A stretch of 64,000 nt of DNA from positions 1 through 64,000 of the forward strand of contig CAIJYV010000021.1 of NCBI GenBank assembly GCA_903825035.1. The letters are read 5' to 3'. The translations under genes and the position numbers were made by a program. Below, piece after piece: positions 1-64,000 of this stretch (positions are counted from its first letter, which is position 1; each line of letters begins with the position of its first letter). The DNA comes from an uncultured Actinomycetes bacterium (lineage in GTDB: Bacteria > Actinomycetota > Acidimicrobiia > Acidimicrobiales > RAAP-2). A model generated the notes under the pieces. That model saw only the letters and a program-made list of their open reading frames with translations. It searched no databases and was not told the DNA's origin.

Positions 1-87
1 ACTGCTCCACCCCGCGATGGAAAGACCAGTTTACTCACAGCGCCTCAAACAGTCAATTCGGCTTCAAAACTTGCTGCGAGTTCACAC

Positions 88-1257
88 TCACGAGGTCCAA
101 GTGGCGGAAATGACCACGACCCTAGAGGTTGGCAAATTCGCCCCAATCCCGCCGTGTCCCGTGGCGATCAGCGTGCCTGGAACACCTAATGCGGAAAGAA
201 TTCTTTTGACGGTGAGTGCCCGAGCGGTAGACAGGGCGGCGGGGTACGGATCAATTGGGGTCGGCTGAGAGTATCCATCAATGTGCACCACTAGACCATG
301 GTGGGTCTTTAGTTGAGCCGCAACCTGCTTCACGTGAAGATATTCTGCGTACGTGAGCATGTAGGTGTTGAGCCCAAATGTAATTCTCGCCACAACACCG
401 ACTATTCGTGCCGAGGTCAACACTCCAATAGAAACAGTGCGTGCGACTGAATTGCTGGAGAGCCCAGTGACCTGAATGGTATGTGTTCCAGCGGAAAATG
501 ACGAGGGGAACGCGACGAGCGCAGTGAAACTACCGGTTGAATTGGTTTGTGCCGTAGTTAGATACACACCGACAGGGAACGCGTACACACCAACTAAAGA
601 GTTAGGTTTGAATCCACGACCGGTGGCCAATATGAACTGACCCGCCGTGGCAGTCAGTTGACCTTGTGCATTCAATGGAACTGTTGATCCATTTGGAGCC
701 ACGGCACCAATCGAAACCGACCAAGTCGAATTCGTATACATAACGACACTGCTGCGATTCATACTCGTCGTCGTCGCACTCGATACAACCTGCCCCGCAA
801 CCGTAACTTGCGTAAATCCAGCGGGCTCCTCAACTGGCTGTGGCATTGGTGGAAGTCCTCCGTTCGGAATCACGGCGGTGGACACCGCATTCGAATTTGC
901 CGAGGGGGCAGAGTCCCCATTGCCGTTTGTTGCAACCACGGAGAAGGTGAAAGTGCTGTTGGCGCCCATTCCACTTATTGTGCAGCTCGTCGCACCAGTC
1001 GTGACGCAATTGTCGCCCCCGGGGGAGGCGGTAGCCGTATATCCAGTGATTGTTGACCCACCGTCACTGAGTGGAACGCTCCAAGCGATTGTGACGGTTC
1101 CAGAATTGAATCTGGCAAAAACCGACCCTGGGGCGACTGGCACCCCGGCCGTGCGGGGAGTCGCTGCGCCCACCGGTTCGCTAACACTGAGCAGGATTAG
1201 GAAAACCGCACCAAGTGCGAGGAATCGACCAATACTCGAAATACGAATTCGTGTCAT
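88..1257 (-). CDS. secreted fibronectin-III protein with C-terminal OmpA-like domain
   Basis: Predicted exported protein of 389 residues. After a hydrophobic signal segment ending near 'GAATPRT' comes one fibronectin type III-like domain (about residues 35-125, with the 'GGSTITGYTATASPGG' pattern typical of this fold). A central beta-rich part contains 'GRGFKPNS', as in surface Ig-like domains. The C-terminal ~90 residues read like an OmpA/MotB peptidoglycan-associating domain (a 'ITFGLNTYML' strand, 'VVHIDGYSQPT', 'LSTARALTVKRILSALGVPG'). I chose ATG at 1257 (MTRIRISS) over the longer ORF because the signal peptide begins there and GGGGT lies just upstream; 1275 is an alternative. The likely role is a cell-wall-attached surface protein; the substrate is unknown. 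The next gene upstream on the same strand is also secreted. The domain calls rest on motif recognition only. Confidence 0.6.
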   Translation of the reverse strand: MTRIRISSIGRFLALGAVFLILLSVSEPVGAATPRTAGVPVAPGSVFARFNSGTVTIAWSVPLSDGGSTITGYTATASPGGDNCVTTGATSCTISGMGANSTFTFSVVATNGNGDSAPSANSNAVSTAVIPNGGLPPMPQPVEEPAGFTQVTVAGQVVSSATTTSMNRSSVVMYTNSTWSVSIGAVAPNGSTVPLNAQGQLTATAGQFILATGRGFKPNSLVGVYAFPVGVYLTTAQTNSTGSFTALVAFPSSFSAGTHTIQVTGLSSNSVARTVSIGVLTSARIVGVVARITFGLNTYMLTYAEYLHVKQVAAQLKTHHGLVVHIDGYSQPTPIDPYPAALSTARALTVKRILSALGVPGTLIATGHGGIGANLPTSRVVVISATWTS

Positions 1258-1363
1258 AGCAACCCCAATTATCATTTTCCAAATTTTACCCTGAAGTGAC
1301 AAATAATTACGTTTCTGCCAGATCAACGATTTTGGATGCGAAATTTCAAGTTAGGAAAACTAG

Positions 1364-3535
1364 TTACGCCGTGCTAGTTACGGAGAAGCTAGTCCCTCCG
1401 GCACTCAACGGCCCAGGCGTCGCCAACGGGGTTGCTCCATTCACCATCTGAATGATCTGCAAGGTATAGGCGGTTGCGGGTGCCGAAACGCCATTTACCG
1501 ATGCGGAGATGTTAGTAAAGGTGGTGATTGGAGTTGGCGCCATATTCGCTAGTTGACAGCTCGCCCCAAAACCGGCACCACAAATAAGTGGTCGCTCGAC
1601 TACCCACTCTGCCGAGACTTCTGCCGGGGTCGTCGAAAGGTTCGTCAGGGCAATTGAGAAGCTCCAGTTAGCCGTGGCATCAGTCATAGAGAGTGTCCAA
1701 ACGCCCGCGGAAAAGTCCACGGTAGCCGTGATCTGATCTCCCGGCTGCACCGAATCAGCATTGGGGAGATTAATGGAAGCTCCGCCCGCAATTGAACTAA
1801 TGCCATACATTTCGTACCAAGCGCCGTAGTTGGTTACACCATTGGTGCAAGTAACTACTGTGCCAAGTTGCTCAACGGTCGAAGATCCATAGCCGTCTAT
1901 GCCAACCCATTGTGATGCGTAGGCATTAGCGTGACCGGCACAGTTAGCCGCTGGAACAATCCAGGTTCCAGATACCCCCGTGAAGGTTCGACCCGTTGCC
2001 ACGTAACCTGACCAGTTATTTGAATTCAAAATAGTTTGCAGGGTTACGGTCAAGGTGGCCGCTGCGGTCGTGGCCGTTCCATTGGTATTGGTATAGGTGG
2101 CCTCGTAAACGTAACCACTCATCGAAGTAGTGGGCGTGAAGGTGTAGTTAGCTGTCGTCGCACCAGTAATTGGCGTGAAGGTTACGCCACTATCGGAAGA
2201 CACGCTCCACTGCACGGTGGGCGTTGGTGTTCCGGTAGCCGACGAGTAGAAGGTTACGCTCTTGCCACTTTGCACCATCGTGTCTACCGGACTTGTAGCA
2301 ATTACTGGGTAACTAGATACTGGCGGGATAGTCGTCGTGGTTGTTGTGGTGGTGGAACGCACCGTGGTCGTAGTCGTCGGTGCCGTCGTTGTAGTGGTTG
2401 GGGGTCGAGTAGTCGTTGTGGTCGGCGCTGGGACCGTAGTGGTCGTCGTAGTCGAACGAACAGTAGTGGTAGTAGTTCGAACCGTCGTAGTCGTGGTTGG
2501 AGGTCGCGTAGTCGTAGTGGTCGGCGCTGGGACCGTAGTCGTAGTGGGGCCGCTCGGTGCTGAGACGTGCAGGGTTGCAGGGCTAGAGACTGCTATTCCA
2601 CTCGCGTTGGTGAAAACCGCGCGGTACTTGAACCCATCCAGGCCGATATTGGTGTTGAGCGTAAGCGAAACGGAAGTTCCGCCAGCCACATTTTGAAATG
2701 TCGAACCGCCATCAACCGACGATTGCCACTGAACTGTGGGTTGGGGTCGCCCCGTTGCGGTTGCAACAAAGATGGCGCGTCCGCCAGCAAAAACCGAAAT
2801 ATCACTTGGATTGTGAGTGATGGCGGGAGCCACCGCCGTTGGCGCAGTGCTTTCTTCATCGGAACGATTTACAAACAATTGCGCTGGAAGAGTGGTTGCT
2901 GATCCTGAATCATTTGAAAACACTGCACGGAATAGATATCCCGCCATCGAAGCGACGACCGTAAAACTAAGTTGGCTGGAGGTGCTCGCCGAGGGAACGT
3001 TCTGATACGTGACTCCCCCATCACTTGAGTACTGCCACTGAATTGTCGGTACGGGATTGCCCGAGGCGCTCGCGGAGAATCGAGCCGTTCCACCAACTGC
3101 TGCACTTGCCGAGGTGGGATTGGCCGTCACGGTAGGGGCGAGTGGAGTAGTTGAGCTGACCACTGTCAAGGTGGCGGGGTTAGAGGTGGCGCTTCCGGCG
3201 CTCGAGCGAGCGACCGCCTCAAAGCGATATCCGCTTTGAGCCAAAGTCGCTACAAAGCGAATGCGAGAATCCTCACTCGACACAGCGCGGTAGGTCGCTC
3301 CACCATCAGTTGAGAAAAGCCAAGAAATGCTTGGGCGCGGATTACCCACCGCGCTCGCTGAAAAATTCGCAGTTTGCCCGGCAATCAGTGTTAGTGACTG
3401 TGGTTGTGCGCTGAAAGTAGGCGTGACGGAAGGACCGCTGTTCCCATCATCACGACTACTTGAAGCGCCAGCTCCCCCTGGGGACACGGTGAGGGCAACT
3501 ATCGAGAATAAAAGAGGCAGAAATAGTCGCTTCAC
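1364..3535 (-). CDS. secreted Ig-repeat protein with C-terminal G1 (eqolisin-like) glutamic peptidase domain
   Basis: 723-residue exported protein. A signal peptide (1-25, 'LLFSIVALTV') is followed by three Ig-like repeats of ~88 residues (about 39-125, 134-222, 237-325; each with 'GNPxPTIxWxxSxDGGxTY' and 'YRAVFxNxSG'), a ~80-residue Thr/Pro linker, a fourth Ig-like repeat (about 410-498), and a C-terminal domain from 506. That domain carries hallmarks of peptidase family G1 (eqolisins): 'NWSGY', 'SQWVGIDG' (543-548), 'VEQLGT' with the expected catalytic Gln at 556, 'AWYEMY', and 'AEWVVE' with the expected catalytic Glu at 643. In characterised fungal members this Gln/Glu pair forms an acid-active endopeptidase; activity here is inferred. 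The start is GTG with no clear Shine-Dalgarno. Bacterial G1 members are known but uncommon. The Ig repeats probably act as spacers or adhesion modules. Confidence 0.75.
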   Translation of the reverse strand: MKRLFLPLLFSIVALTVSPGGAGASSSRDDGNSGPSVTPTFSAQPQSLTLIAGQTANFSASAVGNPRPSISWLFSTDGGATYRAVSSEDSRIRFVATLAQSGYRFEAVARSSAGSATSNPATLTVVSSTTPLAPTVTANPTSASAAVGGTARFSASASGNPVPTIQWQYSSDGGVTYQNVPSASTSSQLSFTVVASMAGYLFRAVFSNDSGSATTLPAQLFVNRSDEESTAPTAVAPAITHNPSDISVFAGGRAIFVATATGRPQPTVQWQSSVDGGSTFQNVAGGTSVSLTLNTNIGLDGFKYRAVFTNASGIAVSSPATLHVSAPSGPTTTTVPAPTTTTTRPPTTTTTVRTTTTTVRSTTTTTTVPAPTTTTTRPPTTTTTAPTTTTTVRSTTTTTTTTIPPVSSYPVIATSPVDTMVQSGKSVTFYSSATGTPTPTVQWSVSSDSGVTFTPITGATTANYTFTPTTSMSGYVYEATYTNTNGTATTAAATLTVTLQTILNSNNWSGYVATGRTFTGVSGTWIVPAANCAGHANAYASQWVGIDGYGSSTVEQLGTVVTCTNGVTNYGAWYEMYGISSIAGGASINLPNADSVQPGDQITATVDFSAGVWTLSMTDATANWSFSIALTNLSTTPAEVSAEWVVERPLICGAGFGASCQLANMAPTPITTFTNISASVNGVSAPATAYTLQIIQMVNGATPLATPGPLSAGGTSFSVTSTA
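2312..2560 (-). repeat. Thr/Pro linker encoded by two imperfect ~100-bp tandem units
   Basis: In-frame low-complexity segment inside the Ig/eqolisin gene. Read on the minus strand it encodes two copies of a unit resembling 'VPAPTTTTTRPPTTTTTV' followed by runs of Thr, 'VR' and 'VRS'. The plus strand shows the complementary gtagtsgts pattern, which produces the meaningless poly-Val ORF in the track. It probably forms an extended, potentially glycosylated stalk between the third and fourth Ig-like domains. Such repeats commonly change length by slippage or recombination; that is inference here. Confidence 0.8.
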
Positions 3536-3562
3536 ACCAACGAATTTACCACGAGAAATGCC

Positions 3563-3574
3563 ACGTGTACACGT
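3563..3574. promoter_or_regulatory. 12-bp palindrome between UPF0182 and the eqolisin-like gene
   Basis: ACGTGTACACGT is a perfect 12-bp palindrome in the 42-bp gap between the UPF0182 stop and the GTG of the Ig/eqolisin gene, about 28 bases upstream of that GTG. It could be an operator or a transcript stem. No regulator can be named from the sequence and chance occurrence is possible. Confidence 0.25.
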
Positions 3575-3577
3575 TGG

Positions 3578-6421
3578 CTATTTTTTCAGTACGCCCTGGG
3601 CCTTTTTAATCGCCTGGTTCATCGCGTTTACATACTTCTGGTAGTCCGCCAAATTTCCGCTACTGAGCGCATTTTGAGCGTTCGTGTAGTCCGCGGCCGC
3701 CTCTTGCAAGTATTGACTTGCCGTTTTTCCAGTTCCCGCGTTCGCCCCTCCGCCGGTTGAGACATTTGCTCCCAGCACCTGGGAGAGTGCTCCCGCCAAC
3801 GTTGGTGCAATGGCTACGTCTTGGTTGTAGACGGCCACCACATATCGCAACTGAGGAATTGGATTCACCGAAGCAGTTACGTAGAAAGGCCGAATGTAGA
3901 GCAGGCTCTTGTCAAGCGGAATCATGACGTCGGCGCCGAGTAATACCTGCGAACCGTGTTGGTCATTCAAAGTTATTAGTGACGAGACGGCCGAAGTGTT
4001 GTTGATCTCCGAATCGGCCAGTGCCGGTCCAGTGACCGTGGTTCCACGTGGAGTCACGTACAGGTGAAGTTGTCCGTAGTTTGATGGATCCGATGTTGCA
4101 ATTAAGAATGCAGTCAGTCCCTGGACCTGTGATGCGTTACCAGCTGGCACGTAGGCCAAGGTTTCTGTCAGTTGTTGAACATTTGACCCAGGAAGAGAGG
4201 CGACTTGAACCAAGGGGCTCATTGACGCCAGACCTGTTCCCGAGGAGTTCTGCGCTAGTCCTTGCGTTGCCGAACCAGCCCCCGCTGAGGGTGACAACGT
4301 CCAACGGTCTGCCGCTGAGTAGAAGGCGCGGGCGTTCGTAATGTGATAGCGGCCTAAGAAAGCGGCTTGCACGTTGAACAAGTCAGTGGGGTAACGCAAA
4401 TGCTGGCGAATCGTGGATGGCATTTTGCTCTGGCTGGTGAACATCTTGGGGAACGCCGCTTCGTACGCACGAATAATCGGGTCGGACGGGTCAGTTACGT
4501 AGAACGTCATCTGTCCCGTGTAGGCATCAACGGTTACTCGGACTGATGCTCGTGCGTAGTTATAACTGCTTGGGAGTCCACCTTCTGGCGTGGACAGGGT
4601 GCTCGCATTTTGAGAATTGGGATACTGGTCGGTGGTGGTGTACCCCGTCAACACATAATCCAGCGAACCGTTATTAATTACTGCGTAGGGCTGCGAATCG
4701 AAATTCAAGAACGGTGCAGCCTTGCTCACCATCGCTTGAATATCGCGAGTAAACAACACTCGAGAATTAGCAGTGATCTGACTCGAGATTAAAAAGTTGA
4801 AGTCGCCCAAACGAAGTGCCAGCGCGGCGCGTGACAAGAAGCTGCCAACCTTCACTCCGCCCTTTGCGCCATAGTGAGTCTCGACCTGCTGTCCAGCATT
4901 CGCACCGGAATTCACTTGATAGTCAAGTTCGGCTTGTTTGGTGTTCGCCACTACCCAGCCCGGATCTTTAATACCGAAGTAAATCCCCGCTTGGCGAAGT
5001 ACTGCCATCGAAGGTACCGAAACGGGGGGTACATTGCCGACGGCCCAGACGGGGTTGCCGGTCACTGAGTTCGCTTGATTCGCTTCGAGAACGGCCACGC
5101 CAGCTCCGTGAGTGAATTGCAGGTGCTGGTTTACCCAACTTTGGCTAGGCAAATTTGCCGCGTTCAGCTGCCGAGCTCCAATAAGAACGGGCGTTACCTT
5201 GCCGTCGATCATGTATCGATCGATCCCCATCGAGGTAAATGTGTAGTACGAGCGGATGGCCTGACGGCGCTTGGTCGTTGCGAGCGAGATTTGTGGACTG
5301 GGATCCCAGAGGCGAATGTTGTTGATCGTTGGTTGGGCGGCGGCTAATTGCGACGGCGTAATTTTGGTTGCGCCGGGGAAAGTCTGGCTGCTCACTCCGG
5401 TGATGCCATAAGCGGTGCGCGTCGCAGCAATGTTTCGCTCAATCGAGACGGTCTCGAGCGAGGCCTGATTTGGACTCACCTTTACTGCTTGGAGAATTGA
5501 TGGGTAGGCGACGCCAATGACAAGGGCCACGAAGGCCCACAGCCCCACCGCCACAACGGGCAAAGACCATCCACGTCGGCGGACGTTGGCCAAAAGGATA
5601 AGGGCTGAGCCGATTGATAGGTAGAACAAAATCGTGAGCGCAGGAATTCGTGCGTGGATGTCGGTGTAGCCCGCTCCTTGAACGTAGCCATTGGTCGACG
5701 CAACCAAATGCCATTTAGCAAGAAGGTATCCAACGGCCTTCATAAAAGCAATGGCGGCACCAATTAAAGAGAGGTGCACCTTGACAGACGAAGAGACAAC
5801 GGGCCAGCTTTTGGTGGAACGAATTCCTCCGTTCAAAAGGTGGAAGACGGCGCTAACGAGCAAAGTCACGAACAGGGCAATTAAGACCCAGGTGACGACA
5901 AAACTCAGAAAGGGCAGCGTAAAGACGTAAAAACCAATGTTCTTGTGAAAGACCGGATCGACATTGGCAAAGTGTTGCGGGTGCAAAAAGAGCGCCAAAT
6001 TCTTCCATTGGCTTTGCGCGTTTAAGCCCGCTAGAAAACCCAAGACGAGCGCAATTGCGCCGTAGATTCTCTTTACGTACGGGGTCACGAAGTTTTGGTA
6101 GCGACGAGTCATCTCGTCTTCGGGTTCAAAGGACAGATTTTTCGCTCGTAAACGATGCGTCAGCATTAAGTTTCCGAAGATGAGCCCAGCGAAGGCTCCC
6201 CCAAACACGACAATCAGACCCAACTTGTAGGTAAACAACGTTGTGAAAATTGAACCAAATCCGCCCTGCGAGAACCACATTTGGTCGGTCCAAAACACTG
6301 CCACCGTCTTCAACGAGGCAAAGAGGACGAAGAGAAGGGCTAGGCCTAGCCCAAACCATGCCCTACGGGAGAAGCGGCCGAGTCGGCGAGGAGCAGAAGA
6401 CATATCAGTTGGTGAACGCAC
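3578..6421 (-). CDS. UPF0182 family large membrane protein
   Basis: 947-residue protein of the UPF0182/COG1615 family. The N-terminal third has about seven membrane segments (for example 'AWFGLGLALLFVLFASLKTVAVFW', 'LGLIVVFGGAFAGLIFGNLML', 'IYGAIALVLGFLAGL', 'FVVTWVLIALFVTLLVSAVFHLL'). A long extracytoplasmic domain follows, with conserved 'IRLWDPSPQ', 'YYTFTSMGIDRYMIDG' and 'SDPIIRAYEAAFP'. A lysine-rich helical tail ('AAADYTNAQNALSSGNLADYQKYVNAMNQAIKKA') resembles the C-terminal segment of actinobacterial members. The biochemical function is unknown. The GTG at 6421 and the ATG at 6403 are both possible starts; neither has a strong ribosome site. It is the last gene of a co-directional cluster with MreB-like, PDZ-Lon and DivIVA-like genes (23-bp gap). 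In mycobacteria a UPF0182 gene also neighbours PDZ-Lon and DUF2342 genes. Confidence 0.9.
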   Translation of the reverse strand: MRSPTDMSSAPRRLGRFSRRAWFGLGLALLFVLFASLKTVAVFWTDQMWFSQGGFGSIFTTLFTYKLGLIVVFGGAFAGLIFGNLMLTHRLRAKNLSFEPEDEMTRRYQNFVTPYVKRIYGAIALVLGFLAGLNAQSQWKNLALFLHPQHFANVDPVFHKNIGFYVFTLPFLSFVVTWVLIALFVTLLVSAVFHLLNGGIRSTKSWPVVSSSVKVHLSLIGAAIAFMKAVGYLLAKWHLVASTNGYVQGAGYTDIHARIPALTILFYLSIGSALILLANVRRRGWSLPVVAVGLWAFVALVIGVAYPSILQAVKVSPNQASLETVSIERNIAATRTAYGITGVSSQTFPGATKITPSQLAAAQPTINNIRLWDPSPQISLATTKRRQAIRSYYTFTSMGIDRYMIDGKVTPVLIGARQLNAANLPSQSWVNQHLQFTHGAGVAVLEANQANSVTGNPVWAVGNVPPVSVPSMAVLRQAGIYFGIKDPGWVVANTKQAELDYQVNSGANAGQQVETHYGAKGGVKVGSFLSRAALALRLGDFNFLISSQITANSRVLFTRDIQAMVSKAAPFLNFDSQPYAVINNGSLDYVLTGYTTTDQYPNSQNASTLSTPEGGLPSSYNYARASVRVTVDAYTGQMTFYVTDPSDPIIRAYEAAFPKMFTSQSKMPSTIRQHLRYPTDLFNVQAAFLGRYHITNARAFYSAADRWTLSPSAGAGSATQGLAQNSSGTGLASMSPLVQVASLPGSNVQQLTETLAYVPAGNASQVQGLTAFLIATSDPSNYGQLHLYVTPRGTTVTGPALADSEINNTSAVSSLITLNDQHGSQVLLGADVMIPLDKSLLYIRPFYVTASVNPIPQLRYVVAVYNQDVAIAPTLAGALSQVLGANVSTGGGANAGTGKTASQYLQEAAADYTNAQNALSSGNLADYQKYVNAMNQAIKKAQGVLKK

Positions 6422-6444
6422 AGCTTCAGCCTAGGTGAGGATGG

Positions 6445-8163
6445 CTACGGCAATACCAAGCAGGCGCAGCCAGCGTGAACTGGGGGGAATGCCGAACCCG
6501 ATGGGAATGGCTGCCCCGCTCGCACGGTACCATGGGCCTCGTTATTTGAGCAGTCATCACACGGTGCGTCACTGGGGGCAACGAGGAATCGGAGGTCTCT
6601 CGATTGAGATCCCGCCACAATTCCAGCGTTAAAGGCCCGACGTGAGGCGTCGGCGCAGAGTCTTTCGACCCGGGCTCCTCGCCATTCCTTGTACACGGTA
6701 TTGGCACGCTCGGCCCCATCGCCGGCCGATTCGGACAGTAGCCGCTTGCGCAGAGCCACCACGATCGTTACGGCGAGGTCGGTGGCGCATTCTTGGATGA
6801 CCACTGAACTGGTGATCCCGTCACCAATGCCGGTTTCATCCAGGACAAATTGAAGGCCACCTTGTGCGGCTTCGAACAGCGCTTCGTAGGCGGCATCAGC
6901 GTATCGAGCACGTTGGAGTCGCTCATCTTCGAGCTCGTCGACGATCATCCCTTGAACATCGCGCAACCGGTCGAGCATTACATTCTGATCATCTTGGAGC
7001 GCCCGCTTAACTTTTCGCGTCAACATGGTTAAAGAGGGCTCGAGCGCGGCGTCTCGTCGCACAAAGAGTTCTTCGGTGTCGGTAGTCGGCGCAGCGCGTT
7101 CAACGATTCGCTTGGCTACGACCGCCGTTGCCCCACGTTCTTCGAGGGTGGCTTGGCGCAGGCGCGAGAAAATGTCATTCACGACATCCGCATCAATGAC
7201 TTCGCCCTCATCGATAAATTGCTCGCTTCCGCCAAGCGACGGAGCGGGAGCGGCCGGCGGAACAGCATCCGCACCGACTTCAACAGCCCTGCGGGCACGA
7301 ACCTTGGGGGTGCCTTGCGTTGGGGGATCCGCCAGGTCTTGCTCTGGGCTGGACGAATCGAGACTGTCAGGTCGTGACGGTTGCAAGGTCGCGTTAGCGA
7401 GAGCTTCTTCTTCGGTGAGATCGGGAATTGGAATTGCACGACGCAAGGCCTCGAGGGCGGCGATTTTGGCTGCCTCATCTGAGCCTTGAATGTTGCCGAG
7501 CACACCATCCATCTGCTCACGCACGCCAAGGATGAAGGTGGCAATTGTGTCTCGTGCTGTTCTCAGTTGTTCGATTTGCATATGCAGCGCCTTGCGCTTC
7601 ACCGCCATGTCATTAAGCACTTGACGTCGAGCCTCTTTACCTAATTCAACAATCGACCGAGCTTGCTCTTGGGCGTGGGCGATTAATGCTTCGCCATTGA
7701 GTTTGCCTGAAGCCACGAGACGTTCAGCTGCTTCACGAGCATCACGCTCGAGTGCGTGGGCTGTATTTTCGGCCTCGGAGACAATCATTGACGCTCGTTC
7801 TTGAGCCTCAATGAGTTGATCAGAACTGCGTTGTTGGGCCTCGGAGAGAACTCGACCCGCCTCTTCGTGGGCGTTGCGCAAAATCTCTGCGGTCTTGCCA
7901 CCAATTCGCTCTACGAGCTCGGCTTCGGTGAGCTCTTCTGGTTTGACCGGTACCGGCAGAGGCGTTGGTTGGCGAAGGGCGTTAGCGAGTTGATCTTCGA
8001 GGTCACGGACCTGTGCTTCGTAGCGCTGCATCTCCTTAGCGACGCTTTCGAGGTGCAGTCGCACCTCATTGGGGTCTACCCCGCCACGGCGAATGGGCGT
8101 GAAGGTCATCCGAGAGACATCGGAAAATCCGCGTCTTCCTTGGGGTCCGCGCCGTTCATCCAT
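6445..8163 (-). CDS. DivIVA-like coiled-coil protein with phage MuF/minor-head-like C-terminal zinc-ribbon-type domain
   Basis: 572 residues. Residues ~19-65 resemble the DivIVA membrane/pole-targeting start ('FTPIRRGGVDPNEVRLHLESVAKEMQRYEAQVRDLEDQLA'). A long Ala/Glu/Arg-rich coiled coil follows (~75-225), then an acidic Pro-rich linker (~250-320), a second helical region (~330-480), and a C-terminal region unlike DivIVA: 'EWRGARVERLCADASRRAFNAG' then 'FLVAPSDAPCDDC' and 'FPPVHAGCACLVLP'. The spaced C535xxC538 and H563xxC566xC568 plus the preceding 'R..A..A.N.G' helix match the ending of phage Mu F / SPP1 gp7-type minor head proteins, where they form a metal-binding knuckle. The role is unknown; polar or septal envelope organisation is inferred from the N-terminus. 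ATG at 8163 is preceded by AGG; M19 (8109) is an alternative. It lies 26 bp downstream of the PDZ-Lon gene. Confidence 0.7.
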   Translation of the reverse strand: MDERRGPQGRRGFSDVSRMTFTPIRRGGVDPNEVRLHLESVAKEMQRYEAQVRDLEDQLANALRQPTPLPVPVKPEELTEAELVERIGGKTAEILRNAHEEAGRVLSEAQQRSSDQLIEAQERASMIVSEAENTAHALERDAREAAERLVASGKLNGEALIAHAQEQARSIVELGKEARRQVLNDMAVKRKALHMQIEQLRTARDTIATFILGVREQMDGVLGNIQGSDEAAKIAALEALRRAIPIPDLTEEEALANATLQPSRPDSLDSSSPEQDLADPPTQGTPKVRARRAVEVGADAVPPAAPAPSLGGSEQFIDEGEVIDADVVNDIFSRLRQATLEERGATAVVAKRIVERAAPTTDTEELFVRRDAALEPSLTMLTRKVKRALQDDQNVMLDRLRDVQGMIVDELEDERLQRARYADAAYEALFEAAQGGLQFVLDETGIGDGITSSVVIQECATDLAVTIVVALRKRLLSESAGDGAERANTVYKEWRGARVERLCADASRRAFNAGIVAGSQSRDLRFLVAPSDAPCDDCSNNEAHGTVRAGQPFPSGSAFPPVHAGCACLVLP

Positions 8164-8189
8164 CCTGTACAGATTAGGACCAATTGGCC

Positions 8190-9320
8190 CTAATTTTTAG
8201 CCGAAACGGGTTTAGTTAGCGGTTGAATTGGGCTGCCCCCAATATGGCGCAGTACCGCGAGGGCCTGTTGCAGGGTGTCGACACCAATGATTTGGAGCCC
8301 TGGTCCAGCATTGGCCCGGGCCACCGAGACCTCAATCTTCGGAACAATGAAGTATTTGGCGTTCGTGCGCGATACCGCCACCGTCTTTTCGGCAACACCC
8401 CCCACGTCGCCCACATTTCCGTACAGGTCCATGGTGCCGGTCACGGCAATTGGCACGTGTCCGGTGAGCGAGGCGCCGTTCAATTTGTCGATCAAACTCA
8501 AGGTCATCGCCAGTCCCGCCGACGGGCCTCCGATGTACTTGGTATCAATCGTGAACTTGGCGGGAAGGGATGAATAAATGCCATCTTCGGAGCTGACTCC
8601 GATGTATGACTTTCGAGATACCACCGCGCCCCCACAGCTGTCCTTACTTTGATTCTTCGCGACACCCGCCGAGGTGAGGCGAACCACCGAAGCGGCCTGC
8701 CACGTTAGAACACCAGTTGTAGAAATTTTGACCTTCTTGACCTCCGCTGAAATTAGCGTCTTCGCCGGAAGTTTGGCAACTGCTAACAACAGGTCGCACG
8801 AGTTCTTAATGGGGGTCGAGTTAATGCGAACAACTTCGTCGCCCACGTGTAATCCGGCCTTAGCGGCTGGTGAGTTATTGAATACGCCGGTGATGATCGA
8901 GCCACTGGGGCGTAAGGGGATCTTCCACCCCATCGCCCGAAGGGCCGAAACCTCTGCCGCTTGTTTGGCGTCCTGCATTTGCAAGAAGCCTTGCGCCTCT
9001 AATTGATTCACCGAGATGCCCGGCTGGACTAGCTCATTGATCGTTACGAACTCCTGATGGGACTGGAACTGACTCACCAACCAGCCCCAGGCCGAGAGCT
9101 GGCTTAAGTACACGTCGACGAGCATGATGTGATCAGGGTGCTGATTGGTTTGGAGGGCATCAACTTTGATAAGCGGCGGGACGTTCGTCGCCGTACCGGG
9201 AGTGATCACGTAGGTCGAGAGCTGCCAGCGCGATAGTCCAAAAATCACCGCGAGCACCACAAAAACGATGACGAGTGGTCGTTGAAAATGAAACTTCGGT
9301 TTTATGATTTCTATTGCCAC
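8190..9320 (-). CDS. PDZ domain-containing Lon-like (S16) serine protease
   Basis: 376-residue membrane-anchored protease of the YlbL type. One N-terminal membrane helix ('LVIVFVVLAVIFGLSRW', ~17-33) anchors it with the rest outside. A PDZ domain occupies ~135-190 ('GSIITGVFNNSPAAKAGLHVGDEVVRINSTPI'). A C-terminal Lon protease fold carries the dyad: Ser in 'YIGGPSAGLAMTL' and Lys in 'GGVAEKTVAVSRTNAKYFIVP'. No AAA+ domain is present, as is normal for this family. GTG at 9320 starts 2 bp after the stop of the MreB-like gene, so co-translation is likely. In Mycobacterium the homologous gene also lies between a UPF0182 gene and a divergent DUF2342 gene. The substrate is unknown. Confidence 0.88.
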   Translation of the reverse strand: MAIEIIKPKFHFQRPLVIVFVVLAVIFGLSRWQLSTYVITPGTATNVPPLIKVDALQTNQHPDHIMLVDVYLSQLSAWGWLVSQFQSHQEFVTINELVQPGISVNQLEAQGFLQMQDAKQAAEVSALRAMGWKIPLRPSGSIITGVFNNSPAAKAGLHVGDEVVRINSTPIKNSCDLLLAVAKLPAKTLISAEVKKVKISTTGVLTWQAASVVRLTSAGVAKNQSKDSCGGAVVSRKSYIGVSSEDGIYSSLPAKFTIDTKYIGGPSAGLAMTLSLIDKLNGASLTGHVPIAVTGTMDLYGNVGDVGGVAEKTVAVSRTNAKYFIVPKIEVSVARANAGPGLQIIGVDTLQQALAVLRHIGGSPIQPLTKPVSAKN

Positions 9321-9322
9321 TA

Positions 9323-10324
9323 CTAATCCCTTCCGCGAAAAAGTGTGTGCAGTTGGCCCATTTGCTCCAAGCAGAGCTGCAGTCCACGCATAATGACAAG
9401 GTCCGGACTCTCAGCCACCGTAGTCTTCACTCCGGTCTGTCCGGCGAGGTACTCGCCCACTTGTTTCATGCCCGCAACGCCACCGATCAAGGAAACGCCG
9501 AGGTTGGCGACATCTTGAGAGAGATCTGGTGGCGTAATGCGGAAGCACTCCTGCATCATCTCCGCATTGGCCTTCATCACCGACATCACCGAGGCGTTCA
9601 CCAAGCTGGCGTCAACTTCAATTTCCACTGGCGAGCCGGTCTCCACCGATCGGCCGGGTACAACCTCGCGTTTGCCATTAGTAGCGCCGAGGACCGAGGC
9701 CAAGTTGTACTTGAGCGCCTCAATAATTGCCGGAGAAACCACAACGCCAAACTGATGGCGAATGGCGTCGGCGATTGTGCGATTGATATCTTCGCCACCT
9801 AAGCGACGCGAGTCCATGGTGACGATGCCACCCAAGGAGATGATGGCGATTTCCGAAGCTCCGCCACCAATCACACTGACGGCATTCCCGAGAGGCTCTT
9901 GGATTGGGAGGTCTAGTCCGATTGCTCCCGCCAGTGGCGCCTCGATCAAGCTCACCTCTCGCGCGCCAGCCTGCACCGCTGCTTGGCGAAGGGCACGACG
10001 CTCAATTGGCGTAGCCAACGTCGGAATGCTCATCACGACTCGGGTGCGAGATACCTTAGAGAGCCCCGCTCGGTGAAACAGCCCAAAGAGCATTCGCGCG
10101 GTGACGTCGAAGTCGATGGTGGCGCCCTGGGACAAGGGTCGGTACACAATGACTGGTCGAGGGGACCGACCTACGAGCTCCAGCGCGTTGGCGCCAACGC
10201 TCAATACCGTGCCTTCGTTGGTGTCAATAGCCACCAGTGTGGGCTCGTCGAAAATAATGCCTTGCGAGGAGGTGGCCAGTCGGGTGCGCGACGTACCGAT
10301 ATCAATTGCTACGTCTAGAGCCAT
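9323..10324 (-). CDS. MreB-like actin-fold protein with altered ATPase motifs
   Basis: 333 residues, co-linear with MreB over its whole length. The phosphate-1 motif is recognisable ('DIGTSRTRLATS', D8-G10-T11), as is the following MreB-like block 'IPTLATPIERRALRQAAVQAGAREVSLIE'. Three signatures are changed: the usual IEEP reads IEAP (127-130), the phosphate-2 'DIGGGTTE' reads 'VIGGGASE' with Val151 replacing Asp, and the adenosine-binding 'LTGGGALL' region reads 'LIGGVAGM'. It is therefore probably a paralogue with weak or no ATP hydrolysis, perhaps a scaffold. No mreC/mreD/rodA lies next to it; instead it heads the PDZ-Lon, DivIVA-like, UPF0182 gene string. Start ATG at 10324. Divergent from the DUF2342-family gene. 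Confidence 0.8.
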   Translation of the reverse strand: MALDVAIDIGTSRTRLATSSQGIIFDEPTLVAIDTNEGTVLSVGANALELVGRSPRPVIVYRPLSQGATIDFDVTARMLFGLFHRAGLSKVSRTRVVMSIPTLATPIERRALRQAAVQAGAREVSLIEAPLAGAIGLDLPIQEPLGNAVSVIGGGASEIAIISLGGIVTMDSRRLGGEDINRTIADAIRHQFGVVVSPAIIEALKYNLASVLGATNGKREVVPGRSVETGSPVEIEVDASLVNASVMSVMKANAEMMQECFRITPPDLSQDVANLGVSLIGGVAGMKQVGEYLAGQTGVKTTVAESPDLVIMRGLQLCLEQMGQLHTLFRGRD

Positions 10325-10399
10325 TTCTCAATGTTAGGAGTTTCTCCCCCGAATTCTTACCGGCGACACAAATCGACCTGTGGGCTCTATCTTGGGTAT
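10325..10399. promoter_or_regulatory. divergent intergenic region with a candidate leaderless promoter
   Basis: 75-bp gap between the MreB-like gene (minus) and the DUF2342-family gene (plus). On the plus strand TATCTT at 10388-10393 is followed by exactly six bases and then the ATG at 10400. This spacing would put the transcription start on the start codon, and no Shine-Dalgarno is visible. No convincing -35 is seen. A minus-strand promoter for the envelope cluster must also lie here but I cannot place it. Confidence 0.3.
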
Positions 10400-11512
10400 A
10401 TGAGTGACAACCCATTTGGCGAAATGTTTAACGATCTCTTCGCCATGATGAGCAAAGCCGGGCCCGACGCTTGGTACTCCAACGCGCAGCAAATTGCCCT
10501 TTCGGTGGCTCGAGGTGAGGATGGCGACCCCAACCCCGCGCCCGCTGAACGCCAGCGTCTCGAAGAGCTCGCTCCGCTCATTGCGCGACACATCGAGGGG
10601 CTCTTCGCGGTGCCCATTGCGCCCCAAGTCGAAACGGTAACTAGAACTCAATTGACCCAAGCCGCTCTTGACCAGTGGAAGCCTCTCTTAGAGCCAGGTC
10701 TCGCGATTTCAAATGAGGCCCTCGCCACTTCGCAACTTCCTCAGATTGCCGCCCTCGCGGGAACTCTTGGGCCATTGATGACCGGATTTCAGATGGGCTC
10801 TATTGCTGGTCACTTCTCCGAACAAGCGTGGTCGCTCGCGACACTGCCCCTACCTCGAATTGACGGGCTCCGTCGAATTGCGGTCAATAACGTGGCGCGG
10901 TTCGCCGATGAATGGTCACTTGACCACCAGCTGGTCTTTACCTTTGCCCTAGCCCAAGAGATGGCGGCGAGTCTGGTCTTAAGTCGCGATGGTACGAGCG
11001 ATGCATTGCGCGCACTGTTGGTCGATACGGTGAAAGAGTCGGCCGCACTTCAAGGTGGGCTCATTCACCGGATTCAAGAGATGATGCAAGATGGCGACCC
11101 CCAAGCAATGATGGCCAATCCCGAACAGGTGCTTGGCAGTATGGACTCTCCGGGGGCTACTCCCGCAACGGACGCACTGAATGCCGCCGCCGGTGTGCTC
11201 TCCGCCTTCATCGCTCGCAGTGCCCTGACTGTTACCGAATTAATGTTTGGACCGTCGCCGGCCTTGGCCGAAGCGTATCGCCGCCATTGTTTAACCGACG
11301 CCCAAGGCGAGGCCGCGGCGAGCGCACTCTTTGGCATTGCACCTAAATCACAGTGGCACGAGCGATCGAATGAGTTCGTGGCCATAATCACCGAGCAGCA
11401 CGGAATCGCCACCTTTGACGCACTATTGCGAGTAGATGGGCTCCCGCTTGCGAGCGAGTTAACTAACCCCGAAGCGTGGTACCAGCGAGTGACAAACTCG
11501 CCGTTGGCTTAG
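10400..11512 (+). CDS. DUF2342 / COG5282-family protein lacking the metalloprotease motif
   Basis: 370 residues from ATG at 10400 (MSDNPFGEMFNDLF); the track's upstream start at 10331 adds an unlikely tail. The overall pattern matches the actinobacterial DUF2342 family (often annotated zinc-dependent metalloprotease or F420-associated protein): 'NPFG' start, 'WYSNAQQIALSVA', 'AALDQWKPLLEP', the 'GTLGPLMTGFQMGSIAGHFSEQAW' glycine-rich helix region, and the late 'AYRRHCLTDAQGEAAASALFG'. Where family members usually carry an HExxH-like helix, this one reads 'VFTFALAQEMAASLV', so zinc-peptidase activity is doubtful. Its position beside PDZ-Lon and UPF0182 genes mirrors mycobacterial order and supports the assignment. 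The function of the family is unknown. Confidence 0.7.
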   Translation: MSDNPFGEMFNDLFAMMSKAGPDAWYSNAQQIALSVARGEDGDPNPAPAERQRLEELAPLIARHIEGLFAVPIAPQVETVTRTQLTQAALDQWKPLLEPGLAISNEALATSQLPQIAALAGTLGPLMTGFQMGSIAGHFSEQAWSLATLPLPRIDGLRRIAVNNVARFADEWSLDHQLVFTFALAQEMAASLVLSRDGTSDALRALLVDTVKESAALQGGLIHRIQEMMQDGDPQAMMANPEQVLGSMDSPGATPATDALNAAAGVLSAFIARSALTVTELMFGPSPALAEAYRRHCLTDAQGEAAASALFGIAPKSQWHERSNEFVAIITEQHGIATFDALLRVDGLPLASELTNPEAWYQRVTNSPLA

Positions 11513-11784
11513 ACTTCGCTAAAGTCGAGATTCCACTCGACCAAAAGATTCTCACGCTCAGCGTCACGGTTTACGCGGTCACGGTTGCGGCGAAACTGGG
11601 GGTCGTGGGGTGGCAAAAAGCGAAGGCGGGCATCAATGCGATCCACGAAGGCTTGAATCTGCTCTTCGTCGCCGAACACCATTCGGCATTCCCAGTGCGG
11701 GGCAATAGGTCCGAGATACACCACCTGGACGTGGCCGACGGGGTCAACCGGTACTACTGGTTCGGTGCTTTCGATTTGGCTCAC
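11509..11784 (-). CDS. small conserved-looking hypothetical protein
   Basis: 91 residues, acidic C-terminus, no membrane segment. The sequence is mixed and protein-like ('VQVVYLGPIAPHWECRMVFGDEEQIQAFVDRIDARLRFLPPHDPQFRRNRD'). GTG at 11784 follows an excellent ribosome site (TTTAGGAGTCCC), which favours this strand over the antisense ORF at 11476-11853. Its stop overlaps the convergent DUF2342-family gene by 4 bp. No family recognised; function unknown. Confidence 0.6.
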   Translation of the reverse strand: MSQIESTEPVVPVDPVGHVQVVYLGPIAPHWECRMVFGDEEQIQAFVDRIDARLRFLPPHDPQFRRNRDRVNRDAERENLLVEWNLDFSEV

Positions 11785-11860
11785 GGGACTCCTAAAAACG
11801 ACTGGTGCCCATTCTACAAGATGGCTATCGCTGAGTCTCAGGCTCTAGGGTAGCCAAGGT

Positions 11861-12688
11861 ATGACAACGAACCTCTTCGAATGCGTCATCAATATCTCAG
11901 AAGGTCGAAACCACGACCTCCTGGTTTCACTTGATGCTCATGCGGGAGCCAGCCTTCGCGATCGACACAGCGACCACTTCCACAATCGCAGCGTTTTCAC
12001 ACTCATAAATACCGCCGAATCCCTAATTCAAGATGTTTCGAGTCTTTTGCACTGTGCGTATAAGAACCTTGACTTAATTGGCCACGAGGGAGTGCACCCT
12101 CGGTTTGGCGTCGTCGATGTGGTGCCCTTCGTGGCCCTCGAAAGCGAGCAGCATGAGCAGGCCACTGAGCTTCGAAACATCGTGGCGAAGGAGGTTGCAT
12201 ACTCCGAAGACATCAGCATCTTCTTCTATGGACCTCTTCAAAATGGAGGGTTTCGGACCCTGCCTGAAGTAAGAAAAAGGGCTTTTAAGGGCCTGGTTCC
12301 CGATTTGGGACCATCAACACCTAGCCCACACAAAGGCGCATCGGCCTTTGGCTCGCGGCCCATTCTGGTGGCATGGAATCTTTGGGTCGGGGGAATTTCT
12401 CTAGATAAGGGCAAGGAAATCGCCAAGGGGATCCGCGATCCTTTCGTGCGGACACTCGCTTTCCAAGTAGGCGACCAAGTGCAGATCAGCTGTAACTTAC
12501 TATCCCCCGTCTCTGTAACCCCTGAAAAGATCTACTGGGCAGTGAGTGATTTACTTCCAGATGAGGCCCAAATTGATCGGGCAGAACTCGTTGGCCTTGC
12601 GCCCCAAGAAATGTTGGAGGCGATTCCTGTCGAGAAATGGAAAATGCTGGGACTAAGTCCCAGCACCACCATTGAATCTCGCTTGTAA
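11861..12688 (+). CDS. glutamate formimidoyltransferase
   Basis: 275 residues covering the formiminotransferase domain only; no cyclodeaminase domain follows. It would transfer the formimino group of N-formimino-glutamate to tetrahydrofolate in the cytoplasm. Diagnostic motifs are 'FECVINISEGR' at the N-terminus and 'IGHEGVHPRFGVVDVVPF' (~74-91), which contains the catalytic His region of the family, plus 'GPSTPSPHKGASAFGSRP'. An AAGG ribosome site precedes the ATG. It lies near, but convergent with, the hut operon, so the organism may have two routes from formiminoglutamate (this enzyme and HutG). The symbol is left blank because the bifunctional FtcD architecture is absent. Confidence 0.85.
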   Translation: MTTNLFECVINISEGRNHDLLVSLDAHAGASLRDRHSDHFHNRSVFTLINTAESLIQDVSSLLHCAYKNLDLIGHEGVHPRFGVVDVVPFVALESEQHEQATELRNIVAKEVAYSEDISIFFYGPLQNGGFRTLPEVRKRAFKGLVPDLGPSTPSPHKGASAFGSRPILVAWNLWVGGISLDKGKEIAKGIRDPFVRTLAFQVGDQVQISCNLLSPVSVTPEKIYWAVSDLLPDEAQIDRAELVGLAPQEMLEAIPVEKWKMLGLSPSTTIESRL

Positions 12689-12696
12689 GCGTTAAA

Positions 12697-12972
12697 TCAG
12701 CTCGCTTGAGCGCGCCGTTCAATCGCCCGAGCCCGACGTAGACGTCGGCGCTCACGCTCACTCATACCGCCCCAAATGCCAAACTTTTCGCCATTCTCCA
12801 AGGCGTACTCGAGGCAATTGTCTCGGACGACGCAGCCGCGGCACACTTCTTTCGCCTCGCGGGTGGAAGCACCACGCTCGGGGAAGAAAAGGTCCGGGTC
12901 GACGCCCATGCAGTTTGCTTTGGCTTGCCAGCCACGATCCTCGTCACCAGTCAATAACTGTGCGATTTCCAT
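12697..12972 (-). CDS. WhiB-family iron-sulfur transcriptional regulator
   Basis: 91 residues from ATG at 12972 (MEIAQLLTG), chosen because GGAGGG sits six bases upstream; the track's 102-aa start is longer. Four cysteines in the WhiB arrangement ('ANCMG', then 'VCRGCVVRDNC') would hold a [4Fe-4S] cluster. The 'GIWGGMSERERRRLRRARAIERR' turn and basic tail are the family signature for partner sigma-factor and DNA contact. The length and motif resemble WhiB1/WhiB2-type members; which one cannot be decided. A perfect 22-bp palindrome and a plausible promoter lie just upstream. It is convergent with the formiminotransferase gene (8-bp gap). Confidence 0.93.
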   Translation of the reverse strand: MEIAQLLTGDEDRGWQAKANCMGVDPDLFFPERGASTREAKEVCRGCVVRDNCLEYALENGEKFGIWGGMSERERRRLRRARAIERRAQAS

Positions 12973-13002
12973 GTTGTTCCCTCCAAAACGGTAGCTCCGC
13001 AC

Positions 13003-13024
13003 CACCGTTGTAATTACAACGGTG
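13003..13024. promoter_or_regulatory. perfect 22-bp palindromic operator candidate upstream of whiB
   Basis: CACCGTTGTAATTACAACGGTG is an uninterrupted 22-bp perfect palindrome, ending 31 bases before the whiB start codon and located 3 bases downstream of the candidate -10. A homodimeric repressor site overlapping the transcription start is the natural reading. The sequence does not match Fur, LexA or CRP consensus boxes as I know them. The regulator is unidentified. Confidence 0.6.
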
Positions 13025-13027
13025 TCA

Positions 13028-13055
13028 TTGTTATCGTTTTTGCCAGAAAATGCAA
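13028..13055 (-). promoter_or_regulatory. candidate whiB promoter
   Basis: Read on the minus strand, TTGCAT (13055-13050), a 16-bp spacer, then TAACAA (13033-13028). These match sigma-70-type hexamers moderately. The transcription start would fall at the edge of, or within, the 22-bp palindrome. The surrounding 13025-13133 stretch is AT-rich and otherwise empty. Confidence 0.4.
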
Positions 13056-13133
13056 ATCGTAGATAAAATACCTGGTCAGGGTGTATTTAGCAAACCATCG
13101 CATTTCCGAATTTGTTGTGATTACTGGGTATTT

Positions 13134-14315
13134 CTAGCCCCAAAAACCGGGGGTTTTCCCGCCAATATGGACAGCTCGAACCAAGCTTGCTCCAGGTTGG
13201 TAGGCAAAGTGCGCTGCCTTGGAAACCGAGAGTATTGCGAGGTCGGCTTTGGCGCCCAGGCGAAGGTGACCAATATCGGGTCGTCGAAGGGCTTTGGCCC
13301 CACCCATGGTGGCGGCGTAAAGGGCTTCATCAACGCTCAGGCCCATCTCTCGCACCGCCAAGGCAATGATCAGGCCCATATTGGTTACGTAACTTGTCCC
13401 CGGGTTGCAGTCGGTGGCGAGCGCCACCGTTACGCCGGCGTCTAGGAGGTGGCGACCCGACGGATACTCAGACTTAGTAGAGAATTCGGCCCCAGGCAGC
13501 AACGTCGCCACCGTATTTGATCCCGCCAGCGCCTCAACATCCAAGTCGCTCACGTGCGTGCAGTGATCCACGCTAGCTGCGTCCAATTCCACCGCCAACT
13601 CAATTCCCCCAGTATGCCCCAGTTGGTTGCCGTGCAGGCGCAGCGAAAGCCCCCTTTCGCTAGCCCGGCTCAAGATGAGTCGGGCCTCGTCAACGCTGAA
13701 CGCACCTTGGTCGCAAAACACATCCGCCCATCGAACAAGCGGAGCGCAACGGTCCAGCATTTCGCCCGCCACCAGTGCCACGTAGTCATCCCGACGATTC
13801 TTAAATTCGATAGGCACGACGTGGGCCCCTAAAAAAGTGGTCTCTTCGGTAAAGTCACCCGCTATCTCACAGAGGCGAACCTCACCCTCGAGCGTGAGGT
13901 CGTACCCCGACTTCATCTCAACGGTGGTGACTCCATGAGCTCGCAGCGCGTCCAGTCGAGATTGGGTGCATTCCCTTAACTCCGTGGCACTCGCCGACCG
14001 AGTGGCGTTCACCGTAGTGGCAATACCGCCACCGTCGTAGCGTTCGCCGGCCATTCGAGCGGCGAATTCTTCGCTACGCTCCCCCGCGAACACGAGATGG
14101 GTGTGAGAGTCGACAAACCCCGGAATAATCGCGGAGCCTTCAACATCAATTTCGGAATCGGCCGCCGGGGCATTGGCCGACGAACCAGTCCAAACAATTT
14201 TGCCATCTTCGATTACCAAGGCGGCACCTTTGATCCGGCCCATTACCGATTCGTCACCGACCGTTGGATCGTTCGTCGTCAATTCACCGATGTTAGAAAA
14301 GACGAGAGAGGTCAT
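13134..14315 (-). CDS. hutI: imidazolonepropionase
   Basis: 393 residues, the usual size. Amidohydrolase that opens 4-imidazolone-5-propanoate to N-formimino-L-glutamate, the third step of histidine degradation. Metal-binding and substrate motifs are present: 'GFVDSHTHLVFAGERSEEF' (~68-86), 'THLGAH'-like 'TFLGAHVVP', 'RLHGNQLGHTGG', 'VDHCTHV' and 'ATDCNPGTSY'. It is the last gene of hutG-hutH-hutU-hutI; its ATG lies 2 bp after the hutU stop, so it is translationally linked. Confidence 0.95.
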   Translation of the reverse strand: MTSLVFSNIGELTTNDPTVGDESVMGRIKGAALVIEDGKIVWTGSSANAPAADSEIDVEGSAIIPGFVDSHTHLVFAGERSEEFAARMAGERYDGGGIATTVNATRSASATELRECTQSRLDALRAHGVTTVEMKSGYDLTLEGEVRLCEIAGDFTEETTFLGAHVVPIEFKNRRDDYVALVAGEMLDRCAPLVRWADVFCDQGAFSVDEARLILSRASERGLSLRLHGNQLGHTGGIELAVELDAASVDHCTHVSDLDVEALAGSNTVATLLPGAEFSTKSEYPSGRHLLDAGVTVALATDCNPGTSYVTNMGLIIALAVREMGLSVDEALYAATMGGAKALRRPDIGHLRLGAKADLAILSVSKAAHFAYQPGASLVRAVHIGGKTPGFWG

Positions 14316-14317
14316 GA

Positions 14318-15973
14318 TTAGTGCTCGCGCATTGGGATGCGCACACCTCGCTCTTCGGCCGCTTGTTCGGCGATTTCATATCCTGCGTCAACGTGACGAA
14401 TGACACCCATACCGGGGTCATTGGTTAACACTCGTTGAATCTTCTGGCGTGCGAGGTCGGTTCCGTCGGCGACCGTTACCTGACCAGCGTGAATTGAACG
14501 ACCGATCCCCACTCCACCACCGTGGTGGATTGAGACCCACGAAGCACCGGAGGAGATGTTAATCATCGCGTTCAAAAGCGGCCAGTCGGCAATCGCGTCT
14601 GAACCATCGAGCATTGATTCTGTCTCGCGATAGGGCGAGGCTACCGAACCAGAGTCCAAATGGTCACGGCCAATCACAATCGGGGCCGACACCTCACCGC
14701 TAGCGACGAGGTCGTTGAAAGCCACACCGGCCTTGTCTCGCTCGCCATAACCCAGCCAGCAAATACGGGCGGGCAAACCTTCGAATGCGACCTTATCCTG
14801 CGCCTTAGTAATCCAGCGGTGCAGCTTCTCGTTGTCGGGGAAAAGTTCGAGCACAGCTTGGTCGGTGCGATAGATGTCCTTGGGGTCGCCCGAGAGAGCC
14901 ACCCAGCGGAACGGACCCTTACCTTCACAGAACAGGGGGCGGATATAGGCGGGAACGAATCCGGGGAAATTGAACGCACGCTCGTAGCCGCCAAGCTGCG
15001 CTTCAGAGCGAATTGAGTTTCCGTAGTCAAAGACTTCGGCTCCGGCGTCTTGGAATTCGACCATGGCTTTAACGTGCTTCGCCATTGATTCGCGGGCCCG
15101 GTCGGTGAACTCTTCGGGCTTTTTCTCCGCGTACTCCTGCCAATCACTCAAGTCGATACCTTCGGGGAGGTAGCTCAAGGGGTCGTGAGCCGAGGTCTGG
15201 TCGGTCACGATGTCGATATCGACGCCACGACGTAATAATTCGGGGAAGATGTAGGCCGCATTGCCCAGTACCCCGACGCTCAGGGCGGCACCTGTCTTCT
15301 TGGCGCTCAATACTCGCTCGATGGCGTCGTCGAGATCTGCGGTCCACTCGTCTAGGTACCGGTGATCAACGCGACGCTGTAACCGAGCGGGGTCAACATC
15401 CACACACAAGCAGACGCCATCATTCATCGTTACGGCCAAGGGTTGTGCCCCACCCATGCCACCAGCTCCCGCGGTCAGCGTGAGGGTGTGCTTTAAGGTG
15501 CCACCGAACTTCTTTTCAGCAACCGCCGCGAAGGTCTCGTAGGTTCCTTGCAAGATTCCCTGAGTTCCGATGTAAATCCATGACCCCGCGGTCATCTGCC
15601 CATACATCGTGAGGCCCATCTGCTCTAGGCGACGGAATTCGGGCCAGGTCGCCCAATCGCCCACCAAGTTGGAGTTGGCAATTAGTACTCGGGGCGCCCA
15701 CTCGTGCGTTTGGAAAACGCCAACGGGCTTACCCGATTGGACGAGCATTGTCTCGTCCGCCTTCAAGGAAGTGAGCGTGCGCACCAGCGCATCGAAGCTA
15801 CGCCAGTCTCGGGCGGCACGACCAGTGCCCCCGTAGACCACGAGGTCGTCGGGGCGTTCAGCTACTTCGGGGTCGAGGTTGTTTTGCAACATCCGCAGGG
15901 CGGCCTCTTGGGGCCAGCCCTGAGCGGTAATGCTCGTTCCTCGTGGGGCTCGTACGGGACGTGCACCTTCCAT
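14318..15973 (-). CDS. hutU: urocanate hydratase
   Basis: 551 residues, full length. NAD+-dependent conversion of urocanate to imidazolone propionate. Clear motifs: '[15 protein letters not shown]', '[14 protein letters not shown]' (NAD-binding), '[14 protein letters not shown]' with the conserved Cys, and '[25 protein letters not shown]'. A very strong GGGAGGAAATT ribosome site precedes the ATG. It sits between hutH (11-bp gap) and hutI. Confidence 0.97.
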
Positions 15974-15984
15974 AATTTCCTCCC

Positions 15985-17514
15985 TTATTTCAATTCAAGA
16001 AATGATTCAGCCAGGTCCAAGACCTCGCCACTGCGAACTGCGTTGGCAACCGCTTCCATCTCGGGTGACAAGAATCGGTCGTGTCCGGGTCCACCGGTAA
16101 GACCATTAACAAAGTCAGCCACCGCTTGGGTGGCCGGTGAGCCAACGAGTGGGGCGCGCAGGGCGAGGGCGCGAGCCCCCGCCAAGAGTTCGATGGCAAT
16201 CACGTCGCTCAAGGCAGTAACGGACTTACGCAACTTTCGAGCCGCGTGCCAGCCCATGGAAACGTGGTCCTCTTGCATTCCCGACGACGGAATCGAATCA
16301 ACAGAAGCGGGAACGGCCAAACGCTTCATCTCTGACACGAGTGCGGCTTGCGCGTACTGGGCAATCATGAGACCCGAGTCAACACCGGCCTGATGAGCCA
16401 AGAAGGGCGGCAGACCGAAGTTTCGATCCTTGTCGAGCATTCGGTCAGTGCGGCGTTCAGCAATTGAGGCGGCGTCCGCGAGGGAGATGGCGAGAAAGTC
16501 GAGGACCGCCGCCACTGGCGCTCCGTGGAAATTTCCGTTCGAAACCAGCGTGCCATCAGCCAAAACCGACGGGTTGTCAATTGCCGAAGCTAACTCAACC
16601 GCCGCCACCGACCGCGCGTAAGCGGCCGTATCACGAGCGGTGCCGTGGACTTGTGGTGCACAACGTAGCGAATAGGCATCCTGTACTTGGGTGGTGTCGT
16701 CACTGTGGGAGGCAACAATTGGAGAATCCTGCATCAGCGCAAACAAATTCCCCGCGCTCGCCTCCTGGCCGACGTGAGGGCGAAGAGCGTGGATATCCGA
16801 GGCGAAGACTCGATCGGTTCCCCGAAGGGCCTGAATTGATAAGGCGGCGGAGATGTCCAGGGTCTTCAACAACATTTCAATATCTTCGAGAGCCATAATC
16901 AGCATGCCGAGCATGCCATCGGTTCCATTGATCAGAGCCAAGCCCTCTTTTTCTGCGAGCTCGACGGGACTCAGTCCAGCTTGTTCGAGGCCACGGGCTG
17001 CGGGCACCTTCTCACCAGTCGACGTACGGACCCACCCCTCACCCATCAGGGCCAAGGCGACGTGTGCGAGTGGTGCGAGGTCTCCGGAACACCCGAGTGA
17101 GCCAAATTCATGAACAACGGGAGTGATTCTCTTGTTCAAAAGTGCGGCGTAGGCTTCGGCGGTAGCAACTCGAACACCCGAAACGCCACTACACAGATTT
17201 GTCAGTCGCGACATCATGAGCGCCCGCACAACTTCAGTTTCAACCTCGGGTCCAATACCAGCGGCGTGGGAACGAATGAGCGAACGTTGGAGGTCACGGC
17301 GTTGATCGGGCGAGATGAAGGTAGTCGCCAGTGAACCGAAACCGGTGGAAAGTCCGTACACCGGTGTGCCACTTTGAACCATGGCGTCAATGGCCTCTCG
17401 TTGCTTGGCCAATCGAGCCAACACCTCAGCACTCAAGGTCACCTCTTCATAATGACGAGCCACCCGAATTAATTCGGCTCCGGTTAATGGCCGTAGGCCA
17501 ATCTCTACACTCAT
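15985..17514 (-). CDS. hutH: histidine ammonia-lyase
   Basis: 509 residues. Deaminates histidine to urocanate using the self-formed MIO cofactor. '[15 protein letters not shown]' near residue 54 contains the conserved Tyr loop. The cofactor triad lies in '[24 protein letters not shown]' and reads Cys-Ser-Gly rather than the common Ala-Ser-Gly; to my knowledge the family pattern permits this substitution. '[14 protein letters not shown]' and 'GNFHGAP' are also present. ATG overlaps the hutG stop by 4 bp and is preceded by AAGGAG. Confidence 0.96.
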
Positions 17515-18410
17515 GGAACTCTCCTTAAAACACCGGCGTAGGCTTCGAGCACTAACAGGGCCGCCAAACGCACCGTATTTTCATTTATGTCGCGATCGAT
17601 ATCAATCTCAGTGATGTCTAACGTATCGACTCGTGGGTCCGAGGCGATTACTCGAGCAAACTGGCGGACTTCGTCCGGGGTAAGCCCACCGGGAGCGGCC
17701 GCTGGGCAGCCTGGTACAAAGGCTCGGTCGATAACGTCAACGTCGATGTCACAATGGATTATGCGCCCGTCGGCGCCCGCGATATCCAGAGCTCGCTTCG
17801 CCGCATCAACTATTGAGAGTGAGCGCAGCTGCGCGCGAGTAATAACCGTGCCGCCCGCTTCGCGCGCGGCCGCGGCGTACTGTGCGGAATTGGAAAAATC
17901 AGCCAGTCCGATTTGGACAATATGGCGAGGGTCTAGCCCCTCTTCGATTAATTGGCGAACGGGCGAGCCGTTACTTCGCCCTTCACGCATATCTAAATGA
18001 GCGTCCAAGGTGATCAGTCCAACATTCGAATAATCGCCACCCGAGCGGGCCTTCAGAGCGTGCCAGGTCACTGCGTTATCGCCACCGAGGACAATTCGAA
18101 GTTTCGCGTTGTCTGCTCTGGCTAAGTGGGTTCGGAGCGCGGCCGAAGAAACTTCATCAGCATTCTCAACATTTCCGAGGTCCCAGATTCCACCACGGTG
18201 TTCAAGATCGGTGGCGTCTTCGTAGGACCAGGTTGAGTACCTGTTCAGTGCCTCGCGGATGGCGTTGGGCGTTGACTGGGCCGAGCGGTGCGTTACCGAA
18301 GTGGTGTGGGTATGGAGACCTAAGAGCGCCACCGGCGCTTCTGGGAATTCCCCCAGCAGGGAGGCCGCGGGAGGCCAGTTCACATCACCAGTTCGAGACA
18401 TCCTGCCCAT
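17511..18410 (-). CDS. hutG: formimidoylglutamase-like ureohydrolase (arginase family)
   Basis: 299 residues of the arginase/agmatinase fold. Two-manganese motifs are 'ITLDAHLDMREG', 'CDIDVDVIDRAFVPGCPAAAPGG' and 'LDITEIDIDRD'. The first motif reads 'GGDNAVTWH' where arginases have GGDH, so one metal ligand is Asn here. In the hut context the expected reaction is hydrolysis of formiminoglutamate to glutamate and formamide, but agmatinase-like substrates cannot be excluded from sequence. It is the first gene of the hut operon and overlaps hutH by 4 bp. ATG at 18410 is used; ATG at 18401 is possible. Confidence 0.8.
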   Translation of the reverse strand: MGRMSRTGDVNWPPAASLLGEFPEAPVALLGLHTHTTSVTHRSAQSTPNAIREALNRYSTWSYEDATDLEHRGGIWDLGNVENADEVSSAALRTHLARADNAKLRIVLGGDNAVTWHALKARSGGDYSNVGLITLDAHLDMREGRSNGSPVRQLIEEGLDPRHIVQIGLADFSNSAQYAAAAREAGGTVITRAQLRSLSIVDAAKRALDIAGADGRIIHCDIDVDVIDRAFVPGCPAAAPGGLTPDEVRQFARVIASDPRVDTLDITEIDIDRDINENTVRLAALLVLEAYAGVLRRVP

Positions 18411-18439
18411 GTTAGGCAGTTATTCTTCCCTCCGTTGAA

Positions 18440-19501
18440 CTACTTCTTACCCTTGCGATGCCCTGCTTTACAGTGTTTTCCGGTCAGCGAAAGTGGTTGG
18501 GGCGTCATCTCGGTGCCATTCAAACCAGGGCTCGCCCACTCACAGTTGAAACTTCCCGGCTCGGCTACCGCAACGAAGAAGTCCCGTTCCCATCCCGAAA
18601 AATAGGTCGCGGCCGTTCTCGTTTCGCCCGACAGGTGCAGTGCCATTGGTCCAGGTGCATGGAGGGGCGCCGCAGGGGCGCCCATCATTGGCCAGAATGG
18701 GTTCATATCGAGTTCCATGCCGGTAACTGCGCCCGCATTCACCAAGGCTTGAGCGAGAGTGATTGGCAGAGTGTGTTGCATAGTGGCTACGTACACCAAA
18801 TTGCCATTGGCATCAATTCCAATAGCTGTTCTCGCGATGGCGGGACTGTGATTTAAAAAATCTCCCCACTTGATTATGGGCCACTGAAGCGCTTCGGGTG
18901 AAGGCTGCCCATTGGAGACCAGGAGCGAAAGGTTTTGTCGATAGGCAATTGGCTTGAAGCCCTTCGGTGGGAAGTTGGCAGCGCCCCATGATCCAATGGC
19001 CCAACGCCCAAATCGATCGAGGACAATTGTCGCGTCGCCCTTAACGAGTGGCTCCAGCGCGAGACCATCAACACTCGCTCCACCGGCTCGAGCCGCTTGT
19101 TTGAAGGCACCATTAAACACGGCAACGATTCCCGCGGGCCCTTCGCTGGCCCAGTCGACTTTAAATTGAGCGTCGAGCGGCGGCAGAATCTTCGTTGGTG
19201 GGTCGCTCGATCCGACGTGCCAAGAGAGTCGGGTAGTTCGAGCGCGAAGTCGAATTGCTGTAAAAACCGTTGGCCCAATCTTGATGGATTGGGTGTCGAC
19301 CAGAACCCCACGCTTCGACCGCGAGACGACTGTCCAACCTAGTTGGGCTACTTCTTTCGGCTGAGTTGTGGTGGTGGTTGTCGTCGTAGTGGTCGTGATC
19401 TTTTGGTACGCCACCGCACCTGCCACTAGGAGACAAACAACGGAAATGATGACCAGGACGTAGCGAAGGACCCGCATGCGGGCACTGCGTTTAGCCTTCA
19501 C
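18440..19501 (-). CDS. membrane-anchored phosphodiester glycosidase-like (DUF2233/NAGPA-type) protein
   Basis: 353 residues. An N-terminal membrane anchor ('YVLVIISVVCLLVAGAVAY', ~14-32) is followed by an 11-residue poly-Thr stalk, then an extracytoplasmic domain. Motifs match the NAGPA-like family: 'GIVAVFNGAF', 'GGASVDGLALEPLVKGDATIVLDRFGRWAIGSWG', 'RTAIGIDANGNLVYVATMQ', 'LAQALVNAGAVTGMELDMNPFWPMM'. Family members cleave sugar-1-phosphodiester bonds or act on wall glycans; the substrate here is unknown. It lies 6 bp after qcrB on the same strand and may be co-transcribed with it, although no respiratory role is implied. Confidence 0.75.
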   Translation of the reverse strand: MKAKRSARMRVLRYVLVIISVVCLLVAGAVAYQKITTTTTTTTTTTQPKEVAQLGWTVVSRSKRGVLVDTQSIKIGPTVFTAIRLRARTTRLSWHVGSSDPPTKILPPLDAQFKVDWASEGPAGIVAVFNGAFKQAARAGGASVDGLALEPLVKGDATIVLDRFGRWAIGSWGAANFPPKGFKPIAYRQNLSLLVSNGQPSPEALQWPIIKWGDFLNHSPAIARTAIGIDANGNLVYVATMQHTLPITLAQALVNAGAVTGMELDMNPFWPMMGAPAAPLHAPGPMALHLSGETRTAATYFSGWERDFFVAVAEPGSFNCEWASPGLNGTEMTPQPLSLTGKHCKAGHRKGKK

Positions 19502-19507
19502 GGGTGA

Positions 19508-21037
19508 CTACCGAGGAGCTTTACGTACACCGGTGTCAGAGCTGGGGTCTGGTTCGATGAAAGTTGGCACAGCGGTTGCTTCGAGTTCATGGTGCATGTC
19601 CTCGTCGTAGGCCGGGGCGGGCACAGCAATGTATTCACCGGTCGCCGAACGAGTCACGACATTGGCTGTCTTGCGCTTTCCAGAACCTGGGGCGTGTTGC
19701 ATTTCCTTGGCCAAGTAGTACGCCACCGGGTAGGTAATCAATGGAACCAAAAAGGTCAGAACTCGCATGGCCCAAAGCACTGAGTTCAGCGAGAGGTGCA
19801 TGAAGTTCGCAATCACGTCCGTAGACGAAGCAATGAACAAGATCATCAGGAATGAAAGTACCGCCGCTCCCGCCGCCGTACGCTTGGGTCGGAAACTTGG
19901 TCGATCCAGCAAGTGGTGCATTGCGTTGTCACCGGTGAGCTTGCGCTCAAGAGCGGGCCATGCGAAAGCCAGGTTGAAAATAATTCCCGGCAACACAACT
20001 GCAGGAATGGTCACTTCCAACGGAATGGTGTGACCAAAGCTGTGGAAGCTCCATGACGGCCAAATGCGAAGCGCGCCGTCTAAGAATCCCATGTACCAGT
20101 CAGGCTGGACGGCGTAGGAAATCTTCGCCGCGTCGTACGGTCCGAACTGCCAGATTGGGTTGATCTGAGCGAAAGCACCCAGCAGGCCAATGACGCCAGC
20201 TACCAAGAACAAGAAACCGGTGGTCTTGGCCATGAAGACGGGGAACATTGGTGAACCAACAACATTGTTCTCGGTGCGGCCAGGTCCGGGGAACTGAGTG
20301 TGCTTCTGGCGAACAAGCAAGAAGAGGTGTGCCCCAACGAGACCCAGAATGATCAATGGAATAATCAAAACGTGGAGAATGAAGAAGCGGGGAATCAGTG
20401 ACGTACCAGGAAAGTTGCCACCGAAAACGAAGAACCCTAGGTAAGTGCCAACGAGTGGGATTGATTCCATGATTGAGTAGGCAATACGCAATCCAGTTCC
20501 CGAAACGAGGTCGTCGGGCAATGAATAGCCCAAGAAGCCGTTACCAATAGCCAGGATGAGCAAGGTCAGGCCGACAGTCCAGTTGGCTTCGCGCGGCTTA
20601 CGGAAGGCGCCAGTGAAGAAGACTCGAGCCATGTGGACCACAATCGCTCCAACAAAGATGTCACACGCCCAGTGGTGCATCTGTCGCATCAAAAGTCCGG
20701 CACGAACGCTGAATGAAAGGTCCACTGACGAGGCGTAGGCCTGAGTCATGTGTTGGCCCTGCAACGGCAAGTACGAGCCGTGGTAGGTCACGATGGCCGA
20801 AGAGGGGATGTAAAAGAAGGTCAAGAAAACGCCGGTGGCGAGCAGGACTACGAATGAGTACAGGGCAATTTCACCGAGCATGAACGACCAGTGGTCTGGG
20901 AAGATTTTGTCGAGGAAGGTGCGTCCACCCTTGGCGATGCCGAGGCGCTCGTCAAGTTCATTGATGACATTGCCTACGCGACCGTAGGGTCCCATGGCTT
21001 CGCGCTTCGAGCGCTTTGTGGCTACGGCATCACTCAT
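19508..21037 (-). CDS. qcrB: cytochrome bc1 complex cytochrome b subunit
   Basis: 509 residues. Integral membrane quinol-oxidising subunit. The heme-ligand His pairs are visible in 'LMRQMHHWACDIFVGAIVVHMARVFFTGAF' and 'RFFILHVLIIPLIILGLVGAHLFLLVRQKH'. The Qo-site region is 'NPIWQFGPYDAAKISYAVQPDWYMGFLDGALRIWPSW'. The actinobacterial C-terminal extension is present. ATG overlaps the qcrA stop by 4 bp (ATGA). Last of ctaE-qcrC-qcrA-qcrB. Confidence 0.96.
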   Translation of the reverse strand: MSDAVATKRSKREAMGPYGRVGNVINELDERLGIAKGGRTFLDKIFPDHWSFMLGEIALYSFVVLLATGVFLTFFYIPSSAIVTYHGSYLPLQGQHMTQAYASSVDLSFSVRAGLLMRQMHHWACDIFVGAIVVHMARVFFTGAFRKPREANWTVGLTLLILAIGNGFLGYSLPDDLVSGTGLRIAYSIMESIPLVGTYLGFFVFGGNFPGTSLIPRFFILHVLIIPLIILGLVGAHLFLLVRQKHTQFPGPGRTENNVVGSPMFPVFMAKTTGFLFLVAGVIGLLGAFAQINPIWQFGPYDAAKISYAVQPDWYMGFLDGALRIWPSWSFHSFGHTIPLEVTIPAVVLPGIIFNLAFAWPALERKLTGDNAMHHLLDRPSFRPKRTAAGAAVLSFLMILFIASSTDVIANFMHLSLNSVLWAMRVLTFLVPLITYPVAYYLAKEMQHAPGSGKRKTANVVTRSATGEYIAVPAPAYDEDMHHELEATAVPTFIEPDPSSDTGVRKAPR

Positions 21038-21969
21038 GAGCGCTCCCAGAATCCTGGCCCAACGGGCTCGTGGAAATCACTTTGGGCCCGAAGGTACCCG
21101 TTGTGGTCGATGTACAGCGGCAACTGTGGCAGTGCACGTGGTGCGGGGCCAAAGTTTGGAATAGCGCCATTGGTGACATCGAACATCGATTGGTGGCAGG
21201 GGCAAACGAGCAATTGGAGCTGCTGTTCGTACAAGCCCACGGGGCAACCTAAGTGAGTGCAGAGTTTTGAGTACGCCACGTATCCGTGAGGGCCCCAGGT
21301 CTCGCGACCCTTCTGAGTGGTGTAATTCTCGTTCGAAATTCGAATGATCACCGTCTGGTCAACGGCCTGACCGTTGTCGGTGTTCTGCTTGCCTTCAGGA
21401 AAGACGGTAACAATTGAGCCCACCGCAAGATCATTCTTGTGAATACGACGACCGGACTGGTCAACGGCATACGTGCCCTTGCGCCAGTCGGTGTGGAACA
21501 GGGTGCCCTTGGGCAATGGGCCAAGGGAGCGAAGTAGTGGCCAGATCGAGGCCGCCCCGACAATCGCCATCGATCCACCAAGTAGCCCACCCAAGAACTT
21601 GCGACGCTGGATGACGCCGCCACCGCGCTTGACAATTGCGTCGGCCATCGCGTCGCGTTCAGCTTGAGTACTCGTCAATACGTGGCGCTCTTCGACAAAA
21701 GGACCGCGCGGCATCAGGTACTTGCCCCACGCAATCAAACCAATGCCGAGAAAGGTGAGACCGCCACCGAAGGTGGCGCCCAGCTTCCACGCTTGCGCAT
21801 TGACGATGTAGGCCCAGAGGAATCCTACGAAGCTCAACATCGCGGCAATGAAGTTGAGTGCAATGACGCGTTCAACAACTAGTGGGTTCTTAGCGGCAGG
21901 CTGCAGGTGTGGATCGCTTTCGCGAACTGTTTGCAGACTGACCGGTGTGCGTGAGGTTTTTTCGCTCAT
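21034..21969 (-). CDS. qcrA: cytochrome bc1 complex Rieske iron-sulfur subunit
   Basis: 311 residues. It has two N-terminal membrane helices ('VIALNFIAAMLSFVGFLWAYIV', 'GGGLTFLGIGLIAWGKYLM') and a third after a twin-arginine-like 'RRKFLGGLLGGSMAIVGAASIW', the three-helix layout of actinobacterial Rieske proteins. The [2Fe-2S] site is 'CTHLGCPVG' and 'CPCHQSMFDVTNG'. Electron transfer runs from quinol to the QcrC hemes. Its ATG overlaps the qcrC stop by one base (TAATG). Confidence 0.96.
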   Translation of the reverse strand: MSEKTSRTPVSLQTVRESDPHLQPAAKNPLVVERVIALNFIAAMLSFVGFLWAYIVNAQAWKLGATFGGGLTFLGIGLIAWGKYLMPRGPFVEERHVLTSTQAERDAMADAIVKRGGGVIQRRKFLGGLLGGSMAIVGAASIWPLLRSLGPLPKGTLFHTDWRKGTYAVDQSGRRIHKNDLAVGSIVTVFPEGKQNTDNGQAVDQTVIIRISNENYTTQKGRETWGPHGYVAYSKLCTHLGCPVGLYEQQLQLLVCPCHQSMFDVTNGAIPNFGPAPRALPQLPLYIDHNGYLRAQSDFHEPVGPGFWERS

Positions 21970-22862
21970 TAGTCGCGCTCTCCTACCCAGTAGCCCAAGA
22001 GGGCCAGGAGGCCAACTCCCAAGGCGAGTCCAACGAATCCTTCGGCCACTGGACCAAGGCCACCCAAACCAAAACCACCCGGGTTGTTGGGGTGTTGAAT
22101 TTCAGTGGTGACGTACTTGACAATGTCGTTTACTTGCTTGTCGGAAAGGTTTCCAGTGAAGCGAGGCATATTTCCCGGGCCGGTACGAATCGCTTCGACG
22201 ACCTGGAAGGCGGGAATGTTTCGAAGCGATGGCGCGTAAGTATTGGCGGCCAGCGCATCTCCAGAACCTTCAATGGTGTGACAAGCCGCACAGTTGAGTG
22301 CGAAGAGTGCAGCCCCATCAGAAACATTGGCGTGGTTCAAGTGCGGCGTAGGGATGAGGGGCAGGCTGGGTGACAGTGAGTTGACCCAGGCGGCCACCGC
22401 CAAAGCCTGCTGGTGATTCAATCGAGCGACGTGGCGAGCAGCTTGAACGGTACGTGGATCGGCGGCTGGCATACGTCCCGACTCAATCCAGAAGTCGACG
22501 GTGGCGGGCCCCACACCAATGAGATTGGGGTAGGCACCGGCGGTGCCGTCAGCGGGAACACCGTTGGCCTTGTCACCATGACAGGTTGCACAGTTCTGCA
22601 AGTACAAAGCGTGACCGAGCTGCTCGAGAGCGGTCGATGGGGCGTTATAGGTGATGGAGTTATTGCCGTAACTAATGACCTGTCCATGCGAGTCACGAGT
22701 TACCTGCGAAGAGTTAGGCGTACCAGCGTTCTTGCGACTGGTTTGGTAGGAGTGCGATGCGGCGTTAGCTGGTCCCAAGAAAACAAGGACCGGTCCGGCG
22801 ACGAGCACCAACATAAACATAAGAGCGGCAGAACGCTTCAACGCTGAGGAGTTCACGGTCAT
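21969..22862 (-). CDS. qcrC: cytochrome bc1 complex diheme cytochrome c subunit
   Basis: 297 residues. An N-terminal signal/anchor ('SAALMFMLVLVAGPVLVFLG') is followed by two cytochrome c domains with heme motifs 'CATCHG' and 'CAACHT', then a C-terminal membrane helix ('EGFVGLALGVGLLALLGYWVG'). This is the fused diheme design of actinobacteria that passes electrons directly to the aa3 oxidase. It lies 4 bp after ctaE. Confidence 0.96.
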   Translation of the reverse strand: MTVNSSALKRSAALMFMLVLVAGPVLVFLGPANAASHSYQTSRKNAGTPNSSQVTRDSHGQVISYGNNSITYNAPSTALEQLGHALYLQNCATCHGDKANGVPADGTAGAYPNLIGVGPATVDFWIESGRMPAADPRTVQAARHVARLNHQQALAVAAWVNSLSPSLPLIPTPHLNHANVSDGAALFALNCAACHTIEGSGDALAANTYAPSLRNIPAFQVVEAIRTGPGNMPRFTGNLSDKQVNDIVKYVTTEIQHPNNPGGFGLGGLGPVAEGFVGLALGVGLLALLGYWVGERD

Positions 22863-22866
22863 CTTT

Positions 22867-23472
22867 CTACTTCATCAAGAACAGAGCGGAGTACAGGCCA
22901 ATCCAAACGACGTCCACGAAGTGCCAGTAATACGACACACCTTGGAAGGTCGAAAGTTCACCCGGGTCTCCGGTTCGTCCACGCATACGGAACAACAAGA
23001 AAGCCATGGCTACGAGTCCGAGGAACACGTGCAGTCCGTGTAGCCCAGTGGTGATGAAGAACACCGATCCGAAGGAGTTGGTGTACCAACGGGTGGTGAG
23101 GTGGGCCCATTCGTAAACCTGATTACCCATAAATAGCGCGCCCATGACGATCGTCGCGATAACCCAATTACGGGCCTTGCCGCGTTCGTTGTGTTCAATC
23201 AACCACACAGCCCACTGCATGGTGAACGATGAAGCCACCAAGATGATGGTGAAGATGCCCGACTGCAACACGTCCAACTTGGTCCCGGTGGGGGGCCACG
23301 CTGCTAGGTGTGCACGAATAGTAAATAACGCGGCGAAGAGGCCAGAGAAAAACATCAGCTCGGAACCGAGCCAAATCATCACGCCAATCGCCAACATCGG
23401 CGGCCGATCGTGAACGATCTTCTCTTTCTTCGCCAGGCTGTTAAGGGGGATTGCCTGACTCACGGTTTCCAA
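22867..23472 (-). CDS. ctaE: cytochrome c oxidase subunit III
   Basis: 201 residues with about five membrane helices ('AIGVMIWLGSELMFFSGLFAALFTI', 'GLHGLHVFLGLVAMAFLLF', 'YYWHFVDVVWIGLYSALFLM'). Conserved 'HGLHV' and 'YYWHFVDVVW' identify the family. A TTG start at 23472 is supported by GGGGAG eight bases upstream; GTG at 23463 is an alternative. Subunits I and II (ctaD, ctaC) are not in this window. First gene of the ctaE-qcrCAB operon. Confidence 0.94.
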   Translation of the reverse strand: METVSQAIPLNSLAKKEKIVHDRPPMLAIGVMIWLGSELMFFSGLFAALFTIRAHLAAWPPTGTKLDVLQSGIFTIILVASSFTMQWAVWLIEHNERGKARNWVIATIVMGALFMGNQVYEWAHLTTRWYTNSFGSVFFITTGLHGLHVFLGLVAMAFLLFRMRGRTGDPGELSTFQGVSYYWHFVDVVWIGLYSALFLMK

Positions 23473-23520
23473 TTTAACAACTCCCCACAGCCTTCACCGC
23501 AGGGTTGTTCCAAGACCTGA

Positions 23521-25824
23521 CTACCCGATAGTTTCAGGCAAACCGGTACTTGCCACCACCGCTAACCGGCGGGTAGGCCGGGTCATCGTCACGTACAGGG
23601 TCCGCAGGCCACGCCGGGTTACGTGGCCCTGGCCACCACCTCGACAGGCAATATCCATAGGGTCCACCACGATTGTCGCGTCGAATTCGAGGCCATTAGA
23701 GCCCTCCGCCGCGAGCACCACGAGGTCGGCGCCGAGGCCCGCCCCCTCTATTTCGGTGGGGTCGACCGCGGGCAATCCCGCATTAACGAGCGCGGCCAGG
23801 ACTGTTGCGACCTTCACCGCTGGGGCAATGACCGATACGCGACCCGGTGAAACGGCCGCTAGTTCTTCGCGCACCACCTCGACGAGAACGGCGTCACGCT
23901 CTTGGGGCGAGGTTTCAATAACTCGAGGTTCGAAGCCAGCGTGACGAACTGGTCGCGGAGGCTCGAGGCCATCGGCGGCGGCACGCAAGGTCGGAGCGGC
24001 AAAGTCGAGCACCTCTTCTGGTGTTCGGTAGCTAACCGTGAGGTCGACGCGTACTGGTTCGCGCCGTGGCGCGAGCATCTGCAAAACGACATCCCAACTC
24101 GCCGACGAGGCCGCCGTGGTGGCTTGGCCCATATCCCCAACGATGGTCATTGAACCAGAGAGGTCGCGGCGCTTCAACACTCGAAGCTCCATTGGTGACA
24201 GGTCTTGGGTTTCATCGACGACGATATGTCCGTAGGTCACGAATTCCGCTTCATCGAGTTCAACCTCTTGGGCGCGATTAAGTCGTTGCGCTTCGCGCAA
24301 GGCGGCGGCGCGAACATCGCCCGAGTAGGCATCGAGGTCAACGCCATCGAGAATATTGTCGACGCGTCCACGACCTTGAGCTTTGGGCTTCTTGCGAGGT
24401 CCGAGCAAAACTCGAGCCTCGTCGATTAAGGCCGCATCAGCCTTAGTCCAGGGAATCTCACCCATCGAGGCGCTACGAGGACGCTGCAGCAGGGCTAGCT
24501 CGGCTTCACTAAACAAGTCGGCTCCTGCGGCCTTGAGCAAAGCGGGCGCACCGAAGAGATCGTGTAGGAGGTCTTGGCCAGTTAGACGTGGCCAAATTCG
24601 TTGCAGGGCTTCCTTGAATTGAGGTGTGGCGCGGATGAGATCGGCAAGTTCGACTTGCGCATTGGTTTCTTCAACGTTGTCGCGCACAAATCGGTCGTGG
24701 TATCGAGCCGCTAGCCGCTGGGCAATTTCACGTCCGACGGCTGAGCGACGGGCGTTGTGATTGCCCGGGCGTTTACGAGCACGGTCCACGATGTCAGCGG
24801 TATCGGCAGCTCGCAGCAAGACCACCGCGCGACCAACCGGAATTTCAACGTCAACCTTTAGGGCGCGTTGACGGGTGCGCAGGGCGCGGGCAATCAGCTG
24901 AACCATTCGCGCGTCACCCTTGAGTTGTGCGAGTTCTTCCGATTCGCTGGCGCTAACCATAACGTTCGTAACGAGATCGGTGATGGTCGATAAGGTGACG
25001 CCCGATTCGCCGAGGCTAGGCAGCACATTCTCGATGTAGTTCAAGAACAGCGGGTTGGGCCCTACGACCAGCACACCCTGACGTTCCAAAGTTGCTCGGT
25101 GGGTAAAGAGGAGGTACGCCGCACGGTGAAGCGCAACCGCTGTTTTTCCGGTACCGGGTCCGCCCTGCACGAGCAAGATGCCAGCTAGGGGGCTGCGGAT
25201 AATTCGGTCCTGTTCACCCTGGATAGTGGCGACGATGTCGCCCATATGTCCAGTACGAGCTCGACCGAGTGCAGCCAGCAGCGCGCCGGGTCCACCGAGG
25301 GCGAGTCCACCGTCGACTAAACCTTCGTGAGTAGCTGACCGCTCGTCACCTTCGGGAAGATGTAGCTCGCCATTTTTATCGGCGAAGTATTCGTCCTCGA
25401 CGCCCGTCACTTCTCGCAGACGGATTGAGACGTGACGGCGCAGTGAAAGTCCAAGTGATTCGACTCCCGTCGCGCGATAGAAAGCTTCCGCGACCGGGGC
25501 GCGCCAGTCAACCACGAGAGGATTGAGATCGGAATCAGATACCGCCAAGCGACCGACGTGAAAGGTCGCTCCCGCCTCTTCACTATCTTCTTGATAGTCA
25601 ATCCGACCAAAGAAGAGTGGCTGGTCGCCGATTGCTAGTTGTTCGAGGCGGTGCAGGGCGGTGCCCATGACGACATCGCGCTCTACGAGGTCTCCCGCGC
25701 CGCGCATATTCGCCACCGCCGCTGAATCGCGGAGGGCCATTGCTTCGTCGCGCATGTGGCTCAGAGCCAAGAGGGCGTTGTCGAGGAAGGCTTGTTCTTC
25801 GGCAATTTCACGTTCGTGGGCCAC
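23521..25824 (-). CDS. HelD-like superfamily I (UvrD-type) ATPase/helicase
   Basis: 767 residues. An N-terminal coiled-coil arm ('REIAEEQAFLDNALLALSHMRDEAMALRD') is followed by 'IDYQEDSEEAGATFHVGRLAVSD' and 'VVDWRAPVAEAFYRAT', a pattern diagnostic of HelD proteins. Walker A is 'GGPGTGKTAVALHRAAYLLFTH' (221-228); Walker B is 'IVVDETQDLSPMELRVL'. Later motifs include 'VSYRTPEEVLDFA' and C-terminal 'LRTLYVTMTRPTRRLAVV'. HelD ATPases release stalled or rifamycin-bound RNA polymerase; rifamycin tolerance is possible but unproven. GTG start with AAAGGAGGG upstream. Divergent from hemE. Confidence 0.88.
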   Translation of the reverse strand: MAHEREIAEEQAFLDNALLALSHMRDEAMALRDSAAVANMRGAGDLVERDVVMGTALHRLEQLAIGDQPLFFGRIDYQEDSEEAGATFHVGRLAVSDSDLNPLVVDWRAPVAEAFYRATGVESLGLSLRRHVSIRLREVTGVEDEYFADKNGELHLPEGDERSATHEGLVDGGLALGGPGALLAALGRARTGHMGDIVATIQGEQDRIIRSPLAGILLVQGGPGTGKTAVALHRAAYLLFTHRATLERQGVLVVGPNPLFLNYIENVLPSLGESGVTLSTITDLVTNVMVSASESEELAQLKGDARMVQLIARALRTRQRALKVDVEIPVGRAVVLLRAADTADIVDRARKRPGNHNARRSAVGREIAQRLAARYHDRFVRDNVEETNAQVELADLIRATPQFKEALQRIWPRLTGQDLLHDLFGAPALLKAAGADLFSEAELALLQRPRSASMGEIPWTKADAALIDEARVLLGPRKKPKAQGRGRVDNILDGVDLDAYSGDVRAAALREAQRLNRAQEVELDEAEFVTYGHIVVDETQDLSPMELRVLKRRDLSGSMTIVGDMGQATTAASSASWDVVLQMLAPRREPVRVDLTVSYRTPEEVLDFAAPTLRAAADGLEPPRPVRHAGFEPRVIETSPQERDAVLVEVVREELAAVSPGRVSVIAPAVKVATVLAALVNAGLPAVDPTEIEGAGLGADLVVLAAEGSNGLEFDATIVVDPMDIACRGGGQGHVTRRGLRTLYVTMTRPTRRLAVVASTGLPETIG

Positions 25825-25905
25825 AAACCCTCCTTTCCCTTTTGGGGAGAAACAAGTCTAGATGAGTTGAGACCCCTCCACCCGTGGGACACGCAAGGCT
25901 GAAAT

Positions 25906-25926
25906 AGACCTAAATTGGCTAGGTCT
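25906..25926. promoter_or_regulatory. inverted repeat in the hemE leader
   Basis: AGACCTA, seven bases (aattggc), TAGGTCT: a perfect 7-bp inverted repeat ending just before the AAGGAA ribosome site of hemE. It could be an operator for the hemEHG operon or a leader stem. It lies in the 115-bp helD/hemE divergent gap. No known heme or iron regulator consensus is matched. Confidence 0.4.
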
Positions 25927-25939
25927 CGAAAGGAACTTA

Positions 25940-26974
25940 GTGAGCGACCCAGTATTTCTTCGCGCCGCCCGTGGCGAAACGGTCGAGCACCTCCCCGTCT
26001 GGTTTATGCGCCAGGCCGGCCGCTCCCTGCCCGAGTACCGAGCCCTACGAGGAACAGGATCGATTCTCGACGCCATCGCCGATCCCGCCTTGAGTGCAGA
26101 AATCACCATGCAGCCTGTTCGCCGATATGGTGTCGACGCGGCCATACTTTTCTCTGACATCGTGACGCCGTATCACGCCATCGATTTCGGGATTGACGTC
26201 GTCCCTGGCCGCGGACCAGTTATCGCAAACCCTTTCAAGTCAGCCAGTGACCTCGCGCGACTCCGTGATATCACCGCCGATGACTACGCGCACGTCATGA
26301 AAACCGTTGAGCTTTCAGTCGCTGAATTGTCCGCCACCGATACTCCACTCATTGGTTTTGCCGGCGCACCATTCACGGTAGCTAGTTACCTGGTCGAAGG
26401 TGCACCAACCAGAGAGTTTGCCGTCATCAAAACAATGATGCACCGAGAACCTGCACTCTTCGATCAATTGATGGATCGATTAGTTGCCATCACCATTCCC
26501 TACCTCCGAGCGCAAGTCGCACACGGCGCTCGCGCCTTGCAACTTTTTGATTCGTGGGCTGGTTCGCTGACTCGCGCCGAGTACACGCGCTACGCGCTGC
26601 CTTCGACTCAACGCATACTCGAAGGCCTGAAGGATCTAGACGTCCCGACCATCCTTTTTGGGGTCGGTACCGGTGAACTCCTCGATCTCATGGCCCAGGC
26701 GGGTTCGTCGGTAGTCGGTATTGACTGGCACGTCGACTTAGACGAAGGGCGCCGTCGCACCAATAAGCCCAGTCAGGGCAACCTCGATCCCGCTCGCTGC
26801 CTCGGCGGTGAAGAGTTAGCCATTGCGGCTACTCGCGAAGTTCTCGCTCAGGCCGGCACCGACGCCGGTCACATCTTTAACTTGGGACACGGTGTCTTGC
26901 CGACAACCGACCCGAAGGTATTGGAGCGAGTTGTCCAGGTAGTACACGAAGAAGGAAAGGCGGGCGTTCGATGA
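25940..26974 (+). CDS. hemE: uroporphyrinogen decarboxylase
   Basis: 344 residues, standard length. Removes four carboxyl groups from uroporphyrinogen III to give coproporphyrinogen III. Motifs: 'VWFMRQAGRSLPEYR' (~21-35, substrate-binding Arg region), 'AILFSDIVTPYHAI' with the catalytic Asp, 'FAGAPFTVASYLVEG', 'FDSWAG', and C-terminal 'HIFNLGHGVLPTT'. GTG start with AAGGAAC eight bases upstream. It overlaps hemH by ATGA. Confidence 0.97.
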   Translation: MSDPVFLRAARGETVEHLPVWFMRQAGRSLPEYRALRGTGSILDAIADPALSAEITMQPVRRYGVDAAILFSDIVTPYHAIDFGIDVVPGRGPVIANPFKSASDLARLRDITADDYAHVMKTVELSVAELSATDTPLIGFAGAPFTVASYLVEGAPTREFAVIKTMMHREPALFDQLMDRLVAITIPYLRAQVAHGARALQLFDSWAGSLTRAEYTRYALPSTQRILEGLKDLDVPTILFGVGTGELLDLMAQAGSSVVGIDWHVDLDEGRRRTNKPSQGNLDPARCLGGEELAIAATREVLAQAGTDAGHIFNLGHGVLPTTDPKVLERVVQVVHEEGKAGVR

Positions 26975-27879
26975 AAATTGGCGTACTCGTTATGGCGTAC
27001 GGAACTCCCGCTACCCCAGAAGATGTTGAGATTTACTACACCCGTATCCGTCACGGACACGCTCCCACGCCGGAATTGCTTGCCGACCTTCAGCGTCGGT
27101 ACAACGCCATTGGTGGAACCAGTCCGCTCGCTGAGCGCACCGCCGCTCAAGTTGACGCGATTCGAGATCAAATTGAGAAAATCGCCCCTGGTCAATTCGA
27201 GGTGCGTTTTGGCTCCAAGTACCAGCCACCACTATTGGAAGAGATCGCCGAAAGTTTTAAGACCGACGGCTACACCAAGGTCGTCGGACTCGTGCTCGCA
27301 CCCCACTCATCGTCAATGTCGACCACTCAGTACTTCACACGAGCTAAGGCCGCATTAGGCGATGGAGTTGAGTTCATCGAAATCGGAGAATGGTACGACG
27401 CTCCGGGTTTCCTCGAGCTCATCGCCCAGCGAGTCACCGAGGCGTTAGCCAAGGTTCCCGCCGAGCGACTTGCGACGACTGAAGTTCTCTTCAGCGCTCA
27501 CTCGTTGCCCGAGAAGATTCTTGCTAACGGTGACAACTACCCCGATCAGTTGCGGGACTCTGCCGTTAAAGCAGCCAAACTTGCCGGTATTGAGAAGTGG
27601 GACATCGCGTGGCAGTCTGCGGGCCGAACCGCCGATCCCTGGATTGGCCCGGACATTCTCGATGTCCTGCGTCAAAAGACCGCGGCGGGCGTGACCGACA
27701 TCGTTTCGTGTCCGATTGGCTTCGTCAGCGACCACTTAGAGGTGCTCTTCGACATCGACATCGAAGCCCAAGGTGTCGCGAAGGAGATTGGTTTGAACCT
27801 CGTGCGCACCGAGTCACTGAACGCCGACACCGCCTTCATGGCGGTTCTCGCAAAGTTGGTAGTCGAAAGGGCGGCATGA
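26971..27879 (+). CDS. hemH: ferrochelatase (coproporphyrin ferrochelatase type)
   Basis: 302 residues. Inserts ferrous iron into the porphyrin. Family signatures: 'VLVMAYGTPATPEDVEIYYTRIRHG' start, 'EVLFSAHSLPEKI' with the metal-binding His, and 'CPIGFVSDHLEVLFDIDIEA' with the conserved Glu. In actinobacteria this enzyme normally acts on coproporphyrin III before HemQ; hemQ is not in the window. Overlaps of 4 bp at both ends (hemE, hemG) show tight co-translation. Confidence 0.95.
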   Translation: MKIGVLVMAYGTPATPEDVEIYYTRIRHGHAPTPELLADLQRRYNAIGGTSPLAERTAAQVDAIRDQIEKIAPGQFEVRFGSKYQPPLLEEIAESFKTDGYTKVVGLVLAPHSSSMSTTQYFTRAKAALGDGVEFIEIGEWYDAPGFLELIAQRVTEALAKVPAERLATTEVLFSAHSLPEKILANGDNYPDQLRDSAVKAAKLAGIEKWDIAWQSAGRTADPWIGPDILDVLRQKTAAGVTDIVSCPIGFVSDHLEVLFDIDIEAQGVAKEIGLNLVRTESLNADTAFMAVLAKLVVERAA

Positions 27880-29294
27880 GTCGTGCCTCGGTGGTCATTG
27901 TTGGCGGGGGGATCACAGCCCTCTCGGCCGCATATGAGTTAAGCGGCGGAGCAGCCGGATCTAACGAGAACTCGCCACGCATTGAGATCATCGAGGCCTC
28001 CCCTTCCCTGGGTGGCGCGCTGCAAACCACCACCTTTGGTGAACGATTAATGGACCTTGGACCTGATGGCTTCTTAGCTACCCGTCCCGAGGCGGTGCAA
28101 TTAGCCAAGGATCTCGGACTCGAAAGCGAATTAGTTCCCATTGCCTCATCAGGGGCAAATATTTTTCTCAAGGGTGAATTGCGCGAGCTCCCAACCGGAC
28201 TCATGCTCGGCGTGCCGGTTAATCGCAAGCAAGTCGAAGAGATGGCGGGGCTCAGCAAACAAGCCCGCAAAGCGGCCAAACGGGACTGGAAGAAGCCCCG
28301 AAAACTTCGAGTTGGCGACGACATCTCCATTGGGGCCATCCTTGCTAACAAGCTTGGGGAGGAGTTGGCCTACCAACTCATCGAGCCGATGATTGGCGGT
28401 ATTCAAGCGGGACGAATTGATGATCTCTCGGCGAAGTCGATTTTTCCGGCCCTTTATAACGCCGCTCGTCAGGGTGGTTCGTTGATGAAGAACCTCGCCG
28501 CGATGATGCCCGAGTCTCGATCTGACGCGCCAGCGTTTATGTCCTTACGACAAGGCGTCGGTTCGTTCCCCCATGTCCTAGAGTCGCTGCTGCGCGAGCG
28601 ACAGGTTGTGATTCGCACTAATACGGCCGTTACCCGCGTACGACCCGTAGCGAGTGGAAACTACCAATGGGAGGTTGACACCGAGAGCACCACGACCTCC
28701 GCAAATGCGGTCATCATGGCAACTCCCGCCAGCGTCACCGGACACCTAACGGCCAGCGTTGACAAAGCGCTCGCGAAATTAGAACACGTTCGAACCGCTC
28801 CAACCGCGATGGCCACCTTTGAATTTGCAACTGAATCGATTCAATTGCCGAAGCACGGAACCGGAGTGTTGGTGCCACTGGGCACTAAGTGGACCGGTCG
28901 CGACTCACTCTTGACCACCGCCATTACTTTTCTTGACCGAAAGTGGAGTAACTTGCAAAGGCCAAATACGGTCGTGGTGCGTGTTCACGTCGGCCGCAGC
29001 GATGATCAGCGCTACTCCCACTTTGACGATGATGAACTGGCCGAGCGAATCCTTCAAGAACTGGCGTTCATATTGGGCGAGGCTCCCATACCGCTTCGAA
29101 CTGTCGTGACTCGCTGGAACGTGGGTCTACCCCAGTACTCAGTCGGTCACGATCGCTTGGTCTCGGCAGCGAGGGCCGCCAGTGAACCACTCTCCATGTT
29201 TTTGGCCGGGAACTCCTATGACGGAGTCGGTATTCCTGCGAGCATCAAGTCCGGTCGCTTAACCGCCCAGCAGGTAATGCGGTCAATCTCTTAG
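27876..29294 (+). CDS. hemG: oxygen-dependent coproporphyrinogen/protoporphyrinogen oxidase (HemG/HemY)
   Basis: 472 residues from ATG at 27876, not the 565-aa track start, because this ATG forms an ATGA overlap with hemH and begins the FAD fold directly. The FAD-binding motif is 'VVIVGGGITALSAAYEL'. Other family motifs: 'LGGALQTTTFGERLMDLGPDGFLATRPEA', 'LIEPMIGGIQAGRIDDLSAKSIFPAL', and C-terminal 'LAGNSYDGVGIPASIKSGRLTAQQV'. It oxidises the porphyrinogen to the porphyrin. Third gene of hemE-hemH-hemG; its end overlaps the convergent HAD gene by 4 bp. Some databases use hemY for this protein. Confidence 0.93.
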   Translation: MSRASVVIVGGGITALSAAYELSGGAAGSNENSPRIEIIEASPSLGGALQTTTFGERLMDLGPDGFLATRPEAVQLAKDLGLESELVPIASSGANIFLKGELRELPTGLMLGVPVNRKQVEEMAGLSKQARKAAKRDWKKPRKLRVGDDISIGAILANKLGEELAYQLIEPMIGGIQAGRIDDLSAKSIFPALYNAARQGGSLMKNLAAMMPESRSDAPAFMSLRQGVGSFPHVLESLLRERQVVIRTNTAVTRVRPVASGNYQWEVDTESTTTSANAVIMATPASVTGHLTASVDKALAKLEHVRTAPTAMATFEFATESIQLPKHGTGVLVPLGTKWTGRDSLLTTAITFLDRKWSNLQRPNTVVVRVHVGRSDDQRYSHFDDDELAERILQELAFILGEAPIPLRTVVTRWNVGLPQYSVGHDRLVSAARAASEPLSMFLAGNSYDGVGIPASIKSGRLTAQQVMRSIS

Positions 29295-29779
29295 TTGTAG
29301 TAGCCCGAGTGGATGTAGATGCAGGGCACACCGGCCTTGACGTACATCGCATGATTCTTCGGGTCGTCATCAACCGCTAGTCGTACGTTGTAACCATCTT
29401 CGTTAAGCTGATTAAGAACTTCTCGCTTGAATTTGTCGACCCCGGTATTGTTGCCACGGTCTCGCATAATCAAGATGTCCCACCGAAGATTGTGTTCGCT
29501 TAGCCATCCCACAGTTTTTTCCGAAACCCGATGGGGGCGACCGGTAACCAGAATTACCTGCAGAGAACTGTCGAGCAGTTGAGCCATGACGCCGATCTCG
29601 GCAATCACCGGGTCTTCGTCTACGTCCTCGAAGAAACCACGCCAATCATTTCGTTCAAGATGGTGCTGGCGACCAGTGGCGTCGGCCAAGACTCCATCAA
29701 TGTCAAGGATGACGGCGTCGCCGGGCGCAATTTCTGAGCGCCGGTAGGTCCAATGTTCGCGTTTATTGTCGTTTTTCAA
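29291..29779 (-). CDS. HAD-superfamily phosphatase, PNK 3'-phosphatase-like
   Basis: 162 residues. HAD motif I is 'ILDIDGVLAD', motif II 'ILVTGRPHRV', a Lys in 'FKREVLNQL', and motif III/IV 'LAVDDDPKNHAMYVKAGVPC'. The small cap-less layout resembles the phosphatase half of polynucleotide kinase/phosphatase and related nucleic-acid end-processing or nucleotide phosphatases; the substrate cannot be assigned. The start appears to be TTG at 29779, with AGAAGAC upstream. Single gene, divergent from the large MprF-like gene and convergent with hemG. Confidence 0.75.
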   Translation of the reverse strand: MKNDNKREHWTYRRSEIAPGDAVILDIDGVLADATGRQHHLERNDWRGFFEDVDEDPVIAEIGVMAQLLDSSLQVILVTGRPHRVSEKTVGWLSEHNLRWDILIMRDRGNNTGVDKFKREVLNQLNEDGYNVRLAVDDDPKNHAMYVKAGVPCIYIHSGYYN

Positions 29780-29831
29780 TGTCTTCTAACTGCTCGGTTC
29801 GGTGAATGGAAAAGTCTGCGAGAATGAATAT

Positions 29832-32810
29832 ATGGCGGTTCTGGAACGACACACAATCCCTGTTCCCTATGGACATCGTATCTTTGTCTTGTCAGACATT
29901 GGACTTAGCCCGTCCACCAAGGGCAGTGCATCAAATGTTCGGGACCTTATTCAACTACTCGGCGAAATTGATGATTCAGCTTTTGTTGTGATTGCTGGAA
30001 ATTTCTTCGCACCGGAACCAACTGCGGAGATTGGAAGGTTCATCGAGGCGACATTCCAGCGACTGCCTGAATTGGTGAGCGTTATCCGCAGTTTCACCCA
30101 AGTTGAAGGTCGCCGCCTGTTTGTGCTCCCCGGATCACGCGATCGAGAAGTCGAAAACAATGATTTGGCTCAATCCACCCTCGAGTCTCTGGGTATCGAA
30201 CTCGCTAGCGACATAAGTTTTCAGGTTGCTTCAACCACTGGAGTAAGAGCCCTGGCAGTGGTCGCCGGCCAAGGAACCGTTCGGCTCGCCGGATCGGATG
30301 TTGATGGTCTCGAAGAGGCCCAACTCCTCGAAGACCCCCTGGCTAATTCACGATTCGCTACGTCGCGCATTCTCTACCGCAGACTACGGGCTTGGATTTG
30401 GATTCCTCTAGTCCTCTTACTTTTGGTTGACTTCTCGAGCACCGTCACGGCGGTGGTCACACATTTCACCCACCACCATTTCAAGCCGAGGCACCTACAC
30501 CCCTCAAACTTTGTGGCAAACCTGATTCTTAATTTGTCACTCCTTATTGGTAGTGAGGCCATTTTGGCCGGCGTTGCTTCGTGGCTAGTTCGCCAGCGTT
30601 TTGATCGAGACCTTCGACTACGTCGCGTTCCCGAACTCTGTGAGCCTCTGTCAATTACCAGCGTCAAGAATGTCGAATCCGTGGAATTCGCTCGAAGCGT
30701 GGTGGAGTCCGGCGGGATGGGCGCCATCATTGGTGGAGCTCCGCGTCCGGCACTGGCCTTCTTAGACAACGGCGTTTGCGCTGCCCCCGGCCCAAGTCGG
30801 AGGGTCTATGTTGAGCGATGGGGACGCTTCGGCCTTCCCAGAATTTTTGGCACTACTGAGCGATTTTCTTTTGTCGAAGTTGAAGCCACCACCGAGATTC
30901 ACCTCCGCCTAATCGGCCGCGATACCCCAGTCCCCGCTGATCACCTCATCGAACGACTACTCAGTGGTCCTGTCCTGCAACCCTCCGCTCCATCTACGCA
31001 AGCAACGATTGGTTCATGGCCCACCGGCTCCCCTTTCCCAGTTGCTATTGACCGTTTACGAGAGCAGCGCTCTCGGCGTCGCGCCCGGCGAATCGCCTCG
31101 GGTCTTATCTTGTTTGACGGACTCATTAACGTAGCGATTTCGGTTGCGCCGCCATTGCGTTCGCGGCTCCACGCCGTACTAAATGTGCTCCCCCTTGGCG
31201 CAGCCCAATCAGCGGCCGCGTTCACCGCCGTTGCTGGACTGGTAATGATCATGATTGCTCGTGGGATTCGGCGCGGTCAGCGTCGCGCCTGGTATTCAGC
31301 GGTCTTCTTACTAGGACTGACCATCGGTACGCACTTCGCTCGAGGTGGATCGGTGGTAGCCAGTGGACTAGCGCTTTCGATCATGACCTTCTTGATCGTT
31401 CGACGCCAGCACTTTCAATCTTCGGCCGACCGATCTTCCGTTAAAGCCGCTTTACCACGACTGATGGGCGTGGCCCTCGTTGCAGTTTCGGCGGCCACAC
31501 TTGGCGCAGAGGCCACCGCTCGACGCCAACTACCAGGAGTGGGCGTCGTCTTTATGGCGGCGGTCGAGAGGCTCGTTGGACAGTCAAACATCCAGCTTCC
31601 AGATCAGGCGGGTGACTTCATGAACCCGGTGCTCTTAGCCGTCGGCATCACCCTTATCGTTTCTGCGCTGTATCTCTTTACACGACCCGTTGTTGATCGT
31701 CGGCTCTCCACGGCGAGTCGTTCGACCGAAAGACGGCTCGCGGAACTTCGGGCGCGCGAAATTGTGCGTCGCCATGGGCGAGGAACCTTGGACTACTTTG
31801 CCCTGCGCGACGACAAGCAGTTCTTCTTCTTCCGCGACTCTCTCGTTGCGTACGCCGTTTATGGCGGCGTGGCCTTGATTTCTCCAGATCCAATTGGACC
31901 AGAGGCCGAACGAACCGAGGTATTTTCGGCTTTCCGTACTTACGCCGAAAGCCGTGGTTGGACTATCGGCATTATGGCCGCAGGTGAGAGTTGGCTTCCT
32001 ATTTACTCTCAAGCTGGCCTTCACAATGTCTACCTCGGTGACGAAGCAATCGTTAACTGTCAAGAGTTCACCCTCGAGGGTGGCCGCATGAAGGGGCTCC
32101 GACAAGCAAATACACGACTCGAGCGCCACGGTTACCGAGTTGAGTTCCTGGACCCATCAACTATTGACCCGGCCAAGGTTGGAGACTTGCTAGAACTCAT
32201 CACCATGTTGCGGCGCGGTGAGGCCGAACGCGGTTTTTCGATGCAACTCGGTCGCCTCTTCAATCCCAAGGACAAGGGTTTATTGCTTACAATTGTGTAC
32301 GGGCCCGATGACCGTCCATCAGCCGTGTGTCAATTCGTTCCATCGCCCGCAATAAATGGCTATTCGTTAGACCTCATGCGCCGCGATCCTGGTGACCACC
32401 CCAATGGCTTAATTGACTTCGCCTTGTGCCAGACGATTTCACATCTCCGCGAACAAGGCGCCGTGGGACTCAGTCTCAACTTTGCCGCATTCCGTTCGGT
32501 GCTCGAAGAGGGAGAGGGAGATGGTGCCATCACTCGAGTCGAACGTTGGGCCCTCAAACGGCTGAGTGGAGTATTGGCCATTGAGTCACTGTGGACCTTT
32601 AACTCCAAGTACTACCCCACTTGGCTACCTCGACACTTGGTCTATCCCGCGGCCGAGAGTTTTGTTCCAGTAGTCGCCGCCGTCCTTCGAGCCGAGTCAA
32701 TCACCGAACTCCCGGTCTTTGGGAGACTTCTCGCCAACGACCCTTCGAATCGACCAGGAACTGTCGTACCCCCCGAGGTCATTGCCGCCGCGAAGGCAGT
32801 TGAAAGTTAA
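29832..32810 (+). CDS. degenerate metallophosphoesterase domain fused to MprF/LysX-like DUF2156 membrane protein
   Basis: 992 residues from ATG at 29832; an in-frame GTG at 29802 is possible and neither has a strong ribosome site. The N-terminus has the outline of a calcineurin-like phosphoesterase but the metal motifs are altered ('LSDIGLSPST' for DxH, 'VIAGNFFAPEP' for GDxxD, 'LPGSRDRE' for GNHD). Two membrane helices follow ('IWIPLVLLLLVDFSSTVTAVV', 'LILNLSLLIGSEAILAGVASWLV'), then the remainder of the first domain, then about six helices as in MprF. The C-terminus is a GNAT-like DUF2156 synthase domain: 'DYFALRDDKQFFFFRDSLVAYAVYGGVALISPDPIGP', 'GDEAIVNCQEFTLEGGRMKGLRQA'. MprF/LysX proteins lysinylate phosphatidylglycerol; that activity is inferred. 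Confidence 0.72.
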   Translation: MAVLERHTIPVPYGHRIFVLSDIGLSPSTKGSASNVRDLIQLLGEIDDSAFVVIAGNFFAPEPTAEIGRFIEATFQRLPELVSVIRSFTQVEGRRLFVLPGSRDREVENNDLAQSTLESLGIELASDISFQVASTTGVRALAVVAGQGTVRLAGSDVDGLEEAQLLEDPLANSRFATSRILYRRLRAWIWIPLVLLLLVDFSSTVTAVVTHFTHHHFKPRHLHPSNFVANLILNLSLLIGSEAILAGVASWLVRQRFDRDLRLRRVPELCEPLSITSVKNVESVEFARSVVESGGMGAIIGGAPRPALAFLDNGVCAAPGPSRRVYVERWGRFGLPRIFGTTERFSFVEVEATTEIHLRLIGRDTPVPADHLIERLLSGPVLQPSAPSTQATIGSWPTGSPFPVAIDRLREQRSRRRARRIASGLILFDGLINVAISVAPPLRSRLHAVLNVLPLGAAQSAAAFTAVAGLVMIMIARGIRRGQRRAWYSAVFLLGLTIGTHFARGGSVVASGLALSIMTFLIVRRQHFQSSADRSSVKAALPRLMGVALVAVSAATLGAEATARRQLPGVGVVFMAAVERLVGQSNIQLPDQAGDFMNPVLLAVGITLIVSALYLFTRPVVDRRLSTASRSTERRLAELRAREIVRRHGRGTLDYFALRDDKQFFFFRDSLVAYAVYGGVALISPDPIGPEAERTEVFSAFRTYAESRGWTIGIMAAGESWLPIYSQAGLHNVYLGDEAIVNCQEFTLEGGRMKGLRQANTRLERHGYRVEFLDPSTIDPAKVGDLLELITMLRRGEAERGFSMQLGRLFNPKDKGLLLTIVYGPDDRPSAVCQFVPSPAINGYSLDLMRRDPGDHPNGLIDFALCQTISHLREQGAVGLSLNFAAFRSVLEEGEGDGAITRVERWALKRLSGVLAIESLWTFNSKYYPTWLPRHLVYPAAESFVPVVAAVLRAESITELPVFGRLLANDPSNRPGTVVPPEVIAAAKAVES

Positions 32811-33649
32811 GCGATCTTCTTGGCGATTGCCCGTGCGAGGTTGTCGGCGGCCTCAAGATTAAAACTCAAGAACAGAGATGGCTCAACCAATTCCAGTTCC
32901 ATGAGCGCCCAACCCTCTCCATCATGAACAAGATCAACTCGGGCGTACAGCAGGTCGGAGTATCCACCCGTGGCCAGAATTCCCGTTGCCGCTTCGAGCG
33001 CCTCGGGCTCAACCTCGGCACGGCTCATCTGCTCTCGGCGAAAGAGGGTGTCGCGTGCATCAGGAGTGGTGTTTAGCATCGCGCCCTTAGTCATTGCGTG
33101 CGAGTACCTTCCGTCAATAAAAATCACTGCCCTCTCGCCAACTACATCAACCGAGTTGATGTAGGGCTGAATCATTACATCGCGGGCTGCTTGGTGCAGT
33201 CGCTGGACATGCCCTTCGGCCTCCTTGACCTGAGACGGCGAGTAGCGTTCCGCATCAATCGAGCCCGCTCCCACACAGGGTTTCACCACAAAGTCTGATT
33301 CAGGGAATTGAGGAGACTCGCCAACTTCGCAAAAAGCCGTGGGCACAATTCGGTCCCCCTGAGCTTGAACATCAGACAAATAATGCTTGTCGGTCGAATA
33401 CTCGATTAGTTCAAAGGGGTTATGCAGGCGGTCAATAGCTTTTGCCCACTTCAAAAATTCAGCGCGGCGCGGAGCGTAATCCCAGGTTGATCGAATCACA
33501 GTCAGGTCGAAATTGTTCCATTCAACTTCAGGGTCATCCCAGATGCACATGGTCGCGGGAATACCCACTCGTTCCATTGCGGCCAACAGAATTGGAGTAT
33601 CAATATCTACATCTTCGCCACGGCAAGTAGCGATTGCCACGCGGGTCAT
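32807..33649 (-). CDS. ATP-grasp domain protein (RimK/glutathione-synthetase-like)
   Basis: 280 residues from ATG at 33649, selected because it makes an ATGA overlap with the nuoN stop; the track's start inside nuoN is longer. The ATP-grasp outline is visible: 'IRSTWDYAPRRAEFLKWA', 'DFVVKPCVGAGSIDAERY' with the nucleotide-binding Lys, 'MIQPYINSVDVVGERAVIFIDGRYSHAMTK', and 'ARVDLVHDGEGWALMELELVEPSLFLSF' with metal-binding Glu residues. Carboxylate-amine/thiol ligase chemistry is expected; substrates unknown. Its coupling to the nuo operon suggests co-expression, not necessarily a role in complex I. Confidence 0.8.
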   Translation of the reverse strand: MTRVAIATCRGEDVDIDTPILLAAMERVGIPATMCIWDDPEVEWNNFDLTVIRSTWDYAPRRAEFLKWAKAIDRLHNPFELIEYSTDKHYLSDVQAQGDRIVPTAFCEVGESPQFPESDFVVKPCVGAGSIDAERYSPSQVKEAEGHVQRLHQAARDVMIQPYINSVDVVGERAVIFIDGRYSHAMTKGAMLNTTPDARDTLFRREQMSRAEVEPEALEAATGILATGGYSDLLYARVDLVHDGEGWALMELELVEPSLFLSFNLEAADNLARAIAKKIA

Positions 33650-35115
33650 GGAAGGAAAGCAATGGATGCGTGTTGGCAGAGCCACATGATTGGCGTAGGC
33701 CACACACCAAAGATAAGGACGGTGGCAACACCAAGGGCGATAACGGTTCCGGTCGCCGCGGGAATCTCTACTCGCGACTGACTGACCTTGTCATCAGCGA
33801 AAAGTAGTTGCGTCCAGCGCAGGTAGAAAACCGCCGCAATCGCGGCGCTCAACATGGTGACCAGGCCAAGGGTGGTTCCGCTCGCGTCGAGTGCCGAAGC
33901 AACAACGGAGAACTTTGCGAAGAAACCAAGCGTGAATGGAGCGCCCAGCTGCGACAACAGCAATACAGCCAATGCGGCGCCCAACCAGGGTTGCCTACGA
34001 CCAAGGCCGCGATACGAGTCGATATCGTGAGCTTCGTCACTGGCTCCACTAACCAAGCCGACAATCGCAAATGTCGCAATGATCACTGGAACGTAGGTGC
34101 AAACAAAGAATAAGGTGCTGGCAACACCACGCGCAGTACCAGCCCACAGGCCGAGCAACATGAATCCAGCTTGGTTAATGGAGGAGTAGGCCAGGAGCCG
34201 CTTTACATTCTTCTGAGCCAGCCCAAGTACCGCTCCAACCACGGTCGACAGCACAATAAGTGCGAACAGAATCGGTCGCCAGGTGTCGAGATTTGTCCCC
34301 AGTCCACTGAGAATCACTCGAATGAAACCAAGGAATGCGCCGACCTTGACGATCGCAGCCATATACCCCGTAATGGGGGTTGGCGCACCTTCGTAGACAT
34401 CCGGGGCCCAATTATGAAAGGGAACCGCCGCGACCTTAAAGGCAAAGGCGATGAGAACTAGGGCCCCACCTAAGTAAGCGAGACCCGGGTGCAAGAGATA
34501 GTTCGTCGCGAAGTAGAGCGACATCGTTGAGATTGTCGTGGTGCCGGTCGCGCCGTACAGAATCGCGACGCCATAAATAAAAATCGCTGCGGCCAGTCCC
34601 CCAAGTAAGAAGTACTTCAAAGCCGCTTCGGCGGAGCGTGCACGGTGACGATCCATCGCCACTAGGACGTAGAGGCCAATTGACAAGATTTCTAGACCGA
34701 GGAAGATGACGATGAGGTCATTGGCCACCGCCATCATGATTGCACCGGCACTCGTGGCCAAAATCAGAATCTGATTCTCGATCCCGAGAATCTTGCTTCG
34801 CGTCGCCCAGTCTTTCGCTACTAGCGAAGTGAGCAGAGTGCCGAGGGCCACCGCAACGGTGGCGAGGACGCCAAAGCGGTCGAGGACAATGGCATGGGCC
34901 ACGGTCTCACTGGCACCGTGTCGCGAAACATACAGCCACTCAAATACCGCGACAACAATGACCGCGACCGAGCTCAAAACACTCAGCGAAGTGGCAGCCG
35001 ATGCGCTGAGACGAGAGCGACGTAGGGCCGAGGTTATGAGAAGTGCCAATGACGCGCCAAAGTAAATCAGGACTGGTGCAATGGCCAAGTAATGGGCTGA
35101 AGGAATTTTGATCAC
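33646..35115 (-). CDS. nuoN: NADH-quinone oxidoreductase subunit N
   Basis: 489 residues, about 14 membrane helices. Antiporter-like proton-pumping subunit of complex I. Family features: 'LGLEILSIGLYVLVAMDR', 'AALKYFLLGGLAAAIFIYGVAILYGATGTT' with the broken-helix Lys, 'FKVAAVPFHNWAPDVYEGAPTPITGYMAAIVKVGAFLGFIR', and 'LLAYSSINQAGFMLLG'. Last nuo gene; 4-bp overlaps with nuoM upstream and the ATP-grasp gene downstream. Confidence 0.95.
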   Translation of the reverse strand: MIKIPSAHYLAIAPVLIYFGASLALLITSALRRSRLSASAATSLSVLSSVAVIVVAVFEWLYVSRHGASETVAHAIVLDRFGVLATVAVALGTLLTSLVAKDWATRSKILGIENQILILATSAGAIMMAVANDLIVIFLGLEILSIGLYVLVAMDRHRARSAEAALKYFLLGGLAAAIFIYGVAILYGATGTTTISTMSLYFATNYLLHPGLAYLGGALVLIAFAFKVAAVPFHNWAPDVYEGAPTPITGYMAAIVKVGAFLGFIRVILSGLGTNLDTWRPILFALIVLSTVVGAVLGLAQKNVKRLLAYSSINQAGFMLLGLWAGTARGVASTLFFVCTYVPVIIATFAIVGLVSGASDEAHDIDSYRGLGRRQPWLGAALAVLLLSQLGAPFTLGFFAKFSVVASALDASGTTLGLVTMLSAAIAAVFYLRWTQLLFADDKVSQSRVEIPAATGTVIALGVATVLIFGVWPTPIMWLCQHASIAFLP

Positions 35116-36611
35116 TTGCTGGCTCCCGCCTGCGAAACGTGCACGATGAGGTTGGTAATCGAAGGACTGATCTTGTCAATCGCTGGACGTGGGAAAACAC
35201 CGAGTACCAGAATTAACGCCACCACCGGCACTAAGACCCAGCGTTCCTTGCTGTTTACATCTTCGATCTCTCGATTCTTAGAGTCGGCCTGCCCGTGAAA
35301 AACACGCTGGTAAACCCACAGCCAATACAGGGCCGCACCCACAACGCCAAGCGCACCAAAGACCGCCCACCAGGCGTGAGTGGCAAAGGTACCCAACAGA
35401 ATTAAGTACTCGCTGATGAATCCCGAAAGTCCGGGAAGTCCAATCGACGCGAGAAGTACGACCGTGAAGAGAGCTGCCATAACTGGTGCGCTGGACTGAA
35501 GTCCTCGCAAGTCTTTGATGGTGTTTACCTGTCGACGCTTTTCAATGAAGCCCACCAGCAAGAAGAATCCGATGGTAATGACACCGTGGTTGAACATCAA
35601 CAGAACGGCACCAATCATTGCGATCTTGGAGCCACTGATGGCACCAAGAATTATGAATCCCATTTGCGCCACCGATGAATAGGCAATCACGCGCTTCAAG
35701 TCTGCCGCCACGCACGCCATTGCTGAGCCGTAGAGAATTCCAATGACGGCCAAGGTGAGGACTATTGGTCGCATGTCGTTGAGCGCGAGGGGAAAGAGAC
35801 CAATCGCGAAACGAACTAAGCCGTAAGAGCCGAGTTTGGCCAAGAGGGCCGACATCTCGATTGAGCCTGCCGTTGGCGCCTCGGCGTAGGTAATTGGCGA
35901 CCAGGTGTGGAATGGCCAGATTGGTGCCTTAACAGCGAAGGCAAAACCAAAGGCGCAGAAAAGAACTACCGAGGCGGTGTGGGTCAAACTGACGCTCGAT
36001 AGTGTCGTGTAAGAAAAGTCGAGTGCGCCACGGACGTAATGCTGGTTTTTAAATCCAAGGAACAAAATTCCGATGAGCAGCGGCACCGAACCGACGAAGG
36101 TATAAACAAAGAACTTCATGGCCGCGCGAATTCGTTCGGCTCCACCCCATTGACTAATTAAGAAGTAGCTCGGCACCAAGGTCAATTCGAAGAACAAGAA
36201 GAACAGGAGTAAGTCGTGTGCCAAGAAGCTCCCCATCGAGGCCGTCGTAAGGACTAGGAGCCACGAGATAAGCGCTGGCTCGCGACGCTTATCGCGCGCA
36301 CCAATCAGTGCGAGAAGCAAGGTCAGCGAAGTCAACAGCATCATCAAAAGCGAGATTCCGTCCAGCGAAACGTCGTAGGCCAAACCCAGTGGAGCCGAAA
36401 TTACGTGGCGCGTGGCAAAGTCGATACCTGTTCGTGAAATGTTGGGGTTGTACATCCAGGCGACAATTATCGACAGGACCATCTCAACTGTCGCGACACC
36501 AATACCCGCGACGTAACTCGCACCAGGACGACGGCGAACGAGCAAAACGAGAGCGATACCGAACAGCGGCACCAGTAGCAGGGCGCTAAGCCACCATGAT
36601 GAGTGCATCAT
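35112..36611 (-). CDS. nuoM: NADH-quinone oxidoreductase subunit M
   Basis: 499 residues from ATG at 36611, one base overlapping the nuoL stop (TAATG); the 581-aa track ORF runs back into nuoL. A second ATG follows at once. Antiporter-like proton-translocating subunit: 'FFLFFELTLVPSYFLISQWGG', 'FAVKAPIWPFHTWSPITYAEAPTAGSIEMSALLAKLGSYGLVRF', 'RVIAYSSVAQMGFIILG'. Overlaps nuoN by 4 bp. Confidence 0.95.
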   Translation of the reverse strand: MMHSSWWLSALLLVPLFGIALVLLVRRRPGASYVAGIGVATVEMVLSIIVAWMYNPNISRTGIDFATRHVISAPLGLAYDVSLDGISLLMMLLTSLTLLLALIGARDKRREPALISWLLVLTTASMGSFLAHDLLLFFLFFELTLVPSYFLISQWGGAERIRAAMKFFVYTFVGSVPLLIGILFLGFKNQHYVRGALDFSYTTLSSVSLTHTASVVLFCAFGFAFAVKAPIWPFHTWSPITYAEAPTAGSIEMSALLAKLGSYGLVRFAIGLFPLALNDMRPIVLTLAVIGILYGSAMACVAADLKRVIAYSSVAQMGFIILGAISGSKIAMIGAVLLMFNHGVITIGFFLLVGFIEKRRQVNTIKDLRGLQSSAPVMAALFTVVLLASIGLPGLSGFISEYLILLGTFATHAWWAVFGALGVVGAALYWLWVYQRVFHGQADSKNREIEDVNSKERWVLVPVVALILVLGVFPRPAIDKISPSITNLIVHVSQAGASK

Positions 36612-38485
36612 TAGAAACCAATCCTTGCGACAAGATAAATCATGATTAGGGCAATTCCCAAAACCATGGCGAGTGCATACTGGCGAACGAAGCCGGTTTG
36701 CAGGAGCTTGAATTGTGAAGCCATGCGTGGTGCCAGTGCACCCACTCCTTCGACCGCACCATCGATTAATTTTTCTTCGACAACCGCGTATCCGACGCGA
36801 GCCGAAGCGGTTAGTGGGCGTCCAATAGTTGCGTCGTAGAAGCCATCCCAGTGCCACACCTGCTCAAGGAAGTTCTTTTCAAAGGTGCTGGATTCGTGCT
36901 TATCGCGCCAGATGCTGAATGCCACCATCAAGCCCAAAATCGCAGCTGCGATATCAACAATCGACAAACCCCATTGGGTAGCCACCGAAAGTGAGGCTCC
37001 GGCGGGAACGGCACCGAAGGTGGGCTCGAGAAAAGACGCGAGCGAATGGTTGTGAACCCACGGTAGATCGATTCCGCCGCCCAATACCGCTAAGACGGCC
37101 AAGACAACGAGCGGCACTGTCATCATCCAGGAAGATTCGTGTGGATCTTCGCCATTGGTGACTTCGCGGAAACGCTCGGCACCTCGGAAGGTCAGGACAA
37201 ATAACCGGCTCATGTAATAAGCAGTCAAGACTGCTGTTGCGAGAGCGAAGATCCAAAGAAGGCGATTGTGGGCGTACACATTGGTCAGGACATCTCCCTT
37301 AGCCCAGAACCCGGCGAATGGCGGAATACCCGAAATAGCGAGCCAACCAATCAAGAAGGTTGGGAAGGTCAGCGGGAGATACTTGGCCAGAGCACCCATT
37401 TTGCGTAGATCCTGTTCCCCGTGGAGCGAGTGAATCACCGAGCCCGAGCCCAAGAACAAGAGGGCTTTGAAGAATGCGTGGGCAATCATGAGGAAAATTG
37501 CGGCGGAATATGCACCAACACCAACGGCCAACACCATGAAACCAATTTGAGAGACGGTGGAAAAAGCCAAGACCTTTTTGATGTCCCGCTGCGAAGTAGC
37601 CACCGTCGCAGCGACGAACGCGGTCAACGCGCCGACCACCGCAATGGTGGTTCGTCCCGAAGGCGAAAGGGCTAAGACCGGCGACATGCGCACCAGTAAG
37701 AAAACGCCAGCGGTCACCATGGTCGCCGCGTGAATCAGGGCTGATACGGGAGTTGGGCCTTCCATTGCGTCGGGGAGCCAATTGAACAGCGGAATCTGAG
37801 CGCTCTTTCCGGTTGCGCCCAACAGTAACGAGAGCACAATCAATGTGGCCACAGTGGGGCTAAAAGATCCGGTACTAGAGAAAATTGTCAAGTAGGTCAA
37901 AGTTCCACTGTGACTGAAGATCAAGAACATCGCGACGAGAAGACCCACATCGCCCACTCGGTTGTACACGAAGGCTTTCTTGCCGGCTGAAGCGGCCGCA
38001 TCACGGTCGAAGTAGAACGAGACCAGCCAGTACGAGCAGACTCCCACGCCTTCCCAACCAACGAAGGTCATGACCAGGTTGTTGGCGAGAACCAGTACGA
38101 GCATCGAGAATACGAAGAGGTTCAAGTACAAGAAGAACTTGCGGAAGTCTTTCTCCCCGTGCATGTAGCTAATTGAGTAGAGGTGAATCAGTGCCGAGAT
38201 TCCGGTCACAAACAGGCACATCGTGATCGACAAGGGGTCTACGAGGACCGCGGCCGGTACCGTTAGAGTTCCCGCGTGTATCCAGGTGAAGAAATTAACG
38301 GTCACTTCACGGTTGCTGTCACCCAGGAGTTGGAAGAAGCAGACAACGGTAGAGATGAAGCTCACGACTATGGCGGCCGTGGCAACTCCCCCAATCGCCT
38401 TTTCCTTCATTTGCGACCCGTTGACCGCATTAAAGAGGAAGCCAATAAGCGGTGCAATAAGTATTAACAGTGCAAAGTGCGCCAT
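36611..38485 (-). CDS. nuoL: NADH-quinone oxidoreductase subunit L
   Basis: 624 residues. The distal antiporter-like subunit with the long lateral helix at the C-terminus. Motifs: 'FVGWEGVGVCSYWLVSFYFDRD', 'KSAQIPLFNWLPDAMEGPTPVSALIHAATMVTAGVFLLVRM', 'DIKKVLAFSTVSQIGFMVLAVG', 'MIAHAFFKALLFLGSGSVIHSLHGEQDLRKMGAL'. One base after nuoK. Typical length for actinobacteria. Confidence 0.96.
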   Translation of the reverse strand: MAHFALLILIAPLIGFLFNAVNGSQMKEKAIGGVATAAIVVSFISTVVCFFQLLGDSNREVTVNFFTWIHAGTLTVPAAVLVDPLSITMCLFVTGISALIHLYSISYMHGEKDFRKFFLYLNLFVFSMLVLVLANNLVMTFVGWEGVGVCSYWLVSFYFDRDAAASAGKKAFVYNRVGDVGLLVAMFLIFSHSGTLTYLTIFSSTGSFSPTVATLIVLSLLLGATGKSAQIPLFNWLPDAMEGPTPVSALIHAATMVTAGVFLLVRMSPVLALSPSGRTTIAVVGALTAFVAATVATSQRDIKKVLAFSTVSQIGFMVLAVGVGAYSAAIFLMIAHAFFKALLFLGSGSVIHSLHGEQDLRKMGALAKYLPLTFPTFLIGWLAISGIPPFAGFWAKGDVLTNVYAHNRLLWIFALATAVLTAYYMSRLFVLTFRGAERFREVTNGEDPHESSWMMTVPLVVLAVLAVLGGGIDLPWVHNHSLASFLEPTFGAVPAGASLSVATQWGLSIVDIAAAILGLMVAFSIWRDKHESSTFEKNFLEQVWHWDGFYDATIGRPLTASARVGYAVVEEKLIDGAVEGVGALAPRMASQFKLLQTGFVRQYALAMVLGIALIMIYLVARIGF

Positions 38486-38486
38486 C

Positions 38487-38792
38487 TCAGCCCTTCATCT
38501 CAGAAAGTTCATCGACCGAAGTCGTCGAGCGGCGTCGGAAGATAGCCACCACGATTCCCAAGCCAACCGTCACTTCAGCGGCGGCAACCACCATGACGAA
38601 GAAAACGGATGCCTGCCCACCAATGTCGCTCAGGGTCCTCGAGAAAGTAACGAAAGTGAGATTTACGGCATTCAACATGAGCTCGAGGCACATGAACATA
38701 ATCAGGGCGCTTCGACGAGTGAGGAGACCATAGGCGCCAATACCGAATAACACGGCGGCCAAAACGAGATACCAAGCGGCGGGAACGTTCAT
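38487..38792 (-). CDS. nuoK: NADH-quinone oxidoreductase subunit K
   Basis: 101 residues, three membrane helices. '[33 protein letters not shown]' carries the conserved buried Glu of the proton path, and '[27 protein letters not shown]' the second one. ATG overlaps nuoJ by 4 bp. Confidence 0.95.
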
Positions 38793-39346
38793 TGGGCCTC
38801 CCCAGTACTACGCTCGCGACGCGCGAGCAATACGGCACCAACCACCGCGATGATTAAGAGTGCGGCGGTTGCTTCAAATGCAAACAGGTAAGTCGTAAAT
38901 ACCGATGTGCCGAGTTGATTTACATTGTGGGCGCCGTTGGCCAACTTCGACCCCGAAAGTGAGGGAATGCCGGTCACCCAGTGCGAGCGAGCCATCATGA
39001 AGACAACGCCACTGATGGTCACAACCACTCCAAAGAGCGCCAGCGTCTTTTGCCCCACGAGGGGCTGAACCTCCACGCCCTCGCGACGGTCTACTCCGAG
39101 AAACATGATTACGAAGAGGAAGAGGACCACGATTGCTCCGGCGTAAACAATGATTTGTACGGCCGCCAGAAAATCTGCCTGCTGGGCAATGAAGGCCACC
39201 GCCACTCCAAAGAGCGTCATAATCAAACTCAAGGCGGCGTGCACCGGGTTCTTTAAGGTAATGACCCCCACAGCTCCAGTCAAAATAAGAGCTGCCGAGG
39301 CGACAAAAACAATAATGCTAGGTAGGGCGTAGCTAAGGGCGAGCAT
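38789..39346 (-). CDS. nuoJ: NADH-quinone oxidoreductase subunit J
   Basis: 185 residues, five membrane helices. Family motif: '[54 protein letters not shown]'. A short Arg-rich tail ends the protein. Overlaps nuoI by one base and nuoK by four. Confidence 0.94.
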
Positions 39347-40101
39347 TACTTGGCCACTTTCTTCTTTGGTGTTGGCCGCTTCTCTTTCAAGCTGTTGATC
39401 AATCCGCGAAGTCCCACCATATCGAGTGGTTGGTCTTCGGGTAGTACGTGCTTGGCGAAGGCTCGGCGCAGCAACTTGGAGCCAGTCGCCTCGTCGTTTC
39501 GATTCTCACTCTGTCCACCCTCAGCGGCGCGCAATCCAGCGCCTAGGTCTGCGGTCCACTGAATTTTGCCTTCGTACCGTGCATCACCCGCTGGCGAAGT
39601 CGCGCGCATCCAGCCACCGGTCATCGCCGCTTCACCCTCTCGCCAATCTTCCCAGGGCAGGCGTTGCGGGAATCCGGCGTCGTCGACCACCAGTTCCTTC
39701 TTTGTGTAAATCGCGTCTGAGCGATTCGTGAAGGAGAACTCAAACATCTTTGATTCGGTGATGGCTTGAGTGGGGCAGGCCTCCACGCACAGATCGCAGT
39801 GAATGCAACGTAAGTAATTGATCTCGTAGACGTATCCGTATCGCTCGCCCGGGCTAACGGGGTGATCTGGTGGATTATCGAGTCCGCGAACATAAATACA
39901 GTCCGCGGGGCACACTCCAGCGCACAACTCACAGCCAATGCATTTTTCCATGCCATCTTCGTATCGATTGAGCACGTGGCGGCCGTGTTGGCGAGGTTGC
40001 TTCGGGCGCTTGGCTTGGGGGTAGCTAACGGTAACTGCGGGACGAGCAATATGACGCAGCGTGAGGTTGAAGCCTCCGAAGAAGTCCAGAACGCGGGCCA
40101 T
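39346..40101 (-). CDS. nuoI: NADH-quinone oxidoreductase subunit I
   Basis: 251 residues. Carries two [4Fe-4S] clusters (N6a, N6b) in the peripheral arm: 'CIGCELCAGVCPADCIYV' and 'CIHCDLCVEACPTQAI'. A C-terminal tail of ~80 residues beyond the core, Lys-rich at the end ('KEKRPTPKKKVAK'), is longer than in many bacteria. Overlaps nuoH by one base. Confidence 0.95.
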   Translation of the reverse strand: MARVLDFFGGFNLTLRHIARPAVTVSYPQAKRPKQPRQHGRHVLNRYEDGMEKCIGCELCAGVCPADCIYVRGLDNPPDHPVSPGERYGYVYEINYLRCIHCDLCVEACPTQAITESKMFEFSFTNRSDAIYTKKELVVDDAGFPQRLPWEDWREGEAAMTGGWMRATSPAGDARYEGKIQWTADLGAGLRAAEGGQSENRNDEATGSKLLRRAFAKHVLPEDQPLDMVGLRGLINSLKEKRPTPKKKVAK

Positions 40102-41333
40102 TATTTTTCTCCCTTGGTAGTGCGCTGACGATACAGACGACTGGGGGTTGGTCGTTGACCAACTTCAGGCAGGACTGAGTCAGCGCCGCTAGTACGGTCG
40201 GCGCCCAAACTGTAGGCGCGCGTCAATACGAACCAACCCGCAATCACGGTGACAATCATGGAAAGCCCCCACCAGCGATTCACTAAGAATCCAGCAACAA
40301 TCAACATCCAGCCAAGTGACAGCGGAATAAGCCGCTTCCACCCCAAATCCATCAATTGGTCGTAGCGGAAGCGTGGCAATGCGGCTCGGAACCAGATGTA
40401 ACTAAAAGCAAAGGCCACGGTCTTACCGAGGAACCAGAGAATTGGGAAGATCCAAGCGAAGTGATGGATTGGTGGAACGTAGCCAGCTGGACCACCGAAG
40501 AACAATGTCACGAGAATGGCCGACATGGTGATGGTGTTCATGAACTCGGCCAAGTAGAACAGTGCGAAGCGAAGTGACGAGTACTCAGTGTTAAACCCAC
40601 CAACCAACTCGGTCTCGGCTTCAACTACGTCAAATGGCGGGCGATTCAATTCGGCAGTAATGGCAATCAGGAATACGACGAATGGAACGATGCCCAGTCG
40701 AATCAAATTCCAGTGCCAAATGCCGTGAGCTTGAGCGGTCACGATGTCGTGGGTCGAAAGTGAACCGGTTGCCAAAATAATGGTGACAATTGTCATGCCG
40801 AGAGCTGCTTCGTAAGAAATCATCTGCGCCGAAGCACGCACCGAAGAGATCAATGGGTACTTCGATCCCGAGGCCCAGCCGGCAAGCATCACACCGTAAA
40901 CGGAAATTCCCGACATCGCCAACATCACCAATATTCCCATTGGAGGGTTGGCAATTTGCAACTGCACCGTGTGCCCAGCGATGTGCAGCGTGCCTCCGAC
41001 CGGAACAATAGAAAAAGTAATCAGAGCCGGTACCAATGAAAGGTAGGGCGCCAATTTGAAAACAAATCGGTCGGCTTCGGCGGGGATCAGGTCTTCTTTA
41101 AAGAAAAGTTTGATTCCGTCGGCCAGGGTTTGTAACAATCCGAATGGCCCCCAGCGCTGTGGTCCAATACGACTTTGCATCTTCGAAATAGCCTTGCGCT
41201 CAAACCAAATCATGAGCGTCACCGCACCCATGATTGAAGCGAAGCCCACCACAATTTTGATTATGGCAATCAGAATCACGATTCCCGTGGTGCCGTGAGC
41301 GTACAGCGGGTCTACCGAGGCGAACCAATTCAT
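40101..41333 (-). CDS. nuoH: NADH-quinone oxidoreductase subunit H
   Basis: 410 residues, eight to nine membrane helices. Forms the quinone chamber with NuoB/NuoD. Motifs: 'WFERKAISKMQSRIGPQRWGPFGLLQTLADGIKLFFKEDLIP', 'YPLISSVRASAQMISYEAALGM', 'RPPFDVVEAETELVGGFNTEYSSLRFALFYLAEF', 'FRYDQLMDLGWKRLIPLSLGW'. 4-bp overlap with nuoG. Confidence 0.96.
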   Translation of the reverse strand: MNWFASVDPLYAHGTTGIVILIAIIKIVVGFASIMGAVTLMIWFERKAISKMQSRIGPQRWGPFGLLQTLADGIKLFFKEDLIPAEADRFVFKLAPYLSLVPALITFSIVPVGGTLHIAGHTVQLQIANPPMGILVMLAMSGISVYGVMLAGWASGSKYPLISSVRASAQMISYEAALGMTIVTIILATGSLSTHDIVTAQAHGIWHWNLIRLGIVPFVVFLIAITAELNRPPFDVVEAETELVGGFNTEYSSLRFALFYLAEFMNTITMSAILVTLFFGGPAGYVPPIHHFAWIFPILWFLGKTVAFAFSYIWFRAALPRFRYDQLMDLGWKRLIPLSLGWMLIVAGFLVNRWWGLSMIVTVIAGWFVLTRAYSLGADRTSGADSVLPEVGQRPTPSRLYRQRTTKGEK

Positions 41334-43924
41334 GCCTTCACCACTTCGACACGAGTGACGGGCTCGGTAACTTGGACGAGTGGGCGAACCACATCGACAT
41401 TCTTTGCGTTACGCGCGCCGAGCGCCACCTGGCAAGTACCAATAACTGCATGTAAATTCTCGAGGACCTCGAAGACTCCCTGGCCAGACTTTGAGGTCAC
41501 CTTGACTGAATCACCTTGTGACACGCCAAGCTTCTTCGCAGTCGCGGGATGCAGTGTGATCGATGCGCGGGTGCGGAGATTGTCAAAGGCAGAACTTGCC
41601 TGTACTGCCATTCCATCGTCGTAGAGTGCACGAGAAACGACGAGGCGAATTTCATTCGCCTTCGCGACCCCGCTCTTGGCGGGATTGACTGCAGCGATGT
41701 CTCCTTCAACTGCCTTTTCTACAGTCGAAACGGTCTCAATGCTTGGAGTGGCAATGCTGCCCGTCAAGGTGCCGAGCCCTACGTTGCTCGCTGGTTGTAC
41801 CCCCGGAAAGGCCGCGGGGTCAAGCGGCCGGATCGCCGAACCCTCGTTAGCTGCATTGACTAACAGCCCCTCGATGCTTTGACCGCTCAGCACTTTCCAA
41901 GTGGGATATCCGGTAGTCGCTTCGATTGTCTGCGCAGCATGATCGACCGAGTTGAGTCCCAAGCTCTGTCCGAACTGTTCAGCCAACTCACTGGCGATCG
42001 CAACGTCGTTCCACGCTGTGCCGGCGGCGACAACTTTCGCCTGCAGTCCGAGAACTCGACCCTCAATGTTGGTGAAGGTGCCGGTGCGTTCGTTGGCCAC
42101 CAGGGCCGGGAGTACCACGTCGGCAAACTCCAACGTGGCGCCGCCGTGTCCGGTCACGGCCACCACATCGGCCTTCTTTAGCGCGGACTTGGCCAATTTC
42201 TGATCAATAACATTGCCAATAAGACATCCACCCGCCAGCAGGACTGCCTTTTGCTTGCCGCTAGCGAGAGCGTCAAGTTGTTCGGTTGTGCTGCGACCAG
42301 CGCTGAACTGAAAGGAACGTCCGGGACGAAGATGTGGAGCTAGCCCCATGTCCAGGGCGCCATGAACGTTGGAACGGCGAAGAGCCGATAAGAACTTCGC
42401 CTTCGGGTAGGCGTCGCGCAGGGTCTGAATTGAATTCTCAATGAATGTCGAGTCTTCGGCCACATTGGCGCGACCAATGACAAAGACCACTCCCTCACCT
42501 AAGCCAATGAGCTCTCGGGCAACGTTTAGTGACTCCGATGATGCAGCCGAAGAGGCTGGGGCAACGCCCTCTTTCGCCACGAGGGCGCTGACAATTGATG
42601 AGACCTCGCCGGGACGAACTGGAATCGAAACTGTTGCGTGGTCGCTGAGTCCCGAAGCAACACTCGTGAACTCAACCAATTTCTGGCCACGGTGAACAAT
42701 CGTTTCGCGTAAGCGCAGGAACAAGATTGGTAGCTCTTCACGCAAGTCACCGGTGAGTGTAACGACAACGGGGGCCTTAGTGGCCTCTTCAATAGTTGCG
42801 GCGGGCAAACTTTGCAAGAGCAAGCCATCAAGCCCGTCACCGTACTGGGCATCAATGTTGTCTGTACCGAGTACCCCTCGACCAAAACGCTCCCACGCGA
42901 ATGCTCCCTCATTAGTGAGGGCTGCGCCACCAATAATTCCAACCTGCTCGGGTGCCGCAACGCTCAGCAACGAGGCGGCCCTAGCGAGCGCTTCGTTCCA
43001 GGTCGAGACCTCGAGCTTTCCATTGACTCGAACGAGCGGTTGAGTGATGCGAGTTTTGGGTGAGAGTGGATCAACGCTCTCGGGGTTGGCGTCAACTGCC
43101 TCAATAGCGAATCGACCCTTGTCACACATCCAACCATGGTTAATTGCTTCGGAGTCGAGGCCGAGTACGCGAGTAAGGCGGTTGCTCGAGGATTGCACCG
43201 CGACCTGACAGCCAACGGCGCAATTAGTGCAGGTGCTCTCGACCTGGTCCAAGTCCCAGGGACGTGCGGTAAATCGATAGGGCTTGGCGGTGAGCGCTCC
43301 CACGGGGCAAATTTGGACGGTGTTGCCCGAAAAAACTGAGTCGAAGGGGTGCGCGGGGTCGGGGGCGACCTCAATCATGTCACCTCGACCGGAGAAGGCG
43401 ATTTGAGTATCGCCCGCAACTTCACTCGCGAACCGAGTACAACGCGAACACTGAATACAGCGTTCACGGTCTAGTAAAACGTTCTCGCCAATTGGAATGG
43501 GCTTGGCGAAGTGACGCTTTTCTTCAATAAAGCGAGTTTCACCAGATCCGTGCGCGAGAGTTTGATCCTGCAGCGGGCATTCGCCCCCCTTGTCACAAAC
43601 GGGGCAATCGAGCGGGTGATTCGCCAGCAAAAATTCAAGTACGCCATCTTGGGCCTTCTTGACTTTCGGTGAATCGGTGGTAACGGTCATGCCGTCATTC
43701 ACCTTCAAATAGCAAGCCGGCTGAAGAGTCGCGCCGCGTGGCCCATCCACTTCGACCAAGCACATACGACACACGCCAACTGGCTCCATGCGTGGGTGGT
43801 AACAAAAGCGAGGCACGTACGTACCGGCACGCTCGGCGGCGGCAATGAGCAGCTCGCCCGGTTCGGCCTCAATGGTTCGGCCGTCGATGGTAATCGAAAC
43901 GGCGGTGCGAGTGATCTCAGACAT
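41330..43924 (-). CDS. nuoG: NADH-quinone oxidoreductase subunit G
   Basis: 864 residues from ATG at 43924 (MSEITRTAVSITIDG); the 928-aa track ORF extends into nuoF. It has an N-terminal ferredoxin domain with [2Fe-2S] ('FCYHPRMEPVGVCRMC'), the His/Cys cluster ('CDKGGECPLQD'), and [4Fe-4S] sites ('CIQCSRCTRFASE', 'CTNCAVGC'). A molybdopterin-oxidoreductase-like domain follows, with no cofactor expected. The C-terminal region includes a long Ala/Val linker and a final beta-barrel typical of molybdopterin dinucleotide-binding folds. Overlaps nuoF by 8 bp. Confidence 0.95.
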   Translation of the reverse strand: MSEITRTAVSITIDGRTIEAEPGELLIAAAERAGTYVPRFCYHPRMEPVGVCRMCLVEVDGPRGATLQPACYLKVNDGMTVTTDSPKVKKAQDGVLEFLLANHPLDCPVCDKGGECPLQDQTLAHGSGETRFIEEKRHFAKPIPIGENVLLDRERCIQCSRCTRFASEVAGDTQIAFSGRGDMIEVAPDPAHPFDSVFSGNTVQICPVGALTAKPYRFTARPWDLDQVESTCTNCAVGCQVAVQSSSNRLTRVLGLDSEAINHGWMCDKGRFAIEAVDANPESVDPLSPKTRITQPLVRVNGKLEVSTWNEALARAASLLSVAAPEQVGIIGGAALTNEGAFAWERFGRGVLGTDNIDAQYGDGLDGLLLQSLPAATIEEATKAPVVVTLTGDLREELPILFLRLRETIVHRGQKLVEFTSVASGLSDHATVSIPVRPGEVSSIVSALVAKEGVAPASSAASSESLNVARELIGLGEGVVFVIGRANVAEDSTFIENSIQTLRDAYPKAKFLSALRRSNVHGALDMGLAPHLRPGRSFQFSAGRSTTEQLDALASGKQKAVLLAGGCLIGNVIDQKLAKSALKKADVVAVTGHGGATLEFADVVLPALVANERTGTFTNIEGRVLGLQAKVVAAGTAWNDVAIASELAEQFGQSLGLNSVDHAAQTIEATTGYPTWKVLSGQSIEGLLVNAANEGSAIRPLDPAAFPGVQPASNVGLGTLTGSIATPSIETVSTVEKAVEGDIAAVNPAKSGVAKANEIRLVVSRALYDDGMAVQASSAFDNLRTRASITLHPATAKKLGVSQGDSVKVTSKSGQGVFEVLENLHAVIGTCQVALGARNAKNVDVVRPLVQVTEPVTRVEVVKA

Positions 43925-45221
43925 GCGTACAGCCTCCGTTTTCAACGTGCTCAATGAATTCCTGACGGAACATCGAAATTGCCGAGTGCACCGCCGACGG
44001 AATCGATGGGCCGAGGACACAAATTGTTGTTTGCTGTGGTGGCCAAGTGAGTCCCGGCGAAATGTTGTCGCACAGGTCGAGGACCAGGTCGATGTCCTCC
44101 ATGCGACCGCCGCCATGCTCGAGGCGATACATCACGCGTTCAATCCAGCCACTGCCTTCGCGACAAGGCGTGCACTGCCCGCAGGACTCGCGAGAGAAGA
44201 ATTTGGTAATGCGCCACGCCGCGCGAACCATGCACTGATCTTCGTCGAGCACGACAACCGAGCCCGATCCCAGCATCGAGCCCTTGCCCGCTACTTCGTC
44301 AGCACCGAGAGGCACATCCAATAGGTCGGGGCCAAACCAGGGAGCCGATACGCCACCAGGAATGATGGCCTTGACCTTTTTGTTTCCCGGCACCCCTCCC
44401 CCTAAGGCGGGGTCAAAGATGAGGTCGCGGAAGGTGTTCTTCACCATTTCGATTTCATACACACCGGGATTGACGACGTTGCCCGCCAAGGCAAAGAGCC
44501 GTGTTCCCGTTGAGCGACCTTCGCCCAGTGCGGCAAAAGCCGCGCCGCCATTGGAAATGATCCACGGCAAATTCGACATCGTCTCGACATTGTTTACAAC
44601 GGTGGGTTCGCCATACAGACCGTTCACCGCCGGGAAGAATGGGGGCTTGATGCGAGGGAAGCCACGCTTGCCCTCGAGTGCTTCCAGTAGTGAGGTCTCT
44701 TCGCCACAGATGTAGGCACCCGCTCCCGGGTGAACGACGATGTCGAGCGAGAAGGTAGAGCCGAAGATGTTCTCGCCCAACGCTCCATGCTTATACGCCT
44801 CATTCACCGCACTCTGAACTCGTTCCAGTCCCAGCGCGAATTCGCCGCGAAGAAAGATGAACGCTTGGGTTACTTGTAGGGCGTAGGCCGCAATAATGAC
44901 GCCCTCCACCAATTGGTGCGGGTCACGCTCAACGAGGTAGTGATCTTTGAAGGTTGCGGGCTCGGACTCGTCACCATTAACTACGAGGTACGACAGCGGA
45001 GCTCGACGGAGCATCGACCACTTGCGGCCGGCGGGGAACCCAGCGCCACCACGGCCAAGCAAAGAAGCGGCGTCAACCTCGGCGCACACCTTTTCGGGGT
45101 TCAAGGTGAGTGCCTTCTTCAGTCCCTCATAACCACCCGTCGCCAAGTAGCGCTTCAGTGTGTAGGAATCATCAAAATCACGACGCGAAGACACAATCTT
45201 GGGGGCTGTTAAGACGGCCAT
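43917..45221 (-). CDS. nuoF: NADH-quinone oxidoreductase subunit F
   Basis: 434 residues. NADH and FMN-binding subunit: 'LLGRGGAGFPAGRKWSML' (NADH/FMN loop), 'YLVVNGDESEPATFKDHYLVERDPHQLVEG', 'GAGAYICGEETSLLEALEGKRGFPRIKPPFF', and the N3 [4Fe-4S] ligands 'ESCGQCTPCREGSGW'. Overlaps nuoE by one base. Confidence 0.97.
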   Translation of the reverse strand: MAVLTAPKIVSSRRDFDDSYTLKRYLATGGYEGLKKALTLNPEKVCAEVDAASLLGRGGAGFPAGRKWSMLRRAPLSYLVVNGDESEPATFKDHYLVERDPHQLVEGVIIAAYALQVTQAFIFLRGEFALGLERVQSAVNEAYKHGALGENIFGSTFSLDIVVHPGAGAYICGEETSLLEALEGKRGFPRIKPPFFPAVNGLYGEPTVVNNVETMSNLPWIISNGGAAFAALGEGRSTGTRLFALAGNVVNPGVYEIEMVKNTFRDLIFDPALGGGVPGNKKVKAIIPGGVSAPWFGPDLLDVPLGADEVAGKGSMLGSGSVVVLDEDQCMVRAAWRITKFFSRESCGQCTPCREGSGWIERVMYRLEHGGGRMEDIDLVLDLCDNISPGLTWPPQQTTICVLGPSIPSAVHSAISMFRQEFIEHVENGGCTHV

Positions 45222-45841
45222 TACTTTTGTTCCTTCGCTACACGCGCGTCACGTGCTTTCAGTGTTGTTGCCCGAGCCTCCACTACTTCAGGTTCGTTGG
45301 TGCGCAGTCCGCCATCTCGACGGACTCGAATCAAGGTGCCGTGTGGAGGAATTTCGTCGGTGCGCTTGCCCTCACGGATCTCGCCAATCATGGCGTCGAA
45401 GGAATCCGGCGTTGTGGTGCGGACGTACCGATGATTCACCTGAACACACGGGGCAATGTTGCAATCGGCGAGGCACTCGGTCTCTTCTAAGGTAAACATC
45501 CCGTCAGACGACGTGCCACCAACCGCACAGCCCAACTTCTTACTGGCGTGCTCGAGAAGCTCTTCTCCACCCGCAATGAGGCAGGCGATGTTGGTGCAAA
45601 CGCCAACAACGTACTGACCAACCGGCTCCAGGTGGAACATGTCGTAAAAGGCTGCGGTGCCGCGAACGTCCGCCGGGGTCGTGCCCGTCATGGTGGCAAC
45701 CTCTTCAATGCCCGCTTCACTCAGATAGCCATCTTGCTCTTGCGCTAGGTGCAGCAACGGCAGCATCGCCGAGCGACGGCGTGGATAGAGCGACAGCAGC
45801 TGAGCGGCGCGCTTTTGAATATCGGCGTTGAAATAACTCAT
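45221..45841 (-). CDS. nuoE: NADH-quinone oxidoreductase subunit E
   Basis: 206 residues. Thioredoxin-like [2Fe-2S] subunit; cluster Cys are in 'VCTNIACLIAG' and 'TECLADCNIAPCVQVN'. The helical N-terminal domain is 'YPRRRSAMLPLLHLAQEQDGYLSEAGIEEVA'. The C-terminal tail ('LRTNEPEVVEARATTLKARDARVAKEQK') is an extension seen in actinobacterial members. 4-bp overlap with nuoD. Confidence 0.95.
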   Translation of the reverse strand: MSYFNADIQKRAAQLLSLYPRRRSAMLPLLHLAQEQDGYLSEAGIEEVATMTGTTPADVRGTAAFYDMFHLEPVGQYVVGVCTNIACLIAGGEELLEHASKKLGCAVGGTSSDGMFTLEETECLADCNIAPCVQVNHRYVRTTTPDSFDAMIGEIREGKRTDEIPPHGTLIRVRRDGGLRTNEPEVVEARATTLKARDARVAKEQK

Positions 45842-47187
45842 CGGTCTACCTCGCCCATGATTGGGTCTACAGAAGAAATAACGGTGATGGCGTCCGAGAG
45901 CGATCCGCCGCGCATCAACAACGGAATGGCCTGCAAGTTCACGAAGCTTGGTCCGCGAACGTGCAAGCGGTAGGGCTTGGATGAACCATCCGAGACCAAG
46001 TAACAGCCCAGTTCACCACGAGGTGATTCGATAGCCGAGTAGACCTCACCCGCGGGAACGTGCATACCTTCGGTGAAGAGTTTGAAGTGGTGAATTAGCG
46101 CTTCCATTGATTCACCAATTCGTGCGCGAGGGGGTGGGGTGACCTTGGGATCTTGAATTCGATAATCACCCTTGGGCATCATGTCGAGACACTGGCGAAC
46201 GATTTTTACCGATTCGCGAATTTCATTCAGTCGAATGGCGTAGCGGTCAAAGTTGTCGCCGTAGGTGCCAACGATGACGTCGAACTCCACTTGGTCGTAG
46301 GCCAAGTACGGCATGGCGCGACGAAGATCCCACGCCACGCCGGTCGAGCGAAGTACCGGACCAGTCACGCTCAGCGCGATTGCCTCTTCGGCGGTGATTG
46401 GCGCGACGCCAACCATGCGCTCGCGGAAGATTGGCTGACCGGTTAACAACTGGTCGTACTCGTAAGTGCGAGCGTCGATGGTTTCACAGATCACTGCGAC
46501 ATCGTCCTGCCACCCGTCGGGTAGGTCAGCAGCCACTCCGCCGGGGCGAACGTAGTTGAGGTTGAAGCGAAGACCCGCGGTCTTCTCGAAGAAGGCCAAG
46601 ACCAGTTCGCGCTCACGAAATCCGTAGATCATCATCGAGGTGGCCCCGAGGTCCATACCATTGGTGGCCATCCACACGAGGTGAGAAGCGATTCGGTTCA
46701 GTTCTGCCATCATCATACGAATCCAGATGGCTCGCTCAGGAACTTCGATACCCAGCAACTTTTCAACGGCCATGGAGTAATTGAGCTCGTTGGCGATGGG
46801 GCTCACGTAATCCATGCGCGTTACGTTGGTTGCGCCCTGGGTGTAGGTCAATTGCTCACCGGTCTTTTCCATACCGGTGTGGAGATAGCCAATAACTGGC
46901 TTGGTGCGCAGGACAAACTCTCCATCGAGTTCGAGCATGAGGCGTAATACCCCGTGGGTCGAGGGGTGAGCTGGACCCATGTTGATGATCATGGTCTCGT
47001 CATCTTGACGGTCAAAGTCAACGTCGTTGGGATCGACCGTCAGTCCACTGACTCGCAGGACTGAACCAACCTCACGGCCGAGTTCGGCCTTGGAGGTTTG
47101 ACTTCGGGGTTGTAGCCCTTGTTCGCCCTCGGAGGTTTCGACGACGAGCAAGTCGGGTCGATTAGCGGTACGAACCTTGTCAGTCAT
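45838..47187 (-). CDS. nuoD: NADH-quinone oxidoreductase subunit D
   Basis: 449 residues. 49-kDa-type quinone-site subunit derived from the [NiFe]-hydrogenase large subunit. Motifs: 'INMGPAHPSTHGVLRLMLELDGE', 'IGYLHTGMEKTGEQLTYTQ', 'RMDYVSPIANELNYSMAVEKLLGIEVPERA', 'ESPRGELGCYLVSDGSSKPYRLHVRGPSFVNLQ'. An N-terminal ~55-residue extension precedes the core. 4-bp overlap with nuoC. Confidence 0.97.
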   Translation of the reverse strand: MTDKVRTANRPDLLVVETSEGEQGLQPRSQTSKAELGREVGSVLRVSGLTVDPNDVDFDRQDDETMIINMGPAHPSTHGVLRLMLELDGEFVLRTKPVIGYLHTGMEKTGEQLTYTQGATNVTRMDYVSPIANELNYSMAVEKLLGIEVPERAIWIRMMMAELNRIASHLVWMATNGMDLGATSMMIYGFRERELVLAFFEKTAGLRFNLNYVRPGGVAADLPDGWQDDVAVICETIDARTYEYDQLLTGQPIFRERMVGVAPITAEEAIALSVTGPVLRSTGVAWDLRRAMPYLAYDQVEFDVIVGTYGDNFDRYAIRLNEIRESVKIVRQCLDMMPKGDYRIQDPKVTPPPRARIGESMEALIHHFKLFTEGMHVPAGEVYSAIESPRGELGCYLVSDGSSKPYRLHVRGPSFVNLQAIPLLMRGGSLSDAITVISSVDPIMGEVDR

Positions 47188-47678
47188 CGTGGCCCCGGAG
47201 CTTCCTTGAACTGCACCGGTACTCGGCCCACGCCGTAGTCCTTGCGCAGCGGGTGCCCTTCCCAGTCTTCGGGCATCAAGATGCGTGTCATGTCGGGGTG
47301 AGCGGTGAACAGAATTCCAAACATGTCGAAGGCTTCGCGCTCCATCGCTTCGACGCCTGGGTAGAACTCAAAGAGTGAAGCGACCTCGGGAGCTTCGGTG
47401 CCGGCTTGCACACGGATGCGAACCCGTTCCTTCTTCACCATGTTCAAAAGGTTGACCACGACTTCGAAGCGCGTGGCCACGACGCCTTCGGGCAGTGCGC
47501 GGTCCATCTGTTCGAGATAGTCCACGCCGCACACGTCAATGGCCATTTGAAAGCCCGCGTTCTTAAAAGCACGCACCAATTTTGGGTATTGCTCGACGGT
47601 GGGAAAACAGAGTAAGTCACAAGCCATGCCTTCGCTTGTGATCACCCCTTCGGGGCTTCGCGCGGGGAGGCTAATCAT
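47184..47678 (-). CDS. nuoC: NADH-quinone oxidoreductase subunit C
   Basis: 164 residues from ATG at 47678, which forms an ATGA overlap with the nuoB stop; the 221-aa track ORF overlaps nuoB by more than 170 bp. 30-kDa-type subunit with '[54 protein letters not shown]'. Shorter at the N-terminus than many actinobacterial NuoC proteins. Confidence 0.93.
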
Positions 47679-48238
47679 TTCGGGGTACCGAGCCGGACCG
47701 AAACCGGTACTTCGGGAGTCCACGTGCCGTGGTCGTGACCAAGGTGCGTCGGAGTTCCGCTCGCGCGACGTTTCATAATCTCGCCAGTGCGGATCTGCTC
47801 GTGCAGCGTCAAGATTGCGTGCATCAGGGTTTCGGGGCTCGGTGGGCATCCCGGCGCGTAGACGTCGACGGGGACAATTTGGTCCACCCCTTGCACAATG
47901 GCGTAGTTATTGAACATGCCCCCGGTCGAAGCGCACACACCCATTGAGATAACCCACTTGGGTTCCATCATTTGGTCGTACACCTGACGCAAAACGGGAG
48001 CCATTTTTTGTGACACCCGACCGGCCACGATCATCAGGTCAGCCTGGCGAGGTGAGTTGCGGAACACTTCCATTCCGTAACGCGAGAGGTCGTAATCCGC
48101 CGCTCCCGCGGCCATCATCTCAATCGCGCAACACGCCAGTCCAAAGGTGGCGGGCCACACGCTCGCTCGACGCGCCCACTTAACGAGGTCTTCAATTCGA
48201 CCGGTTAAGAAGTTGTGTTGGAGATCTTCCAGGGCCAT
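47675..48238 (-). CDS. nuoB: NADH-quinone oxidoreductase subunit B
   Basis: 187 residues from ATG at 48238 ([17 protein letters not shown]), overlapping the nuoA stop by one base. It ligates cluster N2 through '[12 protein letters not shown]', '[10 protein letters not shown]' and '[16 protein letters not shown]'. Together with NuoD and NuoH it forms the quinone site. Confidence 0.97.
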
Positions 48239-48687
48239 TAGGCGACCTTCTTCGCTTCTACGGTGATACGACGAATAGTGGAGTTCGAATCGCGAGCCGG
48301 AACGCCGGGCACGAGATGCTTGACCGGGCCCCATTGCAACGCACCCTCGCTAACCAAGAACAGCAACGCGCCAAAAACAGTGAGCGAAAAGAGCAACACT
48401 TCAACCAGGCCAAAGGCACCGAGCTGGCGGAAGACGACGGCGAAGGGATACATAAACACCACTTCAATATCGAAGATGACGAAAATCATCGCGACGAGGT
48501 AGAAGCGAACTGGGAATCGGTGCGGTGGTTCGATTTCGGGAACAATGCCACATTCATACGGGGCGAGTTTGGCGTCGTAGGGTCGCTTACGGGGTGCCAA
48601 TAAGGCAGAGGCCACAAAGGAGCCGGAGGCAAACAACACACCAACCACTAAGAGGCCCAGTAGGGGGATGTACTGTTCCACGCTCAT
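48238..48687 (-). CDS. nuoA: NADH-quinone oxidoreductase subunit A
   Basis: 149 residues, three membrane helices. Family signature: '[41 protein letters not shown]'. First gene of the complete nuoA-N operon. ATG at 48687 has no recognisable Shine-Dalgarno; TGATAA lies five bases upstream, so a leaderless transcript is possible. The C-terminal ~25 residues are basic. Confidence 0.95.
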
Positions 48688-48755
48688 CAGGTTTATCAGA
48701 ATTGGAAAGGGTCGTTGGCAGATTGGAATCGCCTTTTCCGCTCTAGGCTGTCACG
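48688..48755. promoter_or_regulatory. divergent nuoA / reductase promoter region, possibly leaderless both ways
   Basis: 68-bp gap between nuoA (minus) and the geranylgeranyl-reductase-family gene (plus). On the plus strand TAGGCT (48744-48749) is followed by six bases and the GTG at 48756. On the minus strand TGATAA sits five bases before the nuoA ATG. Neither gene shows a Shine-Dalgarno. The arrangement suggests leaderless transcripts from back-to-back promoters, but -35 elements are not convincing. Confidence 0.35.
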
Positions 48756-50093
48756 GTGACTTTGCTTACCGAGGTACTCGCCGCCAATACCACCTACGAC
48801 GTCGTGATCGTGGGCGCCGGACCGAGTGGTTCGGCTACCGCCTACTGGCTGGCTTCGGCCGGCTGGAAGGTCTGTTTAGTGGAGAAAAAGCACTTCCCGC
48901 GCGAAAAAACCTGCGGCGATGGTCTGACTCCGCGCTCGGTGTATCAACTCGAAGAGATGGGACTCGGTCCCGAACTCGTAAAACACGGACACCGCTACGA
49001 CGGACTGCGGGCTTTCGGCTTTGGCGCCAGCCTCGAAATGAAATGGCCCGAGCACCCGGTCTTTCCAAACTATGGCTACACCATCACTCGCTTTGACCTC
49101 GACGGGCTTGTCGCCCAACACGCCGAGTCGCTCGGTGCGACCCTTTTAAATGGTGTCGAAGTCGTTGACCTCGTAGAACCATTCGACGGAAGCGTCGGAC
49201 AACTTAAAGGCGCCCAAGGCGTCGTTGTCCACGAAAAAGAGACCGACACCACCGGCGAGATTCGTGCTCGATACATTGTCGTAGCTGACGGTCAGAACTC
49301 TCGCATCGGTCGTACCCTTGGCACTTCACGCAATCGTGACTGGCCAATGGGACTGGCCCTTCGCGGTTACTACACCTCCGATCGACACGACGAACCGTGG
49401 ATTGATTCGCACCTCGACATTCGCGACGCCAACGGCAAGGTCGTGCCCGGATACGGATGGATCTTCCCGCTCGGCGATGGTCGGGTCAACGTGGGCGTTG
49501 GGCTTCTGTCAACTGCCGGAGCGTGGAAGGGTGTCAACACCACGAAGTTGCAGGAATACTTTGTGGCCCAAACTGCAGATGCGTGGGGGCTTAGTGAAGA
49601 GACCTGCTTGGGCCCGGCCACGGGCGGACGTCTACCTATGGGACTCGCGCTCGGACCTCGTCGAGGACCCAATACTTTGTGCGTCGGAGACGCCACCGGA
49701 ACGATTAATCCCTTTAACGGTGAAGGAATCGCCTACGGATACGAATCGGGCCGGATTGCCGCTGGCGTCATTGGCGAAGCGCTCGCCAGCGATGACCCTC
49801 GTGAGTTAAGCCTCTACGACACTCGGATTGAAGAGGCCTACGGCGAGTACTACAAGGTCGCTCGCGCCTTCGTTCGAATCATCTCCGAACCCAAGATTTT
49901 GGCGGCCTGCGTTGGCGTCGGGCTGCGAATCGAGCCCATGATGAACCAGCTCCTTCGCATTATGGCTAACTTGATGCGCAACGAGGGCAAGGGACCCGCC
50001 GAATGGGGCTTTAGCGCTCTGTCAAAATTGGTGGACGTTATTCCCGAGCGGGCTTACGCCCTGTTGCTCGGCGACGCCAGCTCCGAGGAATAG
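48756..50093 (+). CDS. geranylgeranyl reductase family FAD-dependent oxidoreductase
   Basis: 445 residues. The FAD-binding start is 'DVVIVGAGPSGSATAYWLASAGWKVCLVEKKHFPREKTCGDGLTPRSV', a hallmark of this family. It also has 'YIVVADGQNSRIGRTLG' and 'LCVGDATGTINPFNGEGIAYGYESGRIAA'. Members saturate isoprenoid double bonds; in actinobacteria a likely substrate is the menaquinone side chain (MenJ-type), which fits its divergent position next to nuoA. Substrate assignment is inference. GTG start, 2 bp before the iron permease gene. Confidence 0.85.
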   Translation: MTLLTEVLAANTTYDVVIVGAGPSGSATAYWLASAGWKVCLVEKKHFPREKTCGDGLTPRSVYQLEEMGLGPELVKHGHRYDGLRAFGFGASLEMKWPEHPVFPNYGYTITRFDLDGLVAQHAESLGATLLNGVEVVDLVEPFDGSVGQLKGAQGVVVHEKETDTTGEIRARYIVVADGQNSRIGRTLGTSRNRDWPMGLALRGYYTSDRHDEPWIDSHLDIRDANGKVVPGYGWIFPLGDGRVNVGVGLLSTAGAWKGVNTTKLQEYFVAQTADAWGLSEETCLGPATGGRLPMGLALGPRRGPNTLCVGDATGTINPFNGEGIAYGYESGRIAAGVIGEALASDDPRELSLYDTRIEEAYGEYYKVARAFVRIISEPKILAACVGVGLRIEPMMNQLLRIMANLMRNEGKGPAEWGFSALSKLVDVIPERAYALLLGDASSEE

Positions 50094-50095
50094 CA

Positions 50096-50944
50096 ATGCT
50101 CGCAACCTTTATTATTTTTCTCCGTGAAGGTATTGAAGCCTCACTCATAATTTCAATTCTCCTCACGTACTTAGGTAAAACCGGGCAGGAACGGTACCGC
50201 CGAGACGTGTTCATTGGGGTCGCGAGCGCCATTGCGCTCACCATCGTTGGTGGTTCGATCTTGTACCTGAGCGTTAGTACCTATTCCGGTTCGCGCTTCC
50301 AGACAATCTTTGAGACGATGACGTTTTTTGTCGCCGCAGTTTTTCTCACCATGATGACAATCTGGATGCAACGTCACGCCAGGGGTTTGCGCGGCGAGCT
50401 CACTCAGCAATCCGAAGTGGCGATCACCAAGGGTGGGCGCTTCTCCATGGGCCTGCTCGCCTTCCAGTCAGTCGGTCGCGAAGGCCTTGAGACCATGGTG
50501 TTCACCTTGGCAATTCTTTTCGCTAACTCCCACCAGGCCGCAACGCCATTGCAGAATCGCTTCCTCTTGCTCGGTGGAGTGCTGGGCCTGGCGGTTGCCA
50601 TCGGCCTCGCATTCGCCATGTTCAAACTTGGCACCAAAATCAACCTGGGCTTGTTTTTCAAGGTCCTGGGAACCTTTTTGATTCTCTGCGCCGCTGGTCT
50701 GATTGCCGACGCGGTCGAAAATCTCCAGCGTCTGGGCTGGGTAAGCATCGGAAACCACGCTTTGTGGAATACGTCAGGAATTATTAGCGAGCACTCGAAC
50801 TTGGGCGATGTACTGCACCAACTCCTCGGTTACGCCGAACGACCCACGGTGCTGCAAGCGATTATCTACTCGCTGTACTTAGTGGCCTGCGTTGTGGCCT
50901 ATCGCCGGTTCGCCGTGGTCCGCAAAGCGACCAAGAGCGCTTAA
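50096..50944 (+). CDS. efeU: FTR1-family iron permease (EfeU-like)
   Basis: 282 residues, seven membrane helices. Two iron-binding REGxE motifs: 'FLREGIEASLIISIL' (residues 9-13) and 'VGREGLETMVFTLAILFA'. Imports iron across the membrane, in the classic system together with EfeO and EfeB; neither partner is adjacent, so the intact EfeUOB system is not shown. It follows the reductase gene by 2 bp and overlaps the convergent gene by 4 bp. Confidence 0.88.
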   Translation: MLATFIIFLREGIEASLIISILLTYLGKTGQERYRRDVFIGVASAIALTIVGGSILYLSVSTYSGSRFQTIFETMTFFVAAVFLTMMTIWMQRHARGLRGELTQQSEVAITKGGRFSMGLLAFQSVGREGLETMVFTLAILFANSHQAATPLQNRFLLLGGVLGLAVAIGLAFAMFKLGTKINLGLFFKVLGTFLILCAAGLIADAVENLQRLGWVSIGNHALWNTSGIISEHSNLGDVLHQLLGYAERPTVLQAIIYSLYLVACVVAYRRFAVVRKATKSA

Positions 50945-52032
50945 ACGGCCGTGGCCCCCGCTGGGGTCATCCGCGCTAGTGCAATTGAAGTGAGATTGCT
51001 AATGAAACTTCCGGCCTTATTCCAGTCCGCCACCAACACCGCAATCGTTGTCTCAAAGTGCCCGTTGGTTACTTCAACAATGCCCAGGTACAAGGGGCCG
51101 TTGATCCCCGGCACGGTGATGGGCGCGTACCCTGCGCGGGCCCAACCGGTCTTAGAAAAAACTGTGGGCTGCCAATCGGTTCCGATATTGCTCGTGGGTA
51201 GAGCCACCGAGTCGTAAAGGTTCATTGTGGTCACGTTGCTAGTAGCAAAGCAGGAACCAAAGTTCGCCACCTGCATTGACTTGGTATCTTTTTGAACCAT
51301 GGTGGTGGTCTTGTAGTACTGCGAGGTCACGCCAACTTCAATGCCCCCAAAGGCGGTCGAGCTAAAGATTGGCGCCGACACTTGGTAATCGGGCGACTGC
51401 CCCGCTCCCCCGTACATGCGATCGTGTTGATAGCTAACGCCCAAGCAACCTTCGTACGAAGAAACGATCTTGGCCCACGCCGACCCAGCTTTGGGTTTGG
51501 TGATCGGAGTTGGAGTCAACACTCGAGAGGCCGAAGGAATAATTGGCGAGAGCACCCCTCGACTCGAAACGATGAAGTTGGTTCCCATGTCCTTTTTCGT
51601 GAGCAAGACCGCACGGACGGCTGCTAACTCGGGTGAACCATTTTTAGAGTTCGATCCCAAGGCAAGCCCTCCCGCAAAGGAAGCCAGCAACACCGCCGCC
51701 GCCACGGCAATTGCACCGAGTCGCCGTTGTTGGCGTTTAATCACGCCATCGTGTGCGCCAACAACCGAGCGGAGTTCGTGCAATGAACCTGGCTTGTCAT
51801 TGCGCCACACGTAGCGAACGCCACCGATAGTTGCAAAGAGAGCCGCCTTCTTGCCCATTTGGGTGAGCTGGAGACCGGTGACTTGAGCCCACGGGGTCTG
51901 CCACGCAACGGGTGGTTCGCCCGCCAATTGCGTGAAGCGCTCCCCGTCAAAGAGCAGTGTGATTGGTGAAGTCGGCCCGTTCGGGACAAAACTGGGGCTT
52001 ACTTTCCAGCCGTTGCTCGAAAACGAACTCAC
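50941..52032 (-). CDS. membrane-anchored protein of unknown function
   Basis: 363 residues. A cytoplasmic N-terminus of ~100 residues contains a PH-like beta pattern ('ITLLFDGERFTQLAGEPPVAWQTPWAQVTGLQL'). One membrane helix ('LGAIAVAAAVLLASFAGGLALG') is followed by an extracytoplasmic domain with two Cys ('YEGCLGVSY', 'NFGSCFATSN') that could pair. No family is recognised. Four-bp overlap with hemB upstream suggests co-transcription with the hem cluster. Confidence 0.65.
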   Translation of the reverse strand: MSSFSSNGWKVSPSFVPNGPTSPITLLFDGERFTQLAGEPPVAWQTPWAQVTGLQLTQMGKKAALFATIGGVRYVWRNDKPGSLHELRSVVGAHDGVIKRQQRRLGAIAVAAAVLLASFAGGLALGSNSKNGSPELAAVRAVLLTKKDMGTNFIVSSRGVLSPIIPSASRVLTPTPITKPKAGSAWAKIVSSYEGCLGVSYQHDRMYGGAGQSPDYQVSAPIFSSTAFGGIEVGVTSQYYKTTTMVQKDTKSMQVANFGSCFATSNVTTMNLYDSVALPTSNIGTDWQPTVFSKTGWARAGYAPITVPGINGPLYLGIVEVTNGHFETTIAVLVADWNKAGSFISNLTSIALARMTPAGATAV

Positions 52033-53009
52033 GAGTTCAACCCTTCTGCGACTTCATTGGCGAAGTAAGTCAAGATGAAATTCGCTCCGGCGCGCTTAAC
52101 GGCCGTGAGTTGCTCGAGCGCAACGCGGGGCGCGTCAATCCAACCGCGCTCTCCAGCGGCTTTAATCATCGCGTATTCACCACTCACGTGGTACGCACTC
52201 ACGGGTACATCAACAGTTGCTGCGATGTCACCGAGAACATCGAGGTAGCTCATGGCTGGCTTAACCATAACCATGTCCGCCCCTTGCTCAATATCAGCTA
52301 ACGCTTCGCGAACGGCTTCACGGCGATTGCGATAGTCCTGTTGGTACCCACGACGATCTCCACCGTTGGCGATCTCAACTTTGACCGCTTCGCGGAATGG
52401 TCCATAAAAAGCACTCGCGTATTTAGCCGAATAAGCAAGAATCGCGGTGTCGTCGAATCCAGCGCTGTCGAGGCCTTGACGGATGGCGAGGACTTGTCCG
52501 TCCATCATTCCGCTCGGGGCAACGACGTCGGCTCCAGCCTGCGCTTGGGCAATACCAATTTGTGCGTACAGCTCGATGGTGCTGTCGTTGTCAACGGTGC
52601 CGTGGGGCGTAAGCACGCCACAGTGGCCGTGCGTCGTGTACTCGTCAAGACAAAGATCGGCCATCAAAACCACGTCGTGACCAAACCGGGACTTCAGTTC
52701 GCGAAGAGCGACCTGGGTAATGCCATCGGGATCCCACGCCCCCGAACCCTCTTCGTCTTTCTTTTCGGGCACACCGAAGAGCATGAAGGCGCTCACTCCG
52801 TTGGAAAGAGTCTCTTCCACTTCGCGAACGAGACTCTCGACGGTGTGTTGGAATTGCCCCGGGAGCGAGTTGATTGGGTGCGGAGCATTCAGTCCCTCGG
52901 CCACGAATAAGGGTGCCACGAGGTCGGCGCTAGTGAGGACGGTTTCGGCAACCAGGTCTCGGAAGGCGGGAGTTTTACGGAGTCGGCGTGGACGTTCGAG
53001 TGGAAACAC
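52029..53009 (-). CDS. hemB: porphobilinogen synthase (delta-aminolevulinic acid dehydratase)
   Basis: 326 residues. Condenses two ALA molecules. The active-site metal loop is 'DLCLDEYTTHGHCGVL', and the Schiff-base lysines lie in 'AYSAKYASAFYGPFREA' and 'MVMVKPAMSYLDVL'. GTG start with GGCAGG upstream. In the order rex-hemC-hemD-hemB on the minus strand, 12 bp after hemD. Confidence 0.97.
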   Translation of the reverse strand: MFPLERPRRLRKTPAFRDLVAETVLTSADLVAPLFVAEGLNAPHPINSLPGQFQHTVESLVREVEETLSNGVSAFMLFGVPEKKDEEGSGAWDPDGITQVALRELKSRFGHDVVLMADLCLDEYTTHGHCGVLTPHGTVDNDSTIELYAQIGIAQAQAGADVVAPSGMMDGQVLAIRQGLDSAGFDDTAILAYSAKYASAFYGPFREAVKVEIANGGDRRGYQQDYRNRREAVREALADIEQGADMVMVKPAMSYLDVLGDIAATVDVPVSAYHVSGEYAMIKAAGERGWIDAPRVALEQLTAVKRAGANFILTYFANEVAEGLNS

Positions 53010-53021
53010 CCTGCCAGCCTA

Positions 53022-53696
53022 TTAGTTATTGCTTTTCGCCATTTCGGCGAGCAAATTCTTTGACTCTTCTCCCCAACCATCAATCGTGTAATCGTGTGTC
53101 TCGCGAACAATCGCGCCAGTAGTGGCCCCACTGGTTACCACGAGGCACTCTTTACGCACGAAGGACCGTGCCACCGCCCAAGCCGACGGCGCTCCAATAA
53201 ATATCACCTCGGCGCCTGCCAATAATGCCTGCGAATTCATCGATAGTTCAGCCGGGATTGTCTCGTAACAGGCCGCTAACTGCAGTTCGATGCCGCGTTT
53301 GAATAATTCAACGCCGAGTTCCTCGCGAGAAGCTTTCGCGCCAATAAACAAGACTGGACCCTCGGGAATTGCGCGAGCAAGTTCGGTGGCGCCACCGGCA
53401 CCGACCCACCGCGGAGAGATTCCGCATTCGCGCAGTGCCGCGGCCGTTGATTCACCCACACAGTAGAGAGGCAGGTCACCGAGTTTTTCGAGCGCTGGGG
53501 TGACGAATCGTGCTGCTCGAGCACTCGAGATTGCAATCGCCTTCGAAACATGAATATCTACCAGTGCTGCTTCAAAGGCCGGGATCGAGAAATAGACAGT
53601 TCGCGTCAATGGAACTTCAGAAATTTCTGCCACGGCCGGAATCATCCAGTGCAGTGATTCGTTCTTGCCGGCTTCGCGAGTGAGGACAACTCGCAT
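53022..53696 (-). CDS. hemD: uroporphyrinogen-III synthase
   Basis: 224 residues from ATG at 53696 (MRVVLTREAGKNESL), four bases after the hemC stop; the track start is inside hemC. Poorly conserved family with recognisable 'AIAISSARAARFVTPALEKLGDLPLYCVGESTAAALRE' and 'GAEVIFIGAPSAWAVARSF'. Closes the tetrapyrrole with inversion of ring D. The assignment leans on position between hemC and hemB as well as sequence. Confidence 0.85.
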   Translation of the reverse strand: MRVVLTREAGKNESLHWMIPAVAEISEVPLTRTVYFSIPAFEAALVDIHVSKAIAISSARAARFVTPALEKLGDLPLYCVGESTAAALRECGISPRWVGAGGATELARAIPEGPVLFIGAKASREELGVELFKRGIELQLAACYETIPAELSMNSQALLAGAEVIFIGAPSAWAVARSFVRKECLVVTSGATTGAIVRETHDYTIDGWGEESKNLLAEMAKSNN

Positions 53697-53700
53697 GTCG

Positions 53701-54597
53701 TTACAGCTTCCAGCCAGGTAGGTTCGCGCCACCTTGAGTATCGCGTAAATCGATTGCCGCGTTGCGGCCGAGAATTTCGGGGTCAGCGCCAGATAGTTCG
53801 CTCCGCAAAGTTGTCGAGCCATCGGTAGAAAGCATCACAGCACGAATTTTCCATTCGCTGCCGCTCGCTTGCGCCCAGGCGCCCGCGGGGATGGTGCAGC
53901 CCAAGCCGAGCTCGCGCAAAAAAGCGCGTTCAACGAGCAGGGCCTGATGCGCCACGGTGTCATCAATTGTGTTGAGCAGTTCGATAGATGCGTAGTCGTC
54001 GACTCTCGTCTCCAGCGCCAAGGCCCCTTGTCCAACTTGAGGGGTAAACCATTCAGGATCGAGTCGTTCAGCAATTTTGTCAGCAAAACCCAAGCGAGCG
54101 AGTGCCGCTACCGCAGAAACGATTGCGTCAACCCCATTGTTTCCTACTTGGTCCAAACGACGCGCCATGTTGCCACGAAGTTCAACGATGTTGAGGTCGG
54201 GACGTCGGGCTAACAAGAGGGCACGCCGACGCGGCGAACCGGTAGCTACCGTTGCCCCCGGCCCAAGACCAGCGAGCGAACGCCCAACTAGGACATCCGA
54301 AGCGTCAAGGCGCTCTGGAACACAGACGAGCGAGAGCCCCGCCATGGTTTGACTTGGAAGATCTTTGGCTGAGTGAACCGCTACGTCAGCCTCACCTCGC
54401 AAGACGGAAGCTTGCACTTCGAGCGCGAAAACGCCCTGACCACCCATCTCCGATAAGGGGGTGTCACGATGTTGGTCACCCTTGGTATCAACCTCAACGA
54501 GCTCGCTGACGACACCCTTGGCGGCGAGGCGAGCTTGAATTGAGCGCGCCTGAATAAGAGCTAGTGGGGAACGCCGAGTGGCGAGGCGTAGAGTCAT
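53701..54597 (-). CDS. hemC: hydroxymethylbilane synthase
   Basis: 298 residues. Polymerises four porphobilinogen units on a dipyrromethane cofactor attached to the Cys in 'RELGLGCTIPAGAWA'. Motifs: 'RLATRRSPLALIQARSIQARL', 'AVHSAKDLPSQTM', 'ATGSPRRRALLLARRPDLNIVELRGNMARRLDQV'. ATG overlaps the rex stop by 4 bp; hemA, usually between rex and hemC in actinobacteria, is absent here. Confidence 0.96.
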   Translation of the reverse strand: MTLRLATRRSPLALIQARSIQARLAAKGVVSELVEVDTKGDQHRDTPLSEMGGQGVFALEVQASVLRGEADVAVHSAKDLPSQTMAGLSLVCVPERLDASDVLVGRSLAGLGPGATVATGSPRRRALLLARRPDLNIVELRGNMARRLDQVGNNGVDAIVSAVAALARLGFADKIAERLDPEWFTPQVGQGALALETRVDDYASIELLNTIDDTVAHQALLVERAFLRELGLGCTIPAGAWAQASGSEWKIRAVMLSTDGSTTLRSELSGADPEILGRNAAIDLRDTQGGANLPGWKL

Positions 54598-55310
54598 GAT
54601 TTTTCTAAATTACGTTGAATGTTCCGGCGAGCTGAATTTGCGGCAATCCCGAGGGAATGAAGTACGCCACCACCCAATGGACCAGTGCCGTTGTTGACGT
54701 GATACATCAAAATTTGTAATTCAATCGAGAAATCCACGTAGTGCACCGCACACCCCGGCGGCACAGAAATAACTTGTGGCGCAAAGTTAAGGAAGGCGCG
54801 AATTCCCTCCCCCGCCAAACGGTCAGCTACCGATTGGGCGGCGGCCGGTGGAACACAGAGAACCGCGACGGTGGCGGGAATGATTGAGCCGTTGAGGTCT
54901 TGGACAATGTGTCCGGCGACTTCAGTGCCAATTACGTTTGGATCTTTGTCGTAAACGGCCACAAGTTTCGCGCCGCGAGTGAGAAAATTGCTCGAGTTCA
55001 CGAGCGCACGTCCGAGATTTCCCACACCCACTACCACCACGTCATACTCACGATCATGTCCGAGGGCATCGGCGATTCGCTCTCGCAACACTGATACGTC
55101 ATAGCCCGAGCCACGCATGCCAAAAGAACCTAGAGCCGCGAGGTCCCGGCGAACGGTGGTGGGGGTAACTCCCGCGAGTTCACCGAGTTGAGTGGAGTCA
55201 ATCGAGAGTCGACCTCGTCTTTCCCAGCTTTCAGCGATTCGCTGGTAGACGGGAAGTCGCGAGATTGTGGGTTCGGAGAGCTGGCGTTTTATAAGGCGGG
55301 GGTTTGCCAT
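54594..55310 (-). CDS. rex: redox-sensing transcriptional repressor Rex
   Basis: 238 residues. An N-terminal winged helix ('QRIAESWERRGRLSIDSTQLGELAGVTPTTVRRDLAALGSFGMRGSGYDV') is followed by a Rossmann domain ('VVVVGVGNLGRALVNSSNFLTRGAKLVAVYDKDPNVIG') that senses the NADH/NAD+ ratio, and a C-terminal swapped helix. Rex typically represses respiratory and fermentative genes. Its direct coupling to hemC, and the nearby nuo operon, suggest but do not prove heme and complex I targets. TAGGAAA precedes the ATG. Confidence 0.95.
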   Translation of the reverse strand: MANPRLIKRQLSEPTISRLPVYQRIAESWERRGRLSIDSTQLGELAGVTPTTVRRDLAALGSFGMRGSGYDVSVLRERIADALGHDREYDVVVVGVGNLGRALVNSSNFLTRGAKLVAVYDKDPNVIGTEVAGHIVQDLNGSIIPATVAVLCVPPAAAQSVADRLAGEGIRAFLNFAPQVISVPPGCAVHYVDFSIELQILMYHVNNGTGPLGGGVLHSLGIAANSARRNIQRNLEKS

Positions 55311-55321
55311 CGACCGGTTTC

Positions 55322-56128
55322 CTAGCGACCTAATTGGCGACTGCGCTCGGCCGCCGAGGCCACCGCTTCAAGAAATGCTGCGCGCAAAGCGCGCTGTTCC
55401 AGCATGCGAATTCCAGCGGCGGTAACACCACCAGGTGAGGTCACGTTAAATCGAAGTTGCTCGGGGGACTCGCCGCTGTGTTTCAGTAACTGCCCCGCAC
55501 CCGCAAAGGTATCCACTACCAACGAGGTCGCGAGATCGCGTGTTAGACCTTGGTGAACGCCAGCTTCAATTAACGATTCCACGACCATATAGAGGTAGGC
55601 GGGCATGGCACCCGATAGGGCGCCGACGGTGTCTTGGTACCGCTCAGGAACACGAACCACCGTCCCCACCGCACCAAGGATTGACTCGGCCCACTCCAAG
55701 TCGGCCGCCACACAGTGCTCGCCACCGCTAATGGCACTGACACCCTCGCCGATTAAAACGGGCGTGTTGGGCATGGAGCGAATAACCGGAACAGAATTCT
55801 TAAAGGTCGCCTCGAGCCGCTGGGTAGACAGTCCCGCTACCACCGAAAGCAATCGACCGACACCCGCACTCGAAAGGTTTCGGGCGACCGCTTCAGCGTG
55901 ATCGGGCTTGACGCACAAGACCGCGCCAGTCTGTTCATTCACGTCATTCTTAGAGACTTGATCCAATACTTTCACGCCGGGAAAACGCTCTTCCAGCGCT
56001 TCACGCTTAGGCGAACTGGGCTGGACTATCGCGAGATCACTGGGCGAACACCAGTTGGCTTTGAGTAATCCGGCCACCAGGGCCGAACCCATGCGGCCCC
56101 CGCCAACGATTAATAGTTTGAACGCCAC
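55322..56128 (-). CDS. proC: pyrroline-5-carboxylate reductase
   Basis: 268 residues. Last step of proline synthesis. NADPH-binding 'LLIVGGGRMGSALVAGLLKANW', 'VIRSMPNTPVLIGEGVSAISGG', and C-terminal 'GAGQLLKHSGESPEQLRFNVTSPGGVTAAGIRMLEQRALRAAF'. 11 bp upstream of rex on the same strand. Confidence 0.95.
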   Translation of the reverse strand: MAFKLLIVGGGRMGSALVAGLLKANWCSPSDLAIVQPSSPKREALEERFPGVKVLDQVSKNDVNEQTGAVLCVKPDHAEAVARNLSSAGVGRLLSVVAGLSTQRLEATFKNSVPVIRSMPNTPVLIGEGVSAISGGEHCVAADLEWAESILGAVGTVVRVPERYQDTVGALSGAMPAYLYMVVESLIEAGVHQGLTRDLATSLVVDTFAGAGQLLKHSGESPEQLRFNVTSPGGVTAAGIRMLEQRALRAAFLEAVASAAERSRQLGR

Positions 56129-56158
56129 AACACAACGTTACAAGACCGTGAACTACCT

Positions 56159-57376
56159 CTAACAGCGGATTAGTCCGGTGGCCTCAAAACGGTGAACCAG
56201 GTCATCAATACTCTGGGCGGCAGCCTTCCACGAATATGACTTGGCGAAGAGCATTGCGGCATTGGACATGGCCGTCAGTGCTGGCGAGTCAAGAAGCTCC
56301 TCAACCGCGTCGGCCCAATCAGTGGGGTCTCGTGACTCTAAGAGCCGACCGGTCACTCGGTCTTCGACCAAGGTACTCAAGCCACCCACCTTGCTCGCGA
56401 CGACTGGGGTTCCCGACGCCGCACTCTCAAGGGCGACTAGCCCAAAACTTTCAGCTCGCGAAGGTACCAACGTGACGCTCGCGGCCCGCATCCAAGTGGA
56501 GAGCAACTGGTGGGACTGGGGAGCCACGAAGAGCACTCGAGATATCACACTCGCCTCGGTCACTCGTTGGCGCAGGCGATTGAGTGTTTCTCGTCCCCCG
56601 CTTCCCGATGGTCCGCCCACAATTGCCAAGGTGACATCTCGGCCGCGCTGGCGCATTTCGATCAAAGTTTCGAGGGCTAAATCAACACCCTTCAGTTCTT
56701 GGAGTCGCCCAATGTAGAGCAGCATGTCGGTATTCTCATTTAGCCCCAACGCTCGGCGAGCCTGGGGTTGATAACCCGGGGCGAAAAAGGCGTGCTCCAC
56801 TCCGAGCGGCACAATGTGAACGCGTTCTGAGTTGGCGTTGTAATGCTCGGTGAACTGTTCTGCTTCAATGTCGCAACTCGCCAGGACCGCATCGGCGCAG
56901 GCGAATATTCGCCCTTCTTCAATGCCTCGCTCATCGGATTCAGGTACGAAGGTGGCGGCCTTTACGCGCTCGAGCGTATGAAAGGTCATCACCAGTGGGA
57001 TGTTCAACTCGTGCTTGAGTTCATGCCCCGCGAGACCACTCATCCAGTAGTTGGCGTGAATGACGTCGGGCTGACCATCTTTGCGAAAGAGCGTGGCAAT
57101 CGCGCGGGTGAAGATTGGAATATTGGCGAGCAACTCCTCTCGCGAAATTTCGTGCGCTGGACCCGCCGTGACGTTGTGAACCCGAAAGCCCGGTTCAACG
57201 TGCACAACGTCGGGTTCACCAATGTCTGAGCGGCGGGTGTAGACATCAACTTCGTGACCGAGCCGTGCGAGAGCGGAAGAAAGTTCGCGAACGTAGACAT
57301 TCATGCCCCCACCGTCGCCAGTGCCAGGTTGAGCCAGAGGTGAGGTGTGATACGAAAGAACGGCGAGCCGGGTCAC
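56159..57376 (-). CDS. mshA: glycosyltransferase family 4, MshA-like
   Basis: 405 residues. GT-B fold. N-terminal 'LSYHTSPLAQPGTGDGGGMNVYVRELSSALARLGHEVDVYTRR' and 'HANYWMSGLAGHELKHELNIPLVMTFHTLERVKAATF' closely follow MshA, which joins GlcNAc to inositol-3-phosphate to begin mycothiol synthesis. The nucleotide-sugar site is 'PSRAESFGLVALESAASGTPVVASKVGGL'. Other retaining family-4 enzymes, such as sucrose-phosphate synthase relatives, are possible; mshB-D are not in the window. GTG start, 9 bp after sodX. Confidence 0.65.
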   Translation of the reverse strand: MTRLAVLSYHTSPLAQPGTGDGGGMNVYVRELSSALARLGHEVDVYTRRSDIGEPDVVHVEPGFRVHNVTAGPAHEISREELLANIPIFTRAIATLFRKDGQPDVIHANYWMSGLAGHELKHELNIPLVMTFHTLERVKAATFVPESDERGIEEGRIFACADAVLASCDIEAEQFTEHYNANSERVHIVPLGVEHAFFAPGYQPQARRALGLNENTDMLLYIGRLQELKGVDLALETLIEMRQRGRDVTLAIVGGPSGSGGRETLNRLRQRVTEASVISRVLFVAPQSHQLLSTWMRAASVTLVPSRAESFGLVALESAASGTPVVASKVGGLSTLVEDRVTGRLLESRDPTDWADAVEELLDSPALTAMSNAAMLFAKSYSWKAAAQSIDDLVHRFEATGLIRC

Positions 57377-57385
57377 GGCAAAAGC

Positions 57386-57730
57386 CTACCTGCGAGGTCG
57401 GGTTTTAGAGCGGGAGCCTTGCTTATTGGCCGACTTGGTCACCACGATGTAGGCCACATCTCGAGCAGGTACGTGCCCAAAGTCTCGAGAATCCGTCGAG
57501 GCCTGGGGATTATCCCCCCGGAGCTCTAACTGACGTCCGTAGCGAGCGACGCACCGCTTTAAGAGCCAGCGGTCGTATCCGCGGGGGTCTCGCACGACCA
57601 CCACATCGCCAGGACGGATCTTGCGCCACGGCTTAATGGCGGTGAGGCGTTGGCGCGGCCGGAAGGTCGGCCACATGGAATTCCCCTCAATTTGGACTCT
57701 GCGTACAAGGTGGTTTAGGAGTCGCCGCAC
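57386..57730 (-). CDS. sodX: nickel-type superoxide dismutase maturation protease (S26-like)
   Basis: 114 residues. Signal-peptidase-like fold without a membrane anchor. The catalytic Ser is in 'IEGNSMWPTFRPRQRL' and Lys in 'RWLLKRCVARYG', with the closing 'ELRGDNPQASTDSRDFGHVP'. It is divergently adjacent to sodN, as usual for the peptidase that removes the NiSOD propeptide. GTG start at 57730. Confidence 0.9.
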   Translation of the reverse strand: MRRLLNHLVRRVQIEGNSMWPTFRPRQRLTAIKPWRKIRPGDVVVVRDPRGYDRWLLKRCVARYGRQLELRGDNPQASTDSRDFGHVPARDVAYIVVTKSANKQGSRSKTRPRR

Positions 57731-57774
57731 GCTTTGAACGCTAGTTGAATTCGGTGACTAATCTCGAATACAGA

Positions 57775-57792
57775 GTTGGCAATACTGCCAAC
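57775..57792. promoter_or_regulatory. inverted-repeat operator candidate upstream of sodN
   Basis: GTTGGCA, four bases (atac), TGCCAAC: a perfect 7-bp inverted repeat ending 14 bases before the sodN ATG, in the sodX/sodN divergent gap. A nickel-responsive Nur-type or other repressor site would fit, but the sequence is not an obvious Nur box. It could also fold as a leader hairpin next to the AAAGG ribosome site. Confidence 0.5.
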
Positions 57793-57806
57793 CAGAAAGG
57801 CGACCC

Positions 57807-58223
57807 ATGTCACTTCGTTCACGCGCACTTGAGCTGTTCGACGCTCTTAACGCACCACTTACTGTCAGCGCACACTGCGACCTCCCCTGCGGTGTGTACG
57901 ACCCCGCCCAGGCTCGCCTGGAAGCTGAGTCCGTTAAGGCTTGCATGGTTAAGTACAACGCATCTGATGACGCTGACTTCAAGGTTCGCGCAACCCTGAT
58001 CAAAGAAGAGCGTTGCGAGATGGTCAAGCACCACCTCTGGGTTCTGTGGACCGACTACTTCAAGGTCGACCACCTGAAGCAGTTCCCCAACTTGCACGAC
58101 CTGTTCTGGATGGCTACCAAGTCAGCGGGAGACGCTAAGAAGACGAACGACCCAGTGGTCGCGGACCGTCTGCTGAGCGAAATCGACGCCATCGGAGAAC
58201 TCTTCTGGGCGACCAAGAAGTAA
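57807..58223 (+). CDS. sodN: nickel-containing superoxide dismutase
   Basis: 138 residues: a 22-residue propeptide ('MSLRSRALELFDALNAPLTVSA') then the mature N-terminus 'HCDLPCGVYDP', the nickel hook in which His1, Cys2 and Cys6 bind Ni after cleavage by SodX. The remaining four-helix bundle includes 'EERCEMVKHHLWVLWTDYFK'. Cytoplasmic removal of superoxide; iron-independent, which suits iron-poor waters. AAAGG ribosome site. A strong terminator follows. Confidence 0.97.
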   Translation: MSLRSRALELFDALNAPLTVSAHCDLPCGVYDPAQARLEAESVKACMVKYNASDDADFKVRATLIKEERCEMVKHHLWVLWTDYFKVDHLKQFPNLHDLFWMATKSAGDAKKTNDPVVADRLLSEIDAIGELFWATKK

Positions 58224-58240
58224 GCAATTTCTAAATCAAA

Positions 58241-58279
58241 GAAACCCCCTCGCACGCAGGTGCGAGGGGGTTTCTTTTT
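58241..58279 (+). terminator. Rho-independent terminator of sodN
   Basis: GAAACCCCCTCGCAC, loop GCAG, GTGCGAGGGGGTTTC: a perfect 15-bp stem with a four-base loop followed by TTTTT, 17 bp after the sodN stop. It may also serve the convergent zinc-finger gene in the other direction, although that side has a weaker T-run. Confidence 0.95.
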
Positions 58280-58288
58280 AAAGTTCTT

Positions 58289-58477
58289 CTACAGCAGCTC
58301 GGGGTGGGCCGCGCAGTTAGCCACGGTGGGATTCTCGGTAAGAGCCGAGGCTTCGATTTCTGCGCCGCAAACTTGGCACTTGCGGTAACTGCCCGATTGC
58401 AGACGGTCCAGTGCTCGCTCCACCTTGCCCAGGGTTGCTTCAATGGCGTTTACGGACTCGTTGGTGAACTCGGTCAT
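58289..58477 (-). CDS. small TraR/DksA-type zinc-finger protein
   Basis: 62 residues from ATG at 58477 (MTEFTNESVNAIEATLGK); a TTG at 58504 gives the 71-aa track version. A short helix ('IEATLGKVERALDRLQSG') and 'SYRKCQVCGAEIEASALTENPTVANCAAH' form the Cys-x2-Cys...Cys-x2-His pattern of the DksA/TraR C-terminal zinc finger, with the first half of the coiled coil shortened. Possibly an RNA-polymerase-binding modulator; unproven. Convergent with sodN. Confidence 0.7.
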   Translation of the reverse strand: MTEFTNESVNAIEATLGKVERALDRLQSGSYRKCQVCGAEIEASALTENPTVANCAAHPELL

Positions 58478-58564
58478 GGTGAAGAATCTACTCGCCGATA
58501 GCAACTAAGCCACCTGTATTAGGATGGTCTACCGGTTGAGCGCCCTTGGCGCAGGACAGGTTTA

Positions 58565-58637
58565 GGGCTGCTAGCTCATCAGGTAGAGCAGGGGACTTTT
58601 AATCCCAAGGTGCCGGGATCGAGACCCGGGCGGCCCA
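58565..58637 (+). tRNA. tRNA-Lys (anticodon TTT)
   Basis: 73 nt folding as a full cloverleaf: acceptor GGGCTGC/GCGGCCC (one G-U), D-stem GCTC/GAGC, anticodon stem around loop CTTTTAA giving anticodon TTT, T-stem CCGGG/CCCGG with loop ATCGAGA, discriminator A. CCA is not encoded. A run of T follows the 3' end. Confidence 0.95.
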
Positions 58638-58672
58638 CTTTTTTGTATCCCCCATTACAGTGGAGCGCACTT

Positions 58673-59638
58673 ATGTCAAACGCCACTACCACTACTAATT
58701 CTTTTTGGAAGCCAACTTCGTCAAAGGGTTTCGTGTTCGTACTTCTCGGAGCGACCCTCTGGGGTACTGACGCAATCTTCCGTAAGGGGCTAGCGAGCAC
58801 CGTTCCCACCTCGGTGGTGGTGTGGGTTGAGCAATTAATTCCACTTCTCTGCTTACTGCCCTACGCCCTTCGCGGTGTCCGTCGTGCTCTCGCAACGTTC
58901 AACGCGAAGGACTGGATTTTTCTCGTCATGATCGGTTGTGGCGCATCCACAATCGCCACCTACTTGTACACCCGCGCCTTCACCTACGGCATCTACACCA
59001 CCCCGGTGTTGCTACAACAGGTTCAGCCACTCTTCGCAATTGTTGGAGCACGAGTACTGCTACGTGAGCGCCTGCACCCACGATTCGGCCTCTTCGTAGT
59101 CGCCGCACTTGTTGGCTCGTACTTCATCGCCTTCGCTCAACCTTCGGCCCCTTCATTCCACTTGCTCGCCCCCGCACTCTTGACCTTGAGCGCCGCTGGT
59201 ATCTGGGGTCTGGGCACTGTCTTCGGTCGTTCACTCGGTGCAAAAGTTCCCTTCAACGAGCTGACCGCATTACGTGTTCTGTTCGGACTTTTCGCCGCAA
59301 CGATCCTCGTCGCGATTCAGCACGACTTTGGTTTCCTCGCCCACCTCTCGGGAAGTTCAAGTCGCGCCCTGTTGTTGATGTCGCTCTTCCCCGGACTCTT
59401 CGCCCTCTTGCTGTACTACACCGGTCTGCGCGCTACTCCCGCATCAGTCGCCACCTTGGCGGAGTTGGCCTTTCCGATCACTGCGCTGCTCGTTAACTAC
59501 TTTGACTTCAACATCAACCTGTCGAACTGGCAATGGATGGGCGTGGCAATTCTGATTGGCACCATTACAACTATGGGTCTAAACCGACACGACGACTCTC
59601 TGGCCGGTGTTGACATTGATCTAGCGGCGGCTCGCTAG
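58673..59638 (+). CDS. EamA/DMT-family transporter
   Basis: 321 residues from ATG at 58673, with GGAG eight bases upstream; the longer track start runs into the tRNA. Ten membrane helices as two EamA repeats: 'FVFVLLGATLWGTDAIFRKGLAST' and 'LTLSAAGIWGLGTVFGRSLGAKVPFNELTALRVLFGL', with 'PVLLQQVQPLFAIVGARVLLRERL' and 'LAELAFPITALLVNYF'. Exporter or permease for small metabolites; substrate unknown. Convergent with the repeat protein that follows. Confidence 0.9.
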   Translation: MSNATTTTNSFWKPTSSKGFVFVLLGATLWGTDAIFRKGLASTVPTSVVVWVEQLIPLLCLLPYALRGVRRALATFNAKDWIFLVMIGCGASTIATYLYTRAFTYGIYTTPVLLQQVQPLFAIVGARVLLRERLHPRFGLFVVAALVGSYFIAFAQPSAPSFHLLAPALLTLSAAGIWGLGTVFGRSLGAKVPFNELTALRVLFGLFAATILVAIQHDFGFLAHLSGSSSRALLLMSLFPGLFALLLYYTGLRATPASVATLAELAFPITALLVNYFDFNINLSNWQWMGVAILIGTITTMGLNRHDDSLAGVDIDLAAAR

Positions 59639-59658
59639 CTCGACCCTCGACGGCAGGG

Positions 59659-61695
59659 CTAGATAGCCCAGAGGCCACCTGAGTTCATTGCCCAGAGCTG
59701 GCCGTTAGCCCAACAACTCGCCACGTACTCAGACCCCTGAGTGCCGCCTCTAATCGAAGTGATTCGGTTGGCAATTACGTGAGAGCCCAGGATTGACCCA
59801 GTTTTGGCGGCAACAACGAAGAGTAAGCCCGCGCTACCCCCTTGCCAAATCCCGGTTCCGGCGACGAAGAGGTCCCCTCGCGGATCCACTGAAAGTGATG
59901 TGGCTTCAAAGGTTTGCGTGCGGAATGCCGAGAGTACGTTCAGCGTGGTAACTGTTCGACCTGGTACGTACTGACCAAAAATTCTTGTCGCTTTGGGGGC
60001 GAGCACCGAGACGATGTTGGTTGCATCTGTTGACTTTAGGAAAAAGAGGTTACCCCGGGAATCGAATTTCATACTCTCGTTGTTAAAAGGAACACTGGTG
60101 AGCAAGTTAATTTGAGTCTCGACATTCGCCTGCACGCTTTGACCAAAGAATGTTCCAGACTTGGCGGGAACAACGAAGGCTCCTGGTATGGATTGGGTTC
60201 CCAGCACGAGGTTTCCACTGGCGTCGAAGGCCATCGTGTCTACAGCGCCAAAAGATGTAATCGCGTTCAGCGAAGTTAGGGAGTTGGCACTTATCGTTTG
60301 ACCAAAAATTCTTTGAGTACTTCGAGCGAGGACTCGTACCGCGCCAACCGGCTCTTGTCCGATGTAGAGGTTCCCCTTGTGATCGAACGCCAAGGATGAA
60401 GGTTCAACCAACCCCGAAGCAGCGTGCACTACCGAAACAACTCCCGCTCGGACTTTTTGACCGAACAAAGTCGAGGTCACCTTAGGTAAAACGAGAACTT
60501 GGTTGGTTCCGGGCGAATTAAAGAATGCATTGCCCTTGGCGTCGACTGCGACATTGTCACCCGTTGTTCCGTTCGAAAAATTAAGCGGAGTGTTCTTCGG
60601 AAAAGTGAAAAGTTGACCCATGATTACCGTCGAACCATCAATATTCCCGCTCGCCACTGGGATTACTCCCAATTGATTGGTACTCACCACAAAAACATTC
60701 CCGTGAGCATCGAGATTCAGGCCCAGAAATTGGGTCGGGCCTTGCCCGACCACCACCTGAGATTCCACTCCTGGAGTCACCGAGCTACCGAATACAGAGG
60801 TTGTCGTTGACCCAGGAATAACGCTCACCTCGGCCACGGAACTGTGGGTGAAGAAGAGGTCGCCATTCGCATTGACTGAAAGGTCGAAGCAACTATCGCC
60901 ACTGGCAAATACGGCAGCGGTCAGAGTGACTTGCGCGCCACTAGTGATTGATTGTCCAAAGAGGTTCGTCGTAACTGGAGCAATGACCGCAATGCCGGCC
61001 GATCCTCCTAGGAATAAATTGCCAGCAGCGTCCACCGCGATCGAAGATGCGTCCGGCAAATTTGCCGTCACGGGCAGGAAGGTTGTTTGATTAGCTGGAG
61101 AGAACTGACCCAAGTAGGTGTCGGTGGTGGCGGGGATGACAGCTACGTCGCTCAACGCATTGCTCACGACATAGAGCTCCCCACGACTCCCAAAAGCCAG
61201 ACCCATCGGCGAAATAATTCCGTGCGCGGCGCTCAGGGTTGCCGAGCGATTTGCTACGAAACGCTGTCCAAAGATTGTGCGGTTCGCCCTAGTAATAACC
61301 GTGATCGAATCGGCGTAACCTGCGTTGCTTACGAAGAGGTCGCCGTGCGAGTCGACGGTAACCGAAGCGGCTAGATCGAGCCCCATGATGGCAAGTACGG
61401 GAGCGATTCTGCCTCGGACTACGTGTTGTCCGAATAGCTGACCAGTGGATGCGGGCAGCACGTAAACCAAATTGGTTACTGGTGATACGGAAAAGGCGTT
61501 ACCTTGAGCATCGACTGCGACTCCGGCCATAAAGGTAGGGGTGGCTGCGAGTTTTTGGTTTAAGGCGCGGGGTGGTGTCGCGTTTGCGCTGATTGGAAGC
61601 ACGACCGCCAGCGTCGCAATAACGAGACACAAAAATAGCGTCCTGCGAATCGAATTCCAAGTGCCAAGAGTGTCAGTTTTACGTGAAAGATTCAT
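59659..61695 (-). CDS. secreted propeller-like protein with 11 'FGQ' repeats
   Basis: 678 residues with a membrane/signal segment (~19-39). The rest is about eleven repeats of 51-56 residues. Each has an NHL-like strand pair ('IAVDAAGNLFLG', 'VTVDSHGDLFVS', 'LAFDHKGNLYIG') followed by 'xxVxPxxTxxxFGQxVxxG' (LFGQHV, IFGQRF, YLGQFS, LFGQSI, VFGSSV, LFGQKV, IFGQTI, FFGQSV, IFGQYV, ILGSHV; one copy is eroded to DGSTVI). This points to one or two beta-propellers on the cell surface. No catalytic motif seen. Function unknown; ligand binding or adhesion is a guess. Confidence 0.75.
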   Translation of the reverse strand: MNLSRKTDTLGTWNSIRRTLFLCLVIATLAVVLPISANATPPRALNQKLAATPTFMAGVAVDAQGNAFSVSPVTNLVYVLPASTGQLFGQHVVRGRIAPVLAIMGLDLAASVTVDSHGDLFVSNAGYADSITVITRANRTIFGQRFVANRSATLSAAHGIISPMGLAFGSRGELYVVSNALSDVAVIPATTDTYLGQFSPANQTTFLPVTANLPDASSIAVDAAGNLFLGGSAGIAVIAPVTTNLFGQSITSGAQVTLTAAVFASGDSCFDLSVNANGDLFFTHSSVAEVSVIPGSTTTSVFGSSVTPGVESQVVVGQGPTQFLGLNLDAHGNVFVVSTNQLGVIPVASGNIDGSTVIMGQLFTFPKNTPLNFSNGTTGDNVAVDAKGNAFFNSPGTNQVLVLPKVTSTLFGQKVRAGVVSVVHAASGLVEPSSLAFDHKGNLYIGQEPVGAVRVLARSTQRIFGQTISANSLTSLNAITSFGAVDTMAFDASGNLVLGTQSIPGAFVVPAKSGTFFGQSVQANVETQINLLTSVPFNNESMKFDSRGNLFFLKSTDATNIVSVLAPKATRIFGQYVPGRTVTTLNVLSAFRTQTFEATSLSVDPRGDLFVAGTGIWQGGSAGLLFVVAAKTGSILGSHVIANRITSIRGGTQGSEYVASCWANGQLWAMNSGGLWAI

Positions 61696-61940
61696 ACCCC
61701 ACCCTAACCCTTAGCGAATTACTGCTGAATCTGGTCACTGGCACCGAGCATCATGAGCGAGTTCTAAAACTGTTCTTCGACTGTCTCGAAGGAAGAAGGG
61801 CACCCATTCGGTTTGGCGAAAATTGATTCCCGAAACATCCTTGAGACATGTTGTCGTCAGTCCCCTGGTTCGGTGCCTTTCGAAATAATTGTTTAAAGCA
61901 CTCTTGATTTTTGCCCTCATCTCCTACGCAGGGTATTTAC
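61696..61940. other. intergenic region without a supported gene
   Basis: 245 bp between the divergent repeat-protein gene and the dienelactone hydrolase locus. It must hold promoters for both directions. The 61-aa minus ORF here has no ribosome site or recognisable family, and I see no tRNA or strong hairpin. An imperfect AACAT-N9-ATGTT repeat near 61837 is too weak to call. Confidence 0.4.
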
Positions 61941-62069
61941 GTGACAGACAAGGTAACGGATGGTGCAACCAACCCATCGCCCTACTCTCGAAAATTGCCA
62001 GCCCGAGTTGCCGGGCACCGATGCCCTCGAGCCCGTAATCTGATTCAAGAACCAAGGAGAGCGAAATGA
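61941..62069 (+). CDS. possible 42-codon leader ORF overlapping the dienelactone hydrolase start
   Basis: GTG-initiated ORF of 42 codons ('VTDKVTDGATNPSPYSRKLP', then Arg-rich) whose TGA overlaps the next ATG as ATGA. It is too short for the ORF track. AGGG lies ten bases upstream of the GTG. It could be a translated leader or chance. No family recognised. Confidence 0.25.
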   Translation: MTDKVTDGATNPSPYSRKLPARVAGHRCPRARNLIQEPRRAK

Positions 62070-62830
62070 CCCACAACCTCAAAGCCGAAACTATCTCGTT
62101 CGCTGGGCACGAAGGCGACGAGATCGAGGGGTATCTCGCGGTACCAACTGACAGCGCGAGCCACGGTTCCGTCGTCGTCATTCACCACCTGCCGGGTTAT
62201 GACGAATCAACGAAAGAGATCGCACGCCGATTTGCCGCCAACGGATACGCCGCCCTTATGCCCAATCTCTATCACCGTCTCGCCCCAGGAGCGTCAGCAG
62301 ATGATGCGGCGGCCATCGCACGAAACGCCGGCGGAATCAGTGACGAGCAACTCGTCGGTGACGCACAAGGTGCAATGCACTACTTGCAAGCACTGGCTAC
62401 CTCAAATGGCAAGGTTGCTTCAATTGGCTTTTGTTCCGGAGGCCGGCAGTCGTTCTTGGCGGGTTGTCGACTCCCCCTGGATGCAGTTATTGACTGCTAC
62501 GGCGCCTTCGTGTCTACCGATTCAACTCCGGAATTTCCGTTAGCGGTGAAGGGCCTACTCGGTGAAATCCATGGGTTAACCGGTCAAGTACTCGGACTGT
62601 TCGGTGCCGAAGACCAATATCCATCGCCCGAGCAAAACAACGATCTCACCGTGGCGTTGAGCGCTGCGCACAAGCCCCATGAGTTCCACACCTTCGAAGG
62701 AGCCGGCCACGCGTTCTTCAACGTGGATCGCCCCTCCTACCGACCAGAGTCGGCCGTGGAGGGCTGGAAGATCATTATGAAGTTTTTGAGCAAGACCATC
62801 GGAGATCACCATGTGCACCTACCAAACTGA
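62066..62830 (+). CDS. dienelactone hydrolase family protein
   Basis: 254 residues. Alpha/beta hydrolase with the Cys-Asp-His triad of the family: nucleophile in 'IGFCSGGRQS', acid in 'LFGAEDQYPSPE', His in 'GAGHAFFNVDRPSY'. The N-terminus has 'GDEIEGYLAVP' and 'VVVIHHLPGYDE'. Hydrolyses lactones or esters in aromatic degradation or related pathways; the substrate is unknown. A strong AAGGAGAG ribosome site precedes the ATG. Overlaps the next gene by 20 bp. Confidence 0.9.
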   Translation: MTHNLKAETISFAGHEGDEIEGYLAVPTDSASHGSVVVIHHLPGYDESTKEIARRFAANGYAALMPNLYHRLAPGASADDAAAIARNAGGISDEQLVGDAQGAMHYLQALATSNGKVASIGFCSGGRQSFLAGCRLPLDAVIDCYGAFVSTDSTPEFPLAVKGLLGEIHGLTGQVLGLFGAEDQYPSPEQNNDLTVALSAAHKPHEFHTFEGAGHAFFNVDRPSYRPESAVEGWKIIMKFLSKTIGDHHVHLPN

Positions 62831-63077
62831 AGTTCTCAAAGTTCGGGCCAGTGGCAAAACTCCCACGGGCTGGGAATCCATGACTGACGCGACCGTCTAC
62901 GTTGACCACCCAATTCACTTCCCCGCGGGACATGCGCTCATGATTGATTTTCTTAATCCATCACTCGGCGCCAGTGCGCGGGTGGGTGTAGAGATGGATG
63001 AGCGGAGCGCGCGCGAACTCGCCCACTCAATTCTGAAAGCCCTCGATGAGGCGCCCGCTGGCGTGCTCGAAAGCTAG
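62811..63077 (+). CDS. small conserved protein, DUF6295-like
   Basis: 88 residues. 'MCTYQTEVLKVRASGKTPTGWESMTDATVYVDHPIHFPAGHALMIDFLNP' resembles a small actinobacterial family (DUF6295 as I recall it) with Cys2 and the 'DHP.H.P..H.L.IDF.NP' core; the His residues could bind a metal. The start overlaps the dienelactone hydrolase by 20 bp and the stop overlaps the convergent gene by 4 bp. Function unknown; the overlap implies a shared role with the hydrolase. Confidence 0.6.
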   Translation: MCTYQTEVLKVRASGKTPTGWESMTDATVYVDHPIHFPAGHALMIDFLNPSLGASARVGVEMDERSARELAHSILKALDEAPAGVLES

Positions 63078-63688
63078 CGCTTAAGAAGTTTCGGCAAATA
63101 CGGTAGGCGCTTGACCTGGAAGGTCAGCTCTATCAGACACCATCCAAATCCGATTTGGAAAATTGTTTCACCTTGCAAGAGGTAACCAAACTTCCAATCG
63201 GGCAGTGCGGCAAATGCGACGAGTCCACCACCAATCTGGACGGCGAAGGCCAACCAGCCCCGCCAACTATGGAGTGGACGGAGCAGCACAATGGCCATGG
63301 TGACTTGGGTGAGCGCTCCAGAAACTCCAAGCAAGGTGTGGCCAAGGTTGAAGTAACCGTTGACGTTGTAGGGCACGAGCAAAAGTCCGATTAGGCCAAT
63401 AGCGATATAACGCAGCCCGAAGACCACCATTTTCGCTTGGTCAAGGTATTTGAAGTAGGTAGCCGTGCGCCACAGACCCACGCTCGCCGAGAGATACCCA
63501 GCGGCAATGATCGGCAAAGTCGGCAAGTAGACCCCGTAATAGGAGATTCCGTTGGCGGAGGCGCGGTCACCACCGGCCACCATCCAACAAATAATCAGTG
63601 AGGCAAAAAAGGCGAGCTGTGTTGCGAGCAAAAGCCGTCGCACATGTTGGCCCAGAGTGTCACTATGCAAGTGCACTTTCGTGCTCAT
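63074..63688 (-). CDS. multi-pass membrane protein of unknown function
   Basis: 204 residues from ATG at 63688, just after the pyrophosphatase stop; the longer track start overlaps that gene. About six helices ('LATQLAFFASLIICWMV', 'LPIIAAGYLSASVGLW', 'GLRYIAIGLIGLLLVPY', 'LGVSGALTQVTMAIVLL', 'GWLAFAVQIGGGLVAFAAL', 'IFQIGFGWCLIELTFQV'). No family recognised. Probably co-transcribed with ppa (4-bp gap). Confidence 0.65.
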   Translation of the reverse strand: MSTKVHLHSDTLGQHVRRLLLATQLAFFASLIICWMVAGGDRASANGISYYGVYLPTLPIIAAGYLSASVGLWRTATYFKYLDQAKMVVFGLRYIAIGLIGLLLVPYNVNGYFNLGHTLLGVSGALTQVTMAIVLLRPLHSWRGWLAFAVQIGGGLVAFAALPDWKFGYLLQGETIFQIGFGWCLIELTFQVKRLPYLPKLLKR

Positions 63689-63692
63689 TGGC

Positions 63693-64000
63693 TTAGCCCT
63701 TGAAGCGTGCGCGTGAAGCCTCAAGCTCCTTCAAAGCCTCGTCGCGGCCAACCCAGTTTTCAACTTTGACCCACTTGCCCTCATCGAGGTCCTTGTAGAC
63801 AGTGAAAAAGTGGGAAATGGTGTCCAAGGTGGCCTTGGGTACGTCAGTGATGTCAGTCGCGGACTTCCACTTCGGGTCGTAGTTGGGCACTGCGAGCAAC
63901 TTGGCGTCTTCTCCCTTTTCGTCCGTCATGTTGCACATGCCGAGAATTTTTACCTCGATCTGACAACCCGGGAAGGTTGGGTACTCGGTCAAAACCAGAA
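63693..64000 (-). CDS. ppa: inorganic pyrophosphatase, 3' part (5' end beyond the window)
   Basis: The frame stays open to base 64000, so the gene is cut by the window edge; the track's TTG start at 63992 is internal. The visible ~102 codons are the C-terminal half of a soluble family I pyrophosphatase: 'LTEYPTFPGCQIEVKILGMCNMTDEKGEDAKLLAVPNYDPKW', 'ISHFFTVYKDLDEGKWVKVENWVGRDEALKEL'. The Asp/Lys of 'TDEKGEDAK' belong to the metal and substrate site. Hydrolyses PPi in the cytoplasm. Confidence 0.92.
   Translation of the reverse strand, partial: LVLTEYPTFPGCQIEVKILGMCNMTDEKGEDAKLLAVPNYDPKWKSATDITDVPKATLDTISHFFTVYKDLDEGKWVKVENWVGRDEALKELEASRARFKG

Follow-up and report, generated by a model that had tools for sequence, protein, structure and literature searches.

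The gene at positions 6445–8163 of the window (the whole stretch of 64,000 nucleotides that was analysed) raises the question of how a protein built like a bacterial cell-pole scaffold came to end in what looks like a component of a phage head, and what that component may be doing there. A preliminary description of the sequence had proposed a DivIVA-like coiled coil ending in a metal knuckle of the kind seen in MuF minor-head proteins, and had interpreted this combination as the domestication of a virion module by a host cell-envelope protein. The features of the gene and of its immediate neighbours are listed here with the evidence for each.

6445–8163 (−): DivIVA-MuF fusion protein, 572 aa (ORF with an ATG start; orthologues in 40 of 41 genomes searched and elsewhere)
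7978–8121 (−): DivIVA-like N-terminal domain, residues 15–62 (Pfam DivIVA, 1.4e-5; family-profile matches)
7444–7926 (−): long helix and predicted coiled coil, residues 80–240 (full-length AlphaFold2 model; Wag31 model match)
7138–7188 (−): conserved short linker motif DVVNDIFSRLRQATLEE, residues 326–342 (motif count and modelled short helix)
6448–7068 (−): MuF-like module of long helices plus metal knuckle, residues 366–572 (phrog_2662, hhalign, AlphaFold2 and BFVD)
6460–6561 (−): metal knuckle C535-x2-C538...H563-x2-C566-x-C568, given by the C-terminal end ...APCDDCSNNEAHGTVRAGQPFPSGSAFPPVHAGCACLVLP of the protein (invariant in the genus; ligand-relocation variants)
3578–6421 (−): UPF0182 membrane protein, immediate downstream neighbour (Pfam UPF0182, 4e-234)
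8190–9320 (−): PDZ-Lon (SepM-like) protease, immediate upstream neighbour (Lon_C, 9e-10, and PDZ; SepM_fam_S16, 4.5e-27)
9323–10324 (−): first gene of the run, a divergent MreB paralogue (Pfam MreB, 4e-81)

The likeness of the N-terminus to DivIVA is far more than chance would produce. Residues 15–62 matched Pfam DivIVA with 25.5 bits, against a curated cut-off of 28, and the score was 30.4 bits when the N-terminal domain was scanned with its neighbours in frame; NCBIfam Wag31 matched the protein with an E-value of 4e-11, the best stretch being residues 63–202, which correspond to the coil. An N-terminal profile of the wider family matched the solved structures of DivIVA (2wuj, 1e-14) and Wag31 (6lfa, 7e-8), and also GpsB. 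A DivIVA-like domain is expected to carry the motif RGYDxxEVD before a coiled coil, and the family meets this expectation, with a canonical RGYDRDEV-type motif in distant members and a degenerate copy (RGGVDPNEV) in the window protein. A separate DivIVA of 267 aa is encoded elsewhere in the same genome. The full-length AlphaFold2 model of the fusion (mean pLDDT 72.8, pTM 0.41) places the N-terminal domain, a helix of approximately 160 residues (80–240), a disordered linker (approximately 242–323), a short helix (325–342), and the C-terminal module in that order. The Pfam and NCBIfam matches and the modelled helix at 80–240 therefore bear out the DivIVA-like coiled coil of the preliminary description. 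Of 112 family members, 91 carry an [LIV][FL]xx[LIMV]R-type motif in the linker region, no more than 150 residues ahead of the module, where shuffling predicts 2.8; in the window protein, the motif coincides with the modelled short helix.

The CxxC...HxxCxC knuckle that had been ascribed to the MuF type is present in the ORF, and the ascription was supported by a profile–profile comparison in hhalign, in which the host module matched ten phage MuF proteins with a probability of 99.5 and an E-value of 2.2e-22 over 159 columns. The region originally singled out (residues ~480–572) is indeed MuF-like, but its extent had been underestimated: these residues are only the end of a module of approximately 207 aa, which begins near residue 366 and whose isolated AlphaFold2 model had a mean pLDDT of 87.9 and a pTM of 0.86. 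The whole helical module was captured, not the knuckle alone. The ten phage proteins came from a search with a knuckle-derived pattern, which introduces some circularity into the profile match where the knuckle is concerned, and the helical part was therefore compared by itself. Without the knuckle, hhalign gave a probability of 80.6 and an E-value of 1.3e-5 over 146 columns, whereas six column-shuffled versions gave 0.0–0.3; this helix-only comparison is weaker evidence than the full-module match. The portal-protein family phrog_2662 (C-terminal end) was matched by 17 of 18 diverse host modules, with a best E-value of 7.7e-14 and one of 2.4e-8 for the window module; one distant family member matched it at 1.8e-14 over 169 residues, and further head-morphogenesis families also matched. 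With E-values up to 1, PF04233 was matched by 8 of the 18 host modules (best 3.5e-5); its gathering cut-off of 29.6 bits was not reached by the five host C-termini scored (10.6–23.6 bits). When viral contigs were scanned with the host alignment, 13 loci were found that proved on reading to encode MuF or portal-MuF proteins, and all 10 of the viral-contig proteins used for the phage comparison alignment matched PF04233. A tblastn search of phages with one host C-terminus gave weak matches only. In the opposite direction, the sole match of the phage-MuF profile in the whole genome was the fusion gene (E 4.4e-12).

Comparison of the predicted fold with phage head families, which the preliminary description had put forward as a check, gave a MuF-like result: a Foldseek search of BFVD, which holds predicted viral structures, returned 44 matches with E < 0.001 (best E 4.1e-7, TMq up to 0.70). 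Among the top 50 matches listed, those with names were phage head-morphogenesis, MuF/minor-capsid, portal, capsid-maturation-protease, or uncharacterised proteins; 22 of these 50 had no name, and the comparison is of model with model only. No solved structure resembling the module was found, whether by sequence or by the fold of the modelled host module. A chance similarity restricted to the knuckle was rejected on the basis of the helix-only hhalign comparison with its shuffles and of the fold search. Comparison of sequence and structure thus shows the C-terminal module to be homologous, in our judgement almost certainly, to the MuF minor-head proteins of tailed phages over approximately 160–200 residues, Cys/His knuckle included.

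Loss of the C-terminal Cys and His residues from orthologues would have counted against the MuF assignment, and this was not the general pattern. All five knuckle ligand residues were invariant in the 29 sequences of the genus. Across three classes, 118 sequences were counted; 96 of them have the full C-xn-C plus HxxCxC arrangement, and two of the other 22 are artefacts (L072, a truncated duplicate of the locus studied here, and L069, a broken assembly). HxxCxC alone was kept in 8, and the knuckle was degenerate or absent in 12, six with the His replaced and six without a knuckle but with the helices. In four of the 8 that keep HxxCxC alone (L125, L126, L127, and L137), the second Cys was lost and a new Cys occurred in a neighbouring loop, which suggests, without metal-binding data, that a metal ligand may have been relocated. 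The zinc-knuckle ligands (four Cys, one His) are conserved, with one Cys relocated in these four members, and metal binding itself is only inferred. At the same kind of locus, L111–L114, L184, and L186 have no knuckle and retain the helices, and L182 is without most or all of the module; the knuckle is secondarily lost or degraded in some lineages. Such members, without a knuckle or even without the greater part of the module, indicate that the metal site is dispensable in some cases.

The fusion gene lies in a run of genes, all on the (−) strand with short gaps, in the order MreB paralogue, PDZ-Lon protease, DivIVA-MuF, and UPF0182. The UPF0182 protein has seven hydrophobic segments at 21–301. 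The PDZ-Lon protease also precedes the fusion in loci of the same class and was not detected upstream of it in loci of the other two classes. A canonical MreB is encoded elsewhere in the genome (G000:C34; 483 bits, against 272 bits for the paralogue in the gene run). The paralogue also matched phrog_22570, of unknown function, at 7.5e-34, so some phages carry a relative. The other neighbouring proteins scanned have metabolic or secreted-protein domains, as expected of host genes. A histidine-degradation cluster lies at 11861–18410 (formiminotransferase-like protein, amidohydrolase, urocanase, aromatic amino acid lyase, and arginase family), and a protein with fn3 and OmpA domains is encoded at 88–1326 (−). 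The earlier impression that no phage genes are nearby holds for the scanned neighbours as host genes, with one reservation: downstream, at 1364–3535 (−), lies a gene whose product combines a peptidase A4 domain with Ig-like repeats, and these repeats match phrog_25852, a structural profile of phage virions, at 8.7e-18. The fusion thus has UPF0182, PDZ-Lon, MreB, and other host genes as its neighbours, not the portal and terminase of a packaging module. Because single sequences fall below the PF04233 cut-off and this packaging context is missing, the fusion was not placed among the phage MuF minor-head proteins; it is instead a protein of the host that carries a MuF-derived module.

The same fusion, which the preliminary description had suggested looking for in other genomes, proved to be common in its order and to extend into two further classes. 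Matches to the fusion were obtained in 40 of the 41 genomes searched, its own included, and the module was present in 227 of 298 sampled genomes of the order, in 63 of 397 genomes of a phylum sample, and in 11 of 41 and 6 of 19 genomes of a second and a third class of the phylum. The named matches were metagenome-assembled genomes labelled uncultured actinobacterium, Acidimicrobiales, Acidimicrobiaceae, Actinomycetes, or Actinomycetota, with one exception labelled Acidobacteriota. This exception (L024, from a MAG titled Acidobacteriota, REEB101) has a full-length locus, 52% identical, and is probably a mislabelled record. At all 35 loci checked, UPF0182 was the next gene downstream of the fusion and had the same orientation; module distances tracked UPF0182 distances (Mantel r 0.79, p 0.001). 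Several other genomes of the phylum have PDZ-Lon and UPF0182 together and no fusion detected between them; in the absence of an outgroup tree, this is no more than consistent with insertion of the fusion into an older pair. The host modules are under purifying selection: against two close relatives, dN/dS was approximately 0.02–0.04 in the helical module and 0.08–0.11 in the knuckle, values that are rough because dS is near saturation (approximately 1.6–2.7) except in the DivIVA segment. A tree built from 67 host and 56 phage domains placed the host sequences together on one side of a branch with an SH-aLRT of 95; this tree rests on only 119 columns, and its root is not known.

These results show that three classes of Actinomycetota share the fusion as a chromosomal gene of long standing, with its place upstream of UPF0182 preserved. 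A prophage remnant was rejected as an explanation in view of the absence of any other PF04233 or MuF match in the genome, the host neighbours, and the order-wide synteny. A single old capture by the host is very probable, and we infer that a phage MuF gene was taken up once by a DivIVA-type gene. MuF is widespread in tailed phages (PMC5576092), and this wide spread set against the narrow host distribution favours transfer from phage to host, an inference made without a rooted tree. The proposed domestication of a virion module is accordingly upheld by class-wide conservation, the fixed UPF0182 synteny, the host neighbours, and the single host group standing apart from 56 phage sequences. The accompanying claim that the host protein belongs to the cell envelope agrees with the DivIVA part and the gene neighbours, but localisation data are lacking.

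Taken together, we read the fusion as a host cell-envelope scaffold bearing a domesticated phage module, and to this reading, with its inferred client docking, we assign a probability of roughly 0.6. In such a protein, the DivIVA part would anchor dimers or oligomers on curved membrane at the pole or septum, and the MuF module would be kept on the cytoplasmic side, where, stabilised by metal, it would dock and recruit a client. The model for this recruitment is the docking of SPP1 gp7 to the portal ring, a role given to gp7 in PMC6316719. The most likely client would be the adjoining seven-helix UPF0182 protein, possibly joined by the divergent MreB paralogue in Acidimicrobiia. In favour of this client stand the fixed synteny with UPF0182 and the acidity of the host modules, which speaks against DNA as the partner. 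Rv3193c of M. tuberculosis is a UPF0182 member. Rv3193c is listed with seven transmembrane helices and was among the Tn-seq hits of an rv0954 mutant, together with pbpA, rodA, and perM (PMC8093794), which ties a UPF0182 member to division. Docking of the module onto UPF0182 or another operon product remains tentative, since there is no direct evidence and no experiment on any member. It is likewise no more than a plausible conjecture that the virion MuF, captured once, now serves as docking arm in an envelope or division complex, so far uncharacterised, which includes UPF0182 and, in Acidimicrobiia, also PDZ-Lon and the second MreB. UPF0182 was present in 82 of 120 genomes of the phylum, mostly without an adjoining fusion, so that UPF0182 does not need the fusion, and conserved adjacency does not prove contact.

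Other explanations of the module have to be weighed against docking. Its main role may be structural, as a cap or a self-association domain that helps the DivIVA lattice to form without any specific client, as would suit the persistence of the helices where the knuckle is lost (L111–L114, L184, and L186) and the dimeric coiled coils that DivIVA-family proteins form (PMC9858780); the fixed UPF0182 synteny and the strongly conserved first helix of the module (KRALQDDQN...) suggest a specific surface instead, and we regard a mere cap as unlikely, though the most serious of the competing possibilities. Tethering of DNA to the membrane scaffold, which would make the module a direct nucleoid anchor, takes its support from SPP1 gp7, termed DNA-binding and portal-targeted in the study cited as reference 84 of PMC6316719. 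The host modules tested were acidic in all 18 cases, however (net −2 to −12, pI approximately 4.9–6.2), which makes tethering less likely, and we consider it improbable.

Virion parts are used as dominant negatives in phage satellites. A module derived from a phage head component could by the same logic serve as an anti-phage decoy that competes for the portal and poisons head assembly of infecting phages, but one origin, inheritance in step with UPF0182, purifying selection, and host neighbours are all unlike a defence gene, and the decoy has only a slim chance of being correct. Slimmer still is the prospect that the MuF similarity is convergence, with an unrelated helical domain acquiring a zinc knuckle by chance: single sequences stay under the Pfam cut-off and no similar solved structure was found in our searches, but the profile, helix-only, and fold tests agree on MuF.

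The envelope scaffold with a domesticated phage module thus remains our preferred reading, and a virus building block seems now to be part of the bacterial cell-envelope machinery. If the module does act as a docking arm, such recruitment of a domesticated phage head protein into cell morphogenesis would be new. No published report of a DivIVA-MuF family and no paper naming both was found, in a search that left out most subscription journals; this lack of a match leaves room for a report of the family elsewhere. The MuF domain is still described as having no known function (PMC5576092), and a conserved, chromosomal, cellular MuF module offers a tractable protein for learning what the fold does. 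UPF0182 is a widespread membrane protein that has yet to be characterised; the fusion gene links it to a DivIVA scaffold and thereby provides testable partners.

Among known systems, MuF polymorphic toxins resemble the fusion in holding a MuF domain within a multidomain protein; in phages and prophages, that domain stands before a C-terminal toxin (PMC5576092, PMC3482391), whereas in the fusion, in which no toxin domain was found, MuF is the last domain and the gene is chromosomal and adjoins UPF0182. With the phage MuF proteins (PF04233 Phage_Mu_F; SPP1 gp7, Mu gpF, and the portal-MuF fusions of phrog_2662), the fusion has a homologous helical module, a MuF-like fold, and the knuckle C-xn-C...PPxHxGCxC in common. 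Unlike phage MuF genes, it has no portal, terminase, or capsid gene nearby, its module sits behind a DivIVA scaffold, and it is a vertically kept host gene whose sequences group by themselves and score below the curated PF04233 cut-off. Like the DivIVA, Wag31, GpsB, FilP, and Scy proteins (PF05103; PMC9858780), the fusion begins with an N-terminal motif followed by a long predicted coiled coil; it differs from them in having, in addition, a long disordered linker together with the [LIV][FL]xx[LIMV]R-type motif and the MuF module.
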